A stretch of 64,000 nt of DNA from contig WFXF01000017.1 of assembly GCA_015490755.1 (NCBI GenBank), positions 1-64,000 of the forward strand. Reading direction: 5' to 3'. Both the position numbers and the translations under genes were made by a program. A model generated the notes under the pieces. The model was not told where the DNA came from. It worked only from the letters and a program-made list of their open reading frames with translations, and did no database searches. Below, one piece after another: positions 1 to 64,000 of the stretch. Position 1 is the first letter of the stretch, and every line of letters begins with the position of its first letter. Source of the DNA: Gammaproteobacteria bacterium (GTDB lineage: Bacteria > Pseudomonadota > Gammaproteobacteria > JAADGQ01).

Positions 1-1926
1 CCAGCTCCAGCTGGCATCATTTCTTGTTGATTTATAGAGCCAGTCATTTTCAACAAGGTAATCAATACCTGAGCTCTTCCAGTTATTGGTTTGATAACCC
101 GTTGCAGCTTTGTTATCTACATTCAAATGCAATTGGGTATTGACCCCTATACCACTGCCTTCAATTAAAAAGTATATATGGCTGGCATCACTCACCATTT
201 TTAGTGTTTTCAGGCTTTGGCTATTTGCTGTTGCAATCGGAGTGACACCTTTCCAGTCTGAAATATTTCCATCTACACGAATTGGAGTATTTCCACCACC
301 ACTACCAGATGAAACTACATTGACTGTTCTTACCGCAGTAACCTTACTACCATAACTATCTTGTGCTGCATAAGTAAGAATATATTTACCTTTTTTATTT
401 ATATTAACGCGATCATTACTCATGACAACCTTAACAAAGTCCCCGTCACGCGAAACTATAGCTCCAGGGTCAATAAAAGATTTGCCTTGTACGACTGTTA
501 CCGGGTTACTGCCACTAAGTGTCATAACAAGTGGTAAAGCCAGTGTATCATCGCCAGGAGTTGGCGCACCTCCTCCTGAATTGCTGACATAATTTACACT
601 GGAAGGTGGTATGGTACCGCCAGCATCCAGGTAACTCTTAATTTTATCAGCAAACCCTCCTGTTTCGCGCAGAAAGTTATATTTACCTCTATCCTCACTC
701 AGCCCACTATATCCTACAACAAATATATAGTGTACCTGTGGACCACCATTACCATAAAAATCCCGAACATCACTATCATGATGTTGTGCCCATACTCCAT
801 CAGGTTGATTCAACAGCAGGTCAATAAAGTCTTGTGCAGAAGCTTGTACCAATTGCGTATCATTATTTCTATACCAGGCATTTCTTCTTTTATTTACGCC
901 TCGGGGATTATTATAAATTGATTCAGAACTAATTGTTGCAACCGTTGGGATCCGATCTTTATATTCTTGGAAATATCTAAAAATAGCATTAGTTGGGTAT
1001 GTTTGGTCGATCCCCTTATTGCATCTACTACCAACTTTACCAAAGTATTGGCTGCACTTACTATGATAAGAGGGGTGCACATCAGGGCTAGAGAGCACAA
1101 CACCTTTATTTGCGATATCCAGCTCGATGGAATTTCGCATCGCATTTACTCCACCGGGATATGAACTATCCAGATAATTATACGTAACCCGCATCCTTGT
1201 TTGAGAAAACATTGAAGATACCGTATCAATTCGTTCTCTTAAATACTCATACTCAGTTGGATTTCCATTTCGCCCCCATCTCCAACCGCTAAATACAGGT
1301 GGATCATATTTACTGGTTTCTCCTGTCACACCTGCGATCATTTCAACCAATGGATTTGAGTCAAATTCATTTGCGATAGCCTGCATTAATCGATTATGAA
1401 CTTTTACCCACTCTGGGTTTGTATAAATCGGTGCATAGTTTCCAGAGTAAGATGTAATACTGGAAGGTTTACCTGTTCTGTAAAAAACCCCATATATTTT
1501 ACCTGGAGCGTTTCGATTTTCACTATACCCATTTGCTGTCACACCGGCCCAACCAAACTTGGGATTTTTTTTCATCCAACCAGGAAGTGCATAATCACGA
1601 TTATAAGTTACCTGAATAATCAGACGCCCATCCCCTTGATAATTTTTCAGGTTTTTTAACTGGCTAATCGAATCGTGTATTGGCTGCAAGTTTACACTGT
1701 TTTCAGAAGGCATGAGATCCTTCATCTTATATAAAACTACAACCCCTCTTATGTGATTAAACCTGCTACTGTCAAGAGCAGAAATTGACATGTCATGGGC
1801 GTATAAACCAGGGTGGTATGCATATGTGTCTACAGACTTTTCAACATCATTTGCCAGACTGGGTGAGCTGTTGATAAATAGCAGAAAAAACAGATTGAAT
1901 AGCAAAAAACGTTGATGCAACTTCAT
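1..1926 (-). CDS. Secreted glycosidase-like protein with Ig-like and CBM9-like domains (3' end off window)
   Basis: An open frame of 642 codons runs from an ATG at 1926 to the left edge with no stop, so the C-terminus is missing. An AGAGG ribosome site lies 8 bases upstream. Residues 1-26 are a hydrophobic signal peptide ending near SPSLA. Residues 35-470 resemble a TIM-barrel glycoside hydrolase of the GH-A type, with a pattern around RGVVVLYKMKDLMPSE and later WVKVHNRLMQAIANEF; I did not identify catalytic acids with confidence. Residues about 495-570 look like a bacterial Ig-like (DUF5011) domain, with PVTVVQGKSFIDPGA. From about 580, IRVDGNISDWKGV and ASHIYFLIEG are typical of a CBM9/DOMON-like sugar- or haem-binding fold. 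The likely role is an exported polysaccharide-active or surface protein. The domain calls are by eye; export is the safest part. Confidence 0.7.
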   Translation of the reverse strand, partial: MKLHQRFLLFNLFFLLFINSSPSLANDVEKSVDTYAYHPGLYAHDMSISALDSSRFNHIRGVVVLYKMKDLMPSENSVNLQPIHDSISQLKNLKNYQGDGRLIIQVTYNRDYALPGWMKKNPKFGWAGVTANGYSENRNAPGKIYGVFYRTGKPSSITSYSGNYAPIYTNPEWVKVHNRLMQAIANEFDSNPLVEMIAGVTGETSKYDPPVFSGWRWGRNGNPTEYEYLRERIDTVSSMFSQTRMRVTYNYLDSSYPGGVNAMRNSIELDIANKGVVLSSPDVHPSYHSKCSQYFGKVGSRCNKGIDQTYPTNAIFRYFQEYKDRIPTVATISSESIYNNPRGVNKRRNAWYRNNDTQLVQASAQDFIDLLLNQPDGVWAQHHDSDVRDFYGNGGPQVHYIFVVGYSGLSEDRGKYNFLRETGGFADKIKSYLDAGGTIPPSSVNYVSNSGGGAPTPGDDTLALPLVMTLSGSNPVTVVQGKSFIDPGAIVSRDGDFVKVVMSNDRVNINKKGKYILTYAAQDSYGSKVTAVRTVNVVSSGSGGGNTPIRVDGNISDWKGVTPIATANSQSLKTLKMVSDASHIYFLIEGSGIGVNTQLHLNVDNKAATGYQTNNWKSSGIDYLVENDWLYKSTRNDASWSW

Positions 1927-2453
1927 TAATTTAACCTCTTTTTTGAACAAAAAGAGACAACCTTGTCGAAAGAACCTGTCCTTGAATTATTTTTTTAAAA
2001 TAACACGCACTTCAATTAATAGTCGGTTTTTTTTAATACAACTTTAATATTTTTTCATCATTAAATTTCAAGGTGCGCTACAACAGTGAGGTATGAGGAA
2101 GCGGAGAGATGATTCCTCGCTTTTCCTATGTCACACTCAGAACACTCCCTATGCAAAACAGACTTCTGAAATTGGAGGAAGCTATGGGTATAAGCAGGTA
2201 CAATTTTGGAGCAAAAGAGCAAGTCTGAACTACTACAAGTAGTGTAGGTCGGGTTAGCGTAGCGTAACCCGACAAAGTAACTGACGAGAAACATGACACC
2301 AATCCAGCAAGCCACAACTCATTCACTACCCTAACACCACGAACTTCCTTTCCATCATGCCGGGTTACGCTACGCTAACCCGACCTACGTTACTACCCAC
2401 TATAAATCACATAGAGCCGTCAAAATGTATAAGTTATTTCTGTTTTATAGATT
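1927..2453. other. Intergenic region with one hairpin repeat
   Basis: This 527-base gap separates the 5' end of the secreted glycosidase-like gene from the 3' end of pilE. It contains the composite repeat at 2244-2388. I see no RNA gene in the rest, and the short open frames on both strands show no recognisable protein. Confidence 0.6.
2244..2388 (-). repeat. Composite REP-like element, copy A (145 bp)
   Basis: Both ends are the same hairpin-forming palindrome, GTAGGTCGGGTTAGCG and its complement, in inverted orientation. The left palindrome is 2244-2273 and the right is 2359-2388. The interior, read on the minus strand, matches the interior of copy B at 10053-10228, for example GTTGTGGCTTGCTGGATTGG here against GTTGTGGTTTGCTGAATTGG there. 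So it is one mobile or amplified unit, not two independent hairpins. No transposase is inside, so it would be non-autonomous (BIME- or MITE-like). Confidence 0.8.
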
Positions 2454-2912
2454 TCACCAACTACTCTCTCCTGTAGAACCATCATTATCTTCATCCCAAC
2501 GCTTCAGGCCCGTATTGGTTATCTCCAGCCAGCCATCACCATCTTGGGCTCCACCCGCGATAGGCGTTGCCCGCAAAGTGTAACGCGTTGCAATCGTTGA
2601 TGCTTGCAGTGTCAAATTATAATATTTTGTTGCCCCCTGCTTTGGGCTTTGTGTGAAAGGTAATGCCGGCAGCGTATTATCAGCTGCCGTCGAACAAAGC
2701 CCATCAGCGCCTCTGTTTTGATAACAGCTGTTTGCAGTATAAAATTTTTCCATAAACTGACTTAACTCTAAAAGCGCTGCCTGTGCATCTCCCCTTCGGG
2801 ATTTTTTAACCTGCTCCAGATAAGAGGGATAAGCAATTCCCGCCAGTATCGCCAACACAATCAAGGCAATCAGCAATTCAATTAACGTAAACCCTTTACG
2901 ATAATTATTCAC
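2454..2912 (-). CDS. pilE: Type IV pilus minor pilin PilE
   Basis: This is a 152-aa minor pilin that would be built into or initiate type IV pilus fibres in the inner membrane. The prepilin peptidase site is KG/FTLIELLIALIVLAIL, with the invariant Glu at +5 and a hydrophobic N-terminal helix. A basic stretch KKSRRGDAQAAL follows, which is typical of PilE-like minor pilins, and the C-terminal part has two cysteines (about residues 63 and 73) for the D-loop. Its ATG overlaps the stop of the preceding small gene by four bases (ATGA), so it is translationally coupled as the last gene of the fimT-pilE operon. The order matches the Pseudomonas fimU-pilVWXY1Y2E cluster. Confidence 0.93.
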   Translation of the reverse strand: MNNYRKGFTLIELLIALIVLAILAGIAYPSYLEQVKKSRRGDAQAALLELSQFMEKFYTANSCYQNRGADGLCSTAADNTLPALPFTQSPKQGATKYYNLTLQASTIATRYTLRATPIAGGAQDGDGWLEITNTGLKRWDEDNDGSTGESSW

Positions 2913-3175
2913 TTTTGTTTCTGCCTTCTAATCTCTTCAATATATTCACTTTTTTGTATATCACGCTGCGCCGAAGATTGCTGCCCCATTCGCTGATTAC
3001 GCAATAGTTCCCTCCTTAATCGCTCGGCCATCTCTTGCCTGTTCACTGCATCACCCGCCTTAAAATTAAATGTAGATGTTACTGTCACTTTTTGCTCTTT
3101 ACTATCTTCCTTTTCAGCAGCCATGAGTGATGTATTGACTAAAATTAAAGCACTCGCTATAAGAACTCTTTTCAT
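2909..3175 (-). CDS. Small exported protein in the PilY2 position
   Basis: This 88-aa protein has a signal peptide (MKRVLIASALILVNTSLMAA) and a charged, glutamine-rich, probably helical mature part with many Arg and Glu residues (AERLRRELLRNQRMG). A longer frame upstream exists, but the ATG at 3175 with GGAG nine bases before it and the signal peptide decide the start. It lies 25 bases after pilY1 and overlaps pilE by four bases. In Pseudomonas aeruginosa the gene between pilY1 and pilE is pilY2, a small protein with a role in pilus assembly. I make the assignment by position only and cannot claim sequence homology. Confidence 0.7.
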   Translation of the reverse strand: MKRVLIASALILVNTSLMAAEKEDSKEQKVTVTSTFNFKAGDAVNRQEMAERLRRELLRNQRMGQQSSAQRDIQKSEYIEEIRRQKQK

Positions 3176-3200
3176 TTTAAATCTCCAAAAACATATGATT

Positions 3201-6200
3201 TTAATCAACCAACTCACGCCAGGAGTTACGACCTGAACGTTGACCACCTGTCACCTCAATTCCGTCCATAACGCCCGTTGTGTTATCCTCTTTTTGAGGT
3301 GCATTAGGTACCATATCGATATCATTCGGACCCGTAGTAGTCACAGATACTCTGTTAGGTTTACCAAACCCCGCGTGTATATGGTTACCACGACTTCCAA
3401 ATTTCCCAGCCGGAAATTGGCCCGTGGCCAGATCATATAAATAGTAGTAAGCCACGTCGAGGGAGCTACAAACACCTGTAGTAGCCGCCAAAGCCACCGG
3501 TAAAACTACTGCATCACCCACAATAGTGGCAGCATCAGTAATCCTTGCGCCCGAAGGCAATGCCGGAATACCCGATGTTTGATTTACATAATATCCGTTA
3601 CCATCAACCCCCGGAGTACCACTGGTATCAGCCGTATAGGTAGCACCATCTGCACTCCACACCCCTGCACTGCCATCACTGCTTGTCCAGGCATTGCGCC
3701 ATACGGGCACATCATCGGTATCACTATCACCATCATGATCAATATAATCTTCCCTGAAAATCGTCAAACGTGAAGTGGATTGTGCTCTCAGGTAACGTTT
3801 GTCGTCACTGCTCGTTGCAATGCCGAGATAAATCAGCTCAGATGAAGATAGTGAAGACGGAACAAAATTACCCAATTTGGCACCCGTTGCATTAAGATCA
3901 TCGCGCAAAGCAGTTTCTGTTTTTAATGCATCATCTGAATCTAATAGTTCGGCACGATAGACATTTCCGTTTTTATCACCCAGATAGATTTCATTTTTAT
4001 CTGAAATTAATGGTACCGAGGTAATTTTGAAAGATAATCCGGTAACTTCAAGTTTGTCATTTTTCTTGGCAACATTGCGAATGACTAATGTTGATACTCC
4101 AGCGCCATTATTCACTACATAAACCGCATAAACTTTATCATCATGGCGCCATAGCTGAGGCTCTCCCCCACCCGGAGAGGTATACCCCGCATACTCATCT
4201 TCCCAAATCAGCTTATGCAGTTTACCGCTATTATTGTTTTTTAGTTTCAATGAGTAATACATTGCGCCTGATTGCGCTGCACCGATGATATAAGTGCCAT
4301 AATTACTACCACTATTTTTTTTGGCGTCCACTGCATAAAAGCGGCCATTCATATAGTCACCAAACTGGAATGTACCAAAGTTTTTCATCTGTTTAACCAG
4401 GCTGCGTGGTGTCCAGCCCCAGAGCAAATCACCATCAGATTGCTTGAACGCATATAAAAAGCCATCGACCGAACTGGTCAACACAATAGGAGTACGATCT
4501 TTTCTGGATGTAACAAACGTACGATAATCTGAATCACGCCATAACGCAGGATCACCAGGCGCGTTCAAAGCCAAGGTATAATTGCCTCTTTCAATCGCCC
4601 CCAGCAGACTACCCGATTTTCGATTCATCAGATAAGCTTCACTGTCATAAGATGGATCAAAGGTATACTCCTTGATCGTATCGGCATCAGGCGTACCACT
4701 GATTTCAAAGGCAGCATCATCCAGATCTTTGAATTTTTCAAGCTCACCATCAGATTCTGTTGACCATAGCCTGCTTTTACGCTCAGCTACAGTCATCTCA
4801 TTGGCGGCATTCCAGCTTAAAGTTAAACTCTCATCACTCCCAACCTCATAAGCTCTGAGATTCCCCGCACTGGGCGATTGTTCACTCCCGGCCAGAAAAA
4901 CCTTGCTTCCTGCTTTGGTGGTAGTTGGAATTGCTGGCGCTACTTCACTCACCTCACCACTCAGCCCGATCTTGCTGAACGTTGTGGAAAGACCGTTTTT
5001 AAGCTCTTCCAGTGTTTGTGCAGAATACGCTTGGGTCGTACCACCGCTGGCTGCAATCAGGTTAGCCTGGTCAATATCACCACTGTTATTCGAGATGATC
5101 ACCACATGCACTCGAACACCAAGATCATTGTATAATTTGGCCGCCATATCTTCCGGTTTGGCATACACCTCAACACCATTAACCATTTCCCAGCGCGCAT
5201 CTTCTTTACCGTCATAGAACAGTAAAATATTATTGTCACGGCAACTGTCATATAGAGTATCTGCCGCTTTATAAGCACTGTAGTAGGCATAAGCACTTTG
5301 CAGTGATTGATAAATCGGTGATTGATGTTGCTGCCAGGGGTGTGAACTAACCGCAACACCTTTACCTCCAGCAATCAATTGGGTACTAGGGTTATAATCA
5401 TTCCCGTCAAGGCTCATCTGTTCATAAGCCATAAAACCCTTGACTTTCTCTCTTTGATCATCATAGCCCAAAGCTGGATCGGGTAGATCCAGGAAAACTC
5501 CCATATGGCGCGAGTTTCCAGGCAAATCTGCTCCCATTGTTTTAACATACCGATAAAAATCAGCAGGGTTGGCGGTACTTTCGTTTGGGCACAAATTCCG
5601 GCCATCGGCACAGGGATCAGCCACGCCCGAAGGGTATGAAGCGGTCATACACTCTGTTGTATCTGCATCTGTGCTTGTATTTGTATCACTACCTGTATCT
5701 GTACTTGTGCCACCACAAACACGTTCATAGCTTGTCTCGCCTGACCATCCGGTCATTGCTCCAATTTCAGCATCCGTCGTGCTGTCATAAAGCCCTTCCC
5801 AATAGTGAGGAACTTCAGAGAAGTAAGCTGTTGTTGTGCCAGACTCTCCTGCGAAAGGCCCCCATGCTCTCAATTGATCAGTCACACGTACGGTTTGATC
5901 CTTTAGCATATAGGCAGGATGAGAGGAGTCGATAAGACTATTCGCATCACAAGCTAAAGAGTAAGAGGTGCTTGACCGGTTTATTCCCCACCGGTCAACC
6001 AAAAAACCGCTACTGTCATCAAACAGATACAGCTCAGGTGTCGCACGATATACATCATAACCACTCCAACGACCTGGATAAGCGTGGTTATAAGGCCGAT
6101 TGGCATTATAAAGAGCCTGAAATATATTTCCCTGTGAGTTATACCATGTTCTACATAGATAATGCTCAATCATCGGATCACCGGCAGCAACTTCAGCAGC

Positions 6201-7211
6201 ACTACGCGCACCTGTAGTATTTTCCACTCCCCAAGGCCAGTCAGTATCATCAATACTGCACTCTGTACGACCTGTTACCTGATCTTCTGCTCCCGCCCTA
6301 TAACGAAACTTAAGTGGCAACCCACCGTCACCACTGTTATTGTCAAGAAAGGTCGTAAAACTATCATCTAAAAAACCACGGCCTGTTTCATAATATTTAC
6401 CACCACTTCCACCATGAGCAGGGTTTCCATAAAGTGGCGCTCCCGTATAGAGATAGGCGCAAGGTGTCTCTACTCCAGGATTACTATAATCATTCCAGTT
6501 TGCCCCACTACCATATGCTGAAGCCCCCCAATCAAACCATTGTCGCCACCATCTTAGCGAAGAAAAATTAGTCATATCATTGCCAAATGCATTTTTGTCG
6601 GGGTTCGATGCTTTAAAGATATCATTTCCACCTGGAAATTTTGGATGAGGTGATGAAGGATCGGCAGGATCACCTCGATTACTTAGATCTTCACCGGGGT
6701 TGCCACCTGCTGGAAATACTTCTGGCCAAGTTGCAGTAGTCAAAACATTTGTCGTGGCCATTGGTAAACCAAATATTTGCCTGAATGTGGCAAAACCGAT
6801 ATTGATATTATCGGAAAGAGCGGGATCATTTAAAATATCCAGAAAGGCCTCTTTGCTCTTATAAAGCTTTGAAGATGGCTGGTTACCATGAAGATTGGTA
6901 TTTCCATCTCCCAAGAAAGTTCCACTGCTATCCCAAGGTGCGGATGAACTCCAGCTAAATGCAGGGTTCCATTGATTGAAACCGAGATCATCGAAACGAT
7001 AGTAATTATCATGTTCAACTCCATCACCATTGATATCCAGTGACGGGTAATTGACATCATCCATTTCACGATTCATCGAGAATGCTGTACTGAAAATAAT
7101 CATCAAATTAGGGGCGACTGTAGTTGTGGTATTTGTGCTTGCACTCACATTAGGTGTGACCAACAAGCTCAATATGATAATGGCACTACACAGCTTTCGA
7201 TAAACACGCAT
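3201..7211 (-). CDS. pilY1: Type IV pilus tip adhesin / assembly protein PilY1
   Basis: This 1336-aa exported protein carries the PilY1 C-terminal beta-propeller (about residues 765-1240), with the blade signature YLGDKNGNVYRAEL near 1075. PilY1 proteins sit at the pilus tip with the minor pilins, prime assembly and act in adhesion or surface sensing. A signal peptide covers residues 1-24. The N-terminal half has a von Willebrand A-like layout starting NLMIIFSTAFSMN, but the metal-binding DxSxS residues are replaced. The Asp-rich calcium loop that normally precedes the blade motif is reduced to SDKNE, while other Asp-rich loops occur near the N-terminus (LDINGDGVEHD) and at about 1155 (DHDGDSDTDD). 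It lies between pilX and the PilY2-position gene and starts 43 bases after the pilX stop. Confidence 0.9.
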   Translation of the reverse strand: MRVYRKLCSAIIILSLLVTPNVSASTNTTTTVAPNLMIIFSTAFSMNREMDDVNYPSLDINGDGVEHDNYYRFDDLGFNQWNPAFSWSSSAPWDSSGTFLGDGNTNLHGNQPSSKLYKSKEAFLDILNDPALSDNINIGFATFRQIFGLPMATTNVLTTATWPEVFPAGGNPGEDLSNRGDPADPSSPHPKFPGGNDIFKASNPDKNAFGNDMTNFSSLRWWRQWFDWGASAYGSGANWNDYSNPGVETPCAYLYTGAPLYGNPAHGGSGGKYYETGRGFLDDSFTTFLDNNSGDGGLPLKFRYRAGAEDQVTGRTECSIDDTDWPWGVENTTGARSAAEVAAGDPMIEHYLCRTWYNSQGNIFQALYNANRPYNHAYPGRWSGYDVYRATPELYLFDDSSGFLVDRWGINRSSTSYSLACDANSLIDSSHPAYMLKDQTVRVTDQLRAWGPFAGESGTTTAYFSEVPHYWEGLYDSTTDAEIGAMTGWSGETSYERVCGGTSTDTGSDTNTSTDADTTECMTASYPSGVADPCADGRNLCPNESTANPADFYRYVKTMGADLPGNSRHMGVFLDLPDPALGYDDQREKVKGFMAYEQMSLDGNDYNPSTQLIAGGKGVAVSSHPWQQHQSPIYQSLQSAYAYYSAYKAADTLYDSCRDNNILLFYDGKEDARWEMVNGVEVYAKPEDMAAKLYNDLGVRVHVVIISNNSGDIDQANLIAASGGTTQAYSAQTLEELKNGLSTTFSKIGLSGEVSEVAPAIPTTTKAGSKVFLAGSEQSPSAGNLRAYEVGSDESLTLSWNAANEMTVAERKSRLWSTESDGELEKFKDLDDAAFEISGTPDADTIKEYTFDPSYDSEAYLMNRKSGSLLGAIERGNYTLALNAPGDPALWRDSDYRTFVTSRKDRTPIVLTSSVDGFLYAFKQSDGDLLWGWTPRSLVKQMKNFGTFQFGDYMNGRFYAVDAKKNSGSNYGTYIIGAAQSGAMYYSLKLKNNNSGKLHKLIWEDEYAGYTSPGGGEPQLWRHDDKVYAVYVVNNGAGVSTLVIRNVAKKNDKLEVTGLSFKITSVPLISDKNEIYLGDKNGNVYRAELLDSDDALKTETALRDDLNATGAKLGNFVPSSLSSSELIYLGIATSSDDKRYLRAQSTSRLTIFREDYIDHDGDSDTDDVPVWRNAWTSSDGSAGVWSADGATYTADTSGTPGVDGNGYYVNQTSGIPALPSGARITDAATIVGDAVVLPVALAATTGVCSSLDVAYYYLYDLATGQFPAGKFGSRGNHIHAGFGKPNRVSVTTTGPNDIDMVPNAPQKEDNTTGVMDGIEVTGGQRSGRNSWRELVD

Positions 7212-7254
7212 AATTTCAATCCTCTTACCGTAAAGATAGCGCTTTAACAGTATG

Positions 7255-7848
7255 TTAAAGCCCTACATCAATATTAAATAAAGTCTGGATTTTCACCGTG
7301 GTATTCTCTTCCTCGCCATACCCCAGGCTGGTCACCACAAATGTCGCCACTAATCCACCTGGCGCACTACTGCTTTCAAATCCTTTACGTTTTTCAAGAT
7401 TAAGCAACACTACTTGATGGCGTGGGTCTTTTGAGATTGCACTATTTGCGCCAAAAAGAGCTGTTACCTGAGCATCACTTAACTCCTGATTCTGTACACC
7501 ACCAGAATCTTTCCAGTCCACGGCGGGACGATTCCAAGGTTGGGCATTTCCACCATTATCCTTACAGTCAGCAGACAGAGTACTTGGATCATCAACAAAC
7601 AAATCACACCATTTAGTGATATCTATATTAAAAATATTACCATCGACTACATCAAATACATCTTGCTCAACCCAGGAGGCAGTTGTTTCTGCTGCCTGAA
7701 AAGCAACCTGTCGATCCTGAGCATTTTTAGCCATACGCTCTTGCGTACGCGTACCATGTGTTGAACTCACGCCTAATAATGTAATGACTAATAGCACCAA
7801 CAAACTGATCATCAATACAGTACCGCTCTGTTTTTTCATATTAATCAT
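7255..7848 (-). CDS. pilX: Minor pilin-like protein PilX
   Basis: This is a 197-aa protein whose N-terminus, KKQSGTVLMISLLVLLVIT, is the atypical pilin-like helix of PilX, without the usual FTLxE but with a Gly before the hydrophobic run. A second hallmark, RMAKNAQDRQVAFQAAETT, is the conserved PilX motif. It joins PilV, PilW and PilE in the priming complex that carries PilY1. I chose the ATG at 7848, five bases after a GGAG; a GTG one codon upstream is also possible. It follows pilW by eight bases. Confidence 0.9.
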   Translation of the reverse strand: MINMKKQSGTVLMISLLVLLVITLLGVSSTHGTRTQERMAKNAQDRQVAFQAAETTASWVEQDVFDVVDGNIFNIDITKWCDLFVDDPSTLSADCKDNGGNAQPWNRPAVDWKDSGGVQNQELSDAQVTALFGANSAISKDPRHQVVLLNLEKRKGFESSSAPGGLVATFVVTSLGYGEEENTTVKIQTLFNIDVGL

Positions 7849-7856
7849 CACAACTC

Positions 7857-8624
7857 CTAATTTCTTAATGTCACAGTTGTTGTTACAACACGCCGCCTTA
7901 AACGGTCTGTATAGGGCCCACTTGCGGTTCCTAACAGGGTGTAATTTTGTGCCAAATCACTGCTCTCTACAGCAATTGTGGTATTAAATAACAGCGCCAT
8001 TCGCACACTCACTACCTCACTCCAGTCTGTAATAGCTGCTGCATTGGCATAACGGTTAGCCGCACCATTCGCATCATCATCCAGGCCATACAAAATCTGC
8101 ATATCATCAACACCTTCAGCCAATACCTGCTCTGCCACAACCTTCGATACAACGCCAGTTGTTGCATTCAAAATTTCAGCCCTGCAGATCAAACTGCCAC
8201 TATTAATGTAAAAAATTATATTCGTCACTTCTCCAGGGGCCAATGCATCGCCAAGGCAGTTATCCGTTGCACCCAAAATACTTCCCAGATAACGAAAGAC
8301 CACGAAGTCAGGAGTGCCGCTGCTACCATTAACGCCGTGAATAACTTGCCCATTCGAGAATCCGGGTAGTGCCAACGAGAAATCATCAGTTATCAGATTA
8401 GGTGAAGCATCTCTATACCCAGCCAAACGCATATAACGCCCAACCATATCTAATGCAAAACGCGAATTTTCCTGCAAAATTGAAAAGCCTTCATTAGATT
8501 GATGAGATAATCGATGGCTTTGAAAAGCCTGGATCAACCCGGCAGTAAGAATCATTCCAATAACCAAAGCCACCATCACTTCGACTAAAGTAAAACCACG
8601 TTGTTGAGTCAATAATGATTTCAT
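7857..8624 (-). CDS. pilW: Type IV pilus minor pilin PilW
   Basis: This 255-aa minor pilin has the cleavage site RG/FTLVEVMVALVIGMIL with Glu at +5 and the longer C-terminal domain usual for PilW. NSRFALDMVGRYMRLAGYRD is the family's conserved segment after the first helix. It forms the minor-pilin core complex with PilV, PilX and FimU/FimT. Its start overlaps the end of pilV by four bases, implying coupled translation. Confidence 0.92.
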   Translation of the reverse strand: MKSLLTQQRGFTLVEVMVALVIGMILTAGLIQAFQSHRLSHQSNEGFSILQENSRFALDMVGRYMRLAGYRDASPNLITDDFSLALPGFSNGQVIHGVNGSSGTPDFVVFRYLGSILGATDNCLGDALAPGEVTNIIFYINSGSLICRAEILNATTGVVSKVVAEQVLAEGVDDMQILYGLDDDANGAANRYANAAAITDWSEVVSVRMALLFNTTIAVESSDLAQNYTLLGTASGPYTDRLRRRVVTTTVTLRN

Positions 8625-9124
8625 AAAGCAAACCTGAAGTTAAAGCTCTGTACTGACCCTTCAAGATCATTCCAGGTAATTGTGACGGTATGCGGTGAAG
8701 TTTCTGTGCATGGGGTTTCATTACATTCAATTGTTCCTGTTCCAGAAGGCAAATACTCTGACAGCGCGGATAACCAACCATAGTCAGCGGCAGCAATATC
8801 TGCTAAAGCAAACTCTGCTTCTGTGCATGTAGTGCCAGAGCCTGTGCCTGAAAAATTATCGACACAATTGAATGCAGGAGCACTTTCAGTTCCATCAACA
8901 TCCGCGTACGCTCCATTGCCAACAGCTATTGGATTCGCACGCATTCTATCAGCAATATCGTAGGCTAAAAACACGGCCTGACTGCGCAAGTATGCATCGC
9001 TATTATTTTGAGTGCTTGTTATTTGCAACGCAGCAACGCCCAGAATACCCACACCTAAAATAGCGATAGATACCAAAACCTCAATCAGCGTAAAACCCTT
9101 GTTTTTCATATTCATCAAGTACAT
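8621..9124 (-). CDS. pilV: Type IV pilus minor pilin PilV
   Basis: This 167-aa minor pilin has KG/FTLIEVLVSIAILGVGILGVAALQ, the class-specific helix of PilV, followed by YLRSQAVFLAYDIADRMRAN, another PilV hallmark. Three in-frame ATGs are possible (9124, 9115 and 9109); I keep the first, which overlaps the 3' end of fimT. Four cysteines in the C-terminal half could form disulfides in the periplasm. Confidence 0.92.
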   Translation of the reverse strand: MYLMNMKNKGFTLIEVLVSIAILGVGILGVAALQITSTQNNSDAYLRSQAVFLAYDIADRMRANPIAVGNGAYADVDGTESAPAFNCVDNFSGTGSGTTCTEAEFALADIAAADYGWLSALSEYLPSGTGTIECNETPCTETSPHTVTITWNDLEGSVQSFNFRFAL

Positions 9125-9738
9125 GAATTCACCGCTGCATTCACATCAGCATGATCACCTGCCACTGTTCTGATGCGTCCGATTTGAGAAATAATAATAA
9201 TACGAGCCTTGCTTTTGTCTGTTGCAAAAACTTTTATTTGGTCATTACAGAGAATAAGTTGCCCATTCGTTGCAGTGGCATAACCTGAAGCCAGAAAAGT
9301 CACACGGTTAGTGACTGTGCCAAACTTACCACGCAAGGTCGTTTTTGCACCTTCCAGTGGCAGGTGAACCTGAAAAGGGGTTTCATCTATTGCTGGATCA
9401 GCAGAATAATCCACAACATCATCAGCATCTCTATCAATAAAAGCGATCCAGCCCTGCTCCCAGCCACCTGAGGTCGTGCAAGCTGGCTCCGCCACCGCTG
9501 GATTATTGCTTTTGCATACTGTCACTCGAATGCCTTGCTTAAGCGCTTCGCTTCGAGCTGCATTCAGTGTGCGAACGAACTCATTCACCGCTGCTGTCAT
9601 ACGATTATTGCTCACGGTACTTTGAAAACTTGGAATAGCAACCATCATCACAATAGTGGCAACTGCAATAGTGACCATCAGTTCGATCAATGAAAAACCT
9701 GTAGAGTACTTCCCTGTCTGGATCGTACTACTTTGCAT
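9115..9738 (-). CDS. fimT: Type IV pilus minor pilin FimT/FimU (GspH-like)
   Basis: This 207-aa minor pilin opens the operon. It has the processing site TG/FSLIELMVTIAVATIVMM and the GspH/FimT-type downstream motif FVRTLNAARSEALKQGIRVTVCKS. FimU in Pseudomonas links the minor-pilin complex to the major pilin; FimT proteins also bind DNA in competent bacteria, and I cannot separate the two here. A GAGGTG ribosome site precedes the ATG. The 229 bases upstream to the ATPase fragment must hold the operon promoter, but I found no convincing -35/-10 or sigma-54 site. Confidence 0.9.
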   Translation of the reverse strand: MQSSTIQTGKYSTGFSLIELMVTIAVATIVMMVAIPSFQSTVSNNRMTAAVNEFVRTLNAARSEALKQGIRVTVCKSNNPAVAEPACTTSGGWEQGWIAFIDRDADDVVDYSADPAIDETPFQVHLPLEGAKTTLRGKFGTVTNRVTFLASGYATATNGQLILCNDQIKVFATDKSKARIIIISQIGRIRTVAGDHADVNAAVNSCT

Positions 9739-9967
9739 ACAACTTTCACCTCAACTATGTACAACTGATATGTCGATTACGTACGTATTTTTAACTATCG
9801 TTCTCTGCCAGCACAAACTTAAATTCTAATTTTGCTGGTTGTTATACCTCGATTCTGCAAGTTATTTTACGCACCAGGCTAAATATCAAGAATGTGCTAT
9901 ATTGATGTCACCTGTTGTAATTCAAAAAATATATAATTATATTGAATTCATTACTTTTAATAACCAC

Positions 9968-10066
9968 ATGATACAAAGACAACTTTTTTCTACAATTCAA
10001 AAAAGGCTCTTCAAAGGGAAAGCCATTCTCATTTTTGGTGCTCGTCAGGTGGGTAGGTCGGGTTAG
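9968..10066 (+). pseudogene. AAA ATPase (DUF4143 type) fragment cut in its P-loop
   Basis: From the ATG at 9968 the frame reads MIQRQLFSTIQKRLFKGKAI then LIFGARQVG, the start of the DUF4143-associated AAA ATPases, whose Walker A continues GKTTL. Exactly at the second P-loop glycine the sequence changes into repeat copy B, which adds Arg-Ser-Gly and a stop. No continuation of the ATPase is seen beyond the repeat at 10229. The remaining 29 codons cannot make an ATPase. Confidence 0.75.
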
Positions 10067-10228
10067 CGCAGCGTAACCCGACATGATGAAATGGATCGGA
10101 ACTTATTACCCACGAATTGGGGCGAAAATAGTGTGGTGTTAGCGGCGGATGTAGTTGTGGTTTGCTGAATTGGTGCCATGCCTTTCGTCAATTACTTTGT
10201 CGGGTTACGCTGCGCTAACCCGACCTAC
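10053..10228 (+). repeat. Composite REP-like element, copy B (176 bp)
   Basis: It has the same terminal palindromes as copy A (10053-10081 and 10199-10228), with one T-to-C change in each loop (GCGCAGCG for GCGTAGCG). The interior aligns with the complement of copy A's, plus about 30 extra bases around 10110-10140. Relative to copy A it is inverted, and the two bracket the pilin operon. The left junction falls inside a Walker A codon, which fixes the insertion edge. Confidence 0.8.
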
Positions 10229-10305
10229 GTTACTGATGAAGTCTGAATTGAATTTTTACAGAACAGGGACTTCAGCCCCTTCATCTAAATCAGGGCTAAA
10301 GGCAT

Positions 10306-10335
10306 AAAAAAACCCGACCGAAGTCGGGTTTTTTT
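10306..10335 (-). terminator. Rho-independent terminator of rpsD
   Basis: A perfect hairpin, AACCCGAC-cgaa-GTCGGGTT, is flanked by A- and T-runs on both sides, 20 bases beyond the rpsD stop. It is symmetrical and would also stop any plus-strand transcript. Confidence 0.92.
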
Positions 10336-10354
10336 ATCACGATCAGTAAAAACC

Positions 10355-10975
10355 TTAACGAGAATAAAACTCTACAACAAGGTTAGGACTCATCTGAACA
10401 GGATAAGGAACATCACTGATAACTGGAACCTCTTTGAAAATACCTTTTACATTTTCTTCCATTGTGATGTAGTCAGGAATATCGCGCTCCATTTTTTGTA
10501 ACGCTTCGATCACCATTGGAATTTTTTGACTCTTCTCACGTATCTCAATCACATCACCGGGCTTGCAGCGATAAGATGGGATATTAACAACCACACCATT
10601 CACTGTGACATGCTTGTGATTAACAAACTGACGTGCAGCAAAAACGGTTGGAACAAAATTCATACGATAAACAATCGCATCAAGACGAGACTCAAGCAAC
10701 CCGATCAGATTTTCTGAAGTATCACCTTTACGGCGTGAGGCTTCTTTGAAAATAGCCCGAAACTGCTTTTCACTAATGCTGCCGTAGTAACCTTTAATTT
10801 TCTGTTTTTCACGTAACTGAACACCATAATCGGTCACTTTGGCACGTTTAGCACCATGCATACCAGGACGTGTTCCTTTAGAATTCGTGGGACATTTACT
10901 GCGTCCCCATAAATTTTCGCCCAGGCGGCGACAAATTTTGTACTTCGGGATCGTACGCTGATTACTTCCAGCCAT
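10355..10975 (-). CDS. rpsD: 30S ribosomal protein S4, alphaproteobacterial-type paralogue
   Basis: This 206-aa S4 protein binds 16S rRNA early in 30S assembly. The C-terminal S4 RNA-binding domain (about residues 98-160) contains [12 protein letters not shown] and [14 protein letters not shown], and the protein ends VVEFYSR. The N-terminus ([15 protein letters not shown]) and the segment [12 protein letters not shown] are those of the alphaproteobacterial S4 type, not the gammaproteobacterial MARYLGPKLKLSRREG type. Two cysteines (15 and 28) remain where zinc-binding S4 has four. It is stand-alone, with its own promoter and terminator, outside the alpha operon (rpsM-rpsK-rpsD-rpoA) where rpsD normally sits. 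A second, transferred or stress-type S4 is likely, but the main copy lies outside this window. Confidence 0.9.
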
Positions 10976-11406
10976 AATATATTTCCTCTATTTCACGCTT
11001 TAAAATTAAAAAGTTGGAATGACCTGTAAAACAGGCTTCGCAATAGCTTCCCGTGCCGCACCTATCGAAAAAGTAACATAAAGTGACTCCCATAAGGCGG
11101 ATCGCGAACGGGCTTTATACATGAACACCCTATAAAAATCAAAAAAACATCAAAATCCCAAGAGAATTTTTCAAGATAATAACCCAGACGAAGTAAACCA
11201 GTTTTTTCTGTGATAACACCAGAAATTCCCGCCAGCAATCGAACTCAGCTAAAACAGGGGCTTGGTAGAGCATTTACAAAAATCTACTCTTTTCAGTTAT
11301 TTAGGTTGTTATGGGGTTTACTATTAAATTCTTATCCAGTTGCAAACTGTGCAAAAAACACAAAGGGGCATACACAAATTAACTTTCTGCTTTTTTCAAT
11401 GACATA
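10976..11406. other. Intergenic region: rpsD leader and promoter
   Basis: This 431-base gap lies between rpsD and cobC, both on the minus strand. It holds the rpsD promoter at 11114-11142 and a leader of about 130 bases with several short GC-rich stems, in which S4 autoregulation is conceivable. No tRNA or other RNA gene was found between 11143 and 11406. Confidence 0.5.
11114..11142 (-). promoter_or_regulatory. Sigma-70 promoter of rpsD
   Basis: On the minus strand a TTGATT (-35) and a TATAAA (-10) are separated by exactly 17 bases, followed by a GC-rich start region (GCCCGTTCGCG) typical of growth-rate-controlled ribosomal promoters. Transcription would begin near 11107. Confidence 0.65.
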
Positions 11407-11988
11407 TTACAAACGTAATAAAGCCCCATCTTGTTTGATATGAATACGCTCAATCGCAGCATGTTTGACTTCAAACTCAAGCATGCGCCTGACAGGATGG
11501 TTCAATATATGGCAAAGCAATAGGCGAATGACACCGCCGTGTGTCACCAATAATATTTTTTCACCTGCATGGCGCGCGATAATCTCCTGCCAAGCGGCGA
11601 CAATACGCACTTCAAAATCGAGCAATGGCTCGGCCTCTGGAGGCGTGTATTTTACTGGATCATTCCAGAAGTTTGTCAGCGCATCCGCATCTGTTTTCAT
11701 CAGATCTTCGACAAAGCAACCTTCCCATTGACCAAAGTGTATCTCTTGAAACTGTCGATCAACTGTCAGCGGTATTGAATGTTGTCTGGCTAATTCATGA
11801 GCAAAGTCAGCACAGCGTTTAAGCGGTGAACTTATGATGTGATCCCAGCAAGGATCACGCTGATCTATTGCCGCTCTCATTTGAGAGAGGCCAAACTCAG
11901 TTAAGGCATCATCAATACTGCCACGTAAACAGGCACCACCGCTGGTTTCACCATGGCGTAACAGATCAATGAAAGTATCAGTGCTCAT
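11407..11988 (-). CDS. cobC: Alpha-ribazole-5'-phosphate phosphatase CobC (histidine phosphatase)
   Basis: This is a 193-aa histidine-phosphatase-superfamily protein with the catalytic LLRHGETSGG motif at its start, SSPLKRCADFA and a second catalytic His in THGGVIRLL. In the nucleotide-loop pathway CobC removes the phosphate of alpha-ribazole-5'-phosphate or of adenosylcobalamin-5'-phosphate. I chose the ATG at 11988; a longer frame upstream would run through the cobT 3' end in another frame. It begins seven bases after the cobT stop as the last gene of the cobalamin operon. Similar phosphatases act elsewhere, so the function rests on the neighbours. Confidence 0.85.
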   Translation of the reverse strand: MSTDTFIDLLRHGETSGGACLRGSIDDALTEFGLSQMRAAIDQRDPCWDHIISSPLKRCADFAHELARQHSIPLTVDRQFQEIHFGQWEGCFVEDLMKTDADALTNFWNDPVKYTPPEAEPLLDFEVRIVAAWQEIIARHAGEKILLVTHGGVIRLLLCHILNHPVRRMLEFEVKHAAIERIHIKQDGALLRL

Positions 11989-11995
11989 GCGTTGT

Positions 11996-13060
11996 TTATA
12001 ACTTTTCTGAAACGGCTGCTTGTGCAAAAGTCGCCATTTTATTATGCAGTGCACAAGCAAGGCGCAATAGTGGCACTGCTGCTGCCGCACCACTTCCCTC
12101 GCCAAGACGCATCCCCAGGTCAAGCAAAGGCTGCGCACTCAAAGCATCCAACACACATTGATGACCCGGCTCAGCTGAAGTGTGGGAAAAAAGAAACCAG
12201 TTTTCAGCACCGCAGCAAATTTTCACCGCCACTAACGCAGCAACAGAGCTGATAAAACCATCAACTAAAACGGGGATACGCATTTGAGCGCAGGCAATAT
12301 ACGCCCCCACTAAAGCTGCAATCTCAAAGCCTCCGACTCGACGTAAAGCTTCAAGTGGTGAGTCAATATACGGTTTGTGCAAATTCAGCGCAGTTTGAAT
12401 TACCTGAGCTTTGTGCTCAACCCCGGTGTGATCAAGCCCTGTACCTGGCCCTGCGAGCTGCGCCGGTGATGCATCAAGTAAAAGGCAAGCCAAAGCGCTT
12501 GATGCAGTGGTGTTAGCTATGCCCATTTCACCACCAATAAAAAGGTCAATTGCTGATTTTTTAGCCTTATCAACAACTTCATACCCCGCACTCAGTGCGC
12601 GAACTAATTGTGACTCTGTCATTGCAGCTTGTTTTGTAAAATTAGCCGTTGCCAAACCCAGCTTATATTGCTTAACCCCTTCGAGTGGCCCTGTATCATA
12701 TGCCGTGCCTAAATTAACCACGTCCAAATTTGCACCAATGGCTCGCGCACTGACACAAATAGCCGCACCACCCCGAGCAAAATTTTTCACCATTTCTGCC
12801 GTCACCGCTTGAGGAAAAGCAGACACACCCTCATCGGCAACGCCATGATCACCAGCAAATACGGTGATCTGTATATTTTCAAGACTGGGGCGCTCCGAGC
12901 CTTTAAGTGCAGCAAGCCAAATGGCTACCTCTTCCAATCGACCCAAGGCACCGGGGGGTTTGGTCAGTTCAGTTTGACGTACTTCAGCCGCTTGCCGAGT
13001 TTTTTTGTCAGGAATAGCTGAGGGAGTATTGAGCCATGCCAAGTTTTTGAGTTCTGTCAT
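11996..13060 (-). CDS. cobT: Nicotinate-nucleotide-dimethylbenzimidazole phosphoribosyltransferase CobT
   Basis: This is a 354-aa enzyme that activates the lower ligand: nicotinate mononucleotide plus dimethylbenzimidazole gives alpha-ribazole-5'-phosphate. Family motifs are KPPGALGRLE near the start, VFAGDHGVADEGVSAFPQ, GGEMGIANTTASSA and GPGTGLDHTGVEHK. A Glu in the C-terminal part (LGEGSGAAAA) is the expected catalytic base. The ATG at 13060, with AGGAG before it, overlaps the cobU stop as ATGA. Confidence 0.95.
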   Translation of the reverse strand: MTELKNLAWLNTPSAIPDKKTRQAAEVRQTELTKPPGALGRLEEVAIWLAALKGSERPSLENIQITVFAGDHGVADEGVSAFPQAVTAEMVKNFARGGAAICVSARAIGANLDVVNLGTAYDTGPLEGVKQYKLGLATANFTKQAAMTESQLVRALSAGYEVVDKAKKSAIDLFIGGEMGIANTTASSALACLLLDASPAQLAGPGTGLDHTGVEHKAQVIQTALNLHKPYIDSPLEALRRVGGFEIAALVGAYIACAQMRIPVLVDGFISSVAALVAVKICCGAENWFLFSHTSAEPGHQCVLDALSAQPLLDLGMRLGEGSGAAAAVPLLRLACALHNKMATFAQAAVSEKL

Positions 13061-13578
13061 ATTGAGTCTCCTTTTAATATGTGAGGCAGACCTGCAACGG
13101 TCAAAATGACTCGTTGACAGATCTGGGCAATCTCTTGATGCAGGCAACCCGCTTCATCACAATAGCGACGGCTGAGTTCACCTAACGGCGTGATGCCCAT
13201 GTTGGTTTCATTGCTGACTAAAATAATTTGCCCAGCTAAAGTGGGCAATATTGAAAGTAAAGCTTCGCGCTCATGTTTAAACTGCGCTTCATCATCTGTC
13301 ATGAGAAGATTTGTTAGCCACAGCGTTAAGCAGTCAACCAGTATGCACTTGTCGTTACTGGCATGTTTTTCTAACACTGCTGCCAAATTCAAAGGTTCTT
13401 CGATGAGCGCCCAATGACTCGGGCGATGAATACGGTGCGCCGTGATACGCGCCTGCATCTCCTCATCTTGTACCGTTGCGGTTGCGATATAAGTGACGGG
13501 TAAGTTACTCTCTGTTGCAAGCCGTTCGGCCAAACGGCTTTTGCCAGAACGCACCCCTCCAAGAATGAGTGTTTTCAT
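13057..13578 (-). CDS. cobU: Adenosylcobinamide kinase / guanylyltransferase CobU
   Basis: This 173-aa bifunctional enzyme phosphorylates adenosylcobinamide and then transfers GMP to give AdoCbi-GDP. The P-loop LILGGVRSGKSRLAE starts the protein, followed by TYIATATVQDEEMQARI and ILVDCLTLWLTNLL. VSNETNMGITPLGELSRRYCDEAG is also a family signature. It is two bases downstream of cobQ and overlaps cobT. Confidence 0.95.
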   Translation of the reverse strand: MKTLILGGVRSGKSRLAERLATESNLPVTYIATATVQDEEMQARITAHRIHRPSHWALIEEPLNLAAVLEKHASNDKCILVDCLTLWLTNLLMTDDEAQFKHEREALLSILPTLAGQIILVSNETNMGITPLGELSRRYCDEAGCLHQEIAQICQRVILTVAGLPHILKGDSI

Positions 13579-13579
13579 G

Positions 13580-15052
13580 TCAATTCGCCTCTAAAATATG
13601 ACGCAATTTATCAGTATTGAGGTGTATTTCTACGGCATCGGCCAACCGTTCAATGGCTGATTCACGCAAACCATGATAATCCTGTTTTTTGGCATCACTC
13701 AAACCCGCCCATTTAAGTAACTCCATACATGCCTCTGATGATTCGAACAGACCGTGTAGATAAGTTCCTAAAACCTGTCCATCCTGGCTTATAGCTCCCT
13801 CCACTCGATCACCTAAATTAATGACAGGATGACCAAGTGCCAGACCAGATGTGACACCGGCATGAATCTCATAACCAGAAACAGTTACATCACCGATCAG
13901 TAGCTTTCCACTGACATTACGCAGCTGCTTTTCAGCAGCCAGAGTTGTCTCTAACTCAAGTAGCCCCAAACCATCACAAGATCCTGAGCCACCTTCAACT
14001 CCAAGGGGATCATGGACTGTCTGCCCTAACATCTGGAAACCACCACAAATACCAATAAGTTTACCGCCATAACGTAAATGCCGTTGAATCGCGCAACCCC
14101 ATCCTTGCTTGCGTAAATAAGCAAGATCGTTACGTATACTTTTTGATCCTGGAAGAATGATCAGATCTGCAGCTGGAATTTCATCATTGGGTCCAATAAA
14201 TTGCAGCTCTACCTGTGGGTGCAAGCGCAGCGGATCAAAATCGGTATGATTACTGATACGGGGCAAGACAGGAACAATAACTCGAAGATATGGTACACCT
14301 GTTTGCGGGGCAATATCAGCCTCACGGGGCAATGCATCTTCTGCTTCCAGGTGCAAACCACGCAGATAGGGCAAAACACCCAATACTGGTTTTCCCGTGT
14401 ATTCCTCCAGCCAGTCCAGACCTGATTGCAACAGAGCGATATCGCCACGGAAACGATTGATCACAAAACCTTTGATGCGCTTTTGTTCACTCTCGCTCAA
14501 TAGAGCCAGCGTACCAACCAGATGAGCAAAAACACCGCCACGGTCAATATCTGCTACTAAAATAACGGGGCAATCCACCGCTTCAGCAAAACCCATATTG
14601 GCAATATCATTATCACGCAGGTTAATTTCTGCGGGTGAACCTGCTCCTTCCACAATCACTGCATCAAAATCAGCAGCAAGGCGCTTGTGTGATTCCAGCA
14701 CTGCTTGATGTGCAATACGCTTGTAATCATGATAATCACTCGCTTCCATATTGCCAATGGCATGACCATGAATAATCACTTGAGCCCCCACCTCCGTGTT
14801 GGGTTTGAGCAATACGGGGTTCATATCAGTATGAGGCTCTAGTCGACACGCCTGGGCTTGCACCGCCTGAGCACGACCAATCTCTCCACCATCTACACTC
14901 ACTGCACTGTTGAGCGCCATATTCTGTGGTTTAAAAGGTGCTACACGAATACCTTGCTTAACCCACCAACGGCACAGAGCTGTCACTAACAAGCTTTTGC
15001 CCGCATCAGAAGTGGTGCCTTGAACCATGAGTGTGCGGGTAGTACTGATCAT
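13580..15052 (-). CDS. cobQ: Adenosylcobyric acid synthase CobQ/CbiP
   Basis: This 490-aa glutamine amidotransferase amidates the b, d, e and g side chains of adenosylcobyrinic acid a,c-diamide. The N-terminal dethiobiotin-synthetase-like ATPase domain (1-230) has [20 protein letters not shown] and [10 protein letters not shown]. The class I amidotransferase domain (about 250-450) has the catalytic Cys in [12 protein letters not shown] and a His in GTYLHGLFE. It lies five bases after cobO. Its presence implies de novo or corrinoid-ring salvage capacity, but ring-forming genes are not in this window. Confidence 0.95.
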
Positions 15053-15057
15053 GCTTG

Positions 15058-15672
15058 TTATAAGTCCACACCTTTTTGTGCGCTTATACCGGCACGGAAG
15101 GCATGTTTGCTATCCACTAATTCTGTCACCGTATCAGCCGCATCACACAGAGCTTTGCTGGCACCACGACCAGTAATCACAACATGTTGCATAGGTGGAC
15201 GTGCTTTAAGGTCATCAAGTATGGTATCCAGCTCTAACCAGCCGTATTTGACAGGATAAGTGAGCTCATCCAGCACAATGAGATCAATTGATGGATCTTG
15301 CAGCATACCTTGCACAACAGCCCAACCACGCAGGGCTGTTTCGATATCCTGTGCAAGATTTTGAGTCTCCCATGTAAAGCCTTCACCCAGCACATGCCAA
15401 GTAACATCCGACTGGCGGGCGAAAAATGCCTCTTCACCAGTATCTGAGCGCCCCTTAATAAACTGGGCAACACCCACTTTCATATTATGCCCAAGAGCGC
15501 GCGCAACCATGCCAAAGGCTGAGCTGGATTTCCCCTTACCGTTACCAGTGAGCACCAGGAGCAGACCTTGATTTTGATCTGCATCGGCGATGGACGCATC
15601 AATCACTGCCTTTTTACGCTGCATACGATCGCGATGGCGTTGCTCTTTTTCAATACCATTCATAGTGTTCAC
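15058..15672 (-). CDS. cobO: Cob(I)alamin adenosyltransferase CobO/BtuR
   Basis: This 204-aa CobA/BtuR-type ATP:corrinoid adenosyltransferase attaches the upper 5'-deoxyadenosyl ligand. It has the P-loop [49 protein letters not shown] and [12 protein letters not shown]. It is the first gene of the operon cobO-cobQ-cobU-cobT-cobC. The 181-base gap upstream, shared with divergent efp, shows no cobalamin riboswitch core (no B12-box-like GCCACTG). Confidence 0.94.
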
Positions 15673-15780
15673 CTTTATGAAACTTTAAGGCTGATAGCGT
15701 AAAGTCATGTAAACACTACGTCCAGCTTGATTATAAAATATCGCGATATAATTTCTTGTCAATGCCAATTTTTTTAATTT

Positions 15781-15809
15781 TTCTATTCACTGCAAAAAAG
15801 CTTTATAAT
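15781..15809 (+). promoter_or_regulatory. Possible sigma-70 promoter of efp
   Basis: A perfect -10 hexamer TATAAT at 15804-15809 lies 44 bases before the efp start. The hexamer 17 bases upstream, TTCTAT, is only a weak -35, so the assignment rests on the -10. Confidence 0.35.
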
Positions 15810-15853
15810 CGCCTGTTTTTTAGCTGCAATTTTGATCAATCAAGGGATATCGC

Positions 15854-16423
15854 ATGGCAACCTACAGTACCAACGAATTTCGCTCGGGCCTTAAGATAAT
15901 GATGGGCGCTGACCCCTGCGTTATTGTTGAAAATCAATTTGTAAAACCAGGCAAAGGACAGGCATTCAATCGTGTTAAGTTACGCAACCTGAAGACCGGC
16001 CGTACTGTTGAACGTACATTCAAGTCCGGTGAAAGCGTCGAGGCCGCTGATGTCATTGATATCAACATGGAATTTCTCTATTCCGATGGTGAATTCTGGC
16101 ACTTTATGGATCAGGAGAGCTTTGAGCAATATGCTGCTGATGCGAATGCTGTGGGTGATGCCGCAAAGTGGATAAAAGGCCAGGAGATCTGTGTCGTCAC
16201 ACTATGGAACGGCAGTCCACTGACGGTCGCCGCACCAAACTTTGTCGAATTGACCATTACCGAAACGGATCCCGGTGAACGTGGTGATACCTCTGGAGGA
16301 GGTGGTAAACCTGCAACATTAGAGACCGGTGCGGTGGTACGTGTTCCTCTTTTTGTACCACAAGATGAACTCATCAAAGTCGATACTCGCACAGCAGAGT
16401 ATGTGGGCCGTGTTAAAAAGTAA
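15854..16423 (+). CDS. efp: Translation elongation factor P
   Basis: This 189-aa EF-P has the three beta-barrel domains of the family. It enters the ribosomal E-site to relieve stalling at consecutive prolines. Lys34 in the loop VKPGKGQAF is the residue beta-lysylated by EpmA, whose gene follows eight bases downstream. The start has AAGGGA upstream. [17 protein letters not shown] in domain III is the usual signature. Confidence 0.97.
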
Positions 16424-16431
16424 TTTCCCAT

Positions 16432-17418
16432 ATGGATGAAAATTCAGAAACGCACTGGCACCCGACTGCAAACCTGTCCGCTTTACAAGCACGGGCGCAG
16501 TTGCTTTCAAATATCCGAAGTTTTTTTTCCCAGCGCAATGTGATGGAGGTGGAAACACCACTCATTTCGGCGGCGGCTTCCACCGACCCACACCTGAGCA
16601 TTTTTGAAACGAACTACCTTGGCCCTGGCTCACCACAAGGTCGCAACCATTACTTAACCACATCACCTGAGTTTGCAATGAAACGTTTGCTCTCTTCAGG
16701 CTCAGGAGCCATTTACCAAATATGCAAAGCATTTCGTAATGAAGAGTCAGGGCAGTACCATAACCCTGAATTCACATTACTGGAATGGTATCGTCCTGGG
16801 TTTGATCATCAATGTTTAATGGATGAGGTTGAAGCATTGGTCGAATCCGTTCTTGACATTAAACACTTTGATCGTTTGAGCTATCAAGCACTATTTAAAC
16901 ATCACCTTGATATCAACCCATTCTCGAACTCAATCGATTCATTGCGCCATTGCGCTGATGCACATGGCATTGAATTGACATCCGAATTAAGTCATAACGA
17001 CCGTGACAGCTGGCTCACTCTGCTAATGACTCACCTGATTGAGCCAAAGCTGGGCCAAAAAAAACCTATTTTTGTTTATGACTATCCAGTATCACAAGCG
17101 ATGCTGGCGCGTGTTCGAAACGATGAAATAGCCGTTGCCGAACGCTTTGAGCTTTATTATAAAGGGGTTGAATTAGCGAACGGATTTCATGAATTAGCAG
17201 ATGCCGATGAACAAAAGCAAAGGTTTTTGGTTGACATTAAAAATCGAAAAGAGAGAGGCTTGGTATCGATCCCAATGGATGATAATTTAATTTCAGCACT
17301 TCACGCTGGTTTTCCTGATTGCGCAGGTGTTGCTTTAGGAATCGATCGCCTATTGATGCTGATAACAAAATCAAACCATATAAACGATATAATCTCTTTT
17401 CCTATATTACGGGCATAA
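16432..17418 (+). CDS. epmA: EF-P-lysine lysyltransferase EpmA (GenX/PoxA)
   Basis: This 328-aa class II lysyl-tRNA-synthetase-like enzyme lacks an anticodon-binding domain and transfers (R)-beta-lysine to EF-P Lys34. Motif 2 (FRNEESGQYHNPEFTLLEWY) and motif 3 (GVALGIDRLLML) are intact. It is immediately downstream of efp, an arrangement that couples target and modifier. The beta-lysine-forming aminomutase EpmB is not in the window. Confidence 0.95.
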   Translation: MDENSETHWHPTANLSALQARAQLLSNIRSFFSQRNVMEVETPLISAAASTDPHLSIFETNYLGPGSPQGRNHYLTTSPEFAMKRLLSSGSGAIYQICKAFRNEESGQYHNPEFTLLEWYRPGFDHQCLMDEVEALVESVLDIKHFDRLSYQALFKHHLDINPFSNSIDSLRHCADAHGIELTSELSHNDRDSWLTLLMTHLIEPKLGQKKPIFVYDYPVSQAMLARVRNDEIAVAERFELYYKGVELANGFHELADADEQKQRFLVDIKNRKERGLVSIPMDDNLISALHAGFPDCAGVALGIDRLLMLITKSNHINDIISFPILRA

Positions 17419-17457
17419 AAAAGGCCTCTCTGGATAACTAACCCAAAAGAGGCCTTT
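17417..17457 (-). terminator. Terminator between convergent epmA and fusA2
   Basis: Stem AAAGGCCTCT / AGAGGCCTTT with an 18-base loop starts within the epmA stop region. On the minus strand the stem is followed by a T-run, so it mainly terminates fusA2, and it probably serves both genes. Confidence 0.8.
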
Positions 17458-17469
17458 CTCAATCAAGCG

Positions 17470-19554
17470 TTACTTTTTCTCGTTACGCTCTTTCACCTCT
17501 TTGATCACTTCATCTGCCACATTTTTAGGGCAAGGCAGGTAATGTGAGAACTCCATAGAGAACTGACCACGACCTGAAGTCATCGTACGCAAGTCACCAA
17601 TGTAACCAAACATTTCACTTAATGGAACATCTGCTTTAATACGCACACCACTAACACCCGCATCTTGAGATTTGATCATGCCGCGACGGCGGTTCAAATC
17701 ACCAATCACATCACCGACGTGATCATCCGGTGTAAACACATCAACTTTCATGATCGGCTCAATCAACTGTGGTCCTGCTTTGGGAATCGACTGACGGAAA
17801 GCCCCTTTTGCAGCGATTTCAAATGCAACGGCAGAAGAGTCAACTGCGTGATATGCACCATCCATCAAAGTCACCTGCAGATCAAGAACAGGGAAACCTG
17901 CCAATACACCTTGATCCAGCATTGATTTAAAACCCTTTTCAACTGCAGGCCAAAATTCACGAGGAACGTTACCACCGGTCACTTTAGATTCGAAAACAAA
18001 ACCTGTACCAGGCTCGCCTGGCTCAATGATGTAATCAATTTTACCAAATTGACCTGAACCACCCGACTGTTTCTTATGTGTATAACTATCTTCAACCTTT
18101 TTAGTGATAGTCTCACGGTAAGCCACTTGTGGCTTACCTACATCCAGCTCAACACCATGAGTACGCTTAAGAATGTCAACTTTAATATCAAGATGCAATT
18201 CACCCATTCCTTTCAGAATGGTTTCGCCACTGTCTTCATCGGTTTCAACACGGAAAGACGGGTCTTCCTGAATCATCTTGCCCAGAGCGATACCCATCTT
18301 TTCAGAGCCACCTTTATCCTTAGGTGAAACAGCAAGTGAAATAACAGGGTCAGGAAAAACCATGGGCTCCAGTGTCGCCGGGTGTTTTGGGTCACATAAC
18401 GTGTGGCCTGTCTGAACATTTTTCATGCCTACGATGGCAACAATATCACCCGCTTGAGCAGAATCCAGCTCTTCACGTGAATCAGCATGCATCTCAACGA
18501 TTCGACCAATACGCTCTGTTTTACCTGTAAAGGTATTAAGAACAGTACTTCCTTTCTCTAATCGGCCTGAGTAAATACGGATAAAAGTCAACGCTCCGTA
18601 GCGATCATCCATAATCTTGAACGCCAAAGCCCGGAGTGGTTTATTCACATCAACAATGGCAAATTCACCCGTCTCATTACCTTCCATATCCACTTCAGGC
18701 TGTGGCTTAACTTCCGTTGGGCTTGGCAAGTAATCAACAACAGCATCAAGCACTAACTGAACGCCTTTGTTTTTAAATGAAGATCCACAGTATGTTGGGA
18801 AAAAATCGAGTTTGATGGTTCCTTTGCGAATACAACGCTTGATGGTATCCATATCAGGCTCTTCACCTTCCAGGTACTGTTCCATTGCATCGTCTTCTTG
18901 TTCGACGGCTGTTTCGATCAGTTTTTCACGCCACACTTCGACATCGTCAACCATCTCCGCAGGCACATCTTTGATTTCGTACTTTAATGGATCACCCGAA
19001 TCATCCCAGATCCATGCTTTGCGTGTCAGCAGGTCAACCACGCCTGAAAACTCATCTTCAGTGCCAATCGGTAGAACCATAACTAACGGGTTTGCACCCA
19101 GCACATCTTCAACCTGCTTAACAACACGAAAAAAGTCTGCACCCAAGCGATCAAGTTTATTGATGTAGATCACTCGCGCTACTTCAGAATCATTCGCATA
19201 ACGCCAGTTTGTTTCTGATTGAGGCTCTACCCCGCCTGAGCCACAAAATACGCCGACACCACCATCAAGAACTTTTAGAGAACGATATACTTCAATGGTA
19301 AAGTCAACATGGCCGGGGGTATCAATAATATTTAAGCGATGGTCATTCCATACACAAGTCGTTGCCGCTGACTGGATGGTGATGCCACGCTCTTGCTCCT
19401 GATCCATGAAATCTGTTGTGGCTGCGCCATCATGCACTTCACCGATTTTATGAATTTTACCGGTTAGCTTCAGAATTCGTTCGGTCGTTGTGGTTTTTCC
19501 AGCATCAACGTGAGCGAAAATACCAATATTTCTGTAATGAGATAAGTCTGCCAT
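17470..19554 (-). CDS. fusA2: Elongation factor G, second type (FusA2/EF-G2)
   Basis: This 694-aa five-domain GTPase has G1 [13 protein letters not shown]3 DTPGHVDF and G4 NKLDRLGAD. It catalyses ribosomal translocation and/or recycling. The start [20 protein letters not shown], the segment [20 protein letters not shown] and the end [18 protein letters not shown] are those of the FusA2 paralogue known from Vibrio and Pseudomonas (EF-G1B), rather than the str-operon EF-G. The gene is solitary, with no rpsL, rpsG or tuf next to it, as expected for the paralogue. Subtype assignment is from memory of the family. Confidence 0.88.
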
Positions 19555-19879
19555 GTTTTTACTCTAGTTCAAATTTGGGCGTAGAAAATCGCTGATTAGA
19601 TTCAAAAGGGCGACATTCTAACCTAAAATGACCCAGAAAAAACGTAGAAATTAAAAAATATAAAAATATCCTGTTATTTTACAGAATTTACAAGAAGCAC
19701 TAATAGGTATTTAGGAGGGAGGGAACAGATCACACTACAGGAATAGAAGTTAAAATTTTTGGTTACCCGGCCAAGTTATAGCCAAGCAACCAAAAATCAG
19801 CTTGTCAACAAGCTCAGAAACACCAAAAAATTTTAAAAGCTAACATAATCCATATGTTATGTGGCATTACTGAGTATAA
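19555..19879. other. Intergenic region upstream of fusA2
   Basis: This 325-base AT-rich gap contains two hairpins: a 10-base inverted repeat at 19755-19797 and a short palindrome AGCTTGT-CA-ACAAGCT at 19799-19814. The fusA2 promoter must lie in the first 100 bases, but no clear -35/-10 pair stands out. Confidence 0.45.
19755..19797. repeat. Inverted repeat, possible terminator
   Basis: Arms ATTTTTGGTT and AACCAAAAAT are perfect 10-mers with a 23-base centre that itself pairs partly. It lies downstream of the small minus-strand gene at 19880-19996 and could end its transcript. Confidence 0.45.
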
Positions 19880-19996
19880 TTAACCTGCAAAAAAATTAAT
19901 AACAACATATACCGCTAATACACTAAACCCAGCCCAGCAAACTTTTAAAATATTAGCAAGTAAATTTAAATCTTTGATATCTTCTACATTTTCCAT
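19880..19996 (-). CDS. Predicted 38-aa single-span membrane protein
   Basis: The frame runs from ATG at 19996 to TAA at 19880-19882, with AAAGGATG ending six bases before the start. The product has a charged N-terminus (MENVEDIKDLN) and one hydrophobic span (VCWAGFSVLAVYVVINFFAG) reaching the C-terminus, the form of many small membrane proteins. I do not recognise a family. Chance is possible at this length, but the ribosome site, the clean hydrophobic profile and the downstream hairpin support it. Confidence 0.4.
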   Translation of the reverse strand: MENVEDIKDLNLLANILKVCWAGFSVLAVYVVINFFAG

Positions 19997-20153
19997 TATT
20001 CATCCTTTATTTATACATTAATTTAAGAAAGTAACAGATGCTACGACTCCAATGCTAGTATTTGCAGCCGAAACCACATCATACAAATTATTGGCCATTT
20101 TTTCGAGCGCTATTTTTTTCACACTATAACAACAAAACCAATGCTCCTTCAAT

Positions 20154-21233
20154 TTAAACAAAATAGTCAATTTTACCCTGTGCGATAACTGCCGGCTCTG
20201 ATAGCTCTAGCGCTTCATCTTCATGAGTATTGCCCTCACCCTCTGCAAGCAACTCACTGGCATGATCTCTTGAACGCTCATTTTGACCATCAAAAGAGTG
20301 CTGTGAAACATTGACATTATCCAAACGCAAAAGCTGCTCTCCAAACATATCCCTTAATCTGGGAACGGCAACCTCAATAGCATCACGCACTTGTGCATGA
20401 GTTGAATTAAAATGCACATCAACCTGTTCATTCTTAATTTGAATACGGATTTCAACCGGCCCTAAATCCGCAGGATTCAAGCGCAAATTAGCCACTTTTA
20501 TATCTTGACGAACCATCCATGCCATTCGATTGCTTAGCTCATCACCCCATGCTTCATGGTCACTGACCGCAGATTCAAGAGAAGCATTTAAATTCGGCAT
20601 CGATTCAGCAGTCTTTGATGAAAGCGATAAATTACTCGTCATCGATGACATTACCAAAGTAGCCTCGCCACGACTCGGCTTTACATCACCTGATTGAGAA
20701 TCTAAAAACGCCTGTTTTTTACGATTAAGTTCTGGCGGTATTAATTCAGAAGCTGCCTCAGTAATTTCTTCATCCAAAAGATTAGTATATGTTTCATCAT
20801 TAGTTGCTTCTGAATTTTCAAGCTGTACATCAACTGGCTTATTATTAAGTGCAGCCTGTTGCTGGTTTATTTTAATATCTAACGGCGTAAGTACAGGCTG
20901 AACAGGCGTTGACGAAGCTGCAGCCAAAGTAACATTTGAACCTGTTAACTCGTCTGACAACAACAAGTCAGACTCCTCCTGGTTTAATTCTTTTACAATA
21001 GAAAGGTCATTATCAGCGCCCTCCTCACTGGGTAAATAATTGCCGCTTACCGGCAACTTTTGCTCAGCAACTTCCGTCCCGTAATTATTAAACTCCTGCT
21101 GCAATTGTTGTAAAAATCCATCATTACCGGCAAAATCAACTAAAAAACTACTTGGCTGATCTGTGCTTGGCATAGAATTTTTAGATAAATCAACCAAGCC
21201 TTGTGATGTCAATTGAAACCATTCTAAATTCAT
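20154..21233 (-). CDS. fliK: Flagellar hook-length control protein FliK
   Basis: This 359-aa protein has a low-complexity, acidic N-terminal two-thirds and a C-terminal Flg_hook domain (about residues 240-335) with LRLNPADLGPVEIRIQIKN and a following HARVR-like stretch, here FNSTHAQVRDAIEVAVPRLR. FliK is the secreted molecular ruler that switches the flagellar export apparatus from hook to filament substrates. I chose the ATG at 21233, which has GGAG upstream. It stands alone, about 5 kb from the flg operon, behind a sigma-54-type promoter. Confidence 0.85.
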   Translation of the reverse strand: MNLEWFQLTSQGLVDLSKNSMPSTDQPSSFLVDFAGNDGFLQQLQQEFNNYGTEVAEQKLPVSGNYLPSEEGADNDLSIVKELNQEESDLLLSDELTGSNVTLAAASSTPVQPVLTPLDIKINQQQAALNNKPVDVQLENSEATNDETYTNLLDEEITEAASELIPPELNRKKQAFLDSQSGDVKPSRGEATLVMSSMTSNLSLSSKTAESMPNLNASLESAVSDHEAWGDELSNRMAWMVRQDIKVANLRLNPADLGPVEIRIQIKNEQVDVHFNSTHAQVRDAIEVAVPRLRDMFGEQLLRLDNVNVSQHSFDGQNERSRDHASELLAEGEGNTHEDEALELSEPAVIAQGKIDYFV

Positions 21234-21262
21234 AGTTAATCTCCATTGTTTCAAAAATAACA

Positions 21263-21276
21263 GCAAAAAGCATGCC
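21263..21276 (-). promoter_or_regulatory. Sigma-54 promoter of fliK
   Basis: On the minus strand GGCATGCTTTTTGC gives GG-N10-GC with the TTGC box, matching the -24/-12 consensus. Transcription would begin near 21251, 18 bases before the fliK ATG. Class II and III flagellar genes commonly use sigma-54 with FleQ-type activators. Confidence 0.6.
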
Positions 21277-21403
21277 TTTTAAAATAATAGAAAATTTTAC
21301 GCAAATGCCGAAATAAATATAAACTAGGATAATTTGTCGTTTTTTGTTTAAATAATAATATTCCAGAATAAACATTACTGGTGAAACTATAGAGAAAACT
21401 CTT

Positions 21404-23242
21404 ATGACGGCTCATAAAGGGAAAATCGAGTTAAAAACTCCCTCATTAGTAGAAGATCCAAATTTTGACTTTGATACACGGCCACACAAAGTTGAAAAAT
21501 GGGTGGCACAACTACCTCTCACCAATACCGGGCAAACAGCACGATTAACCTTTAATACATTGGTTAAACTTAATCGTCATGCCATTTCAATTAAAAACAG
21601 AACAAAAATTCTGGAAATTTTCCGTCCGGCAGTCAGATATTTATTAGAAACAACTCGCAAACATTTTTTTGGCTCAGTCATCCCGATCTCTGAAAAAAAT
21701 AAAACAGTCGCTCACTTGGCACGCTCACTTCAAGAAGAGATGGCTAATGGGTATAAAATAGCGATTATGGATAGTTTAAACCTAACTAATTCACGCCCAG
21801 ACCCTAAAGCCCAGGCAATACTTGCCCATCGTGCTCTCAATTATCTGGGTGGCATGTTATTTACTTCTTATCAAATTTACATGCCACCACCCACCGGAGT
21901 GTGGCGTGATATCCATCAAATATTTCGTTTTTCCGAGCAATTCAACCTACTTCATGACACCGTCAACGATATAGAAAACGACATAACTCCATGGAGTTCT
22001 GTGCTTGATACATACAAACAAATCGCACTATTTGCATTAGCAGACCCTTACCATCTATCTCAACACGAAATGGAAAAGTTGCGTAAAGTACTTTCGCCAT
22101 GGGCTAACACCTGTCAACTAAACAGACTTCCAGACTCAATCGACCATATTAATACCATGTTCATCAAACCTCACGATGACCTCCCCCCCTCAAGAAGAGC
22201 ACCACAAAGCGAAAAACAAAAACTACAATATCGAAGTCTGGATACATCAGATGCATTACATAAAATCAGAGAAAGCTTATCGAAATCTATTCCACAAAAA
22301 GATCAAGACCACCTACCTCCCAACTTATTATCTCATTTATCAAAAGCGTGGAATCCAACCATTAAACGGCGATCTGCACGTAGAGACCGAGAAGCAATTT
22401 TAAACGTTGCCTTCGGCCTGGATGCTGTTCACCACTTTGTTAATGGAAAAAGGAATACATTTGCACGTGATTCACAAGAAGACGTACTGGACTCGCTCTT
22501 TCATTCAACACGTTTTACTATTTCTGATGACATACAGGAAGGAATAACCAACCTCGATACTATTGACGTTTGGGAACTGAACCATTCTCAATCTATTGAT
22601 TCAGAACTTGAAGATGAAAAACCAGCCCCCACAGATATAACAGGAACACCCAAAGTAACCCCACAATATAGCCCGAAATATTACACCGACCACTGCACTG
22701 TAATTAATGAAAGTGCCGGTGGACTGTGCATTCAATTACCCAAAGAGAACCCGCCATTAATTCATATTGGTGAATTACTGTGCCTCCAAAACTCTCAGGA
22801 GCATAAAAATTATTGGGAAGTTGGAGTCATTCGGTGGATCAAAAATACCAGAGACCAAACTATTGAGGTGGGCATACAGCTTTTATCGCCGATTGCAGAA
22901 GCAGTTGCACTATCAACTTATTGCAACACTAATTCTGAACTGGAAAGTGAAAACAAGGATTACGTCAGAGGCCTGTTTTTACCAGAAATAAAAGCAATCA
23001 AACAACCTCGAAGCCTGATAACTCTCATTAACTGCTATCAACCAGGATCTACTGTTAGCTTACTTAAGAATGGTGTAGAGCAAAGGTATACCCTTTTAGC
23101 AATGATAGAAAGCACATATGGTTACAACCGCTTTGAAATTATCCCACATATCTCAAAGCAGCCCACTCCCGATTCAGCTACTAAAAACAGACCTCAAACC
23201 AAAGAAAAAGAGGCCTTTGGTGATATTTGGTCAACCTTATAA
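21404..23242 (+). CDS. PilZ-domain protein of 612 aa
   Basis: Residues about 425-515 form a PilZ-like beta-barrel, with CTVINESAGGLCIQLP (the [D/N]xSxxG motif) and VGVIRWIKNTRDQTIEVGIQ. PilZ domains bind cyclic di-GMP, but the usual upstream RxxxR motif is not evident here, so binding is uncertain. Residues 1-260 are a helical region without a recognised domain (RLTFNTLVKLNRHAISIKNR, HRALNYLGGMLFTSYQIYMP); a variable hydrophilic linker follows. No signal peptide or membrane span is seen, so the protein is probably cytoplasmic. It is divergent from fliK with 170 bases between, which suggests a role in motility or surface attachment. Confidence 0.7.
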   Translation: MTAHKGKIELKTPSLVEDPNFDFDTRPHKVEKWVAQLPLTNTGQTARLTFNTLVKLNRHAISIKNRTKILEIFRPAVRYLLETTRKHFFGSVIPISEKNKTVAHLARSLQEEMANGYKIAIMDSLNLTNSRPDPKAQAILAHRALNYLGGMLFTSYQIYMPPPTGVWRDIHQIFRFSEQFNLLHDTVNDIENDITPWSSVLDTYKQIALFALADPYHLSQHEMEKLRKVLSPWANTCQLNRLPDSIDHINTMFIKPHDDLPPSRRAPQSEKQKLQYRSLDTSDALHKIRESLSKSIPQKDQDHLPPNLLSHLSKAWNPTIKRRSARRDREAILNVAFGLDAVHHFVNGKRNTFARDSQEDVLDSLFHSTRFTISDDIQEGITNLDTIDVWELNHSQSIDSELEDEKPAPTDITGTPKVTPQYSPKYYTDHCTVINESAGGLCIQLPKENPPLIHIGELLCLQNSQEHKNYWEVGVIRWIKNTRDQTIEVGIQLLSPIAEAVALSTYCNTNSELESENKDYVRGLFLPEIKAIKQPRSLITLINCYQPGSTVSLLKNGVEQRYTLLAMIESTYGYNRFEIIPHISKQPTPDSATKNRPQTKEKEAFGDIWSTL

Positions 23243-23261
23243 ATTTTAGTAGCATTCAAAA

Positions 23262-23295
23262 AACAAGCTCTACAACTATAACGTAGAGCTTATTC
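23262..23295 (-). terminator. Terminator between convergent PilZ gene and htpX
   Basis: Stem AAGCTCTAC / GTAGAGCTT with a nine-base loop; on the minus strand it is followed by GTTTTTTG, so it ends htpX transcription. It also sits 20 bases after the PilZ-gene stop. Confidence 0.75.
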
Positions 23296-23307
23296 CGTGC
23301 TCACTCC

Positions 23308-24192
23308 TTACTTCATTGAACGTAATGCTGCAATACGCTCATCCAGTGGTGGATGACTCATAAATAAACGCTTAATTCCTCCAGAAGATTTATTGGATAT
23401 TGCTAATGCAGCCATTTGATCAGGCAAATGTGCTTCATTAATACCCAATTTCAAACGCTCCAGCGCAGAAGCCATCGCAGCTGGACTGGTTAATGATGCC
23501 CCACCTTCATCGGCTCGAAACTCACGTTTACGACTGAACCAATGAACAATAATTGAAGCCAGTATTCCCAAAACCAATTCAGCGGCAATACTTGTGACCC
23601 AATAAGCAACACCATGCCCCTCTTCATTTTTAAAAATAACACGGTCAACCGTATGACCAATCACTCGAGCCAGAAAAATAACGAAAGTATTAACCACTCC
23701 CTGAATCAGAGCCAATGTCACCATATCACCATTTGCAACATGACTGACTTCATGCGCTAATACAGCCTCAACCTCATCCTGACTCATGTTATGCAGAAGT
23801 CCGGTACTCACGGCAACTAATGCTTTATTTTTATTCATACCCGTTGCAAAGGCATTCATGTCGGCTGCATTATAAATTGCAACTTCAGGCATTTTTATAC
23901 CAGCACGCTCTGCTTGCTGGCGGACTGTTTCCACTAGCCAACGCTCCGTTTCATTAGCTGGGCTTTCAATGACCTGAGCGCCTGTCATTCGCTTGGCAGT
24001 CCATTTTGAAATAGCCAATGAAATAAAAGCACCACCCATACCAAAGACTGCGGCAAAAACAAGTAAATTGCCTAAATTAAGGTCGCTGCCATTTTCATGA
24101 AGGATTTGATCAACCCCCAGCAACCTAAGGGTAATACTCAATACAATTATTACTGCAATATTTGTTACCAAAAATAGTGCGATACGCTTCAT
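23308..24192 (-). CDS. htpX: Membrane metalloprotease HtpX
   Basis: This 294-aa M48 family protease degrades misfolded inner-membrane proteins. Two N-terminal membrane spans (about 7-27 and 37-57) are followed by the zinc motif [13 protein letters not shown] (HEXXH, about residue 140), two more spans, and the third ligand Glu in [14 protein letters not shown]. The length and order of elements are standard. Stress control (CpxR-type) is known in E. coli; I see no such site here. Confidence 0.96.
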
Positions 24193-24401
24193 AACAGACT
24201 CCAGAAAATTTAGTAATAGATTGCCATATTATGGGGTGAAGAATACAAATTACAAGAATATTCAAATAATTTCATAATTTTGAACGAACAAGGTGTCGCG
24301 AACTATAAGTAGTAAAACCTATCATGCGATCAAACTACAGAAAACCAAAATAAGTGGTTCTACATAATAATTCGATGCTACAATTCAGCCGTTTTCATAA
24401 C

Positions 24402-24478
24402 GCCCCGGTAGCTCAGCTGGATAGAGCAATTGCCTCCTAAGCGATAGGTCGGACGTTCAAATCGTCTCCGGGGCACCA
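24402..24478 (+). tRNA. tRNA-Arg (CCU anticodon)
   Basis: The 77-base cloverleaf starts GCCCCGGTAGCTCAGC and ends with an encoded CCA. The acceptor stem GCCCCGG/CCGGGGC is perfect. The anticodon stem ATTGC/GCGAT closes the loop CTCCTAA, giving anticodon CCU, which reads AGG. The T arm contains GTTCAAATC. A terminator follows 15 bases later. Confidence 0.96.
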
Positions 24479-24492
24479 TACATACCCTCAAC

Positions 24493-24528
24493 AAAAAAGG
24501 CCGCCATTTAAAGTGGCGGCCTTTTTTA
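24493..24528. terminator. Bidirectional terminator between tRNA-Arg and cysH
   Basis: Stem GGCCGCCA / TGGCGGCC with a seven-base loop has A-runs before and T-runs after on both strands. It ends both the tRNA transcript and the convergent cysH transcript. Confidence 0.92.
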
Positions 24529-24543
24529 TTGACACTTACACTT

Positions 24544-25269
24544 TTACAGATGCAAACCACACTCTGTTTTAGGGCTATTATTCCAGCGGCCTGAACGATC
24601 ATCTCCCGGCTTGGTACAATGTGTGCAACCAATAGAAGAGTAACCTTGTGCAACTAATGGATGAAATGGAAGATCATGCTCCTTAATATAGAGGTCACGC
24701 TCTTCCTTGCTTACATCAACCAGTGGATAAAACTTGATAATACCATTGCGTTCTTCAAAAATATCTAATGTCGCACGATGCTCGGTTTGCCAACGCATAA
24801 GACCTGATACCCAGATATCGTAACGCCCCTGCAAATTATAGAGAGGCTCAACTTTATTAATTGAACAGCAAAAATCAGGATCAGTTTTCCATGTTTCATC
24901 TTTTACCGTATACTCATGCTTCCATGCCTCGGCACGCACATCTTCTACTTTCAGATTAAACATCTTGGTTAACTTTTCTTTATATGCCAGCGTATCAGGA
25001 AAATGAAAGCCTGTATCAATAAAGTATACTTTTTGATTAGGGGCAAAACGTGAAAAAATATGTAACAGATATGCTGAAGTTGCAGCAAAAGAAGAGGTCA
25101 GCATCACCTTATCTTGAGAAAAATCCTTATAAAGCTCCTGTATACGTGCTTCTATGTCTAATGAGTAATACTTATCATTTAATGCCTTGATATCTTCAGC
25201 ACTCAAACCGGCACTATTACTATCGGACGATATTGACTGCTCCACTGCAGCGGCATTACTTTTAGACAT
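24544..25269 (-). CDS. cysH: Assimilatory adenylylsulfate (APS) reductase, CysH family
   Basis: This 241-aa protein reduces activated sulfate to sulfite with thioredoxin. The [4Fe-4S] ligands of the APS-reducing subtype are present: CC in DFCCSINKVEPL (about 133) and CTHC (about 214). The C-terminal ECGLHL contains the catalytic Cys. These extra cysteines favour APS rather than PAPS as substrate. The ATG has no clear ribosome site, and the N-terminal 25 residues are Ser/Ala-rich and variable. Other cys genes are absent nearby, apart from cysteine synthase 7 kb away. Confidence 0.93.
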   Translation of the reverse strand: MSKSNAAAVEQSISSDSNSAGLSAEDIKALNDKYYSLDIEARIQELYKDFSQDKVMLTSSFAATSAYLLHIFSRFAPNQKVYFIDTGFHFPDTLAYKEKLTKMFNLKVEDVRAEAWKHEYTVKDETWKTDPDFCCSINKVEPLYNLQGRYDIWVSGLMRWQTEHRATLDIFEERNGIIKFYPLVDVSKEERDLYIKEHDLPFHPLVAQGYSSIGCTHCTKPGDDRSGRWNNSPKTECGLHL

Positions 25270-25603
25270 AACTTTAAAACCTACAAAAATATCGTTTAAA
25301 CCCAGGAGCGTGCATGAAATAATCCCCTTGTCACTCCTTAGGAACGTTCACGAAATAACTTCTGCACTCTGGCTTGCCCTTTTGCTTCGGCTCAAACGAT
25401 CTCAATCGTTACATAGGCCAGCTATGCGCCTCTTGAGATCGTTTGAGCCGAAGCAAAATTTCTACGCCATAGTTGCAGAAGTTATTCCGTGCACGTTCCT
25501 TAACAACCAAGAGACCTAAACCGCCTCTTTGTAAAAACGCGCCAGTGTACCATATTGACGATGCTCTGATAGACATCTATGGCTTAATACAAGTTCCAAT
25601 TAT
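25270..25603. other. Intergenic region upstream of cysH with a large palindrome
   Basis: This 334-base gap between the cysH start and the ygfX stop is dominated by the palindrome at 25338-25503. Apart from that I see no gene; the open frames over it are generated by the palindrome. Confidence 0.6.
25338..25503. repeat. 166-bp palindromic MITE-like element
   Basis: The inner arms at 25380-25405 and 25433-25458 are a perfect 26-base inverted repeat that includes GCTTCGGCTCAAACGATCTC. The outer arms, 25338-25366 and 25474-25503, match with two mismatches and one gap (shared core AATAACTTCTGCA). The whole could fold as one long hairpin with a 27-base loop. A single diverged arm occurs at 39763-39795 and a shorter end-like match at 23290-23309, so it is a dispersed family. 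Confidence 0.8.
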
Positions 25604-26047
25604 TTATGAACACACCTGCATACGCAAACGCACACGTAATTTTCGATGTGATTCAGCAGTCACACTATCGATAAAAATAATAGCAACCCGCCTCTCTTTT
25701 GCAGCTGTTTTAAAGCGCAGAACGACTAAGCCCGCATGCAGATAACTTTGTCCCAATAGCACCCCTTCGACACTATCTCCACAACGATCAAAAATTTTCC
25801 ACTGTTGCCCTTCCAGCCAAACCAGACGAACTATCGACTTTTTAGTATTCATTCGAATATACAGATTAATCTGCAAATACAAATTCAAAACAATCAACAA
25901 AATGAATAGGATAGATAACCAACCAGAAACAGGAACAATCAATAAAACCAAAATGGCTCCTCCATGCATAAAGCATAAAATCACCAGAAATATACGAGAA
26001 GCTTTTAAGTCAAGGCACAGCGGAGTTGCGTATTTGGGTAATGACAT
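25604..26047 (-). CDS. ygfX: YgfX (CptA) family membrane protein
   Basis: This 147-aa protein has two closely spaced membrane spans (about residues 17-58), followed by a cytoplasmic beta-rich domain (WLEGQQWKIFDRCGDSVEGV, RRVAIIFIDSVTAESHRKLR). It is the YgfX architecture, encoded with overlap after sdhE as in E. coli cptB-cptA. In E. coli YgfX has been reported as a toxin acting on cytoskeletal proteins; that role is debated, and an involvement with SdhE is equally possible. Confidence 0.8.
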   Translation of the reverse strand: MSLPKYATPLCLDLKASRIFLVILCFMHGGAILVLLIVPVSGWLSILFILLIVLNLYLQINLYIRMNTKKSIVRLVWLEGQQWKIFDRCGDSVEGVLLGQSYLHAGLVVLRFKTAAKERRVAIIFIDSVTAESHRKLRVRLRMQVCS

Positions 26048-26273
26048 GGTTTAACTCTGAATCCTTGGGTTCACTGCGAGCCATGAGCCATTCGAGCAGA
26101 TCATTATCTGGATAACTTAACAATGATATAAACAGATTTCTCTCTCTTTTTGAAAGTGTATCGTAACCAGTATCAAAAAAGCTCAGCAACAATACATCCA
26201 GCTCACGCATCCCTCGTCTGCATTGCCAACGTACCTTTGAGCGATTGTCACACACTTCATTACATTCACTCAC
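26010..26273 (-). CDS. sdhE: FAD assembly factor SdhE (CptB/YgfY)
   Basis: This 87-aa protein has the family hallmark RRGMRELD at residues 19-26, including the RGxxE segment needed to promote covalent FAD attachment to succinate dehydrogenase SdhA. The start is a GTG at 26273 preceded by AGGAGG. The 3' end overlaps ygfX by 38 bases. It follows flgH by 28 bases on the same strand, so read-through from the flagellar operon is possible, although the genes are functionally unrelated. Confidence 0.9.
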   Translation of the reverse strand: MSECNEVCDNRSKVRWQCRRGMRELDVLLLSFFDTGYDTLSKRERNLFISLLSYPDNDLLEWLMARSEPKDSELNHVITQIRNSAVP

Positions 26274-26301
26274 TGAAAAATGCCTCCTGTTTTCTATCTC
26301 C

Positions 26302-26994
26302 CTAAAACGGCCACCAAGGGCTATTAAATGCCCGCTCTAACCAACCCATTCTATTTACATCATCCATCACGCCTTCACTGGCATAGGTGATATTCGCATT
26401 TGCTATTTGTGTGGATAAAATGGAGTTATCCGTGCCGATATCATTGGAGCGTACCACACCTGAAAGCTTAATATATTCTTTTCCCTGATTCATTTCTAAA
26501 ACTTTCTGTCCTTTAATTACATAGTTTCCATTCGGTAAAACCTGGGTAATCACCGCCGCAATACTGCCATTGAGTGTATTACTTTGAGCGCTATCACCTG
26601 AACCTGAAAATTTTCGACCTGAATTGAGGCTAGCAGAGAGATCAAACTGTGATTTGAATGAAGGCAGCGTACCAAGAACAGTCGGCGCAGTAACACTCAC
26701 TTCACTGTCTTTTTCAGTTGTTGTGCTGGCTCTTTTGGTAGCGGCGGTTTTTTCAGCAAGTTTAACATTAATGATATCACCCACACGGTGACCTTTTTGA
26801 TCTTCAAACAGACCTCCAGAGCTGAATTCATAAATAGCACCTGGCGTTGTTTCGACAGGTTTGATATCTGGGTAGACAAATTCATCCGCACTCGTCAATT
26901 GAGATTTTTGAGGAGTATAACTACAACCTGAAACAGACAACACCAAAGCCAGCCAAACAACAGACCTCAAACCAATCACACCAAAAACAGCCAT
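26302..26994 (-). CDS. flgH: Flagellar L-ring protein FlgH
   Basis: This 230-aa outer-membrane lipoprotein builds the L-ring around the flagellar rod. The signal peptide ends in the lipobox LSVSGC with lipidated Cys24. Family motifs GDIINVKLAEKTAATKRA and NGNYVIKGQKVLEMNQG are present, along with the C-terminal GWLERAFNSPWWPF. It overlaps the last base of flgG. The P-ring gene flgI, normally next, is missing here. Confidence 0.95.
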   Translation of the reverse strand: MAVFGVIGLRSVVWLALVLSVSGCSYTPQKSQLTSADEFVYPDIKPVETTPGAIYEFSSGGLFEDQKGHRVGDIINVKLAEKTAATKRASTTTEKDSEVSVTAPTVLGTLPSFKSQFDLSASLNSGRKFSGSGDSAQSNTLNGSIAAVITQVLPNGNYVIKGQKVLEMNQGKEYIKLSGVVRSNDIGTDNSILSTQIANANITYASEGVMDDVNRMGWLERAFNSPWWPF

Positions 26995-27779
26995 TACAGA
27001 TTGTTACTCACATATTGCAACATTCTGTCGGTCGCAGAAATCACTTTAGAATTCATTTCATAGGCACGCTGGGTTTCAATCATATTGACCAGCTCCTCAA
27101 CGACATTAATATTTGAACTTTCCAAAGCGCCCTGCAACACCGTACCAACACCATTCAAACCCGGCGTTGAAGTCGATGGCGCACCACTTGCTGCCGACTC
27201 AATATAAAGATTTTTACCTACGGGTTGCAGCCCTGTTGGGTTGATAAAATCAGCCAGCTGAATATTACCCAATTGTGTGGGAGTCGCTGTACCTGGTGTA
27301 GTCGCACTCACGACTCCATCAATCCCGATCGTCAGGCTTAATGCATCTTCAGGTACAGTAATCGCAGGTTGAAGCGTATAGCCATTTGAGGTTACGATCT
27401 GCCCTTGACTATCCACTTTAAAGTTACCATCACGAGAATAGGCCATAGTGCCATCGGGTTGCAAAATTTGAAAAAAACCACGTCCTTCAACCGCAATATC
27501 CAGCGAATTCCCTGTTTGAATCATATTACCTTGCGTATGTAACTTATCAGTCGCAACCGTTCTAACACCGGTACCGAGTGATAAACCTGAAGGAATTTGT
27601 GTATCTTGTGAGGATTGTGCGCCCACCTGGCGAATATTTTGATAAAAAAGATCTTCGAAAACAGCGCGACCTCTTTTAAACCCGGTAGTATTCACATTTG
27701 CCAGATTATTGGAAACCACAGCCATTCGTGTTTGCTGCGCATCCAGCCCTGTTTTAGCGATCCATAGTGCTTGATTCAT
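26994..27779 (-). CDS. flgG: Flagellar distal rod protein FlgG
   Basis: This is the 261-aa distal rod subunit. The N-terminal rod motif is [20 protein letters not shown] with [11 protein letters not shown], and the C-terminal coiled-coil region is [20 protein letters not shown] with an end that packs with the N-terminus. The length is standard. It lies 29 bases after flgF in flgBCDEFGH. Confidence 0.96.
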
Positions 27780-27808
27780 ATCTGTTTCCCTTTATTGAGA
27801 TAGCTTAA

Positions 27809-28552
27809 TTATCCTTGCAAACGTAATAACGCAGCGGATGCCTTATCATTATCTTCCGTGGTTTTCATCATTTTTATCTGCATTTCAAACTGGCGAGACA
27901 ATGTAATCATTTTGATCATTGAGTCCACCGAATTCACATTACTGCTCTCAAGGTGACCTGAAAGCAGCCGAACATTTGCATCGGGCGGAGCAACACTATT
28001 ATCCCTGAGCCTTAACAGCCCATCTTTACCTTTAACCATCTCTTCCAGCGGTGGATTAACCAGCTTGATGCGATCAACAATTGCCAGTGCATCAGCAGAT
28101 TGGCCAAGCGGCAACATAGTAAATGTACCATCTGCCCCTAATTCAATTTTTTCAGCCGGTGGCAGTGCAATGATTCCGTTATTTCCTTTCACCGGATAGC
28201 CCGCACCCGTTGTAACAATACCACCACTGGCAATACGCAGATCACCTGCACGTGTATAAGCCTCACCACCATCAGGCGTTTGCACCGCAATAAACCCATA
28301 ATCTTCAATCGCAACATCCAGTTCTCGACCAGTGCTCACTACTGAACCCGGTGTAAAATCTATACCGGTACTTCTTTCTGACGTATAAGTACGCGTTGGC
28401 CAGCCTGATCCTGACAACGATCTCCCTGAAAAAGCCTCCATATCCGCACGAAAACCTGCCGTATTAGCATTGGCAAGATTATGCGCATTCACTGTTTGAG
28501 AGCGCATGGTCTGTTTCGCACCGGACATTGCAATGTATAGCATTCGATCCAT
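27809..28552 (-). CDS. flgF: Flagellar proximal rod protein FlgF
   Basis: This 247-aa protein has the FlgF-specific start MDRMLYIAMSGAKQTMRSQ with HNLANANTAGFRAD, and ends with SNVNSVDSMIKMITLSRQFE. It forms the proximal rod with FlgB and FlgC. Its position between flgE and flgG is standard. Confidence 0.95.
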   Translation of the reverse strand: MDRMLYIAMSGAKQTMRSQTVNAHNLANANTAGFRADMEAFSGRSLSGSGWPTRTYTSERSTGIDFTPGSVVSTGRELDVAIEDYGFIAVQTPDGGEAYTRAGDLRIASGGIVTTGAGYPVKGNNGIIALPPAEKIELGADGTFTMLPLGQSADALAIVDRIKLVNPPLEEMVKGKDGLLRLRDNSVAPPDANVRLLSGHLESSNVNSVDSMIKMITLSRQFEMQIKMMKTTEDNDKASAALLRLQG

Positions 28553-28588
28553 GTTATACCTCCAGACTTCTTACAGGGCTAATATTCA

Positions 28589-30205
28589 TTAACGGATGTT
28601 AATAATTGTCTGAGTGATTGTATCCGCCGTAGAAATCACCTGCGAATTTGCCTGAAAGTTTCGCTGTGCAGTAATCATGTTGACCAGCTGTTCTGTCAAA
28701 TCAACGTTAGATCCTTCCAGCGACCCCGACTGAACCAAGCCTAAACTGGATGAGCCAGGTGCACCCACAAGCGGGGCACCCGAATCGAAACTTTCAGCCC
28801 AGGAAGTATCGCCTAATGGACGAAGCCCCTGTGGATTACGAAAGTTGGCCAATGTCACCTGTGCTTCCACCCGTGTTTGGCCATTGCTAAAACGTGCCAA
28901 AACCATTCCAGTGTCATCAATATCAATACCACTTAAACGCCCTGTGGTAAAACCGTCTTGAGACAGTTCATTGACATTGAAACCACCGCCATATTGAGTC
29001 AGACCAGAATAATCAAGCGTCAACGACATACTGGCCGCACCGCCTCCAGGGTTATAAGCACTCGTACTAATTGATGAAGGAGGTGCTGGCACACCATTGA
29101 TAGACAATAGCTCTCCACCCGTTGAAAAATTAAGTAAGTCCGAGCCATTCGCCTGTGCTCCCGGAATTTGAGTGCCATTGATAAATGTATAACTTTCCCA
29201 TTCACCTGGCACTTCTGTTTTTCGATAATAAAAAGAGGCCAGATGGCTCGCACCCAATGAGTCGAAAACAGTCAGAGATGTTGAACGGTTATAACTTGTT
29301 GCATCAGTTACCGAAAAACCACGCTGTGCTGAACCATCAGCCAATGCAATAACATCGGATGTGCCTCCTCCGCCAGCTTGTGAAACCAATCCGGTGGTAT
29401 CAATTGTGATTGGAACTGTGGGCTGATTTGCCGCACCATCTGGATCCCAGTTGAGCGTAGCAACATCCGTTCCAATACCAACACCCGCGGCTGTTGTTGC
29501 AGGCTGAGTCGGTGCACCCCCAACTAATAGTTCAACATCCCAATCTGCTCCTCCAGCGGGAGTAAATAGTAAAGTTGCATTATTCACTTCATTACCATAA
29601 TTATCAAAAATACTGAAAGCAGCTGTTGTATAAGATGCATCATCTGTGTCCAGTATTCCCGCGCCGGTAAACTGAATGGCAGAAGTGGTCACCGCCGCCG
29701 CAGGCACCTCAGCATCTGCATCCAAATTAAGCCCCAAATCAACCGAAGTCGTCGCTCTGGGGGAAAGATCGTCAGTACGAAGCTGAATACTGCCCTGCGC
29801 TCCTGTGATATTACCAACATCATCCACCATATAACCCGTCAGTTGTTGATCAGAACTGTTCACTATAAAACCATCATTATCAACACCAAATGCACCCGCA
29901 CGGCTGTATACAATCGTGCCATTATCATCCAGCCGAAAAAAACCTTGTCCACTGATCGCCAGATCAAGAGCATTGTTAGTAAATTCAGTGTTCCCCTGAG
30001 AAAACTGTTGAGCGACACTTGCGACTTTCACCCCGCTACCCACTGCATCGGATGCAGTACCCAGATTAGATAGAGCATAAATATCTGCAAATTCAGTACG
30101 TGATTGCTTGAAACCCGTTGTGCTGGCATTTGCAACATTATTACCAATCACCTGCAGATCTGTTGAAGCAGCATTCAATCCACTTAAAGCGATACGAAAT
30201 GGCAT
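28589..30205 (-). CDS. flgE: Flagellar hook protein FlgE
   Basis: This 538-aa hook subunit is longer than the E. coli protein (about 400 aa) because of a variable central domain. The N-terminal motif FRIALSGLNAASTDLQVIGN and C-terminal GSNVDLTEQLVNMITAQRNF define the family. The hook links rod and filament, and its length is set by FliK. The middle of the protein is Gly/Thr/Ala-rich, as is common for surface-exposed hook domains. Confidence 0.95.
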   Translation of the reverse strand: MPFRIALSGLNAASTDLQVIGNNVANASTTGFKQSRTEFADIYALSNLGTASDAVGSGVKVASVAQQFSQGNTEFTNNALDLAISGQGFFRLDDNGTIVYSRAGAFGVDNDGFIVNSSDQQLTGYMVDDVGNITGAQGSIQLRTDDLSPRATTSVDLGLNLDADAEVPAAAVTTSAIQFTGAGILDTDDASYTTAAFSIFDNYGNEVNNATLLFTPAGGADWDVELLVGGAPTQPATTAAGVGIGTDVATLNWDPDGAANQPTVPITIDTTGLVSQAGGGGTSDVIALADGSAQRGFSVTDATSYNRSTSLTVFDSLGASHLASFYYRKTEVPGEWESYTFINGTQIPGAQANGSDLLNFSTGGELLSINGVPAPPSSISTSAYNPGGGAASMSLTLDYSGLTQYGGGFNVNELSQDGFTTGRLSGIDIDDTGMVLARFSNGQTRVEAQVTLANFRNPQGLRPLGDTSWAESFDSGAPLVGAPGSSSLGLVQSGSLEGSNVDLTEQLVNMITAQRNFQANSQVISTADTITQTIINIR

Positions 30206-30219
30206 ACGACCTCTCCTTG

Positions 30220-30888
30220 TTACTTGATCTGTTTAACTTCATTAAAAGCAGCTGCACCGAGGCCCGCCAAATTGACCATAAGCCCGCTGCTACCGTTCCC
30301 TAATGTGACACTTTCAACCTGAGCTTCAATGACTGTATTCAACGCCTGATCTTTTCCATCAATGACGGCTTGTGCAGTTATGTTATATTTTCCAGCCGCA
30401 GCCGGTTCTCCATCACTGCCGATACCATCCCAATTGAATTCGACCTGCCCCGGCTGTTTGGCACCTAAATTGAGTTGTTTCACTACATTGCCACTTAAAT
30501 CTGAAATCGTCACTTTGACTTCTGGGCTGTTCACTGGCAACTCCAAAGCACCATTAAAGCCACCTTGCTTTTCCATATAAGCAGTGTCACCCGGAAGCTG
30601 TACTGTGCGCCCAATCAAACTGGAAGCCTGTAGCGCCTGACTGGAATAGAGTGAATTACTCAATTGACCAAAAGAGTCATTTAGAGTTTGAATGCCTGAC
30701 GATGTACTGAACTGTGCCATTTGAGCCAAAAAATCACCATTTTCCATTGGCTTCAATGGATCTTGGTTGCTCATCTGCGACATCATGAGCTTCATAAAGT
30801 CATCTTGCCCCAGCTCTGTTTTTTTCTTGGGTGCCTGTTGCCCAAGACCTAACTGGCTGACCACACTGCTATCAATATGTGTTGACAT
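30220..30888 (-). CDS. flgD: Flagellar hook-capping protein FlgD
   Basis: This 222-aa hook-assembly scaffold has the N-terminal segment DDFMKLMMSQMSNQDPLKPM, which is diagnostic, followed by a FlgD Ig-like region (KVTISDLSGNVVKQLNLGAK) and a Tudor-like domain. It caps the growing hook so that FlgE subunits can be inserted. It lies 14 bases before flgE. Confidence 0.95.
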   Translation of the reverse strand: MSTHIDSSVVSQLGLGQQAPKKKTELGQDDFMKLMMSQMSNQDPLKPMENGDFLAQMAQFSTSSGIQTLNDSFGQLSNSLYSSQALQASSLIGRTVQLPGDTAYMEKQGGFNGALELPVNSPEVKVTISDLSGNVVKQLNLGAKQPGQVEFNWDGIGSDGEPAAAGKYNITAQAVIDGKDQALNTVIEAQVESVTLGNGSSGLMVNLAGLGAAAFNEVKQIK

Positions 30889-30903
30889 TTTATCTACCTG
30901 AAT

Positions 30904-31311
30904 TTATCGGCCAATATTTAATGTATTCATCAACAACTGCTTTGATGTATTCATCACTTCGATATTATTTTGATAAGAGCGCGATGCAGATATCATATTA
31001 GCCATCTGCTCAATGACATTAACATTTGAAGAATAAACATAACCCTCTTCATCTGCCAATGGATTATCCGGTTCAAAGCGCTTTAATGCTTCAGCATTTG
31101 ACTCAAGAATATTCGTCATCCTCACACCGACATTTTTACCATCAAACTCATTCATTACTGATTCAAATACGGGTTCTTTTGCACGATAAACATCTTCAGC
31201 TTTTCCCGCTGTATTTCCTGCATTCGCCAAGTTACTGGCAGTAAGATTCAAACGGTGAGACTGTGCACTCATGCCCGAACCTGAAATATTAAATATATTT
31301 AAAAGTGACAT
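30904..31311 (-). CDS. flgC: Flagellar proximal rod protein FlgC
   Basis: This 135-aa rod protein has the N-terminal motif FNISGSGMSAQSHRLNLTAS-NLANA and the C-terminal SNVNVIEQMANMISASRSYQ. It starts two bases after the flgB stop. Both terminal helices required for rod assembly are present. Confidence 0.95.
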   Translation of the reverse strand: MSLLNIFNISGSGMSAQSHRLNLTASNLANAGNTAGKAEDVYRAKEPVFESVMNEFDGKNVGVRMTNILESNAEALKRFEPDNPLADEEGYVYSSNVNVIEQMANMISASRSYQNNIEVMNTSKQLLMNTLNIGR

Positions 31312-31313
31312 GG

Positions 31314-31712
31314 TTATTCCCCTTTGAGAGCGCCCTTAAGGCCTTTAATACGTCCATTTAAAAATGTGAGTGTCGCTTGGTACTGCAATGCATTTCTAGA
31401 AAATTCAGCTTGTTCAATATGAGTTTCAACCGTATTACCATCCAGTGAAGGCTGGGTCGGAACTCTATACATAAGATCTTCACTGTTTGACGTCGTTAAC
31501 GCTGCACTTGAAACATGTCCGGCAGATGTCGTTTTAAGCTGTATGGCTGTTTTTGTGACATCCTTCAGAGCATTGGCAAAATCCATATCACGAGCTTTAA
31601 AGCCGGGTGTATCCGCATTCGCAAGATTATTAGCCAATATTTCAGCACGACGTGAACGTAACACCAATGTGTCAGCGTATTGTCCTAGAACACTACCAAT
31701 ATTGTTTGGCAT
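31314..31712 (-). CDS. flgB: Flagellar proximal rod protein FlgB
   Basis: This is the first gene of flgBCDEFGH, coding for about 132 aa. The motif SRRAEILANNLANADTPGFK is diagnostic, and NTVETHIEQAEFSRNALQYQ completes the C-terminal half. Three consecutive ATGs occur; the third (31712) has the best spacing from GGAG, so I start there. A sigma-54-type promoter lies 34 bases upstream. Confidence 0.94.
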   Translation of the reverse strand: MPNNIGSVLGQYADTLVLRSRRAEILANNLANADTPGFKARDMDFANALKDVTKTAIQLKTTSAGHVSSAALTTSNSEDLMYRVPTQPSLDGNTVETHIEQAEFSRNALQYQATLTFLNGRIKGLKGALKGE

Positions 31713-31745
31713 CATCATCTCCTGTCTATCTTGTGAATAAACGTA

Positions 31746-31760
31746 GCAAACGTTGTACCA
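31746..31760 (-). promoter_or_regulatory. Sigma-54 promoter of the flg operon
   Basis: On the minus strand TGGTACAACGTTTGC matches the consensus TGGYAC-N5-TTGC with exact GG-N10-GC spacing. Transcription would start near 31734, leaving a short leader with GGAG before flgB. Confidence 0.75.
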
Positions 31761-31853
31761 GTATGTAGATATTGATTAAAAACAGAAAGTTAGAATATGG
31801 ATTGACGATCTTTGAAAGAAATACGGCAATCGGATGCCGCTATGTGGCAACTT

Positions 31854-32136
31854 TTACAGTGACAACTGTAAATTATCGTTAACCGTTTTTATCAAAGCCT
31901 TCGGGACACTTTTTTCAGCAGCAAGCATCGCCCACTGTGATACGTGTTCAATGGTTTCATCAAGAGTGGTATTGATCATCTTTTTAGTAAAAATCGGACT
32001 TAATTTTTCAATTGTATCTCTATTTGCCCTGAAGCAATCATAAGCGCCTTACGAGAAACACCAGCGCTTACAGCAAGATCAGCTTGAGTTAAGTTCGGGT
32101 CATATCATTTCTGGATATCAATGTGATCACACTCAT
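31854..32136 (-). pseudogene. Broken XRE-type HTH regulator gene
   Basis: From ATG at 32136 the minus strand reads MSVITLISRNDMTRT, then shifts frame into LTQADLAVSAGVSRKALM, a helix-turn-helix of XRE type. It shifts again into AYDCFRANRDTIEKLSPIF and continues to SVPKALIKTVNDNLQLSL and a stop at 31854. At least two frameshifts separate pieces that form one sensible protein. It may be a decayed antitoxin or phage-type regulator. The plus-strand frame across it is a shadow. Confidence 0.5.
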
Positions 32137-32174
32137 ATTAAGTATTTGAAAAAAAATATTAACGGAGTATCCTT

Positions 32175-32200
32175 AAACACAAACACAAACACAAACAAAC
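32175..32200 (+). repeat. AAACAC hexamer tandem repeat in the DUF4332 gene leader
   Basis: Three copies of AAACAC followed by AAACAAACC form a G-free stretch just upstream of the AAAGGA ribosome site. It may keep the leader unstructured. It is a short slippage-prone repeat. Confidence 0.6.
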
Positions 32201-32216
32201 CAAAAGGATACAAAAA

Positions 32217-32621
32217 ATGTCAAAATTATCTGAAATTGAAGGTATTGGTGAAGCTTACTCAAAAAAACTGAAAGCAGCGGGTATCACATCATTGGAAAAT
32301 CTTCTAGAGAAAGGTTGCACAAAAAAAGGTCGTAAAGAAATAGCGGAAAAATCAAACATTAGTGAAAAACTTATACTGAGTTGGGTTGACCGTGCAGATC
32401 TATCCAGAGTAAAGGGTGTTAGTACCCAGTATGCTGACCTTCTCAAGTGTGCAGGTGTTGATACCATCCCTGAACTGACTCAGCGCAATCCAGAAAATCT
32501 TCAAATAAAAATGTCTGAGGTCAACGAAGAAAAAAACCTGGTTCGTAAAATACCAACTGTTTCACAAGTGCAGGACTGGGTGGCTCAAGCGAAAGAGTTG
32601 CCTCGCATAGTGACTCACTAG
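32217..32621 (+). CDS. DUF4332 helix-hairpin-helix protein
   Basis: This 134-aa cytoplasmic protein starts SKLSEIEGIGEAYSKKLKAA, a helix-hairpin-helix-like motif, with a second one at LSRVKGVSTQYADLLKCAGV, the DUF4332 pattern. The repeats resemble nucleic-acid-binding HhH pairs, but the family has no established function. Two Cys (34 and 82) are present. It is 21 bases upstream of the cysteine synthase gene on the same strand, probably in one transcript. The ATG follows AAAGGATAC. Confidence 0.8.
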   Translation: MSKLSEIEGIGEAYSKKLKAAGITSLENLLEKGCTKKGRKEIAEKSNISEKLILSWVDRADLSRVKGVSTQYADLLKCAGVDTIPELTQRNPENLQIKMSEVNEEKNLVRKIPTVSQVQDWVAQAKELPRIVTH

Positions 32622-32642
32622 CTGAATCAAGGAACCTACAAC

Positions 32643-33596
32643 ATGACCTACAATAACGTAAAAAGCAACATTGCCAAAACAACAGGCAACACCCCGTTAG
32701 TGCAGCTCAACAAGATGGCCGCTGGATTAGATGCCACCATTCTCATCAAATGTGAATTTTTTAATCCACTTAACAGCGTTAAAGATCGTATCGGCACAGC
32801 AATGATTGAAGCCGCTGAGCGTGATGGAAAATTAAATGCCGATTCAGTGATTATCGAACCGACCAGTGGCAACACAGGCATCGCACTGGCTTTTGTTTGT
32901 GCTGCAAAAGGTTACCGCCTGATTCTCACCATGCCTGAAACCATGAGTATGGAACGGCGTATATTGTTGAATATGCTCGGGGCTGAATTAGTGCTCACCC
33001 CCGGCCCGGAAGGAATGCCAGGCGCTATTCGCAAAGCTGAAGAGCTGACTGAAAATACAGAAAATTCATTTATGCCTCAGCAGTTCAATAATCCCGCTAA
33101 CCCTGAAATTCATAGAAAAACAACCGCACAGGAGATCTGGAGCGATACCAGTGGTGAAGTTGATATTATCGTGGCTGGTGTTGGCACAGGCGGCACTATT
33201 ACGGGTTGTGGTGAAGTGATCAAAGCAAAAAAAGCTGATGTGAAAGTCGTCGCTGTCGAACCTGCTGACTCTCCTGTACTTTCAGGCGGTCAACCCGGGC
33301 CCCATAAAATTCAAGGCATTGGAGCGGGTTTTATTCCTGGCAACCTGAACACTGACATCATTGATGAAATCATAACCGTCACTAATGAAGACTCTTTTGC
33401 GGCCTCTAATAAAATGAGTCAATCTGAAGGAATTTTTGGTGGAATTTCATCCGGTGCCAATGTATGGGCAGCAATAGAGTTGGCAAAACGCCCTGAAAAC
33501 AAAGACAAAACTATTGTCACTTTTGCACCGAGCTGCGGCGAACGTTACCTCAGCACTGCTTTGGCTGATGCAGCCAGGGCCGCAGTTTCAAACTAA
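32643..33596 (+). CDS. cysK: Cysteine synthase A (O-acetylserine sulfhydrylase)
   Basis: This 317-aa PLP enzyme condenses O-acetylserine with sulfide to form cysteine. The PLP lysine is in [12 protein letters not shown], the substrate loop is [13 protein letters not shown], and the phosphate-binding loop is [28 protein letters not shown] near the C-terminus is usual for CysK. It probably uses sulfide from the APS-reductase route. It follows a DUF4332 gene and is convergent with leuD. Confidence 0.95.
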
Positions 33597-33641
33597 ATAT
33601 ACTACTGAAGTAAAAACCAATATAAAAAATGCCAAATTAGC

Positions 33642-33670
33642 ATCAAGTGGTAGTCAGACAGCCACTTGAT
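33642..33670. terminator. Hairpin between convergent cysK and leuD
   Basis: Perfect nine-base arms ATCAAGTGG / CCACTTGAT with an 11-base loop lie between the two stop codons. There is no T-run, so termination efficiency is uncertain. Confidence 0.5.
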
Positions 33671-33681
33671 TACTTAATTGA

Positions 33682-34323
33682 TTACGATGTAAACAACCAA
33701 GGCGCATCTTTGCGCCGTTTGGCTTCATAAAGATCAATATCACTCTCATGCTGCAAGGTCAGCGCAATATCATCCAGGCCATTGAGCAAACAATATTTAC
33801 GAAATTCATCGACTTCAAAAAGATAACTCAATCCTGCTGGAGTTGATACAATCTGCTCGGCTAAATTCACTTCCAGTTCATAACCCTCTTCAGACTCGAT
33901 TTCTGCAAAAATTTTAGCCACTGTTTCCGCATTCAGCACCACCGGCAAGATGCCATTTTTAAAGCAGTTATTAAAAAAGATATCGGCAAAGCTCGGGGCA
34001 ATCACCACGCGAAAGCCATAGTCAAGCAGTGCCCACGGCGCATGTTCACGCGATGAACCACAGCCAAAGTTCTCTCGTGCCAATAAAATTTGGCCACCTT
34101 GATAGCGCTTTTGATTCAATACAAAATCTTTATTCAAAGGGCGGCCACTGTTGTCCTGATCCGGCTCACCAATATCAAGATAGCGCCACTCATCAAAAAG
34201 ATTCGGCCCAAAACCACTGCGTTTGATCGACTTTAAAAACTGTTTTGGAATAATCGCATCGGTATCCACGTTGGCACGATCTAAAGGCACCACAATACTT
34301 TTTAATGTTTTAAAGGGTTCCAT
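33682..34323 (-). CDS. leuD: 3-isopropylmalate dehydratase small subunit LeuD
   Basis: This 213-aa subunit is the swivel domain of isopropylmalate isomerase in leucine biosynthesis. Motifs are [39 protein letters not shown] and [13 protein letters not shown]. It lies 15 bases after leuC. leuB, frequently next, is replaced by the convergent cysK. Confidence 0.96.
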
Positions 34324-34338
34324 ACTCTATCCTCCAGA

Positions 34339-35742
34339 TTATGTGCGACTGACATCAACAAAATGACCAGCAATCGCCGCAGCGGCTGCCATCGCAGGGC
34401 TGACTAAATGCGTCCGCCCTCCAGCACCTTGCCGTCCTTCAAAATTTCGATTTGAAGTTGAGGCACAGCGCTCACCCGCTTCCAGACGGTCTGCATTCAT
34501 TGCCAAACACATCGAGCAACCCGGCTCACGCCATTCAAAACCCGCTTGAATAAAAACTTGATCCAGGCCCTCCTCTTCCGCCTGCTTTTTAACCAGACCC
34601 GAGCCAGGAACCACCAATGCCAACGTCACATTGTCTGCCACATTTCGGCCTTGAATCACCGCAGCCGCTTCTCGCATATCTTCAATACGTGAATTGGTGC
34701 AGGAACCGATAAAAACTTTATCAATTAATATATCTGTTATTTTAGTATTCGCTTCAAGCCCCATATAAGCCAATGCCACCCGGGTGCTCTCCTGTTTGAC
34801 CGCATCACTCATTTCATCAGGATTCGGCACAGATTCATCAACTGCCAATACCATTTCGGGTGATGTGCCCCATGTCACTTGTGGCTTAATTTCAGCTGCA
34901 TCAAGCTCAACAATCTGATCAAAATGAGCCGCTGCATCACTATGCAACGTTTTCCACCATGCCACGGCAGAATCCCACTGCTCCGCACTTGGAGCATAAG
35001 GGCGACCCCTGACGTATTCAATCGTCTTGTCATCCACTGCCACCATACCGGCTCGCGCACCTGCTTCAATCGCCATATTACAAACCGTCATGCGCCCTTC
35101 GATGGAAAGCGCTTCAATCGCATCACCGGCAAATTCAATGGCATAACCCGTACCGCCCGCCGTACCAATTTTTCCGATAGTCGCCAAAACAATATCTTTA
35201 GCACTCACGCCCTTGCGGGTCTGACCATTGACTCGAATCAACATGTTTTTTGATTTTTTCTGAATCAAACATTGCGTTGCAAGCACATGCTCCACTTCAG
35301 ATGTGCCGATGCCAAAAGCCAGCGCACCCAGAGCACCATGTGTTGATGTATGAGAATCACCGCAAACAACGGTCATACCCGGCAGTGTCGCACCTTGCTC
35401 AGGACCAATAACATGCACAATACCTTGACGTGGATCATTCATATTAAATTCAGTGATACCAAATTCAGAACAGTTTTTGCTCAATGTTTCCAATTGCAAA
35501 CGTGCCACAGAGTCAGTAATGCCCTTACTGCGATCCGTTGTCGGAACATTGTGATCTGCGACAGCGAGACTGGCATCACGGCGACGCAGTTTTCGCCCTG
35601 CCATACGCAAACCTTCAAAAGCTTGCGGTGAAGTCACTTCATGCACCAATTGGCGATCAATGTATAAAAGTGAAGCACCATCTTCATCTTCACGCACCAC
35701 ATGCGCATCCCATAACTTATCGTAAAGTGTTTTTTCAGTCAT
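34339..35742 (-). CDS. leuC: 3-isopropylmalate dehydratase large subunit LeuC
   Basis: This 467-aa aconitase-family subunit carries the [4Fe-4S] cluster ligands: Cys in [14 protein letters not shown] and the pair in [32 protein letters not shown] is also conserved. The ATG has a perfect AGGAGG upstream. The transcript must start inside, and run antisense to, the LysR remnant at 35760-36005. Confidence 0.97.
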
Positions 35743-35759
35743 TGATTGTTCCTCCTTTT

Positions 35760-36005
35760 GGAATCACACTGAATGTGATGCTGGAAACAAATAATCTGGA
35801 AACAATTAAAATGATGGTTTCGATTGGGCTATGCTGGAGTGTTCTGCCTGAAACCATGCTTGATAAAACCATCTGCGTCCACTCTATGGAAGATATTGTT
35901 ATTACACGCACATTAGGCATCGTCCATCACAAGGAACGAACACTCTCCAATGCGGCGAACGCATTTATAAAGTTGTTAAAATTAAAGCAAGAGACCACCC
36001 ATTAA
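35760..36005 (+). pseudogene. C-terminal remnant of a LysR-family regulator
   Basis: An 81-codon open segment, [20 protein letters not shown] then LCWSVLPETM and LGIVHHKERTLSNAANAF, matches the last part of the LysR effector domain, and ends at a TAA. No helix-turn-helix or first effector lobe is present: the upstream DNA is the leuC start on the other strand. LysR regulators divergent from leuC are common in gammaproteobacteria, so this looks like the remains of that gene after a 5' deletion. The unusual Cys in GLCWSVLP replaces a usual Gly. Confidence 0.7.
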
Positions 36006-36041
36006 GGAAGGTGGATCGAGTGCCAAAAACACTGAAAATAC

Positions 36042-36353
36042 TTAATTCTCATCGTCGGTCTCCTTTTCTCCAATCCAGCCCGCCTCTTTGGCGCGAACAA
36101 TCGCAGCAGCGTGGATCCGATCATGGCGCTCACGCAGATCCGCTGGCAAACTGCTGACCATGCAGCCGTACTTATCCCACTCGTCATTAACCTTATTCAA
36201 CAGGGTATCGATACGTCCAAGGTTCCACCCTTCACAAGTTTCTGTTTCAGGAAGAACCCCAAAAACCCAAGCATCACGAACCAACTTTCCAATAGTGGTC
36301 ATACCACCATTTACATCTTTATCAATTCCCACATAGGTGTCTGGTCTTGTCAT
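36042..36353 (-). CDS. Conserved-looking hypothetical protein, 103 aa
   Basis: This soluble protein contains TYVGIDKDVNGGMTTIGKLV, DAWVFGVLPETETCEGWNLG and RHDRIHAAAIVRAKEAGWIG. The density of Trp, Gly and charged residues and a strong codon pattern indicate a real gene. No signal peptide, membrane span or known domain is seen. It lies alone between the LysR remnant and the ParA locus, in the same direction as both the leuCD and ParA genes. I do not recognise its function. Confidence 0.65.
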   Translation of the reverse strand: MTRPDTYVGIDKDVNGGMTTIGKLVRDAWVFGVLPETETCEGWNLGRIDTLLNKVNDEWDKYGCMVSSLPADLRERHDRIHAAAIVRAKEAGWIGEKETDDEN

Positions 36354-36488
36354 ATTTTACCTTTTAAAAATAGAAAAGCCCCCAATCCAGCAAGCAGAGA
36401 CTTATTTCATATTACTACTATCTATTTAACTTTCACTACATTTAACAAACGATTATCTATCAAATAAGACTCACTATTTCACTGATCC

Positions 36489-36551
36489 CTAGGAGCCTGT
36501 CCGAGAATGAAAAGTCTACTGCGGAAAATCCATTCTCGGACAGCCTCCTAG
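36489..36551. repeat. 63-bp inverted repeat at the 3' end of the ParA operon
   Basis: Arms CTAGGAGCCTGTCCGAGAATG and its near-complement (one base insertion in each) flank a 20-base centre. The first base triplet of the right arm provides the TAG stop of the small gene at 36548-36727. It could be a small dispersed hairpin element that also caps the transcript's 3' end; no T-run follows. Confidence 0.75.
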
Positions 36552-36727
36552 TCTGGCCAAACACGTCTTGGAAAAAATTCTGGCGATACTGCCTGCACCT
36601 TAGTCGCCACATCCGCTGAGACTGAAGGAGCTTTAACCGCTCTGGTAACTGGCACAACGTCCTCTGGCTGCTTTGATTTAGCCTTACGCACACTGCTTGC
36701 TAATTTAGAACCAACTTTTTTTTTCAT
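36548..36727 (-). CDS. Small ParA-partner protein ending in RRVWPD (59 aa)
   Basis: The frame from ATG at 36727 to TAG at 36548 codes for MKKKVGSKLASSVRKAKSK, then a Val/Ala/Pro-rich middle, and ends SPEFFPRRVWPD. AGGAG lies 11 bases upstream and the ATG overlaps the ParA stop (ATGA), so the two are co-translated. A basic, disordered, short protein with a C-terminal Trp motif next to a ParA ATPase resembles the adaptor partners (McdB-like) that stimulate ParA-type cargo-positioning ATPases. This is analogy from layout and composition, not shown homology. Confidence 0.65.
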   Translation of the reverse strand: MKKKVGSKLASSVRKAKSKQPEDVVPVTRAVKAPSVSADVATKVQAVSPEFFPRRVWPD

Positions 36728-37362
36728 GATTTCAATATCTCCTCTATGAGAGCATCAACTTCCTGCGAGGCGGGCTCACCGCGTTTCCCCATGCAGTATA
36801 CACTCGATCCTTCTAAAGCTGAATTTCGGTAGACGGCACGCCGCCGCAGACAACTATCCAACGCAGGAATATCAAACTCTTCTAACGCTTGGCGCATCCC
36901 TCTGGATATTGCACTGCGTGGCTCTAATTGATTAACCAAAATATAAGGTTGCAACTCATCATTGTAAATCTTCACCTGCTCAATAGCCTCTGCAAGGCGA
37001 ACACTGGCCCACAGGTCTACGGGAGAAGGCAAAATTGGAATAAGCACTTTATCAGATACAGTCATTGCCTTCTGTGCCACTCCTGTTTCAAGGGTCGGCG
37101 GACAGTCAACCACCAAATACTGATAATCTTCACCTATTCGTTTAATCTCTCTTGGTAAATTACTTGTAATGGAGATAACCGATACAGGAAAAGGGTTTTC
37201 ATCAGGCGATAAACCTGCCCACTGACCGGCTGACCCTTGTGGATCAGCATCAATGATAAGAGTACGCCCTCGCTTTGAAAGCCCCACGGCAAGATTCATA
37301 CTCAATGTGGTTTTACCCGTACCACCTTTCTGATTCGCCACCGAAAAAACCTGAGACAACAT
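36724..37362 (-). CDS. ParA/McdA-like positioning ATPase
   Basis: This 212-aa ParA-superfamily ATPase has a deviant Walker A, VANQKGGTGKTTLSMNLAVG, a switch I-type DADPQGSAGQWAG and Walker B LVVDCPP. There is no N-terminal DNA-binding domain, so it belongs to the short ParA/MinD-like group that positions cargo on the nucleoid or membrane, rather than plasmid ParA with HTH. No ParB or parS is nearby. Its partner is probably the overlapping 59-codon gene. The SulP transporter gene 41 bases upstream on the same strand may share its transcript. Confidence 0.85.
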   Translation of the reverse strand: MLSQVFSVANQKGGTGKTTLSMNLAVGLSKRGRTLIIDADPQGSAGQWAGLSPDENPFPVSVISITSNLPREIKRIGEDYQYLVVDCPPTLETGVAQKAMTVSDKVLIPILPSPVDLWASVRLAEAIEQVKIYNDELQPYILVNQLEPRSAISRGMRQALEEFDIPALDSCLRRRAVYRNSALEGSSVYCMGKRGEPASQEVDALIEEILKS

Positions 37363-37403
37363 TTATACGCACCCTTATTTAACTAAACAAAGCTCTTTGT
37401 CGC

Positions 37404-39671
37404 CTAACCGTTATTTGGCTGGTTATTACATGAACTATTAAATGTTTCAGTCAAGACAAACAATAATGAAATTTCATCTGCATTGGCTAATGACTGATCT
37501 TTTCTAAAAGCAAGCATAACACCATTACGCACCTCAAGATAACAGTCATCATATTTCGCCATAAAATCCATTAGCGCCGGTGAAATACAAGAAAGTGGAT
37601 CGGTTCCATCTTTTGCAAAAAGGCGGTACTTTTCTGCAAATACATTCCTGTAAGGCAACTCAACTTCTTCATAATCGACCAGATACCGCTCCAGATAGTA
37701 GCCAGGCGTGATTACCATATCTGGCACATCAAGGTTTGAATCCGCGATATAGCTCGAGGTAATAATCGTGTGCCAATGTTTAGAATAGTAATCAGGTGCA
37801 GAGGTATGACTGTAATCATACAAACGCACATTTGCTCCATGGTACTCACCAAACATTGTATTACATGCTTCTTTATCAGCACCGCGACGCAAATATACGA
37901 AGCCTTCAGAGTTCAGGATACTAACCGCTTCTGCATTAAAGTCCAATTTATAATGCTGTGATAAAAGCTCTATTTGTACTTCTCTATCACTACGATGAAC
38001 TTGCTCTTTAGCCAAGATAGTATCTTGCATACGAGCAGCCAAAGAATGCTTGGTAAACTGGATAAAGTTTTCAACACCAATTAGTTCAAAAGCACGCCCA
38101 TCACGTACACATTCCTCCTGAAATTGTTGTAAATACTCCATCGCAGTATGATCAATAATACGCCCGGACTCAGTAACAATCAGCGTCACACCCTCTTTAT
38201 CTGGCAAGCTTGAAAGCAATTTATCCAGCGGCAACAAATTAAAGCAAACCAGTGACGAAATGGTTATTTCATAATGCCTAATGCCATTTCGCTCCAGCTC
38301 TTTTACCTTAATTACAGGTGAAGTAAATAAGCTCTTCAGGTTACCCCATAGCAGACAACACGAACGCTGCATACTCAAGCGGCCCGACAATACATAACGA
38401 AATGATGGTGTCAATAAATACAACAGCATCAATACCTCCGCCGCAACCCCGATGAGAATACCCGATAAAAGGTCAGTACCAAGAATCGCAACAACCGTAA
38501 TCACAAAAATAATCAGTTGGTCACGACCAACCTCATAAGTTTTCGTGAATACTTTATATTCACACAGTTTCCAACCAACATAGATCAAAATCGATGCAAT
38601 TGCAGCCAGCGGCACCATCGCAATCACATCAGCTGCCACAAACAAGAATATCAGTAAGAATATGGCGTTATAAAAATTCGCCCATAAAGTACGACCACCA
38701 GCATCGATATTGGTACGACTTTTAATTCCGCCAGGAATAATGGTTAAACCCCCAAAGATACTAGACAGTGAGTTAGATATACCCATTGCACGCAGGGTAA
38801 CATTGGGATCAGACTTACGCTGGAACGGATCAATTTTATCCACAGCCTTAATCGTTGCCAGCGATTCAACACCATCGATCAACGTTAATGTAATCACCAC
38901 AATCAAAATACCCCACCATAATTCAGGCCGGGTAAAAACTTCCCCAAAAGCCGGCATTGTAATACCACCTTCCAAAATACTATCCGGCATCGTAATCAAA
39001 TGCTTCGCTTCAAGCCCAAAAAAGTAGGCCAGAAAGACACCAAGTACGGTCACAAATAATGGCGGCGGTACTTTACGCATCCACATATGTTTTGACTTGC
39101 TCAGATAAAAAATCAAAAAGAGGCTAAGTGTGCCAATAAACAGTACACTCCACTCAATCTGTAGAAAGGCTTCTGGCAGCTTAGCAATAGATCCGAGCAT
39201 AGTTTCAGAAGCCGGCATAATCGCTCCCATCAACGCGGGAATCTGTTTGATAATGATAATGAGTCCAATGGCCGCGAGCATCGCCTCGACCACCGTCACC
39301 GGTAGAAATATTGCATACCTTCCCGCCTTGAAAAAGGCGAGCAGTATCTGAAGCAGTCCTGTGAGGCAAATGGCCACCAATAACAATGGGTAACCTTCAG
39401 CAAGATCTCCTCCCCCTAGCATCAACATGCCAGCTAATAGTGCAGGTGCAAGACCAGCGGCTGGACCACTGATAGTGACATAGGCACCACCCAGAAAAGG
39501 AAAGATGAGACCTGCAATAATGGCAGAGATCACCCCTGTAACCGGTGGTGCACCAGAAGCAATAGCAATTCCGAGTGAAAGCGGCAATGAGACAAGCGCA
39601 ACTTGCATCCCCGCCAACAAGTCAAAGCGCCAGTGTTTTAAACCCTTAATACCATTTTGCGGGGCTTCCAT
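37404..39671 (-). CDS. SulP-family anion transporter with STAS and extra C-terminal domain
   Basis: This 755-aa protein has the SulP/SLC26 membrane core of about 14 spans (residues 15-440; GLIFPFLGGAYVTISGPAAG is the signature), followed by a STAS domain (about 460-565). Substrates of this family include sulfate, bicarbonate and other anions. From about 590 to 740 there is an additional soluble domain, including DVPDMVITPGYYLERYL and CYLEVRNGVMLAF, not usual for SulP proteins. Being upstream of a ParA/McdB-like pair, and given similar transporters beside carboxysome loci in sulfur oxidisers, bicarbonate is a candidate, but nothing in the sequence fixes the substrate. Confidence 0.85.
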   Translation of the reverse strand: MEAPQNGIKGLKHWRFDLLAGMQVALVSLPLSLGIAIASGAPPVTGVISAIIAGLIFPFLGGAYVTISGPAAGLAPALLAGMLMLGGGDLAEGYPLLLVAICLTGLLQILLAFFKAGRYAIFLPVTVVEAMLAAIGLIIIIKQIPALMGAIMPASETMLGSIAKLPEAFLQIEWSVLFIGTLSLFLIFYLSKSKHMWMRKVPPPLFVTVLGVFLAYFFGLEAKHLITMPDSILEGGITMPAFGEVFTRPELWWGILIVVITLTLIDGVESLATIKAVDKIDPFQRKSDPNVTLRAMGISNSLSSIFGGLTIIPGGIKSRTNIDAGGRTLWANFYNAIFLLIFLFVAADVIAMVPLAAIASILIYVGWKLCEYKVFTKTYEVGRDQLIIFVITVVAILGTDLLSGILIGVAAEVLMLLYLLTPSFRYVLSGRLSMQRSCCLLWGNLKSLFTSPVIKVKELERNGIRHYEITISSLVCFNLLPLDKLLSSLPDKEGVTLIVTESGRIIDHTAMEYLQQFQEECVRDGRAFELIGVENFIQFTKHSLAARMQDTILAKEQVHRSDREVQIELLSQHYKLDFNAEAVSILNSEGFVYLRRGADKEACNTMFGEYHGANVRLYDYSHTSAPDYYSKHWHTIITSSYIADSNLDVPDMVITPGYYLERYLVDYEEVELPYRNVFAEKYRLFAKDGTDPLSCISPALMDFMAKYDDCYLEVRNGVMLAFRKDQSLANADEISLLFVLTETFNSSCNNQPNNG

Positions 39672-39762
39672 ATACCTTATACCTCAAAGCTCATATCACA
39701 GCAGTGTGACACACCTGCCATTAAACTCCAGTTCAAACAATCCCAATAGGCGCAGAGCTTAC

Positions 39763-39795
39763 CTGGTAACAATTGAGATCGTTTGAGCCAAAGGA
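39763..39795 (+). repeat. Solo arm of the 25338 palindrome family
   Basis: TTGAGATCGTTTGAGCC with flanking GTAAC before and AAG after matches one inner arm and loop edge of the element at 25338-25503 with a few differences. It sits three bases from the ychF stop. The other arm is absent. Confidence 0.6.
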
Positions 39796-39798
39796 AAT

Positions 39799-40890
39799 CT
39801 ATACGTTAAATCTAAAGTGCATCACATCACCATTTTGAATGATGTACTCTTTACCTTCCAGACGCCATTTACCAGCCTCTTTCGCGCCCGCTTCACCTTT
39901 ACCTTCAATATAATCATCATAAGCGATCACTTCCGCCCGGATAAAGCCTTTCTCAAAATCAGTATGTATGACACCTGCACCTTGCGGAGCCGTTGCACCG
40001 ACCTTCACTGTCCAGGCACGCACTTCTTTGACCCCTGCTGTAAAATAAGTCTGTAAACCAAGCAAATCATGCCCTGCACGAATCACACGGTTTAAACCAG
40101 GCTCTTTCAAACCTAAATCCGCCAAAAACTCCTCTTTTTCTTCATCATTCAACTCAACAATTTCTGATTCAATCGAAGCACAAACCGGCACAACAACTGA
40201 ATTCTCCTCTTTTGCCAATGCTTGAACTTGCTCAAGATAAGGGTTGTTTTCAAAACCATCCTCTGCAACGTTCGCAATATACATTGTTGGTTTGGTTGTT
40301 AATAACTGATACTCTCTGAGCTTCAGCCACTCACTCTCATCCAGATCCATTGATCGCACAAATTTACCTTCATCAAGGTGCGATTGCACTTTTTCAAACA
40401 AGGCTTTCAATGCCAGCGCTTTTTTATCACCACTTTTTGAATTTTTTTGAGCGCGCACCAGAGCTTTACCAATTGACTCAAGATCAGCCAATGCAAGCTC
40501 AGTATTGATCACATCGATATCATCTAACGGTGATACTTTTCCAGAGACATGAATCACATCATCATCTTCAAAACATCGCACCACATGAGCAATCGCCTGG
40601 GTCTCACGAATATTTGCCAAAAATTTGTTACCCAACCCTTCGCCTTTAGAAGCACCGGCAACCAGACCGGCTATATCAACAAACTCCATGGTAGCTGGCA
40701 ATACGCGCTCTGGCTTAACAATTTCAGCCAATGCATCCAAGCGTGAATCAGGCATGGGAACAACACCCACGTTGGGCTCAATGGTACAGAAAGGGTAATT
40801 TTCTGCTTGAATTCCCGCTTGGGTTAACGCATTAAACAGGGTTGATTTGCCTACATTTGGTAAACCCACTATTCCACATTTAAATCCCAT
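39799..40890 (-). CDS. ychF: Ribosome-binding ATPase YchF
   Basis: This 363-aa Obg-family P-loop protein has [20 protein letters not shown] and switch [15 protein letters not shown]. It prefers ATP over GTP, and the C-terminal TGS-like domain (about 278-360) contains [13 protein letters not shown] and [17 protein letters not shown]. The family regulates translation and oxidative stress response. It follows pth by 25 bases, as in many gammaproteobacteria. Confidence 0.96.
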
Positions 40891-40915
40891 AATACTCCCC
40901 CGTTTATAACCTGCC

Positions 40916-41491
40916 TTATTTTGGCGTATGTAATTGATTCATCGCCTTTTGCAATCCATCTTTTAATAATAATGGCAATATATCGCAAGCATTATGAATT
41001 GCCTTATCAAATATTTCTCTCTCTTGTACATTAGGCCGACCCAAAACATAATTAGTTACTTGCTCTTTACGCCCTGGGTGACCAATTCCCATCCGTATTC
41101 GTAAAAACTCTTTTGAGCTAAAAACTGCTGTAATATTTCGCAGACCATTATGGCCACCATCTCCTCCCCCCTTCTTCAAACGCACCTCTCCCACAGGAAG
41201 ATCAAGCTCATCATGTATAACTAAAATACGCTCTAGAGGTATTTTGTAAAAGTTGGAGAGCGCCAAAACGGATTGGCCACTTCGATTCATAAAAGTTGCA
41301 GGCTTTAATAACCAAATAATATGCCCATTCACAGAAATTTGACATAACAAACCAAAAAACTTTTTTTCAGTTTTAAAACAGACATGGTGTTGGCGAGCTA
41401 ACTCATCAATACACCAAAAGCCAATATTGTGACGAGTTTTCTCATACTCTGGCCCTGGATTTCCAAGCCCAACGATCAGATCAATATCCAA
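40916..41491 (-). CDS. pth: Peptidyl-tRNA hydrolase
   Basis: This 191-aa enzyme releases tRNA from peptidyl-tRNA that has dropped off ribosomes. Conserved [20 protein letters not shown] contains the catalytic His; [13 protein letters not shown] and [22 protein letters not shown] are intact. It lies between rplY and ychF. Confidence 0.97.
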
Positions 41492-41510
41492 AACTTTGTA
41501 ACCTTAATAC

Positions 41511-41550
41511 ACAAAACAAAACGGCGGGAAACCTTTCAGCCACCCGCCGT
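41511..41550 (-). terminator. Terminator between rplY and pth
   Basis: Perfect stem ACGGCGGG / CCCGCCGT with a 14-base loop; on the minus strand it is followed by TTTTGTTTTG. It would end rplY transcripts or reduce read-through into pth. Confidence 0.75.
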
Positions 41551-41573
41551 TACATAGTCAAAGAGAGTATAAC

Positions 41574-42215
41574 TTACTTCTCTTCTTCGTTTCCTGCCGC
41601 ATCAGAGGGTGCATCTTCGCTTTTATCTATCTCTGCGCCGCGTGTTTTATGAATGGCTACAACAGATTGGTCATGGTCTGCACCGCGTACCAATTCAGCC
41701 AACTCTACGCCTTTGGGTAATTTGATGTCAGACAGATGCAGTGATGAATCAATTTCAAGAGCAGCAATATCCAGCTCCAGATACTCGGGTAGATCTGCAG
41801 GCAAACAGACAACTTCAACTTCACTACATAAATGAGAAACTGTGCCACCCAATTTTACACCAACAGCAGTATCTTCATTTAATAAATGCAAAGGCACACG
41901 CATATGTAACTTTTTCTTCGCATCAACGCGCTGCAGATCCAGGTGTAATATAGCCTGTTTATAAGGGTGACGTTGAAGTGCTTTCACTACAACATCCTCT
42001 TTTTTGCCACCGACATTAAGGGTCATTACATTAGAATAAAAAGCCTCTTCATTAGACATGTGCCAAACTTTATCGTGCTCCAGTGCAAGCGGTACAGGAG
42101 CCTGCCCGGCACCATAAACTACACCAGGAAACATACCTGCATGACGCAAACGCCGAGAGACACCGGTACCTGTACCTTCACGAACTTCAGCGTTCAGTAC
42201 AAAATTTTCGCTCAT
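41574..42215 (-). CDS. rplY: 50S ribosomal protein L25 (Ctc-type)
   Basis: This 213-aa long-form L25/Ctc protein has an N-terminal 5S-rRNA-binding domain (FVLNAEVREGTGTGVSRRLR, GMFPGVVYG) and the C-terminal TL5-type beta domain. The acidic tail is Glu/Asp-rich. The ATG at 42215 has GGAG upstream, so a longer frame upstream is not used. It follows prs by 26 bases. Confidence 0.95.
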   Translation of the reverse strand: MSENFVLNAEVREGTGTGVSRRLRHAGMFPGVVYGAGQAPVPLALEHDKVWHMSNEEAFYSNVMTLNVGGKKEDVVVKALQRHPYKQAILHLDLQRVDAKKKLHMRVPLHLLNEDTAVGVKLGGTVSHLCSEVEVVCLPADLPEYLELDIAALEIDSSLHLSDIKLPKGVELAELVRGADHDQSVVAIHKTRGAEIDKSEDAPSDAAGNEEEK

Positions 42216-42241
42216 TACTTTATCTCCAAAATATAACGATC

Positions 42242-43195
42242 TTAATCTAAATAGAGTGAACTGACTGACTCTTCCGCACTGATTCGACGAATCGCTTCGG
42301 CAAGCATGGCCGCAATACTCAACACACGAATTTTGCCACACGCTTGAGCCTCCGCACTTAGCGGAATAGTATTACATACAACCAACTCATCCAATTGTGA
42401 GCGATTGATATTATCCACTGCCGGCCCGGACAGTACCGGGTGTGTACAATATGCCTTGACCTTGGCTGCACCTTCTGATTTCAGTGCATCAGCCGCCAAG
42501 CATAACGTACCTGCAGTATCCACCAAATCATCAACCAATATACAGACCCGGTCTTTTACATCACCTATAATATTCATGACTTTGGCTTCATTCGCACGAG
42601 GGCGACGCTTGTCAATAATTGCCAAATCAGCATCATCAACTAATTTTGCTACGGCGCGTGCACGCACAACACCACCAACATCAGGTGAAACAACCATCAG
42701 CGCTGACCCTTTGTCACGCCAGATATCACCTACCAAGATAGGTGACGCATAGATATTATCAACAGGGATATCATAAAATCCCTGTATCTGATCAGAGTGC
42801 AGATCAATGGTCAATACCCGATCAACACCCACACCCGCCAACATATTGGCAACCACTTTAGCAGAAATCGGAACACGCACAGATCTCGGCCGACGATCCT
42901 GGCGCGAGTAGCCCATATAGGGAGTCACCGCAGTAATACGCCCTGCCGAAGAGCGACGCAATGCATCAACCATCACCATCAATTCCATCAGGTTATCGTT
43001 GGTCGGCGCACACGTAGATTGAACAACGAATACATCCTGCCCCCTGACATTTTCCAGAAGCTCAACCTTGATTTCACCATCACTAAAGCGCTCAACAGAA
43101 GCCTGACCTAAAGGAATACCAAGATAATCGGCAATATCACTTGCCAGCTCTGGCACAGCATTGCCAGAAAAAACCATCATTTTATTCTCAGACAC
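42242..43195 (-). CDS. prs: Ribose-phosphate pyrophosphokinase
   Basis: This enzyme of 317 aa makes PRPP from ribose-5-phosphate and ATP for nucleotide, His and Trp synthesis. Motifs are [41 protein letters not shown] and the PRPP loop [13 protein letters not shown] start at GTG 43195: GGAGAGG lies just upstream, and the family starts here; an ATG eight codons earlier lacks such a site. Because a terminator follows tRNA-Gln, prs needs its own promoter in 43220-43296. Confidence 0.95.
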
Positions 43196-43296
43196 TATCC
43201 TCTCCAGGAAACTTGCCAAGCATTGAAACGCCTATATCGAATATTAATACAAAGTAGTCTGAAAGCATAAATTCTGACTGAAAGTTCAACATAAAT

Positions 43297-43326
43297 AAAA
43301 AAAGGGCACCCAATAAAGGTGCCCTG
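43297..43326 (-). terminator. Terminator of tRNA-Gln
   Basis: Stem GGGCACC / GGTGCCC with a seven-base loop; on the minus strand a T-run of seven follows. It lies directly downstream of the tRNA, within 10 bases of its CCA end. Confidence 0.88.
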
Positions 43327-43331
43327 AAAAC

Positions 43332-43406
43332 TGGCTGGGGTACCAGGATTCGAACCTGGGAATGCAAGGATCAAAACCTTGTGCCTTACCGCTTGGCGAT
43401 ACCCCA
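43332..43406 (-). tRNA. tRNA-Gln (UUG anticodon)
   Basis: This is a 75-base cloverleaf with encoded CCA: acceptor TGGGGTA/TACCCCA, anticodon stem CAAGG/CCTTG around TTTTGAT with anticodon UUG, and T arm GGTTCGAATCC. It sits between ispE and prs, a conserved gammaproteobacterial arrangement. Confidence 0.96.
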
Positions 43407-43424
43407 ATAAACTTTGAAGCTATA

Positions 43425-44270
43425 TTAATTTACAATCCCAATCAGTGGTGACTGATTTCTTCCCCTTCCCACAAAACCTTTCCATTTCTCAGGCAGCAGC
43501 TTTAATACGTGACAAGCTTCTCTTTCACTATCAAACGCTGCGAAGATACAGGCACCTGTTCCACTCATACGTGCACTCGAAAATTGACTCAGCCAATTCA
43601 GTGCATCGAAAACTTCAGGATAACGCTTGCAAACAACCGGTTCGCATACATTATTTCCTTCACCAGCGAAGAAGTGCCGCATTGTGATAGGATTTGAATC
43701 TCTTGTCAATTGCGGATCTGAAAAAATTTCAGCCGTCGAAATTTGACAACCAGGCATCACAACAAGGAACCAGGGCTCAGGCAGGTCGATCGGCTGAAGA
43801 TTTTCACCAACACCGCTCGCCCATGCAGCAGTACCATGCACAAACACCGGAACATCCGCACCCAATTGCAAACCCAACGCAGCAAGTTTTTTTTTTGAAA
43901 AGCCCAACCCCCACAACTGATTAAGCGCCACCAAAGTCGTTGCGGCATCGGAACTTCCTCCGCCCAAACCACCACCCATAGGTAATTTTTTATCAATATT
44001 AATATCAACACCACAATGGTCACAGCCTGCTTTTTCTTTTAATAAACGTGCAGCACGAACCATTAAATTATCATCTGATGGCACCCCAGACAGCGGCGTA
44101 ACACACCGAACAATCCCATCATTACGAACATCAAAACCAATCAAATCACAATAATCCACAAACTGAAATACTGTTTGAAGCATATGATAGCCATCTTCCC
44201 GACGACCCGTAATGTGCAAAAAAAGATTAATTTTAGCGGGTGCTGGCCAATATTCCGGAAAACAGCTCAT
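43425..44270 (-). CDS. ispE: 4-diphosphocytidyl-2-C-methyl-D-erythritol kinase IspE
   Basis: This 281-aa GHMP kinase of the MEP isoprenoid pathway has PAPAKINLFLHITGRREDGYH at the N-terminus and the ATP loop KLPMGGGLGGGSSDAATTL. SSARMSGTGACIFAAF is the third GHMP motif. It overlaps the lolB stop by four bases. Confidence 0.96.
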   Translation of the reverse strand: MSCFPEYWPAPAKINLFLHITGRREDGYHMLQTVFQFVDYCDLIGFDVRNDGIVRCVTPLSGVPSDDNLMVRAARLLKEKAGCDHCGVDINIDKKLPMGGGLGGGSSDAATTLVALNQLWGLGFSKKKLAALGLQLGADVPVFVHGTAAWASGVGENLQPIDLPEPWFLVVMPGCQISTAEIFSDPQLTRDSNPITMRHFFAGEGNNVCEPVVCKRYPEVFDALNWLSQFSSARMSGTGACIFAAFDSEREACHVLKLLPEKWKGFVGRGRNQSPLIGIVN

Positions 44271-44896
44271 TCATGAATCTCCCAGTGATTCACAACCATA
44301 CGCACCCTATATGGCTCTCGACTCAAAAATATTTTACCGGGCAAATCAATATGACCCACACGTGAGTAACGATTATAAGTAATCACCCACCCATCCTGCC
44401 TCAACTCTTTCAAATGCCCATAAACATCCAGTTGATAACTCACAATCTCCCCTGGAGCAAACGCACCTTTCACCCAATAGCGAAAACGCTCCACCGGCAC
44501 TTCCCAACCTGCATTTTGACCTATCAATTCACCAATATTTTTCACATAAAGATTTTTTTGTTTTGGCAAATCAACAATAGCACCAGCATCATCGCCCTTA
44601 GCGTGCACCATTTGTCGCCCTAATGGCCCCAATAAACGCAAATCAAATTTACTTTTACTTTGCTTCCATAATAGAGATGCGCTGCCATTCTGTTCTCCGC
44701 CCTTTATTGCAATACGCCCATCAAATTCCCATGATTGCAATAACGCCAACTGCTTTTGATGCGTCAATCCAAGAGATTCATTATCAATATTCAAGTGCGC
44801 TTCAGGAGCCATAACAGCACAACCGCTCAAGAATACAGTAACAACTAAAAACAGAATATTCAAAATAAAATTATTGCGCCAAAAAACGCTCAACAA
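44267..44896 (-). CDS. lolB: Outer-membrane lipoprotein localisation protein LolB
   Basis: This 209-aa lipoprotein has lipobox VFLSGC and the LolB pattern LQSWEFDGRIAIKGGEQNGS, LLWKQSKSKFDLRLLGPLG and a late GWVITYNRYS. It inserts lipoproteins delivered by LolA into the outer membrane. It overlaps the preceding TPR gene by 26 bases and ispE by four, so the three are one transcription unit. Confidence 0.93.
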   Translation of the reverse strand: MLSVFWRNNFILNILFLVVTVFLSGCAVMAPEAHLNIDNESLGLTHQKQLALLQSWEFDGRIAIKGGEQNGSASLLWKQSKSKFDLRLLGPLGRQMVHAKGDDAGAIVDLPKQKNLYVKNIGELIGQNAGWEVPVERFRYWVKGAFAPGEIVSYQLDVYGHLKELRQDGWVITYNRYSRVGHIDLPGKIFLSREPYRVRMVVNHWEIHE

Positions 44897-46592
44897 CCCC
44901 TAATAGCGCCTTGTGTTCGGGGGCATTTTTCAATGCTTGATCCCAAATAAATTTCGCACCTTCATGCTCACCGGTCACCCACAAAACCTCACCCAGATGT
45001 GCAGCAACCTCAGCGTCCTCTCCTAGCTCATAGGCTCGACGCAGATATTTCACCGCCTTTTCATATTCACCAAGACGATAATACAACCATCCAACACTAT
45101 CAATAATATAATAGCTTTGTGGATCCAATGCCAAAGCTCGCAACAGATAATCTTTAGCTTTTTCAAGATCCCTACCTTGTTCAACCAATGCATACCCCAA
45201 TGCATTCAACGCATGAGTATTTTTTGGATCTGAAGCAATAATTGCCTCAAGATCCTGTTTCATCTGTTCTTTATATCCAGCTTTTTCTGCCACCATTGCT
45301 CGTGCATACAACAGATCATGATTACCCGGCAACTGCCTAAGCCCCCGACCATATACCTCAATTGCATCTTCAAACTGCATCGCATCACGTAATAACTCAC
45401 CCTGAACCACAAAAATACGCTCAACTTCTGTAGCACTTACAGGCTCTACCGATTCAAGGTAACCTCTCGCAGCATCCAAATCCCCCTGCCTGGCCGTGTT
45501 ATAAGCCAAACGGATTTGTGCATCAAAATAGGCTTCACCCAAGTTGACTGAAGAGTAATAGTCAATCGCTTCCGCATAAGCACCTTTACGCTCTGCAAGC
45601 CACCCTAAATAGTAGTTTGCTTCATCACTATAAACCCCTATTTCCAGTAATCGCTGCATATAATCCTGAGCCAACTCCCAGCGACCAACATTTAACGCAA
45701 GCCCTCCCAAAGACAAAATAACGTCACCATCCAGAGGTGATTGTGCTTCGATCAATTTAAATTGAATAACAGCATCTTCATCACGCCCCAAAGTCTCTAG
45801 TAACTGCGCATACCATTTACGTAATTTCAGATCATCCGGGTATTGGGTTATTGCCTGCGATAAATATTTTAGTGCCGCTTCATTGTCATTCTGGGCTTGT
45901 AAAATTCGAATCTGCAATAACAGGGCGTCCGCTCTTTCAGGCTTTAAACTACGCGCATACGTAATTGCAGACAACGCCGCACCGAGCTCATTCACACGCA
46001 AAGCCAACTGACTATACGCTACCAAGGCATCAACATTACGCGGGTAATCAGCAATAAATTCCTGCATCACAAATAGTGCATCATCACTATTCAGCTCGCT
46101 CATTAAAAGCTCAGCCACACCAAAAAAACCATACTCTTCACCATCTTCCTTCATAGACAGAGTATGTTCAAGTTGCTCCTGCACTAACTCAAGTTGACCG
46201 TTTCGCATGTAAAACAAAGCCAAAAAATATCTGGCCTTCACACTTTCAGGCTCAATATCAACCCAATGCTGAGCCACCTGCAAACCAGCCTCTGTTTGAT
46301 CTGCATTCAACGCCATATAACACGCACGCATCGCCAGTGCAGGATTTCTACTCTCCAGTACTATAGAAAGATATTCGTTAACAGCCCGTTGCAACTGCCC
46401 CCGCTGATAGGCAGTCTCCGCCAACAATACTTGATAGATTTGCTTTTCATAGTTTACCTGCACCCTATTGTTGTGCGATGCATAAGCATCCAGAAGAACT
46501 ACCGGCTTTTCATCCGTGCGATGAGAAGTCGTCGCACAACCAGCTATTAAAAGCAAACTAAAAACCAGAAAAACCTGGCACCAAAACTTCAT
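44871..46592 (-). CDS. TPR-repeat lipoprotein
   Basis: This protein of 573 aa has lipobox LLIAGC (lipidated Cys about 18) and multiple tetratricopeptide repeats across its length, for example residues with ALNALGYALVEQGRDLEKAK and SYYIIDSVGWLYYRLGEYEK in the C-terminal third. The start at ATG 46592, with AGAGG upstream, is preferred over one seven codons earlier. Such lipoproteins precede lolB in many gammaproteobacteria; a scaffold role in the envelope is likely, but the exact function is unknown. Confidence 0.85.
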   Translation of the reverse strand: MKFWCQVFLVFSLLLIAGCATTSHRTDEKPVVLLDAYASHNNRVQVNYEKQIYQVLLAETAYQRGQLQRAVNEYLSIVLESRNPALAMRACYMALNADQTEAGLQVAQHWVDIEPESVKARYFLALFYMRNGQLELVQEQLEHTLSMKEDGEEYGFFGVAELLMSELNSDDALFVMQEFIADYPRNVDALVAYSQLALRVNELGAALSAITYARSLKPERADALLLQIRILQAQNDNEAALKYLSQAITQYPDDLKLRKWYAQLLETLGRDEDAVIQFKLIEAQSPLDGDVILSLGGLALNVGRWELAQDYMQRLLEIGVYSDEANYYLGWLAERKGAYAEAIDYYSSVNLGEAYFDAQIRLAYNTARQGDLDAARGYLESVEPVSATEVERIFVVQGELLRDAMQFEDAIEVYGRGLRQLPGNHDLLYARAMVAEKAGYKEQMKQDLEAIIASDPKNTHALNALGYALVEQGRDLEKAKDYLLRALALDPQSYYIIDSVGWLYYRLGEYEKAVKYLRRAYELGEDAEVAAHLGEVLWVTGEHEGAKFIWDQALKNAPEHKALLGVVERFLAQ

Positions 46593-46729
46593 TAAAAAAC
46601 CTCTTTCAACCACAATTCACAGATTAATTTCAGCATTACTTCGTCAATCAACCTCTGCTATACTGATTAAAATTTATTACTTTTATACTTTAAAAGTTCC
46701 CTTTAATCACTGATTCAAGGTTATGAGTT

Positions 46730-47992
46730 GTGCCTTTACTTGCCCTTGGCGTTAATCACAAAACAGCCCCTGTTAATATTCGTGAGCGCGTTGCGTTCCC
46801 CCCTGAGCATGTTCCCTCTGCTTTGCGTGAGCTGACAACTCATCCTAAAATAAGCGAAGCCGTCATAGTTTCCACCTGCAATCGCACAGAAATTGTTTGC
46901 TGTGGGGAAACAAGTGATGCTGATATTATTATCGACTGGTTTAGCCATTATCACAACATAAAACCAGATGAGATAACACCACACCTATACACTCACCCCA
47001 ACCAATATGCTGTACAACACTTGCTACGAGTCAGTTGCGGTCTGGATTCACTGATCCTGGGTGAACCGCAGATTTTGGGGCAAATAAAAGCAGCATACAC
47101 CACTGCGGTTCAAAGCGGCTCAATCGGGACACTGCTTGGGCGACTATTCCAACATACATTTTCAGTTGCCAAGCAGGTACGCAGTGATACAGCCATTGGC
47201 TCCAGCCCGGTCTCTGTCGCATTTGCTGCCGTCAACCTGGCAAAACAGATTTTCTCAGGCTTTGAAAAACATACTGTACTATTGATTGGTGCAGGCGAAA
47301 CAATTGAACTTGCGGCACGCCACCTGCATGAAAATGGTATTGGTAGGATCATAGTCGCCAACCGAACGGTTGAACGTGCACGTAACCTTGCCAACCAATT
47401 TAATGGTTATGGCATCACACTCGCCGAAATTCCAGCCCACCTTTCTGAAGCAGACATTGTCATTTCCTCAACAGCCAGCCAGCTCCCTATTTTAGGTAAA
47501 GGCGCGGTTGAACGTGCAATCAAGGTTCGTAAACATCGCCCCATACTCATGGTCGATATCGCCGTACCACGGGATATCGAACCTGAAGTTGGCACACTGG
47601 ATGACGTTTATTTATACACAGTTGATGATCTTCAGGAAATTATCGAAGAAGGATTAAAATCACGCAAGGAAGCCGCAAAACAAGCTGAAGAGATCATTGA
47701 CACCGAAGTGAGCCACTTCATGGGCTGGTTACGTTCACTGGATGCAGTCGCAACAATACGTGCCTACCGAAACTCAGCCGATCGACTCAGAGATATCGAG
47801 CTATCAAAAGCTCTGCGTCTGATACAAAAAGGCGAAGCTCCTGAAAAAGTATTACAAAATGCTTTACGCAACCTCACTAACAAACTTATTCACCCTGCCA
47901 GCACCCAGATGCGCCAAGCCGGTTTTGATGGCCGCACTGAGATATTACAAGCTGCACGGGAACTGCTGGACATCAAAGAACAGGACATCTAA
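46730..47992 (+). CDS. hemA: Glutamyl-tRNA reductase HemA
   Basis: This 420-aa first enzyme of C5 tetrapyrrole synthesis reduces Glu-tRNA to glutamate-1-semialdehyde. The catalytic Cys is in [13 protein letters not shown], followed by [20 protein letters not shown] and the NADPH fold [17 protein letters not shown]. The start is GTG. It ends with TAATG shared with prfA. The precursors it makes feed haem and the cobalamin ring. Confidence 0.96.
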
Positions 47993-49080
47993 TGCCCCTA
48001 AAACCCTCTATTACTGAAAAACTGGATACACTCGTCGACCGTTTAGATGAAATCAACGCTCTACTTTCAGACCCGGAAACCATTGCTGATCAAAATAAAT
48101 TTCGAACGCTTTCACAAGAGCACGCTCAGATCACACCCACGGTTGACTGCTTCCTGAAATACCAATCTGCCTGCGAAAATATTGAAACCGCCACAGAAAT
48201 GCTATCAGATGACGATGCTGATATGCGAGAAATGGCCGCCGAAGAACTAAAACAAGCCAAAGAGCAGCAAGACAGCTTGTCACTTGAGCTTCAAAAAATG
48301 CTACTGCCCTCCGACCCACATGACAATAGCAATATCTTCCTGGAAATTCGTGCAGGCACTGGCGGTGATGAAGCTGCCCTTTTTGCAGGGGATCTATTCC
48401 GTATGTATAGTCGATATGCTGAAACAGAGCGCTGGCAAATTGAGATTATCAGCTGTAATGAAGGCGAGCACGGTGGTTACAAAGAGATCATCTCACGTAT
48501 TGTCGGAGCAGGCGCTTATTCACGACTAAAATTTGAGTCGGGCGCACATAGGGTACAGCGAGTTCCCAGCACTGAGTCACAAGGCCGGGTTCACACTTCA
48601 GCCTGTACCGTCGCAGTTATGCCTGAAGCTGATGAACTTGATGAAATCGTCATAAATCCAGCCGATTTACGTGTAGATACCTTCCGCGCCTCAGGTGCAG
48701 GCGGACAGCACGTCAATAAAACAGACTCGGCAATTCGCTTAACGCATCTGCCCACAGGTACCGTTGTAGAGTGTCAGGATGAGCGCTCACAGCACAAAAA
48801 TCGTGCTCGTGCCATGTCACTGCTTTCAGCCAGACTTTTGTCCGCACAGCAAGATAAACTTGATACCGAACAAGCCGAAACACGCCGCAGCCTTGTTGGC
48901 AGTGGTGATCGTTCTGAACGAATTCGCACCTACAATTTTCCACAAGGCCGCATCACTGACCATCGAATCAATCTGACACTCTATAAACTGGATGAAATTA
49001 TCTCAGGCAGCTTAAACCAGGTGATTGACCCGTTAGTGAATGAATACCAAGCTGACCAACTCGCCGCATTGAGTGAATAA
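47992..49080 (+). CDS. prfA: Peptide chain release factor 1
   Basis: This 362-aa RF1 recognises UAA and UAG. The GGQ loop [19 protein letters not shown] drives peptide release, and the recognition region includes [20 protein letters not shown]. Its ATG overlaps the hemA stop. prmC, the GGQ methyltransferase gene that usually follows prfA, is not here. Confidence 0.97.
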
Positions 49081-49088
49081 ATCCCCCC

Positions 49089-50045
49089 ATGAGAGAGTAT
49101 TTCACCGCACTTCAAGGTCACCTGGAGCAACAGATCATTGGCCAGAGCACACTGCTGGAACGGCTACTGATTACCGCACTCACTGGTGGACATATTTTAG
49201 TCGAAGGCCCTCCAGGGCTTGCCAAAACGACAGCCGTGCGCACTCTGGCTCACAGCATGGCGCTGCACTTTCAGCGCATTCAATTCACCCCCGACATGAT
49301 TCCAGGTGACATCACCGGCAGTGATATTTTTATTCCACAAGAAGGCCAATTCCAGTTTATAAAAGGTCCAATCTTTCATGAAATCATCCTGGCTGATGAA
49401 ATCAATCGTGCGCCCCCCAAAGTGCAATCTGCACTACTGGAAGCTATGGAGGAACGGCAAGTCACCGTAGGTGGTACAACTCGCAAGCTGCCTCCTGTCT
49501 TTATGGTCATGGCCACACAAAATCCAATTGAACAAGAAGGTACTTACCCACTGCCCGAAGCACAGCTTGATCGGTTCTTGATGAAGTTTAAACTTACCTA
49601 CCCCACAGCGGATCATGAGCTAACAATTTTACAACAACACAACCAGCAGCTGTGTGAGCCTGCAACATCTAAAATAGAAGCCAGCCTGACACCTGATCAG
49701 CTTTTAGAAGTCCGCGATAAAATTAATGCTATTTATATCGATGAAATGCTGGAGCGTTACATTGTCACATTAGTTAATGCAACACGAACTCCAGAGCAAT
49801 GGGATGATGAAGTATCGGCCTGGATTGAACGTGGTGCATCTCCAAGAGCCACTCTGGCACTGGCACACGCCAGCCGTGCACGCGCTTATTTGCATGGTCG
49901 TGACTTTGTTGAACCGGCTGATATTATCGACCTGGCTTACGACATACTCAACCACCGTATTGCGCTCAGCTTTGCGGCACGCACTGAAAGCATCACCTGC
50001 AAACAAGCCATTAAGCGCCTGGTAGAAAAGGTTCCCGTGCCATAG
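49089..50045 (+). CDS. MoxR-family AAA+ ATPase
   Basis: This 318-aa AAA+ chaperone-like ATPase has Walker A VEGPPGLAKTTAVRTLA, Walker B ILADEINRAPPKVQSALLEA and sensor MATQNPIEQEGTYPLPEAQ. MoxR proteins usually work with DUF58 and VWA-domain partners encoded next to them to activate metalloenzymes or envelope functions. Here no such partner follows; the next gene is convergent. It is eight bases after prfA and likely in the hemA-prfA transcript. Confidence 0.88.
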   Translation: MREYFTALQGHLEQQIIGQSTLLERLLITALTGGHILVEGPPGLAKTTAVRTLAHSMALHFQRIQFTPDMIPGDITGSDIFIPQEGQFQFIKGPIFHEIILADEINRAPPKVQSALLEAMEERQVTVGGTTRKLPPVFMVMATQNPIEQEGTYPLPEAQLDRFLMKFKLTYPTADHELTILQQHNQQLCEPATSKIEASLTPDQLLEVRDKINAIYIDEMLERYIVTLVNATRTPEQWDDEVSAWIERGASPRATLALAHASRARAYLHGRDFVEPADIIDLAYDILNHRIALSFAARTESITCKQAIKRLVEKVPVP

Positions 50046-50054
50046 CGCGCACCT

Positions 50055-51779
50055 TCACGACCTCAACAAAAACCACCACAAAGTCGCTAACCACAGTACA
50101 AAACAACCCGCCGCAACGCCCTGCCATACAAGCAGCGGATTACGCTGAAGCAATGGCTGAAAATCAGCACCATTAACATCTCTTTTTGGTGTTTTAAAAT
50201 CGTATAAAAACTCTGAAAGCAAGCCATAGCGATCCGCTGGATTGGGAGCGACCGCTTTTTTAAGTGCAGCATCCACCCATTCAGGAATATCAAGCCGCCA
50301 CTTACGTGCCGGAATATATTTCATATCGCTATAACTGCGCAGTTTGAAACTATTGATATTTTTTTCTTTATAGGGCAGGTGACCTGTTAACATTTCATAA
50401 ACAATCACACCTAACGAAAAAATATCAGATCGATTCGTTCCCTGTTCACCCATCATATATTCAGGCGCAGTATAGTTGAGCGTCCCCATTGGGTGGTCAG
50501 GGTTGATCACTGAAGTAATTTCAGTAATACCTGCCACCTTGGTCGAGCCAAAATCAATAATTTTCACTCGACCTGAAGTATCAATCATGATGTTATCAGG
50601 CTTCAAATCCTGATGAACCATATCCTGACGATGAAAAGCACGTAGCGCCTGAATGATCTGTTCGACAATCGGCCTAACCTCAGATAATAGCGGTTCACTG
50701 TTCTCTTGAATCCACTCTTTAAGGTTTTGCCCCTCAATATATTCAGTTTTGAAATAGAGACAGGTTCTATGACGTCCAGAGATATAAGGTTTCATCACCC
50801 CTGGATGATTGATTCGCTGCCCCACCCACTGCTCTTGAATAAAACCATTCAGATAGGTTGGATCATCCTCATAGTTAACCGAAGGTGTTTTCAAAACAAT
50901 TTTGGTCTGATTCGCACTGTCTTCGGCTAAATAAACCTGCCCCCGCGCACTTTCGGCAATAGTCTGCAGAATTTTAAAACCATCAATAATCATTCCTGGC
51001 TGCAAATCTGGTGGAAATGGCAGCCTGGTTAATTTTTGAAAAACCTCCTCTTCCGTCTCTTCCGGCAAACTTTCAACTTCAAAAATTAATGCCGTCACGT
51101 TATCGGGTGTTTTATTAGCCAGTGCTTTTTCCACAATCTTTTGTGCCCGCTCAGCGACAGGAGTTGCCTCTGATACGATTTCACACATTAAATCGTGATC
51201 AACAAAATCATGAACCCCATCCGTGGTTAAAAGAAAGGTATCTTTAACCCGCAGATCAATTCCACGGCAATCCACCTCAAGATGGTTATCGACTCCCAAG
51301 GCTCGACTCAAATAAATACGGCCTCCCCCCATATCAGCCATGTGATCCCGTGTTAGCTGCTCAAGACCACCATCACGCAAACGATAGATACGGGAATCAC
51401 CAATATGAAACAGATAGGCTTGTGTCGATTTAAACACAATGGATGAAAAGGTTGTCACCAACCCTTTCATCGTGCTGCTTTCATCCTGACCTTGGCGAAA
51501 CAGCCATGAATTTAATGCCACAAGTATTTTTTGCGCTGACTTTTTAACTGTCCAGCTATCGGGTGTGCTGTAATAATCCTCAATAAAATTTTTAACACTG
51601 GTGCGCGCAGCCTCGCCGCCGTAATCACTGCTACTCACACCATCGGCAATGACACCGACAACGCCTTTAAAACGCAGGACATCACCCTCTGGATGACAAT
51701 AATTAAAATCATCCTGATTTTCATCTTTAGGGCCAATATCACTATACCCAGCTACTTTTATTTTTAATTCTGCAGCCAT
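50055..51779 (-). CDS. PP2C phosphatase - Ser/Thr kinase fusion, membrane-anchored
   Basis: This 574-aa protein has a PP2C-type phosphatase domain (about 1-245; GVIADGVSSSDYGGEAA, LTTDGVHDFV), then a Hanks-type kinase (about 268-530) with Lys in TKIVLKTP, catalytic HQDLKPDNIM and IIDFGSTKVAG. The RD residue is changed to QD before the catalytic Asp. One membrane span at the C-terminus (residues 552-571) anchors it. It is 44 bases downstream of the nitrate transporter gene. A kinase beside nasA is known in Pseudomonas, so a role in nitrate-uptake control is plausible. Confidence 0.88.
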   Translation of the reverse strand: MAAELKIKVAGYSDIGPKDENQDDFNYCHPEGDVLRFKGVVGVIADGVSSSDYGGEAARTSVKNFIEDYYSTPDSWTVKKSAQKILVALNSWLFRQGQDESSTMKGLVTTFSSIVFKSTQAYLFHIGDSRIYRLRDGGLEQLTRDHMADMGGGRIYLSRALGVDNHLEVDCRGIDLRVKDTFLLTTDGVHDFVDHDLMCEIVSEATPVAERAQKIVEKALANKTPDNVTALIFEVESLPEETEEEVFQKLTRLPFPPDLQPGMIIDGFKILQTIAESARGQVYLAEDSANQTKIVLKTPSVNYEDDPTYLNGFIQEQWVGQRINHPGVMKPYISGRHRTCLYFKTEYIEGQNLKEWIQENSEPLLSEVRPIVEQIIQALRAFHRQDMVHQDLKPDNIMIDTSGRVKIIDFGSTKVAGITEITSVINPDHPMGTLNYTAPEYMMGEQGTNRSDIFSLGVIVYEMLTGHLPYKEKNINSFKLRSYSDMKYIPARKWRLDIPEWVDAALKKAVAPNPADRYGLLSEFLYDFKTPKRDVNGADFQPLLQRNPLLVWQGVAAGCFVLWLATLWWFLLRS

Positions 51780-51823
51780 TGGTTACAGTTCCTGTTTTTT
51801 AAACAAAGCCGTTTTAAATACTA

Positions 51824-53317
51824 TTATTTATCCACATCAATCATCTGCACAGTACCATCAGGCATAGTCTCGACCATCTGGCCTTTAGGCTCCTCTAAAA
51901 AGAGTATGATCAGTGCAAAAACAATCGCGGAAACAATACCAATAAACAGAAAGAACTGATCGTAATCCACTAATGAGTTCACAGTCAAAAACATCACAGC
52001 CCCTACATTACCGAAAGCACCTGCCATACCTGCAATCTGCCCCGTCATACGACGCTGTATCAGCGGCACCATTGCATATACAGCACCGGAACCTGCCTTG
52101 GAAAAAATGCCAGCAATGATAGTTATGCCCACGACCACCCATACCGGCCAGCTTTTTTCCACCAGACCAAGAATCAAAAAACCTGTAGTAATACCTGCAA
52201 AAACAATAATCAAGGTCAGCTTACGGCCAATTCTGTCACTAACCCAACCACCACCTGGGCGTGCAACCAGATTGATAAAGGGATAAATACCGGCCAATAA
52301 AGCCGCTGTCACTTTGGGAATATCAAACCACGAAACATAAAACATTGCCAACATGGAAACCACCGCCAGTTCTGTACCAAAAGTAACAAGATAGGCCCAG
52401 TCCAGAATGGCAACTTGCTTAAATTTATAACGATGCAATTCAGGCACAGGTTTTTTCAAGATATGGCTATTAATATGCCATATTTTCCAGATCTGAATCA
52501 GATAAACAACCGCCAATGTTATATAAATGAAATAGGTTGTCGCAGCATTAATCAATCCCATATTTTCAGGAGACAACTTCCAGGTCAATACCGCCAGAGC
52601 CAGATACAGAGGTATATTCATTAGAATATAAAGTAACAAATCCCCGGGACTGGTCACTTCCATCGCACCCATTTTTTTGGGTTTAAAATAAGTGGAACCT
52701 TTAGGCGTATTACTAACAGTAAAATAGTACACTACACCATAAATAATGGCCGCGATGCTCGCAAATGTAATCGCATAACGCCAACCATCTGTATCCCCCA
52801 TGCTGACTGCAATAAAGGGTAGCGTCATGGCAGCTCCGGCAGATCCAAAGTTACCCCAACCACCGTAAATACCTTGCGCTAAACCGGTCTGCCTCGCAGG
52901 AAACCATTCGCCAATCATACGAATTCCTACAACAAAACCTGCACCAATAAAACCACAAAGAAAACGCAGCAAAGCCAATTGCTCGTAACTGTTAGCCCAT
53001 GCAAAAGCGATACTGATCAAGCCCCCTAGCACCAAAATACTGGTGTACATGATGCGTGGCCCCAGTTTATCCACCAGCATACCCACTATAATGCGAGCCG
53101 GAATGGTCATAGCTACATTAAGGATCAACAGAACCTTGGCCTGCTGATCAGTCAGCCCCAGTGCCTCTTTTATGAAAGGCATCATCGGGCCCAATCCTAA
53201 CCAGACAACAAAGGTCATAAAAAAAGCAAACCAGGTGTAATGCAGGATTCGGATATTCGCTTTATTTAAGGCGAAAACATTAAATCTACTATTTTCCATC
53301 ATCAGAGTTACAGCCAT
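51824..53317 (-). CDS. Nitrate/nitrite transporter, NarK/NasA-type MFS
   Basis: This 497-aa major-facilitator protein has about 12 spans. GFIGAGFVVGIRMIGEWFPA and AQGIYGGWGNFGSAGAA (with a second GNVGAVMF later) are the nitrate-signature glycine-rich segments of the NNP family. The annotated ATG at 53317 may be too early: alternatives ATG-ATG lie five codons inside. It shares an intergenic region with a divergent porin gene, where a sigma-54-like site lies on its side. With no respiratory nitrate reductase nearby and a kinase partner, assimilation is the likelier role. Confidence 0.9.
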   Translation of the reverse strand: MAVTLMMENSRFNVFALNKANIRILHYTWFAFFMTFVVWLGLGPMMPFIKEALGLTDQQAKVLLILNVAMTIPARIIVGMLVDKLGPRIMYTSILVLGGLISIAFAWANSYEQLALLRFLCGFIGAGFVVGIRMIGEWFPARQTGLAQGIYGGWGNFGSAGAAMTLPFIAVSMGDTDGWRYAITFASIAAIIYGVVYYFTVSNTPKGSTYFKPKKMGAMEVTSPGDLLLYILMNIPLYLALAVLTWKLSPENMGLINAATTYFIYITLAVVYLIQIWKIWHINSHILKKPVPELHRYKFKQVAILDWAYLVTFGTELAVVSMLAMFYVSWFDIPKVTAALLAGIYPFINLVARPGGGWVSDRIGRKLTLIIVFAGITTGFLILGLVEKSWPVWVVVGITIIAGIFSKAGSGAVYAMVPLIQRRMTGQIAGMAGAFGNVGAVMFLTVNSLVDYDQFFLFIGIVSAIVFALIILFLEEPKGQMVETMPDGTVQMIDVDK

Positions 53318-53349
53318 CTTCAGTTAATTAAACAACAGCATGCTGTTAT

Positions 53350-53364
53350 ACAAAAAGCATGCCA
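53350..53364 (-). promoter_or_regulatory. Sigma-54-like promoter of the nitrate transporter gene
   Basis: On the minus strand TGGCATGCTTTTTGT has a consensus -24 element (TGGCAT), with TTGT instead of TTGC at -12. It lies about 33 bases before the start codon. NtrC-type control of nitrate uptake would fit. Confidence 0.45.
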
Positions 53365-53523
53365 GATACTTTATCTATTGATTATAAAGAACTTTTTAAT
53401 TTAACTTGTTATTTCTCAAGGAGAGTGCTACAAAATGCAGCGCTAAACGCACTAAAACAGGTCAAAGACAAATATTTGATGGCGATCTACGCTTGATAAC
53501 CCAGTAACTCAGGAATTTAAAAT

Positions 53524-54684
53524 ATGGCTCTAAAACTGGCAACTGCTACATTGATCTCGGTCTGCACCTTATCGTTACAGGCAACATCACACGCTACAAT
53601 ACCGTTCAACGACGTTTTTAGTATGATCGGTGATGCCAGAACGGGATATTATGCTATCCACAGAGATGACCGTGACAACAGCAGCTCAAGCAAGCATGAG
53701 TGGCGACTCAGGCTGCGGCCCGGCGTACATGCCAATATCAATGAATCATTCACTGCCCGGTTACGTTTTGCCGGTCGTTACACCAGTATGGAAGGCAAGA
53801 ATGACGCTCACTTCAAGCTTTATTCTGGCATTACACCAGGAAAGGATGGCCTGAAAATGGGGCAATCGACACTGGATGAAGCCTGGGTCAACTACAAGCA
53901 AGGCCGCTGGAGCTTACGTGCAGGTCGTATGCAGACCAAATTTGAACTGACCGGAGTAGCCAAAAAGTCGCTGGATCGTAATAATAGCCCCAATACCGAC
54001 ATTGCCTGGACCGATGGCCTTTATTTCAAACACAAAGGTACAAATGGCTGGACGACCCACGCGATTCTGCAATACAACCCTGCGGATGGTGCCACGGAAG
54101 TACGCCGCCTGCCGCTCGATTTTACAGATAGCAGCAGTCGAGCAAGCTATTTTATTGCTTATGAAAAACTTGATAAAAAAGCCACTATTGTTCAGCAGGG
54201 GTTAGATATCACCTACCTTCCCGCTGCGCTTCAAACGGATGGAGCAACCTCAGATAAAACTGATAACTACCTCGCCGTTGTCGGCCGCATGGCTGCACAG
54301 TGGCCCATGGGAAATAATGGCATGAAGTTTTTGCTTGGTGGTGAATTAGGTTACGCACCCAATACACCAACACTCAGCGCACTAAATTTGGGCACTTCAG
54401 GTAATACAGGGGGTAAAGCCACACAAGTGACATTTAACTTTATCGATATTATGCCAAACCATAGCCTGGGTATCGTACTGGCAAGAGCAGAAGGGGGCTG
54501 GCTGTTATCACCGGACTTCAAAAGCAATCAAAACCTGTTTGAAACACGTTACCGCTGGAGTCTGGACAAACGACAGCGCATCGAAATACGCCTACGTTAT
54601 CGCACCGATATCAAGCAGAGAACTGACAAACCTGAAAAGCGGATAGATCGTGATCTCTATGCGCGCTATACCTTGAAGTTTTGA
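53524..54684 (+). CDS. Putative outer-membrane porin, 386 aa
   Basis: A signal peptide ends near ATSHA/TIPF, and the mature protein alternates polar and hydrophobic residues as in a beta-barrel (WRLRLRPGVHANINESFTAR, GRWSLRAGRMQTKFEL), with a terminal Phe (YARYTLKF). It is divergent from the nitrate transporter across 206 bases, so it may supply nitrate or related ions across the outer membrane. I cannot assign a named porin family with confidence. Confidence 0.7.
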   Translation: MALKLATATLISVCTLSLQATSHATIPFNDVFSMIGDARTGYYAIHRDDRDNSSSSKHEWRLRLRPGVHANINESFTARLRFAGRYTSMEGKNDAHFKLYSGITPGKDGLKMGQSTLDEAWVNYKQGRWSLRAGRMQTKFELTGVAKKSLDRNNSPNTDIAWTDGLYFKHKGTNGWTTHAILQYNPADGATEVRRLPLDFTDSSSRASYFIAYEKLDKKATIVQQGLDITYLPAALQTDGATSDKTDNYLAVVGRMAAQWPMGNNGMKFLLGGELGYAPNTPTLSALNLGTSGNTGGKATQVTFNFIDIMPNHSLGIVLARAEGGWLLSPDFKSNQNLFETRYRWSLDKRQRIEIRLRYRTDIKQRTDKPEKRIDRDLYARYTLKF

Positions 54685-54689
54685 TAAAC

Positions 54690-54714
54690 ACCCCCGCCAC
54701 AAGCGGGCGGGGGT
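54690..54714. terminator. Strong hairpin between convergent porin genes
   Basis: Stem ACCCCCGCC / GGCGGGGGT with a short loop lies six bases after the porin stop. It lacks a proper T-run on either strand but is very GC-rich compared with its surroundings. Confidence 0.6.
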
Positions 54715-54762
54715 ATTAAAAAAATTAGCAGGAACTGTGATCAGCTCCTGATCTGGAGAGAC

Positions 54763-55791
54763 TTAGAAACCCACCTGAAACTGTGCGAGAAACACATTAT
54801 CTTTGTAACCCTTTATTGCATAGCCTTCATACTTCTCTTTATCACCAGAAGCCACAACATAGTTCAGCTGAATGCGGGCATTTTGCTTTTTATCAGCCAA
54901 AAAGATATTCCAGCCGATGTAAGTGTTGCCTAAGCTGGTATCAGAATCTTTATACTCACTGCTGGCTACATAGTGACGGACAACAGCTTCATTCATTTTG
55001 TTAATGCTGTAACCTGCGTGTATATAACCAACACTTTCATCTTTGCCTTTATCTCCCTTAACATTACTGCCCGCAATATACTCAGCTTTGAAAGTCATGG
55101 CACCTGTTTTGTAAGAACCTGCTACACCCACCACGGAATAATCTTCGTAGGTAGAATCAGAGTCCGAAGTGCTGGAGCCATAAGATACTTCAAGATGTAA
55201 ACTCTCATCTATGTCATACATCAATCGCCCCGCGTAGGCCGCAGCATCACCCGCTGTTCCCTTAGGTGCGGCACTGGAGCGCCCCGCAGGATTAAAAACA
55301 CCAAAGTCGTAACCAAAACCACTTAAATTACGGCCACTGACCATCAAGCCCGCAGCACGTTCCAGCACCAGACCTTTATCCATACCACGCTTGGTAATAT
55401 CCAGCTGTTTACTGGCGATGCTAAAATCCATACCAACAGGCGTTTTGAAAACACCAGCTCTGACCTTAGCCGCTTTACTAAGTTTATAACCCACAACGGC
55501 ATCCTTGATAATTTCAGGCACGCCAATTTTTGTTTTACTATAACCGGAATTATCAGTCTTATTGAAATCCAGCTGCAACTTTCCCCAAGCTTTATCATGT
55601 TTAATTTTGTAACCGATACGAATGCTATCAGCACCGAAACGTAACCCATCAGCATCTGCGTCAGCTGCCCCCCCATCACCTACGGCTGCAGTAATTTGTG
55701 AATAACCAAAAAACTTGGATTCGGCGGCACTAAGGCTCATCGGTGCGGCAAGTGCAGTCGCGACAGCCACGGTGATCATACTCTTATTCAT
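54763..55791 (-). CDS. Outer-membrane porin, phosphate-selective-porin-like, 342 aa
   Basis: A signal peptide ends LSAAE. The barrel pattern includes RIGYKIKHDKAWGKLQLDFN, AGVFKTPVGMDFS and the C-terminal FLAQFQVGF with terminal Phe. RAGVFKTPVG is reminiscent of OprO/OprP-type porins. It is divergent from the porin at 56101, with Pho-box-like repeats between, nearer the other gene. Confidence 0.75.
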   Translation of the reverse strand: MNKSMITVAVATALAAPMSLSAAESKFFGYSQITAAVGDGGAADADADGLRFGADSIRIGYKIKHDKAWGKLQLDFNKTDNSGYSKTKIGVPEIIKDAVVGYKLSKAAKVRAGVFKTPVGMDFSIASKQLDITKRGMDKGLVLERAAGLMVSGRNLSGFGYDFGVFNPAGRSSAAPKGTAGDAAAYAGRLMYDIDESLHLEVSYGSSTSDSDSTYEDYSVVGVAGSYKTGAMTFKAEYIAGSNVKGDKGKDESVGYIHAGYSINKMNEAVVRHYVASSEYKDSDTSLGNTYIGWNIFLADKKQNARIQLNYVVASGDKEKYEGYAIKGYKDNVFLAQFQVGF

Positions 55792-56100
55792 TAAAGTAAC
55801 TCTCCGAGTTATTGTTGATAAAAAAACTATGTTTTAAAATGACGATCGTATTTATAGCAGCAATGAGTGGAAATGCAACCATTTTTTATAAAACAACCTG
55901 TTCAACATATAAATACAGTACATTGATACGTCTGAAAACTGACCAAATGAGGTTTATCTATGATCATTTCAACCTTCTCAGGCTGTCATCAAAACGTCAC
56001 AAAATTTACATAAAATCTTCATTCAAGGTCGAGTATGTTATGACCTGAAATTTCATGATTTACATATTAACAAGACTTATAATTTAAAAGAGGCAAGCAA
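55792..56100. other. Divergent porin promoter region
   Basis: This 309-base AT-rich gap holds the Pho-box-like array at 55983-56026 and presumably the promoters of both porin genes. I see no RNA gene. Confidence 0.6.
55983..56026 (+). promoter_or_regulatory. Four tandem 11-bp Pho-box half-sites
   Basis: Units CTGTCATCAAA, ACGTCACAAAA, TTTACATAAAA and TCTTCATTCAA repeat at exactly 11 bases, the spacing of PhoB dimer sites. The first 18 bases, CTGTCATCAAAACGTCAC, match the Pho box at most positions. A possible -10 (TATGTT) follows eight bases later, so the array points at the porin gene at 56101. Confidence 0.7.
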
Positions 56101-57162
56101 GTGAAAAAAAATCTGATTGCATTAGCGGTAACTGCTGCAATGGCCGCACCATTGACTGCGGGCGCTGCCCAGGTTGCCGGTGAAAAACTGGAAATTTACG
56201 GAAAGCTGCATGTTTCTATTGATCGCAGTAACCGGGATGACCCGGCAAACACCAATGATGGCATGAGTATTTCCAGCAACTCCTCACGAATCGGTTTCAA
56301 GGGTAAACTGCCACTGGAAAATGGTATGCAACTCTTCTGGCAGGCTGAACAGGAAGTGCGCTGGGATGACGGTTCCAAAGGCAACTTTGCTGACCGTAAC
56401 AGTTATGTCGGTCTGGCCAGCGGCATTCACAGTCTGCGTGTGGGCGTCTATGACACTCCTTTTAAATCTGTCGCTAGTAAATGGGGCTTATTCGGTGACT
56501 CAGTGGGTGAACGTCGAGCCGTACTCGGCGCAGGCTACCTTGATGGCAACCAACTCAACGAACGCGCTAACAACTCACTGATGTACCAGCTCAAAAACGA
56601 TTCACTCAAAATCCAGACCATGTATGCTGTCGATCCTGAAAGCCAGTCCAGTACTGTTGATGATAACGACAGCTCTATGTTTGGCGCAGGCGTATGGTGG
56701 AAATTCAACGATTTGAAACTATCAGCAGCTTACGAAGGATGGAAAAAGCATAGCAAAATGAAGGACGGTTCAGCCTTTCGCATAGCAGCAGCATACGATC
56801 TCGGCGACCATCAATTAGGTGCCATTTATGAAGATATCAGCTCCGACAATGTCGATCAGTGGAAACGCAGCGCCTACGGCTTGAACTGGAAGTGGAAATT
56901 TACAGGCTACACGGATCTTCGAGCGCAATACATTGTCGTTGATAGTGCTGAAAACCTAGTCGATACCGGAACCACCAAAGTTGGTCTGGGTGTCTTCCAC
57001 AAACTGGATAAAAAAGCTGAGGTCTATGTCGCTTATGGTGCCACAAACAATGATACCAATGCTAAATTCCAGGCTGTCGATGGTGGTCACGGAGACGAAG
57101 TTAAAACAATTAAAGGCGGTAGTCCAAGCGCCTTTTCTCTGGGATTGGTATACAAATTTTAA
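56101..57162 (+). CDS. General porin (Gram-negative porin family), 353 aa
   Basis: The GTG start has AGAGGCAAG upstream. A signal peptide ends TAGAA. The mature N-terminus EKLEIYGKLHVSIDRS is the usual porin-4 opening, SSNSSRIGFKGKLPLENGMQ and FADRNSYVGLASG follow, and the protein ends LGLVYKF with terminal Phe. The Pho-type array just upstream suggests induction by phosphate limitation. Confidence 0.88.
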   Translation: MKKNLIALAVTAAMAAPLTAGAAQVAGEKLEIYGKLHVSIDRSNRDDPANTNDGMSISSNSSRIGFKGKLPLENGMQLFWQAEQEVRWDDGSKGNFADRNSYVGLASGIHSLRVGVYDTPFKSVASKWGLFGDSVGERRAVLGAGYLDGNQLNERANNSLMYQLKNDSLKIQTMYAVDPESQSSTVDDNDSSMFGAGVWWKFNDLKLSAAYEGWKKHSKMKDGSAFRIAAAYDLGDHQLGAIYEDISSDNVDQWKRSAYGLNWKWKFTGYTDLRAQYIVVDSAENLVDTGTTKVGLGVFHKLDKKAEVYVAYGATNNDTNAKFQAVDGGHGDEVKTIKGGSPSAFSLGLVYKF

Positions 57163-57180
57163 AGTTTAGAGCATATTATA

Positions 57181-57204
57181 AAGCTGGGTTAAAATACCCA
57201 GCTT
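57181..57204. terminator. Hairpin between convergent porin and ParA genes
   Basis: Perfect nine-base arms AAGCTGGGT / ACCCAGCTT around TAAAAT overlap the ParA stop codon. There is no T-run. Confidence 0.5.
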
Positions 57205-57907
57205 ACCCATAAAGAGCTGCATTATTAGCGTTTGATAGCTTTAAAACCGCATCAATTTTACCTACCATCTCATCCCAGCTCGCCCGCTCATGTTGAACAG
57301 ACTGGCATCTCATCTCATGAATGCCAATACCTGTTTCCGCCGCTCGCACATAGTCCAGACTGTCCCTTAAATTAATCAATACTGGGATATTCAGGTCATC
57401 TAAAAGGTCATCCAAAAATATTTTAAGCTTATGAAATGTATCGGCACGTCGACGAACACGATTTCCGACCAGAAAGAGAGGTGTTTTATTGGTACGTAAC
57501 CGTGTTGCAAACATCAGCTCTCGCACAAAGCGAGCTGTTGCAGCCATATCAATGGAAGAAGGTAGCACCGGGATAATCACGGCATTAATATTTTTGACGT
57601 GAGCAGATAACTCATGCGCTTTAATCCCGCCTGGCATATCCAGCACAATGCGCTGGGTATCAGGAGGAACCTTAAGCTGCCAGGCTCGTGTACTACTTTG
57701 AGTAGTGCGGGTTCGATACCCCACTACTCCGTAGATTTCAGGCATATCAACAGACCGTTGACGAAGCCATTCTGTGCTTGACCCTTGCGGATCATAATCA
57801 AATAACGCGGTATGGAGTCCTTTCGACGCGTAATAACTTGCCAAGTTGGTTGCGATGGTTGTTTTACCGCATCCGCCCTTGGAATTCATTACAATAATTC
57901 TTTGCAT
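57203..57907 (-). CDS. Orphan ParA-family ATPase, 234 aa
   Basis: Deviant Walker A VMNSKGGCGKTTIATNLASY, DYDPQGSSTEWL and VLDMPGG define a second, different ParA protein. The Asp-to-Met change near Walker B (LDMPGG for CDxPP) and the basic VRRRADTF segment separate it from the one at 36724. No ParB or small partner is adjacent: the neighbours are a convergent porin and a divergent nnrS. Its cargo is unknown. Confidence 0.85.
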   Translation of the reverse strand: MQRIIVMNSKGGCGKTTIATNLASYYASKGLHTALFDYDPQGSSTEWLRQRSVDMPEIYGVVGYRTRTTQSSTRAWQLKVPPDTQRIVLDMPGGIKAHELSAHVKNINAVIIPVLPSSIDMAATARFVRELMFATRLRTNKTPLFLVGNRVRRRADTFHKLKIFLDDLLDDLNIPVLINLRDSLDYVRAAETGIGIHEMRCQSVQHERASWDEMVGKIDAVLKLSNANNAALYG

Positions 57908-58052
57908 AATAATCCAACAGCTTTGATTGCTTGAATTTACAGTCGAAACAGTCTTTAGGATGAAGGGATATTACAAAAATTGCAAGCTCATATTTTCTTT
58001 TTAATGAAATTATGCCAGCGAAATTAACGAAGATTTGGGTTAGAATCCAGTG

Positions 58053-59249
58053 ATGCTTATTAATATCGAACCACCTGCACGTAACATTCCCAAATTTGCT
58101 CTATTTAATCTGGGCTTTCGTCCATTTTTTCTGGGAGCGGCTGCATTTGCTATTTTGGCTATGACGGTATGGTTGGGAATCTACCTACTGGACTGGAACC
58201 TCGGACTTGCTGGCTTACCCGCAACCACTTGGCATGCTCATGAGATGATTTATGGTTATAGTCTTGCCGTTATTGCTGGCTTCCTACTCACTGCGGTTAA
58301 AAACTGGACAGGTATTCAAACTCTACATGGCTACCAACTGGCATGGCTCTTTACACTATGGGCTACCACTCGAATTTTAACTTTAACTCAAACGCCCATT
58401 GAGATTATTGCTGTACTGGATTGCCTATTTTTACTGATTTTAATTGTCGCACTCACATCCCCTATCATCAAAACCAAAAATCGTAAACAACTGGGTATTA
58501 TCGCCAAACTAATACTCATACTGCTTAGTAACGTTCTTTTTTATCTTGGCAATGCAGGGCTTATTGAGAATGGTATTCAACAAGGTTTAATGTCTGGCCT
58601 TTATCTGATTATTGGCCTGATTCTCATGTTAGGTCGGCGAGTGATTCCATTTTTCATTGAAAAAGGAGTCAGTTACCCTGTTAAGATTAAAAATTGGCAA
58701 TGGCTGGATATTTCAAGCCTGGTGCTATTCTTTATATTCTGGATTACAGCCAGCTTCACCACTTTCGATACTATCACCGCTTTGCTTGCTGTCATTTTAT
58801 TTGTGCTGCACTGCATTAGACTATGGGGGTGGTACACCGCTGGAATCTGGGAAAAACCACTCCTCTGGATTCTCTACCTTGCTTACATATTTCTGATTTT
58901 GGGGTTTTTATTAACTGCACTCTCTCTATTTTCAGATTTAACTGCCAGCATTGCGATACACGCATTTGCAATGGGAGGGATCGGCATGATGACAATGGGT
59001 ATGATGGCTCGTGTCTCACTAGGTCATACAGGTAGAAATATTGCGGAGCCACCCAAGCTATTAATTTTTAGCCTGATACTATTATTGGCCGGATCGATCA
59101 TCAGGGTTATCTTGCCACTACTCTTTCCCGGTCACTACACAATATGGATCGGCATATCGCAAATATTATGGGTGAGCTCATTTACACTGTTTTTATTTAT
59201 TTATGCGCCTATTTTGGTCATGCGGCGCGTAGATGGGCGTTTGGGGTAA
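58053..59249 (+). CDS. nnrS: NnrS family haem/copper membrane protein
   Basis: This is an about 12-span membrane protein of 398 aa with the family motif WHAHEMIYGYSLAVIAGFLL (His/Met ligands) near residue 65, GRRVIPFFIEKG and HAFAMGGIGMMTMGMMARVS. NnrS proteins are linked to nitric-oxide metabolism and resistance. A GTG one codon earlier is an alternative start. Its 3' end is duplicated at 60094-60191. Confidence 0.92.
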   Translation: MLINIEPPARNIPKFALFNLGFRPFFLGAAAFAILAMTVWLGIYLLDWNLGLAGLPATTWHAHEMIYGYSLAVIAGFLLTAVKNWTGIQTLHGYQLAWLFTLWATTRILTLTQTPIEIIAVLDCLFLLILIVALTSPIIKTKNRKQLGIIAKLILILLSNVLFYLGNAGLIENGIQQGLMSGLYLIIGLILMLGRRVIPFFIEKGVSYPVKIKNWQWLDISSLVLFFIFWITASFTTFDTITALLAVILFVLHCIRLWGWYTAGIWEKPLLWILYLAYIFLILGFLLTALSLFSDLTASIAIHAFAMGGIGMMTMGMMARVSLGHTGRNIAEPPKLLIFSLILLLAGSIIRVILPLLFPGHYTIWIGISQILWVSSFTLFLFIYAPILVMRRVDGRLG

Positions 59250-59298
59250 CATTAATTTAATTACAGCCTCAATTAGAAGGGTACTACAGATAGATGTG

Positions 59299-59685
59299 TT
59301 AAAATCCAACCAGCTCAACAGACAGATGTTTAAAATGTTTATCAATTGTTAAAACCGGCACATTATGTGTTATTGCTACCATAGCAATAACAGCATCTGA
59401 TAAAGGCAAAGTGATGCCGTTACTCCGTAATTTCTGGAGTGCTTTGCCAGCGGCAAACCAGGTCGATTCTTCTATGGGTAATATTTCGATATTTGTAAAC
59501 AGAAACTCCAGTTGCCGCTGCTCTTTTTCCCCTTTTGCTCCTTGTAGTAGTTCCGCAATCACTACGCCACATAGAACAACCTGGTCTCGCTCAATCGCAA
59601 GAGAAACATAATCGCCCAATACACCATCTTTTAATCGTAAAAAATCAACCCACGCACAAGTATCAAACAGTATCTTATTATACAT
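59299..59685 (-). CDS. vapC: VapC-type PIN-domain toxin
   Basis: This 128-aa PIN ribonuclease has the acidic centre in LFDTCAWVDFLR, VVIAELLQGAKGEKE, SDAVIAMVAI and LTIDKHFKHL. It is the toxin of a type II pair; its start overlaps the vapB stop by one base (TAATG). All four PIN acidic positions are present, so it is probably active. Confidence 0.93.
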   Translation of the reverse strand: MYNKILFDTCAWVDFLRLKDGVLGDYVSLAIERDQVVLCGVVIAELLQGAKGEKEQRQLEFLFTNIEILPIEESTWFAAGKALQKLRSNGITLPLSDAVIAMVAITHNVPVLTIDKHFKHLSVELVGF

Positions 59686-59888
59686 TATTTAACCTTTTCC
59701 AACTCCCTCAAGGCTTGCCAATTATCTTCAATATCTACTTCACCTCGCATTGCCAGTAGTTTTTTCTTTTTTTGCTGCTTCAAATATTCTTGTAAAGCAA
59801 TGCGAACAGCTTCTGAACGATTGCTCTTACCCGTAAAAGACATAACATCATGTAAAGTATTATCATCTATATTCAGTGTGGCTCGCAT
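59685..59888 (-). CDS. vapB: VapB-type antitoxin
   Basis: This 67-aa ribbon-helix-helix protein (MRATLNIDDNTLHDVMSF, NRSEAVRIALQEYLKQQ) has a C-terminal tail with EDNWQALRELEK that would wrap the toxin. It precedes vapC and would repress the shared promoter in 59889-59950. Confidence 0.92.
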   Translation of the reverse strand: MRATLNIDDNTLHDVMSFTGKSNRSEAVRIALQEYLKQQKKKKLLAMRGEVDIEDNWQALRELEKVK

Positions 59889-60191
59889 AATAAATCACCT
59901 ACAATTTTATGACAAATAATTATAGCATAATCATAAGCTACCAGTCACTTTGCCCGATAATTCAGGTATAGCACCCCTGACAATAAAAATGGCAGTTGAT
60001 GGGCAACAACGAAACCTTTCAAATTTTATTGGGTTCGCAACATTGCAATATTTTGACTTCAAAAAGTTATCGATGACAACGAGATGAAACAGATAGAGAT
60101 ATCCCAAAATATTATAGGTTACCGCATTTGCACTGTTTTTATTTATGCACCTATTTGGGTCATGCGGCGCGTAGATGGGCGTTTGGGGTAA
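59889..60191. other. Intergenic region with a second nnrS tail
   Basis: This 303-base stretch holds the vapBC promoter region on the left and the nnrS remnant at 60094-60191 on the right. Nothing else is recognised between about 59950 and 60093. Confidence 0.5.
60094..60191 (+). pseudogene. Duplicated 3' end of nnrS
   Basis: The last 56 bases (60136-60191) repeat the nnrS end at 59187-59249, with near identity (CATGCGGCGCGTAGATGGGC shared). Weaker similarity extends back to about 60094. A four-base deletion breaks the frame. The copy ends exactly where the NIT-domain gene's stop codon begins. Confidence 0.75.
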
Positions 60192-61148
60192 TCAAACCAG
60201 CAAAAAAAAGAGAATCGCCCCGGTAACAATAAAACCAAAAAACCAGAGCCATTTTAACTGGCGCTTTAATATCAGTTCATCCTGACATGAATATTTTTTA
60301 ATAATCGGCAACAACGTATCGAACAGCTTAAAGCTCTCTGTAATAGCCGACGTACCTATATCAAAATAGTCAGAAGGCTTGATCGTTACTCCATTCTCTC
60401 CCAATATACTTCCCTGAAGAGTGTGCATAAAAAAATAGGTTGGTTGAAGCCCCTCAGTAATAAGCATCTCGGGTGATTTCCCTTGATAGCTATCACCTTT
60501 CAGCGACTGAATCAGCGTAGCATGAATCGCTTCCAGGCTTTTATTTACTCGTTTGTGCAAAAATTGTAGTTTAATCCGTGTAGATATAATAATTTTATTC
60601 TGCGCAGCAGCACCTGTTCCCACACCTCGCGCACGCGCAGTAAGTTCAATCATCATAGGCAAATGATAAAACAGCCCAAGTGTCAAGGCACGGCACTCTC
60701 TATTTTTATGAAAATAAACCCCGGAATCATTCGCAACATCCACCAGCAAATAAAGTACCTCACTAATTAGATCAGAATGTTGCTGGAAACTTTTAGGCAC
60801 AGACAAGCCTGCATAGTTATTTTTTAATGAGCTCCAGTCTGATTTGATTTTATTCCAACGCTGCAACTGCCCTTTAATATTGCTCGACTGCTCAACCACT
60901 TGAATGCATTTCTCCACCTGGCTTTGCACAGAGATAATTTTATCTTTAAAAGAATCATCACCATTCAACAATGCATTAGACATACCTCTATGCTGAGGTA
61001 TTAACTCAATCAATTTACGAATATCTACAATTGTTTCAAGACCTTTGCGCTGACGCTGAATAGATAAATCTGAATATCGGCACTGAACAGCCGCAACAAT
61101 CAAACCAAAAACAGCACTTATAATGATGACAGACGAAGTTAAAATCAT
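60192..61148 (-). CDS. NIT-domain (nitrate/nitrite-sensing) membrane protein without output domain
   Basis: The protein has about 318 aa. An N-terminal span (residues 1-22) and a C-terminal span (last 20 residues) enclose a large helical periplasmic domain with LIPQHRGMSNALLNGDDSF and ELTARARGVGTGAAAQ, the two halves of the NIT nitrate/nitrite-sensing domain. No HAMP, kinase or methyl-accepting region follows. I chose the ATG at 61148, seven bases after GGAGG; the longer frame starts five codons earlier. It lies 24 bases downstream of an MCP gene that lacks a periplasmic sensor, so the two may form a sensor complex. Confidence 0.8.
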   Translation of the reverse strand: MILTSSVIIISAVFGLIVAAVQCRYSDLSIQRQRKGLETIVDIRKLIELIPQHRGMSNALLNGDDSFKDKIISVQSQVEKCIQVVEQSSNIKGQLQRWNKIKSDWSSLKNNYAGLSVPKSFQQHSDLISEVLYLLVDVANDSGVYFHKNRECRALTLGLFYHLPMMIELTARARGVGTGAAAQNKIIISTRIKLQFLHKRVNKSLEAIHATLIQSLKGDSYQGKSPEMLITEGLQPTYFFMHTLQGSILGENGVTIKPSDYFDIGTSAITESFKLFDTLLPIIKKYSCQDELILKRQLKWLWFFGFIVTGAILFFLLV

Positions 61149-61172
61149 CACAGCACCTCCCATTTGATAGCA

Positions 61173-62525
61173 CTAAAAAAGTACAATTTTTTGCTCTTCC
61201 GCTGTTATGGACGGAAGCACTTTAGCGTTCGGAATCACATCAACCATATGCCCTGAAAGTGCTTTCAGATAATCTGATGTGACTGATGTTTCATCAAATG
61301 CTGCACCATTTGCAATAGTTGCCTGATTGATCGTTTCAATATGTTTCGCAATATCTTGAGACTCTTCACTCTGCTTCAGTATTGCTTCCGTAATTTTATG
61401 CATCACATTAGAAGTGTTCTTGGCATTTGTTCTGATTTGCTCTAAATGTTCACCAGCCTTATTTCCCCATTTCACACCTTTCACAATATTTTTATGAACT
61501 GTTTCCATACTTGAAATATTGTTTGAAATCTCTTCCTGGATTGCATTCACCATAATGGTAATTTGCGCTGTTGCATCATGGGTGCGCTGTGAAAGACGGC
61601 GCACTTCTTCAGAAACTACTGCAAATCCACGCCCATACTCACCTGCACGCGCCGCCTCAATCGCGGCATTAAGTGCAAGTAAATTAGTTTGTGCCGCGAT
61701 CTCTTGAATGACATCAATGATCTTGTTGATCTCTTTAGAGCGATCACCCAGCGTTGCTAATAAATTCTCTGAGTTTTCAACGGATTCAAACGTTTGCTGT
61801 ATACTTTCAATGGATTTAATGACAACTTCACCTCCCTCACCTGCAAGCTGATCAGTATGGTTAACCGCTGTTTTAACATCCTCAGCCTGATCTGCAATAT
61901 CACGGCTTTTTGCCGCTGCCATCTCTATGGTTAAAGTAATTTCTGAAACAGACTGAACCTGCTGACGGGAATTTTTAACTTCTCGCTGAGCCGCTACTGA
62001 CAGTTCAGTAGCTGCACTTTGCACTTCAGCGGCTGATTCAGTAATTTCACTAATGGCACGTTCAAACTCTGTAGCGATCCCTTCCAAATCACCATATAAC
62101 GTGCCCATTTCATCATTTATTGATGATGTGAAGTGCTGTGATAAATCTCCATCAGCAATGGCATGACTACTTTTTTTCAGATCATTGACAGCTCGTATTG
62201 TGCCCAGGTAATAGCCCATCAAGATGTAAACAAACAAGCCAAAAGTTACTCCTGAAAACAGAAGCACATCAAGGCGTTTGTTCTCAATTTCCATAATCTG
62301 AGATGTCAGATTCGTCTGTATTACATGATCAATCGAGTCTGATCCCTTTGATTTTAGTATATCAATCTGCTTCTGATACTGATCATTAATCAAATAACTC
62401 AAAGTTACGGTACTACCGAACATAATTGCAGCCAACAGCAGCACCTTAGGTAAAAGCTTGAACGTAGCATTAACCCTGATCGCAGGCTTAATAAAAAAGT
62501 TAGCCAACTGTTGCACTCCATGCAC
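61173..62525 (-). CDS. Methyl-accepting chemotaxis protein with minimal periplasmic loop
   Basis: This 450-aa transducer has spans near residues 28-47 and 88-108 with only about 40 residues between them. A HAMP segment (about 108-165) and the full signalling hairpin follow, including the conserved tip [20 protein letters not shown]. With no ligand domain of its own, it probably relies on the NIT-domain protein encoded next. It ends without the CheR/CheB pentapeptide. Confidence 0.93.
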
Positions 62526-62628
62526 TCATGTACTGAATTTATTCCATTTTCCTAAAAGCGTAGCTTTAATTACGGCAATAAATGACGATAACTTAACCAT
62601 TCAATACATCAATTCAAGTCAATATTGA

Positions 62629-63786
62629 GTGAACCTTCTAATAAAATTAAAACAATCTGTTTTTGGTGAAATACCACCACGGCAATCCCAGGGTGAAGTG
62701 CTTTTATCTTCATTAGGGGCGATGATTGGTATTGGCCTGGTTACATGGGTCAGTCACTATTTTGTAGGGAGTGCTGGATTACCTTTTGTGGTCGCATCTA
62801 TGGGAGCTGCTGCGGTACTGCTCTATGCTGCGCCACATAGCCAATTAACCCAACCCTGGCCATTTGTAGGTGGGCACCTGGTATCAGCCATTGTGGGTGT
62901 CACCTGTGCTCAATGGGTTCCTGACCTGTTTCTGGCCAGCGCTTTAGCTGTGGGCCTGGCTATTTTTGTGATGCATGAATTGAGCTGCTTGCACCCTCCG
63001 GGGGGCGCTGCTGCATTAGTCGCTGTCATTGGCGGGGATCAAATTCATGCTCTAGGGTATCTTTACGTGCTGGTACCTGTTGGCCTGAATGTGTTGATTA
63101 TGGCGATCGCAATTTGGTTGACACGATTGATACTCGCCAGGAGGCACAAAACAAAAAAACTAATCTTTGTTTTTGATAACGAAGGTAGTAAAAAAAGTGA
63201 CTTCTCAAATTTAGTGCCTTTTTCAAAAGATGATTTGAACAAGGCACTGCAAGATATCAATGTTTACATTGATGTTTCTATTGCAGATTTGAACAGTATT
63301 TATACAAATGCAATTTTGCTTTCTCACAAACGTGAACTGGAAACAAAAGCCTGTAAGGATATTATGGCAGATAAGGTCATTTCCGTAGAGTTTGGCAGTA
63401 GTCTGAATGAAACCTGGTCACTCATGCAAGAACACAAAGTCCGCAGTATCCCTGTCATTGATAAATCTGGACGAATCAATGGCATCATCACTGTCTGTGA
63501 CTTCATAAAAGAAGCCAATAAATATCATGAAAAAAGTATTGAGGAGCGTCTAAAAAGAGTAGTCAAACAGACCTGTGAACTCACCTCAAACAAACCTGAA
63601 GTGGCTGGCCAACTAATGACGACACCAGTGATTACTTTACAGGAAAATGCACCTGTTGCGAATGCTTTTTCAATCTTCAAAGAAAAGGGTATTCGTCATA
63701 TTCCCATATTGAATCATAAACAACGCTTGGTAGGTATGCTGGCGCATACGGATGTAGTTCGTGAATTACGTAAAATCAGCGACTAA
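62629..63786 (+). CDS. HPP membrane protein with two CBS domains
   Basis: This 385-aa protein starts at GTG. Residues 1-165 are an HPP-family membrane domain with four or five spans and the eponymous ELSCLHPPGGAAALVAVIGG. Residues 245-385 are a CBS pair (KDIMADKVISVEF, VRSIPVIDKSGRINGIITV, then LMTTPVITLQEN and GIRHIPILNHKQRLVGML). HPP proteins in plastids and cyanobacteria transport nitrite; CBS pairs bind adenine nucleotides. Divergent from the MCP gene, and overlapping the reductase gene's 3' end by 11 bases. Confidence 0.9.
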   Translation: MNLLIKLKQSVFGEIPPRQSQGEVLLSSLGAMIGIGLVTWVSHYFVGSAGLPFVVASMGAAAVLLYAAPHSQLTQPWPFVGGHLVSAIVGVTCAQWVPDLFLASALAVGLAIFVMHELSCLHPPGGAAALVAVIGGDQIHALGYLYVLVPVGLNVLIMAIAIWLTRLILARRHKTKKLIFVFDNEGSKKSDFSNLVPFSKDDLNKALQDINVYIDVSIADLNSIYTNAILLSHKRELETKACKDIMADKVISVEFGSSLNETWSLMQEHKVRSIPVIDKSGRINGIITVCDFIKEANKYHEKSIEERLKRVVKQTCELTSNKPEVAGQLMTTPVITLQENAPVANAFSIFKEKGIRHIPILNHKQRLVGMLAHTDVVRELRKISD

Positions 63787-64000
63787 ACTCAAAAGGATCA
63801 CTATAAATTTCTTGCAGTGAGGCTCCAGCAAGAAAAGCTTTTTTCCTGGTATCTTTTACCATATCCGGATGACCACAAAGAAACAGTCGCCAACCTGCCA
63901 GACTGGAATACTGCTCTAGAGCTGCACTATTGGCAAACCCCGCATAACAACCATCAGGCACAACATCACCTGAAATGCATCGTGTATAAAAAACATTATC
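63776..64000 (-). CDS. Flavoprotein oxidoreductase, C-terminal part (5' end off window)
   Basis: The last 74 residues are in the window, and the start lies beyond 64000. GWRLFLCGHPDMVKDTRKKA and FLAGASLQEIYSDPFEF form the end of the NAD(P)-binding lobe of ferredoxin-reductase-like flavoproteins (CGxPxM motif). Whether it has a 2Fe-2S domain cannot be seen. Confidence 0.8.
   Translation of the reverse strand, partial: DNVFYTRCISGDVVPDGCYAGFANSAALEQYSSLAGWRLFLCGHPDMVKDTRKKAFLAGASLQEIYSDPFEFSR

Follow-up and report, generated by a model that had tools for sequence, protein, structure and literature searches.

Inverted repeats around a gammaproteobacterial minor-pilin operon as probable REPIN-like deletion derivatives of a RAYT unit

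The two inverted repeats that bracket the fimT-pilE minor-pilin operon in the window (the whole 64,000-nt stretch of DNA analyzed) are very probably non-autonomous REPIN/MITE-like elements, derived from a RAYT-REP unit by internal deletion. Judged from its sequence, their core is what remains of a RAYT (REP-associated tyrosine transposase) gene, the ribosome-binding leader being joined directly to the gene end. This reading follows from the combination of leader-to-3'-end cores, RAYT relics and common ends within the genome with intact units found elsewhere. The position of the two repeats around pilus genes looks like a coincidence.

Structure and genomic distribution of the repeats

A repeat search of the window returned two inverted repeat pairs, 2238-2319/10153-10234 (82 nt, 88% complementary) and 2346-2388/10053-10095 (43 nt, 91%), and thus both hairpins and the core are common to both units. 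The initial annotation had described units of 145 and 176 bp, inverted around the operon, that have their terminal hairpins and a homologous core in common, and this description is confirmed. All four window hairpins, whose 26-bp palindromes lie at 2248-2273, 2359-2384, 10057-10082, and 10199-10224, carry GTAG on the outer side. As a single DNA strand, each unit folds into one long hairpin (z = -10.2 and -9.0), and none of 200 shuffles folded as well as either unit. A search of window positions 1-14000 against Rfam gave no matches, and terminator and promoter scans gave counts about as expected from shuffles.

The first copy, C17a, spans 2238..2394 on the minus strand, which is the RAYT sense, and consists of the unit 2244-2388 flanked on both sides by 6 terminal nt of the AGTA type. 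Its REP hairpins correspond to the 5' end (2359..2388, minus strand) and the 3' end (2244..2273, plus strand) of the RAYT unit. Between them lie a remnant of the RAYT ribosome-binding leader (CATGATGGAAAGGAAGTTC; 2341..2359, minus strand) and a remnant of the RAYT 3' end with its trailer (2274..2340, minus strand). Hairpin and leader together are 92.6% identical over 54 nt to the copy on contig 69. The second copy, C17b, is the 176-bp unit at 10053..10228 on the plus strand, again the RAYT sense, and its internal deletion differs from that of C17a. Here the 5' hairpin lies at 10053..10082 (plus strand) and the 3' hairpin at 10199..10228 (minus strand), with about 20 codons of the RAYT C-terminus between them (DRNLLPTNWGENSVVLAADV; 10094..10153, plus strand), which align with the C-terminus of the contig-69 RAYT relic.

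A BLAST query of the 2230-2410 unit against the same genome (a 94-contig draft of 2.63 Mb, 99.67% complete) gave 53 matches at 18 places, of which three are single hairpins and 15 carry core sequence, although four of the copies (C28, C43, C6, and C9) stop at contig ends and may be pieces of fewer real copies. The repeats are therefore not special to the pilin operon; the initial annotation's proposal of a single element (hairpin-core-hairpin) rather than isolated REPs is supported, as the core is present in the other copies. No ORF of at least 100 aa overlaps 14 of the 15 core-bearing copies, and in the remaining one (C69) the sole overlapping ORF of this size is a RAYT relic. As in REPINs, inverted REP palindromes with outward GTAG at the REP foot occur in multiple dispersed intergenic copies; as in MITEs, both parent ends and parts of the interior are kept with no intact transposase.

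The core as remains of a RAYT gene

The window was initially reported to contain no RAYT gene, which holds for an intact gene but not for the cores, which are RAYT-gene remnants. The contig-69 copy (L012:1202-1513) encodes an in-frame RAYT of 103 aa that matches NCBIfam NF047646 (REP_Tyr_transpos) with 96.5 bits (cut-off 80), residues 2-81 aligning to profile positions 1-80, and that was refound by a six-frame search with 94.6 bits; the IS200 profile gives 18.7 bits, below its own cut-off. In an alignment with five intact RAYTs from other genomes, the N-terminal half is present, including HLHCIW, and the C-terminus ends VVLAANMGRE, compared with VVELEGVGAE in one of the intact proteins.

Other loci retain other parts of the gene. 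C17b is 82.6% identical to C69 over 155 columns (blastn, E = 3e-39), the copy on contig 76 (C76) is 90% identical to the RAYT 5' end over 141 columns (E 1e-42), and C88 and C77a are 94-96% identical to the RAYT 3' part (C77a, E 2e-41). In both C88 and C77a the leader is joined to the RAYT C-terminus, and the join in C88 translates as MMERKFVVLAADVGSE, followed by a stop. At these different loci the core pieces correspond to a single RAYT gene, with its leader and its 3' end in the correct order and orientation, and four different internal deletions share common outer ends. Class A' comprises C88, C77a, C17a (which has lost 11 bp more than these two), and eight copies that are 6 bp shorter, while C17b represents class B, C69 class C, and C76, which keeps the RAYT 5' end, class D. 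Because deletions A', B, and D all fall inside what C69 retains, these copies could have originated serially from one C69-like defective copy and not from several full-length units.

No intact cognate RAYT was found in the 94-contig draft, in which NF047646 has six matches and only the broken C69 gene exceeds the cut-off, so present mobility of the repeats is only putative. REPs whose RAYT is absent or pseudogenized are reported in a published survey (PMC3686654), and the missing full-length RAYT is thus compatible with REPIN membership.

Matches to PF01797 (Y1_Tnp) on contigs 38, 8, 22, 85, and 87 are of other types, and the cognate RAYT is not among them. Scores on contigs 38, 8, 22, and 85 are below the NF047646 cut-off, the match on contig 87 covers 20 profile positions and is absent from the NF047646 match list, and no REP hairpin of the C17a/C17b type was seen at any of the five loci.

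Intact RAYT units in other genomes

An intact RAYT of 177-178 aa lies between the same hairpins in five other gammaproteobacterial genomes (G016, G017, G023, G030, and G082), which represent five other families. The units are 608-649 bp long, and each of these genomes has a single near-full-length RAYT match. Both tags point outward in four of the five units, the upstream hairpin in G082 being flipped. The leader in G016 resembles the leader part of the cores. A search with the G016 RAYT gene found no RAYT-derived short copies in the 19 other hairpin-bearing genomes, which leaves a single draft genome as the basis for the phenomenon. Nine RAYT loci of named organisms (L090-L098) contain no close match to the window hairpin, and a plasmid search with the C88 composite gave no match.

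An outer ISL3-type MITE

Eleven 24-bp ISL3-type arms occur at 10 of the repeat loci and, allowing up to three mismatches, nowhere else in the genome. C17a has a single arm, at 2395..2418 on the minus strand. Both arms are visible only at C88, where ATTGTTTT on both sides constitutes an 8-bp target duplication; ISL3 elements duplicate 8 bp of target. In G001, a genome of the same genus, the same arm with one mismatch opens an IS that encodes an ISL3 transposase (PF01610, 253.7 bits). Given the arms around several copies and the duplication at C88, an ISL3-family transposase was probably a second carrier, several copies having later become nested in an ISL3-type MITE.

The same observations (arms adjoining the unit at 10 loci, the duplication at the one two-armed copy, and the G001 IS) would also be expected if the copies had spread solely by means of the wrapping MITE, with the RAYT part as a passenger. 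We consider this unlikely, as six of the 15 core-bearing copies (C17b, C77a, C10, C41a, C69, and C76) have no arm, and four of these (C77a, C10, C41a, and C69) nevertheless stop at the same AGTA...GTAG ends.

At C28 and C6, the contigs suggest a core that points the opposite way with respect to the ISL3 arms.

The pilin operon and its neighborhood

The operon between the two copies (2454..9738, minus strand) lies outside the element and encodes FimT/GspH, PilV-type, PilW, and PilX proteins, a PilY1-like protein (below the Pfam cut-off), and a PilE/ComP-like pilin. The repeats had been said to flank exactly this operon, yet the 176-bp copy is as much downstream of rpsD (10355..10975, minus strand) as it is upstream of fimT. 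A short ORF that begins before this copy, at 9968, may resemble the start of an AAA ATPase; its 29 residues match no Pfam family.

The pair could be a recombination device by which the 7.7-kb pilin segment is flipped, or could label the operon as a cassette that the repeats have moved, an interpretation raised at the outset that now appears quite improbable. In its favor, the copies lie in opposite orientation next to both operon ends and are 88-91% similar across stretches of 82 and 43 nt. In addition, the operon has a different context in G001, where it is intact (76% DNA identity over 7.4 kb) and lies beside prmC instead of rpsD. A third copy, C77a, is likewise within ~850 bp of a synteny break relative to G001. 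However, with 15 copies in 2.63 Mb, a neighboring pair within 7.85 kb is expected by chance with P = 0.48, and one that is also inverted with P = 0.27. Moreover, the element was not found in the G001 genome, where the operon is intact without repeats, and there is no copy at the G001 operon location or at the prmC locus of the genome studied here (contig 60). The two copies also belong to different deletion classes, which means that neither was made from the other by duplication of a cassette end. Finally, the prmC synteny block ends on both sides without the element, and thus synteny breaks also occur without repeats.

There is accordingly no support for the pair marking or inverting the operon, and no other orientation of the segment was seen in the assembled sequences. 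The operon does occupy another place in G001, but nothing indicates that repeats moved it, and no repeat-bounded segment or scar, as would be expected of a composite transposon or moved cassette, was found at the prmC locus here or around the operon in the relative. The pilin loci of G002 are too diverged to polarize the operon's move. C77a was the only copy tried as an insertion/empty-site pair; its flanks map to two different G001 contigs and gave no such pair. All three placeable copies (C17a, C17b, and C77a) are at synteny breaks, and a preference of the repeats for such sites is possible.

Relation to known elements

REPINs, or BIMEs, consist of two inverted GTAG-tagged REPs and are mobilized by RAYTs, and the window repeats resemble them in their outward tags, whole-unit hairpin, multiple intergenic copies, and single-hairpin remnants. 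They differ in that their core is a recognizable RAYT-gene remainder; the REPIN spacer is described as short and highly diverse in PMC8049555. They share with the RAYT/tnpA-REP gene and its flanking REPs (REPtron) the hairpin-RAYT-hairpin order, the NF047646 family, and leader and trailer lengths as in the five intact-unit genomes, but differ from it in that no copy retains an unbroken gene and parts of the unit are scattered over many loci. As in the IS200/IS605 family, an HUH/Y1 transposase gene lies between terminal hairpins. Short deletion derivatives of IS200/IS605 elements likewise retain the two ends but not the gene. Unlike in that family, the protein belongs by profile to the RAYT branch, and the ends are paired GTAG-tagged REPs. 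Likeness to ISL3-family MITEs extends to the 24-bp arms, as in the G001 ISL3 IS, and to one 8-bp target duplication, but here a REPIN lies inside and a single arm is seen at most loci.

That these are ordinary REPINs with an unrelated spacer, resembling a RAYT by chance or after insertion of a REPIN beside a RAYT gene, would fit the definition of a REPIN as two inverted REPs plus a spacer and the frequent clustering of REPINs beside RAYT genes (PMC3116915 and PMC8049555), but is highly improbable in view of the ordered, co-oriented matches to one RAYT, the joins of leader to C-terminus with graded deletions, and the C69 relic, which is enclosed by the two hairpins that also enclose the intact RAYTs of five other families.

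Proposed origin and spread

Under the preferred reading, deletion from a RAYT-REP unit, the parent would have been a REP hairpin followed by a leader, the RAYT gene, a short trailer, and an inverted REP hairpin, from which internal deletions would have produced short copies that keep both ends. The RAYT protein, either its own before decay or one acting in trans, would have recognized the GTAG-tagged hairpins on single-stranded DNA and have copied or moved everything between them, allowing shortened copies to keep spreading. An ISL3-family transposase would have provided a later, second route for the MITE-nested copies. C17a would then have inserted downstream of pilE and C17b, in an independent event, downstream of rpsD, and the two would not form a cassette with the operon.

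Available portions of seven publications (PMC2817692, PMC3116915, PMC6006769, PMC3733652, PMC3686654, PMC8049555, and PMC8266576) contain no description of RAYT-gene remains inside REPINs. The paper that named REPINs (PMC3116915) states that their origin is unknown, considers that they may descend from the REPs on either side of an IS200-like ancestor, and remarks that RAYTs seem unable to mobilize themselves. Graded RAYT pieces between REPs are the kind of evidence that the IS200-like-ancestor idea predicts, and the idea thereby becomes testable. We tentatively suggest, as a conjecture we would not yet favor over its negation, that the RAYT gene with its two flanking REPs was a self-mobile transposon in this lineage from which REPINs were born by repeated internal deletion. 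If so, the genome would preserve the step, hitherto proposed but not observed, that links an autonomous IS200-like element to REPINs, and would contradict the view of RAYT units as immobile. Nesting of a RAYT-derived REPIN in an ISL3-type MITE gives the element two possible routes of spreading after the loss of its own transposase.

Repeat units in the window and in the genome

The units at 2244–2388 (145 bp) and 10053–10228 (176 bp) lie in opposite orientation around the fimT-pilE minor-pilin operon and, as the initial annotation described, share both hairpins and core: a repeat comparison matches them over 82 nt (88%) and 43 nt (91%). All four hairpins are 26-bp palindromes that bear GTAG on the outer side, and the single-stranded DNA of each unit folds into one hairpin far better than 200 shuffles. 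A short ORF at 9968–10063 (MIQRQLFSTIQKRLFKGKAILIFGARQVG...), which ends abruptly where the 176-bp copy starts, resembles the beginning of an ATPase gene interrupted when that copy inserted; its 29 residues gave no match in Pfam.

A BLAST search of the same genome (2.63 Mb, 94 contigs, 99.67% complete) with positions 2230–2410 gave 53 matches at 18 places. Palindrome and core, which the initial annotation took for one element, occur together at 15 of these: C17a and C17b in the window and, named by contig number, C88, C77a, C10, C43, C41a, C41b, C41c, C28, C6, C9, C69, C76, and C77b. The count of 15 may be slightly too high, since C43, C28, C6, and C9 are cut by contig ends. C77b keeps only its 3' half and lies outside the alignment of the other 14. 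Fourteen of the 15 copies are clear of any ORF of at least 100 aa; the exception is C69, whose sole such ORF is the RAYT (REP-associated tyrosine transposase) relic discussed below.

The remaining three places, C51 (locus L103, ~1735–1805), C83 (L104, ~1895–1935), and C87 (L105, ~1720–1760), are single hairpins with GTAG/CTAC at both feet, and look like the "double foot" form expected from central deletion of an inverted pair. C41b (L010, ~1630–1765) carries a further insert of ~130 bp inside one hairpin, which appears to be a small repeat of a third type.

Among 142 other genomes searched (143 including this one), with at most five first-look candidates scored per genome, 19 contain a match to the unit; the core was not found among the matches listed, each of which consists of hairpins only. 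Neither the same-genus genome G001 nor the same-family genome G002 gave a match in this search.

Cores derived from a RAYT gene

Between the hairpins of C69 lie ~400 bp encoding a 103-aa protein that scores 96.5 bits against the RAYT profile NF047646 (NCBIfam; cut-off 80), covering profile positions 1–80 of 146. Aligned with five intact RAYTs of 177–178 aa, it retains the N-terminal half (with the HUH-type HLHCIW stretch) and the matching C-terminal tail, but lacks the middle. The initial statement that no RAYT gene is present holds for an intact gene in the window, but the cores are themselves RAYT-derived.

C76 contains the leader and first part of the gene followed by the trailer, and aligns with C69 over 141 columns at 90%. 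C17b (10053–10234) has the leader and the ~20 last codons, and aligns with C69 over 155 columns at 82.6%. In C88 and C77a the leader is joined directly to the last codons, C88 reading MMERKFVVLAADVGSE and then a stop; eight further copies have this junction 6 bp shorter, and C17a (2238–2394) has it with a further 11 bp lost. These joins indicate four different internal deletions of one unit at different loci: A' (C88, C77a, C17a, and the eight shorter copies), B (C17b), C (C69), and D (C76).

The 19 relatives that carry hairpins were examined for RAYT-like ORFs at their best loci. G016, G017, G023, G030, and G082, which represent five other families, each have an intact RAYT with one such hairpin immediately on either side, in units of 608–649 bp with leaders of 7–26 nt and trailers of 10–49 nt. 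Four of the five have outward GTAG tags at both ends; the exception, G082, has its upstream hairpin flipped. The leader of G016 (gatggaaaaggaa...) is similar to that kept in the cores studied here (catgatggaaaggaag). Judging from the length of these proteins, an intact unit of the window's genome would measure ~650 bp; a profile search of that genome found none.

Searched against the 19 relatives, the G016 RAYT gene matched in 10, with one near-full-length match in each of the five genomes with intact units; the remaining matches are shorter and diverged (67–88% identity). No near-identical fragment was seen in this search, and RAYT-deletion derivatives of this sort were thus not found in the 19 relatives. 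The window's genome also contains three other RAYT-like genes (L031, L032, and L033, on contigs 38, 8, and 22), two with a DnaA-like C-terminal domain. Hairpins like those of the window were not seen at these loci, and the genes fall on branches separate from that of the RAYT that left its remains in the repeats.

An outer ISL3-type layer

The genome contains 11 occurrences of a 24-bp arm, GGCTCTATGTGATTTATAGTGGGT (up to three mismatches), at 10 loci, each beside such a unit. C88 has both arms, with ATTGTTTT flanking each side, while C17a has an arm on one side only (2395–2418). In G001 the arm, with one mismatch, opens an IS encoding a 409-aa ISL3-family transposase (PF01610, 253.7 bits). Six core-bearing copies lack the arm, four of which stop at the same AGTA...GTAG ends, indicating that, in addition to the ISL3 layer, the unit possesses its own termini.

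The long arm is on the trailer side in C88 (L107), C43, C41b, and C41c, and on the leader side in C28 and C6 (L007, contig 28 end; L008, contig 6 start), where the core may have turned round within its own pair of hairpins, or ambiguity in the assembly may account for the arrangement.

Possible mobility and relation to REPINs

The copies have common ends, RAYT-derived interiors, and graded deletions, and are dispersed, several of them nested in an ISL3-type MITE. At the least, units with gene pieces inside reached new loci along with both REPs. A RAYT acting on the tagged hairpins would have moved them, and a defective copy like C69 could be the common source of deletions A', B, and D. Purified enzymes from E. 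coli and Stenotrophomonas cut single-stranded REPs, the part played by the GTAG tag differing in degree (PMC8266576); the same 2021 paper states that evidence for tnpA-REP mobility is lacking. RAYTs are described as single-copy and apparently incapable of self-mobilisation (PMC3116915), and pseudogenised RAYTs, some arising through deletion, are recorded in pseudomonads and stenotrophomonads (PMC3686654).

The main interest of the element lies in the question of REPIN origin, which Bertels and Rainey (2011) gave as unknown, naming as one option descent from the REPs on either side of an IS200-like ancestor (PMC3116915). REPINs are two inverted REPs with a spacer; for RAYT-gene remnants inside dispersed REPINs, as in this genome, we found no description in the portions of the literature searched.

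The pilin operon between the copies

The initial annotation proposed that the inverted pair could allow inversion of the operon or mark it as a moved cassette. The operon (2456–9803) aligns with G001:C16 17175–9874 over 7.4 kb at 76%, adjoining prmC there, while rpsD (10298–11142) aligns with G001:C16 50910–50044, and the prmC of the window's genome, on contig 60, has no pilin genes alongside. C17a and C17b both fall in gaps between synteny blocks, as does C77a, whose flanks map to G001 contigs C12 and C4; the comparison spans only ~100 kb of G001 and hence provides no baseline for copies at breaks. Both ends of the contig 60 prmC block are synteny breaks without any copy. Moreover, in a simulation with 15 randomly placed copies, two neighbours come within 7.85 kb of each other with a probability of 0.48, or 0.27 for an inverted pair, and C17a and C17b belong to different deletion classes, all of which argues against such a role. 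On a plain reading, the pair represents two independent insertions, downstream of pilE and downstream of rpsD; REPs lie mostly downstream of coding regions (PMC3733652).

In G001, a second, divergent minor-pilin operon (L099, 1419–9693) lies directly beside the orthologue of the window operon and includes a large PilY1-like gene, these names being given by resemblance.

Follow-up and report, generated by a model that had tools for sequence, protein, structure and literature searches.

The closest described relatives of the locus analyzed here are, on the one hand, the systems that position alpha-carboxysomes and, on the other, certain transporters of the SulP family. In the alpha-McdAB type 2 arrangement, as reviewed in PMC8262871, alpha-mcdAB is distant from the cso genes and a second, orphan mcdB without a charged N terminus stands in the cso operon. 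The C terminus of alpha-McdB follows the consensus R(V/I)WPD, in which WPD is invariant and is required for carboxysome association (PMC11321042). With respect to transport, E. coli lacking carbonic anhydrase was rescued by a SulP whose gene adjoins the carboxysome locus of Thiomicrospira pelophila, and its intracellular DIC increased (PMC12628692). BicA is a cyanobacterial bicarbonate transporter of the SulP family.

The window, a 64,000-nucleotide stretch of DNA from a Gammaproteobacteria bacterium, carries genes related to both. All three ORFs of the original prediction were found on the minus strand where it had placed them, in the order of a SulP-family transporter of 755 aa (37404..39671), a ParA-family ATPase of 212 aa (36724..37362) and a small protein of 59 aa (36548..36727). 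SulP and ParA are separated by 41 bp, and the ParA stop and mcdB start overlap by 4 bp (ATGA, 36724-36727), so that the three genes form an apparent operon and may be co-transcribed; scans for promoters and terminators returned nothing beyond chance. Based on translations, the trio is flanked by leuC, leuD and cysteine synthase on one side, each a housekeeping gene, and by ychF, pth, L25 and prs on the other (Pth also by Pfam), and it lies at least 36 kb from both ends of its own 88-kb contig. Elsewhere in the window, a small protein (25604-26047, minus strand) matches Pfam Cpta_toxin (PF07254; E 6e-14). In Halothiobacillus neapolitanus, mcdAB sits with the cso locus, unlike the window pair. 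The 59-aa window protein resembles H. neapolitanus McdB (characterized in PMC11321042 and PMC12204374) in its small size, putatively McdA-binding N-terminal segment and C-terminal WPD. As in alpha-McdAB type 2 (PMC8262871), the ParA has a deviant Walker A motif, a small basic partner ending in R(V/I)WPD lies directly 3', and an orphan second McdB is found near the cso genes. In contrast to that arrangement, the same apparent operon includes a SulP gene immediately upstream of the pair, the window mcdB adjoins a copy of a mobile element, and this genome's orphan McdB has stayed basic despite lacking a KLxxSVR-like segment.

The small ORF is kept beside ParA. A WPD-ended small ORF lies directly 3' of ParA in each of the 12 further genomes in the class sample whose ParA match reached E <= 1e-30, as well as for 77 of the 80 best named-genome homologues, most of which share the same -4 overlap and mostly lie in carboxysome loci; in the remaining 3, the ORF was slightly further downstream, or the locus was interrupted by a contig end or an ambiguous-base break (1 each). 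The conservation of this frame next to ParA, on which the original prediction depended, is thus borne out. Its view that the ORF escapes normal gene calling was only partly right, since its counterpart on a Nitrobacter hamburgensis plasmid does carry an annotation, that of a hypothetical protein. Among 79 type 1 proteins, the last five residues were RVWPD in 55 and RIWPD in 16. Across the 2.63-Mb genome, the pattern R(V/I)WPD followed by a stop has just two occurrences, each within an ORF of this kind, and the reversed pattern, used as a control, has none. As expected of alpha-McdB type 1, the window protein lies immediately 3' of alpha-mcdA, has a charged (basic) N terminus (MKKKVGSKLASSVRKAKSK) and ends in RRVWPD, with the invariant tryptophan of R(V/I)WPD. 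Both functional segments of McdB are therefore kept, namely the tail and the basic N-terminal segment GSKLASSVRKAK, which is putatively McdA-binding. An N-terminal KLxx[SGTNA][VIML][RKSN] motif was present in 74/79 type 1 proteins vs 0/10 orphans. By composition alone, the window protein is consistent with intrinsic disorder.

The ATPase scored 201.8 bits against NCBIfam NF041546 (ParA_partition; cut-off 180). The deviant Walker A motif expected of alpha-McdA, KGGTGKTT with its signature lysine, occupies residues 12-19 and is invariant or near-invariant in two alignments. A second McdA was not found in the genome, where the next-best ParA reached E 7e-14. In the named-genome loci, most of the ParA homologues are placed just after csoS1 in cso operons. 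Taken together, the match of the RRVWPD tail to the alpha-McdB consensus, the retention of both McdB segments and the position of ParA homologues in cso operons identify the pair as alpha-McdAB, in agreement with the suggestion that ParA and the small protein form a McdAB-type positioning pair.

The genome from which the window derives spans 2.63 Mb in 94 contigs and is 99.7% complete. A search for cso genes, which had been proposed as a check, found an alpha-carboxysome operon, cbbL-cbbS-csoS2-csoSCA-csoS4A-csoS4B-csoS1, at the end of contig C77; the genome thus has the alpha-carboxysome genes expected alongside alpha-McdA (CsoS2, CsoS1, CsoSCA, CsoS4AB and CbbLS). The claim that the trio stands apart from carboxysome genes therefore holds within the window and fails for the genome. 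A further contig, C58, encodes an orphan McdB (5690-5842), an SbtA-like transporter, a PII-like protein, a CbbR-like regulator and a CsoS1D-like BMC protein. The orphan McdB is 49-50 aa long, ends in SRRVWPD and has no neighbouring mcdA. Like alpha-McdB type 2, it is a second mcdB in the cso region to which mcdA is not adjacent, and the same order recurs in the closest relative of the trio (L165). Orphan McdBs near cso were found in ten genomes, this one included. The first 20 residues of the C58 orphan carry a net charge of +5 and lack the KLxxSVR-like motif, and net charge alone fails to split type 1 McdBs from orphans; because the C58 protein is itself basic, the published description of orphans as lacking a charged N terminus applies to it only in the sense of motif loss. 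The two-McdB layout is thus already known as type 2, and loss of the N-terminal motif describes the orphans more sharply. In a genome of the same genus (G001, 97% complete), the cso locus on contig C4 (L132, L133) is divergent and includes an orphan McdB of 114 aa, and no alpha-McdA was detected; McdB type 2 may thus occur in a genome without McdA.

The closest relative of the trio was found in the MAG S140_27 (G056), whose McdA, encoded adjacent to cso, is 93% identical to that of the window and whose SulP is 88% identical. On a single 16-kb contig of this MAG (G056:C27, L165), mcdB-mcdA-SulP is divergent from cbbLS-csoS2-csoSCA-csoS4-csoS1-csoS1, and the contig continues past csoS1-csoS1 with orphan mcdB-sbtA-PII-cbbR-csoS1D. 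From this one-contig layout, C77 and C58 appear to be neighbouring parts of a single locus, and the window trio appears to be the SulP-mcdA-mcdB unit of G056 at another place. The G056 trio lies upstream of and divergent from cbbL/cso, and carboxysome positioning from a remote location is accordingly the most likely role of the window trio. We conclude that alpha-McdAB and SulP very probably constitute an accessory operon of the alpha-carboxysome CO2-concentrating mechanism (CCM), at least 36 kb from the cso genes. That the trio and the cso genes are on different contigs is a point against this explanation. The original prediction had offered carboxysome positioning from a distance as one of two readings, and it is the one favored by the cso operon in this genome and the trio beside cso in the closest relative. 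Based on characterized homologues, ATP-bound McdA dimers would coat the nucleoid, and McdB would bind the carboxysome shell via its C-terminal RVWPD tail and McdA via its basic N-terminal segment. McdB would then stimulate the McdA ATPase and deplete McdA locally, which would leave carboxysomes spaced along the nucleoid and evenly inherited. The C58 orphan, as a type 2 alpha-McdB without the KLxxSVR-like segment, would bind carboxysomes and not McdA, and SulP would bring in bicarbonate for the carboxysome.

The second reading was that the pair positions another cargo, such as a different compartment, SulP itself or a membrane cluster. The physical separation of the trio from cso, the presence of another WPD protein in the cso cluster and the location of SulP directly upstream of the pair are compatible with this idea, but RVWPD is the published alpha-carboxysome adaptor motif, the trio adjoins cso in the closest relative, and nothing in the data requires another cargo. 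Moreover, the only BMC-domain matches in the genome are CsoS1 on C77 and CsoS1D on C58, and another BMC cargo was rejected on this basis. Finally, positioning of carboxysomes would still depend on the window McdB, as the McdA-binding-like segment is absent from the orphan. We consider another cargo highly unlikely.

Comparison with related genomes bears on the origin of the accessory operon. The housekeeping proteins YchF and Prs are 92-93% identical to those of the same-genus genome G001 and only 73-75% identical to those of G056, whereas McdA, SulP, SbtA, PII, CbbR and CsoS1D are 88-93% identical to their G056 counterparts. At the nucleotide level, identity to G056 is 78.9% over the trio vs 68-70% over ychF-pth-prs. 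A genome listed under another family, G082, is apparently the same genome as G056, as contig number and coordinates agree. The high identity of the trio and other CCM genes to G056, together with the low identity of the housekeeping genes, points to probable horizontal transfer of CCM modules; as CsoS2 and CsoSCA reach just 47% and 60% identity with their G056 counterparts, the core would be mosaic. The cso locus of G001 is a different one (CsoS2 31%, CsoSCA 42% and SbtA 60% identical). Neither alpha-McdA (E <= 1e-30) nor this SulP was found in G001, despite its cso operon and orphan McdB, indicating that the trio is not obligatory. An empty trio site was not found in this sister species, in which synteny with the window extends only from ychF outward. 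An apparent in-frame TAG in the G056 SulP proved to be merely its stop codon near the end.

A trace of a mobile element adjoins the trio. A 63-bp inverted repeat (36489..36551) abuts mcdB, whose stop codon comes from the outer CTAG of the repeat. This repeat is a shortened version of a MITE-like element of roughly 154 bp, the termini of which number about 50 across the genome; a full-length copy is found immediately before the orphan mcdB (C58, about 5873-6036; L024). Termini of this element are often at contig ends. The position of the short copy at the mcdB stop, the apparent transfer of the trio and the lack of mcdA in the sister species would all be expected if the trio were a decaying remnant of a transferred carboxysome locus, disused since the orphan McdB serves. 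However, the three ORFs are intact, McdA retains its Walker A motif and conserved residues, and McdB retains both functional segments and the ATGA coupling, which leaves decay with a very slim chance. The best solved-structure matches of the window McdA (the plasmid proteins ParF and ParA) and its NCBIfam name (ParA family partition ATPase) bring to mind ParA partition of the plasmid or chromosomal type, in which the partner binds DNA. This reading was rejected as having negligible probability on the basis of partner motif and context: the small protein matches no family of DNA-binding proteins and has the McdB motif at its end, close homologues are found in cso operons, and housekeeping genes (leuCD, ychF and pth) flank the trio.

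Within the accessory operon, the SulP gene belongs with the ParA pair, as originally proposed. Its orthologues occur within carboxysome loci or close to them, and SulP is frequently in the vicinity of ParA rather than always elsewhere, although direct SulP-mcdA adjacency was observed in two genomes only, that of the window (G000) and the G056 lineage. The transport domain matches Pfam PF00916 (E 9.4e-50), and the best solved-structure match is 6ki1 (E 1e-30), which we take to be BicA. The likeness to BicA thus lies in the SulP transport domain and in this structure match; unlike BicA, the window SulP falls far under the cut-off of the BicA equivalog NF050096 (147.8 bits vs 880) and has an extra C-terminal domain. 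Its likeness to SulP-CS of T. pelophila, for which a DIC rise was shown (PMC12628692), is one of family and context, both being SulP transporters linked to carboxysome loci; the extra domain, with its TtfA-like fold, sets the window protein apart. The rescue and DIC rise obtained with the T. pelophila protein make bicarbonate uptake the best guess for the window SulP, which by this analogy most likely imports bicarbonate for the carboxysome.

The added domain spans residues about 535-755 (37407..38069, minus strand). It failed to match Pfam or NCBIfam even at loose thresholds, and a profile search of solved structures returned nothing below E 0.05. A predicted model (mean pLDDT 82.7) retrieved mycobacterial TtfA in a fold search (6t84; E 3.5e-5, TM 0.57/0.69). 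TtfA was not adopted as a named function, since the likeness gives none. SulP-length matches containing the domain were found in 13/274 genomes of the class (a 14th weak match, in a 251-aa frame, is omitted from the count), and 12 of the 13 were positive for CsoS2, which occurs in 56/274 (Fisher p 2e-8, uncorrected for relatedness). Several loci have cso or sbtA genes in the neighbourhood of SulPs sharing the domain, and in 6 of the 12 CsoS2-positive genomes SulP and CsoS2 are on one contig, roughly 10 kb apart or less. We regard as improbable the idea that this extra cytosolic domain serves as a carboxysome-linked module, either in contact with the carboxysome or the McdAB machinery or as a sensor of inorganic carbon; if true, bicarbonate uptake and carboxysome positioning would be coupled physically or regulatorily.

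A 103-aa protein encoded 3' of mcdB (36042-36353, minus strand) matched no family in Pfam. Homologues with 42-55% identity were found in 11 fetched loci, all of them fetched as carboxysome loci; as most of the searched loci were fetched for mcdA, this association is biased by sampling. A plasmid search, which forms the independent part, recovered a homologue only on Nitrobacter hamburgensis plasmid 1. This plasmid also bears a cso operon and mcdA, and there the homologue adjoins genes for DUF2309 and a proton-conducting transporter, which we take to be two subunits of a DIC-accumulating complex. The recurrence of this protein in carboxysome or DIC-transport loci is consistent with it being a possible fourth member of the trio's gene group.

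The locus had been put forward as a candidate new positioning system. It is instead an established system, and its layout, though less common, has been described before. The new points are modest, and comprise a SulP-mcdAB operon across families (probably by transfer), the extra domain of SulP and a recurring 103-aa neighbour. Our findings place the pair firmly within a known organelle-positioning system and provide a clean added example of the two-McdB arrangement. They likewise present two unnamed carboxysome-tracking parts, the SulP C-terminal domain and the 103-aa protein, as simple targets for asking how carboxysomes of chemoautotrophs are connected with the uptake of inorganic carbon.
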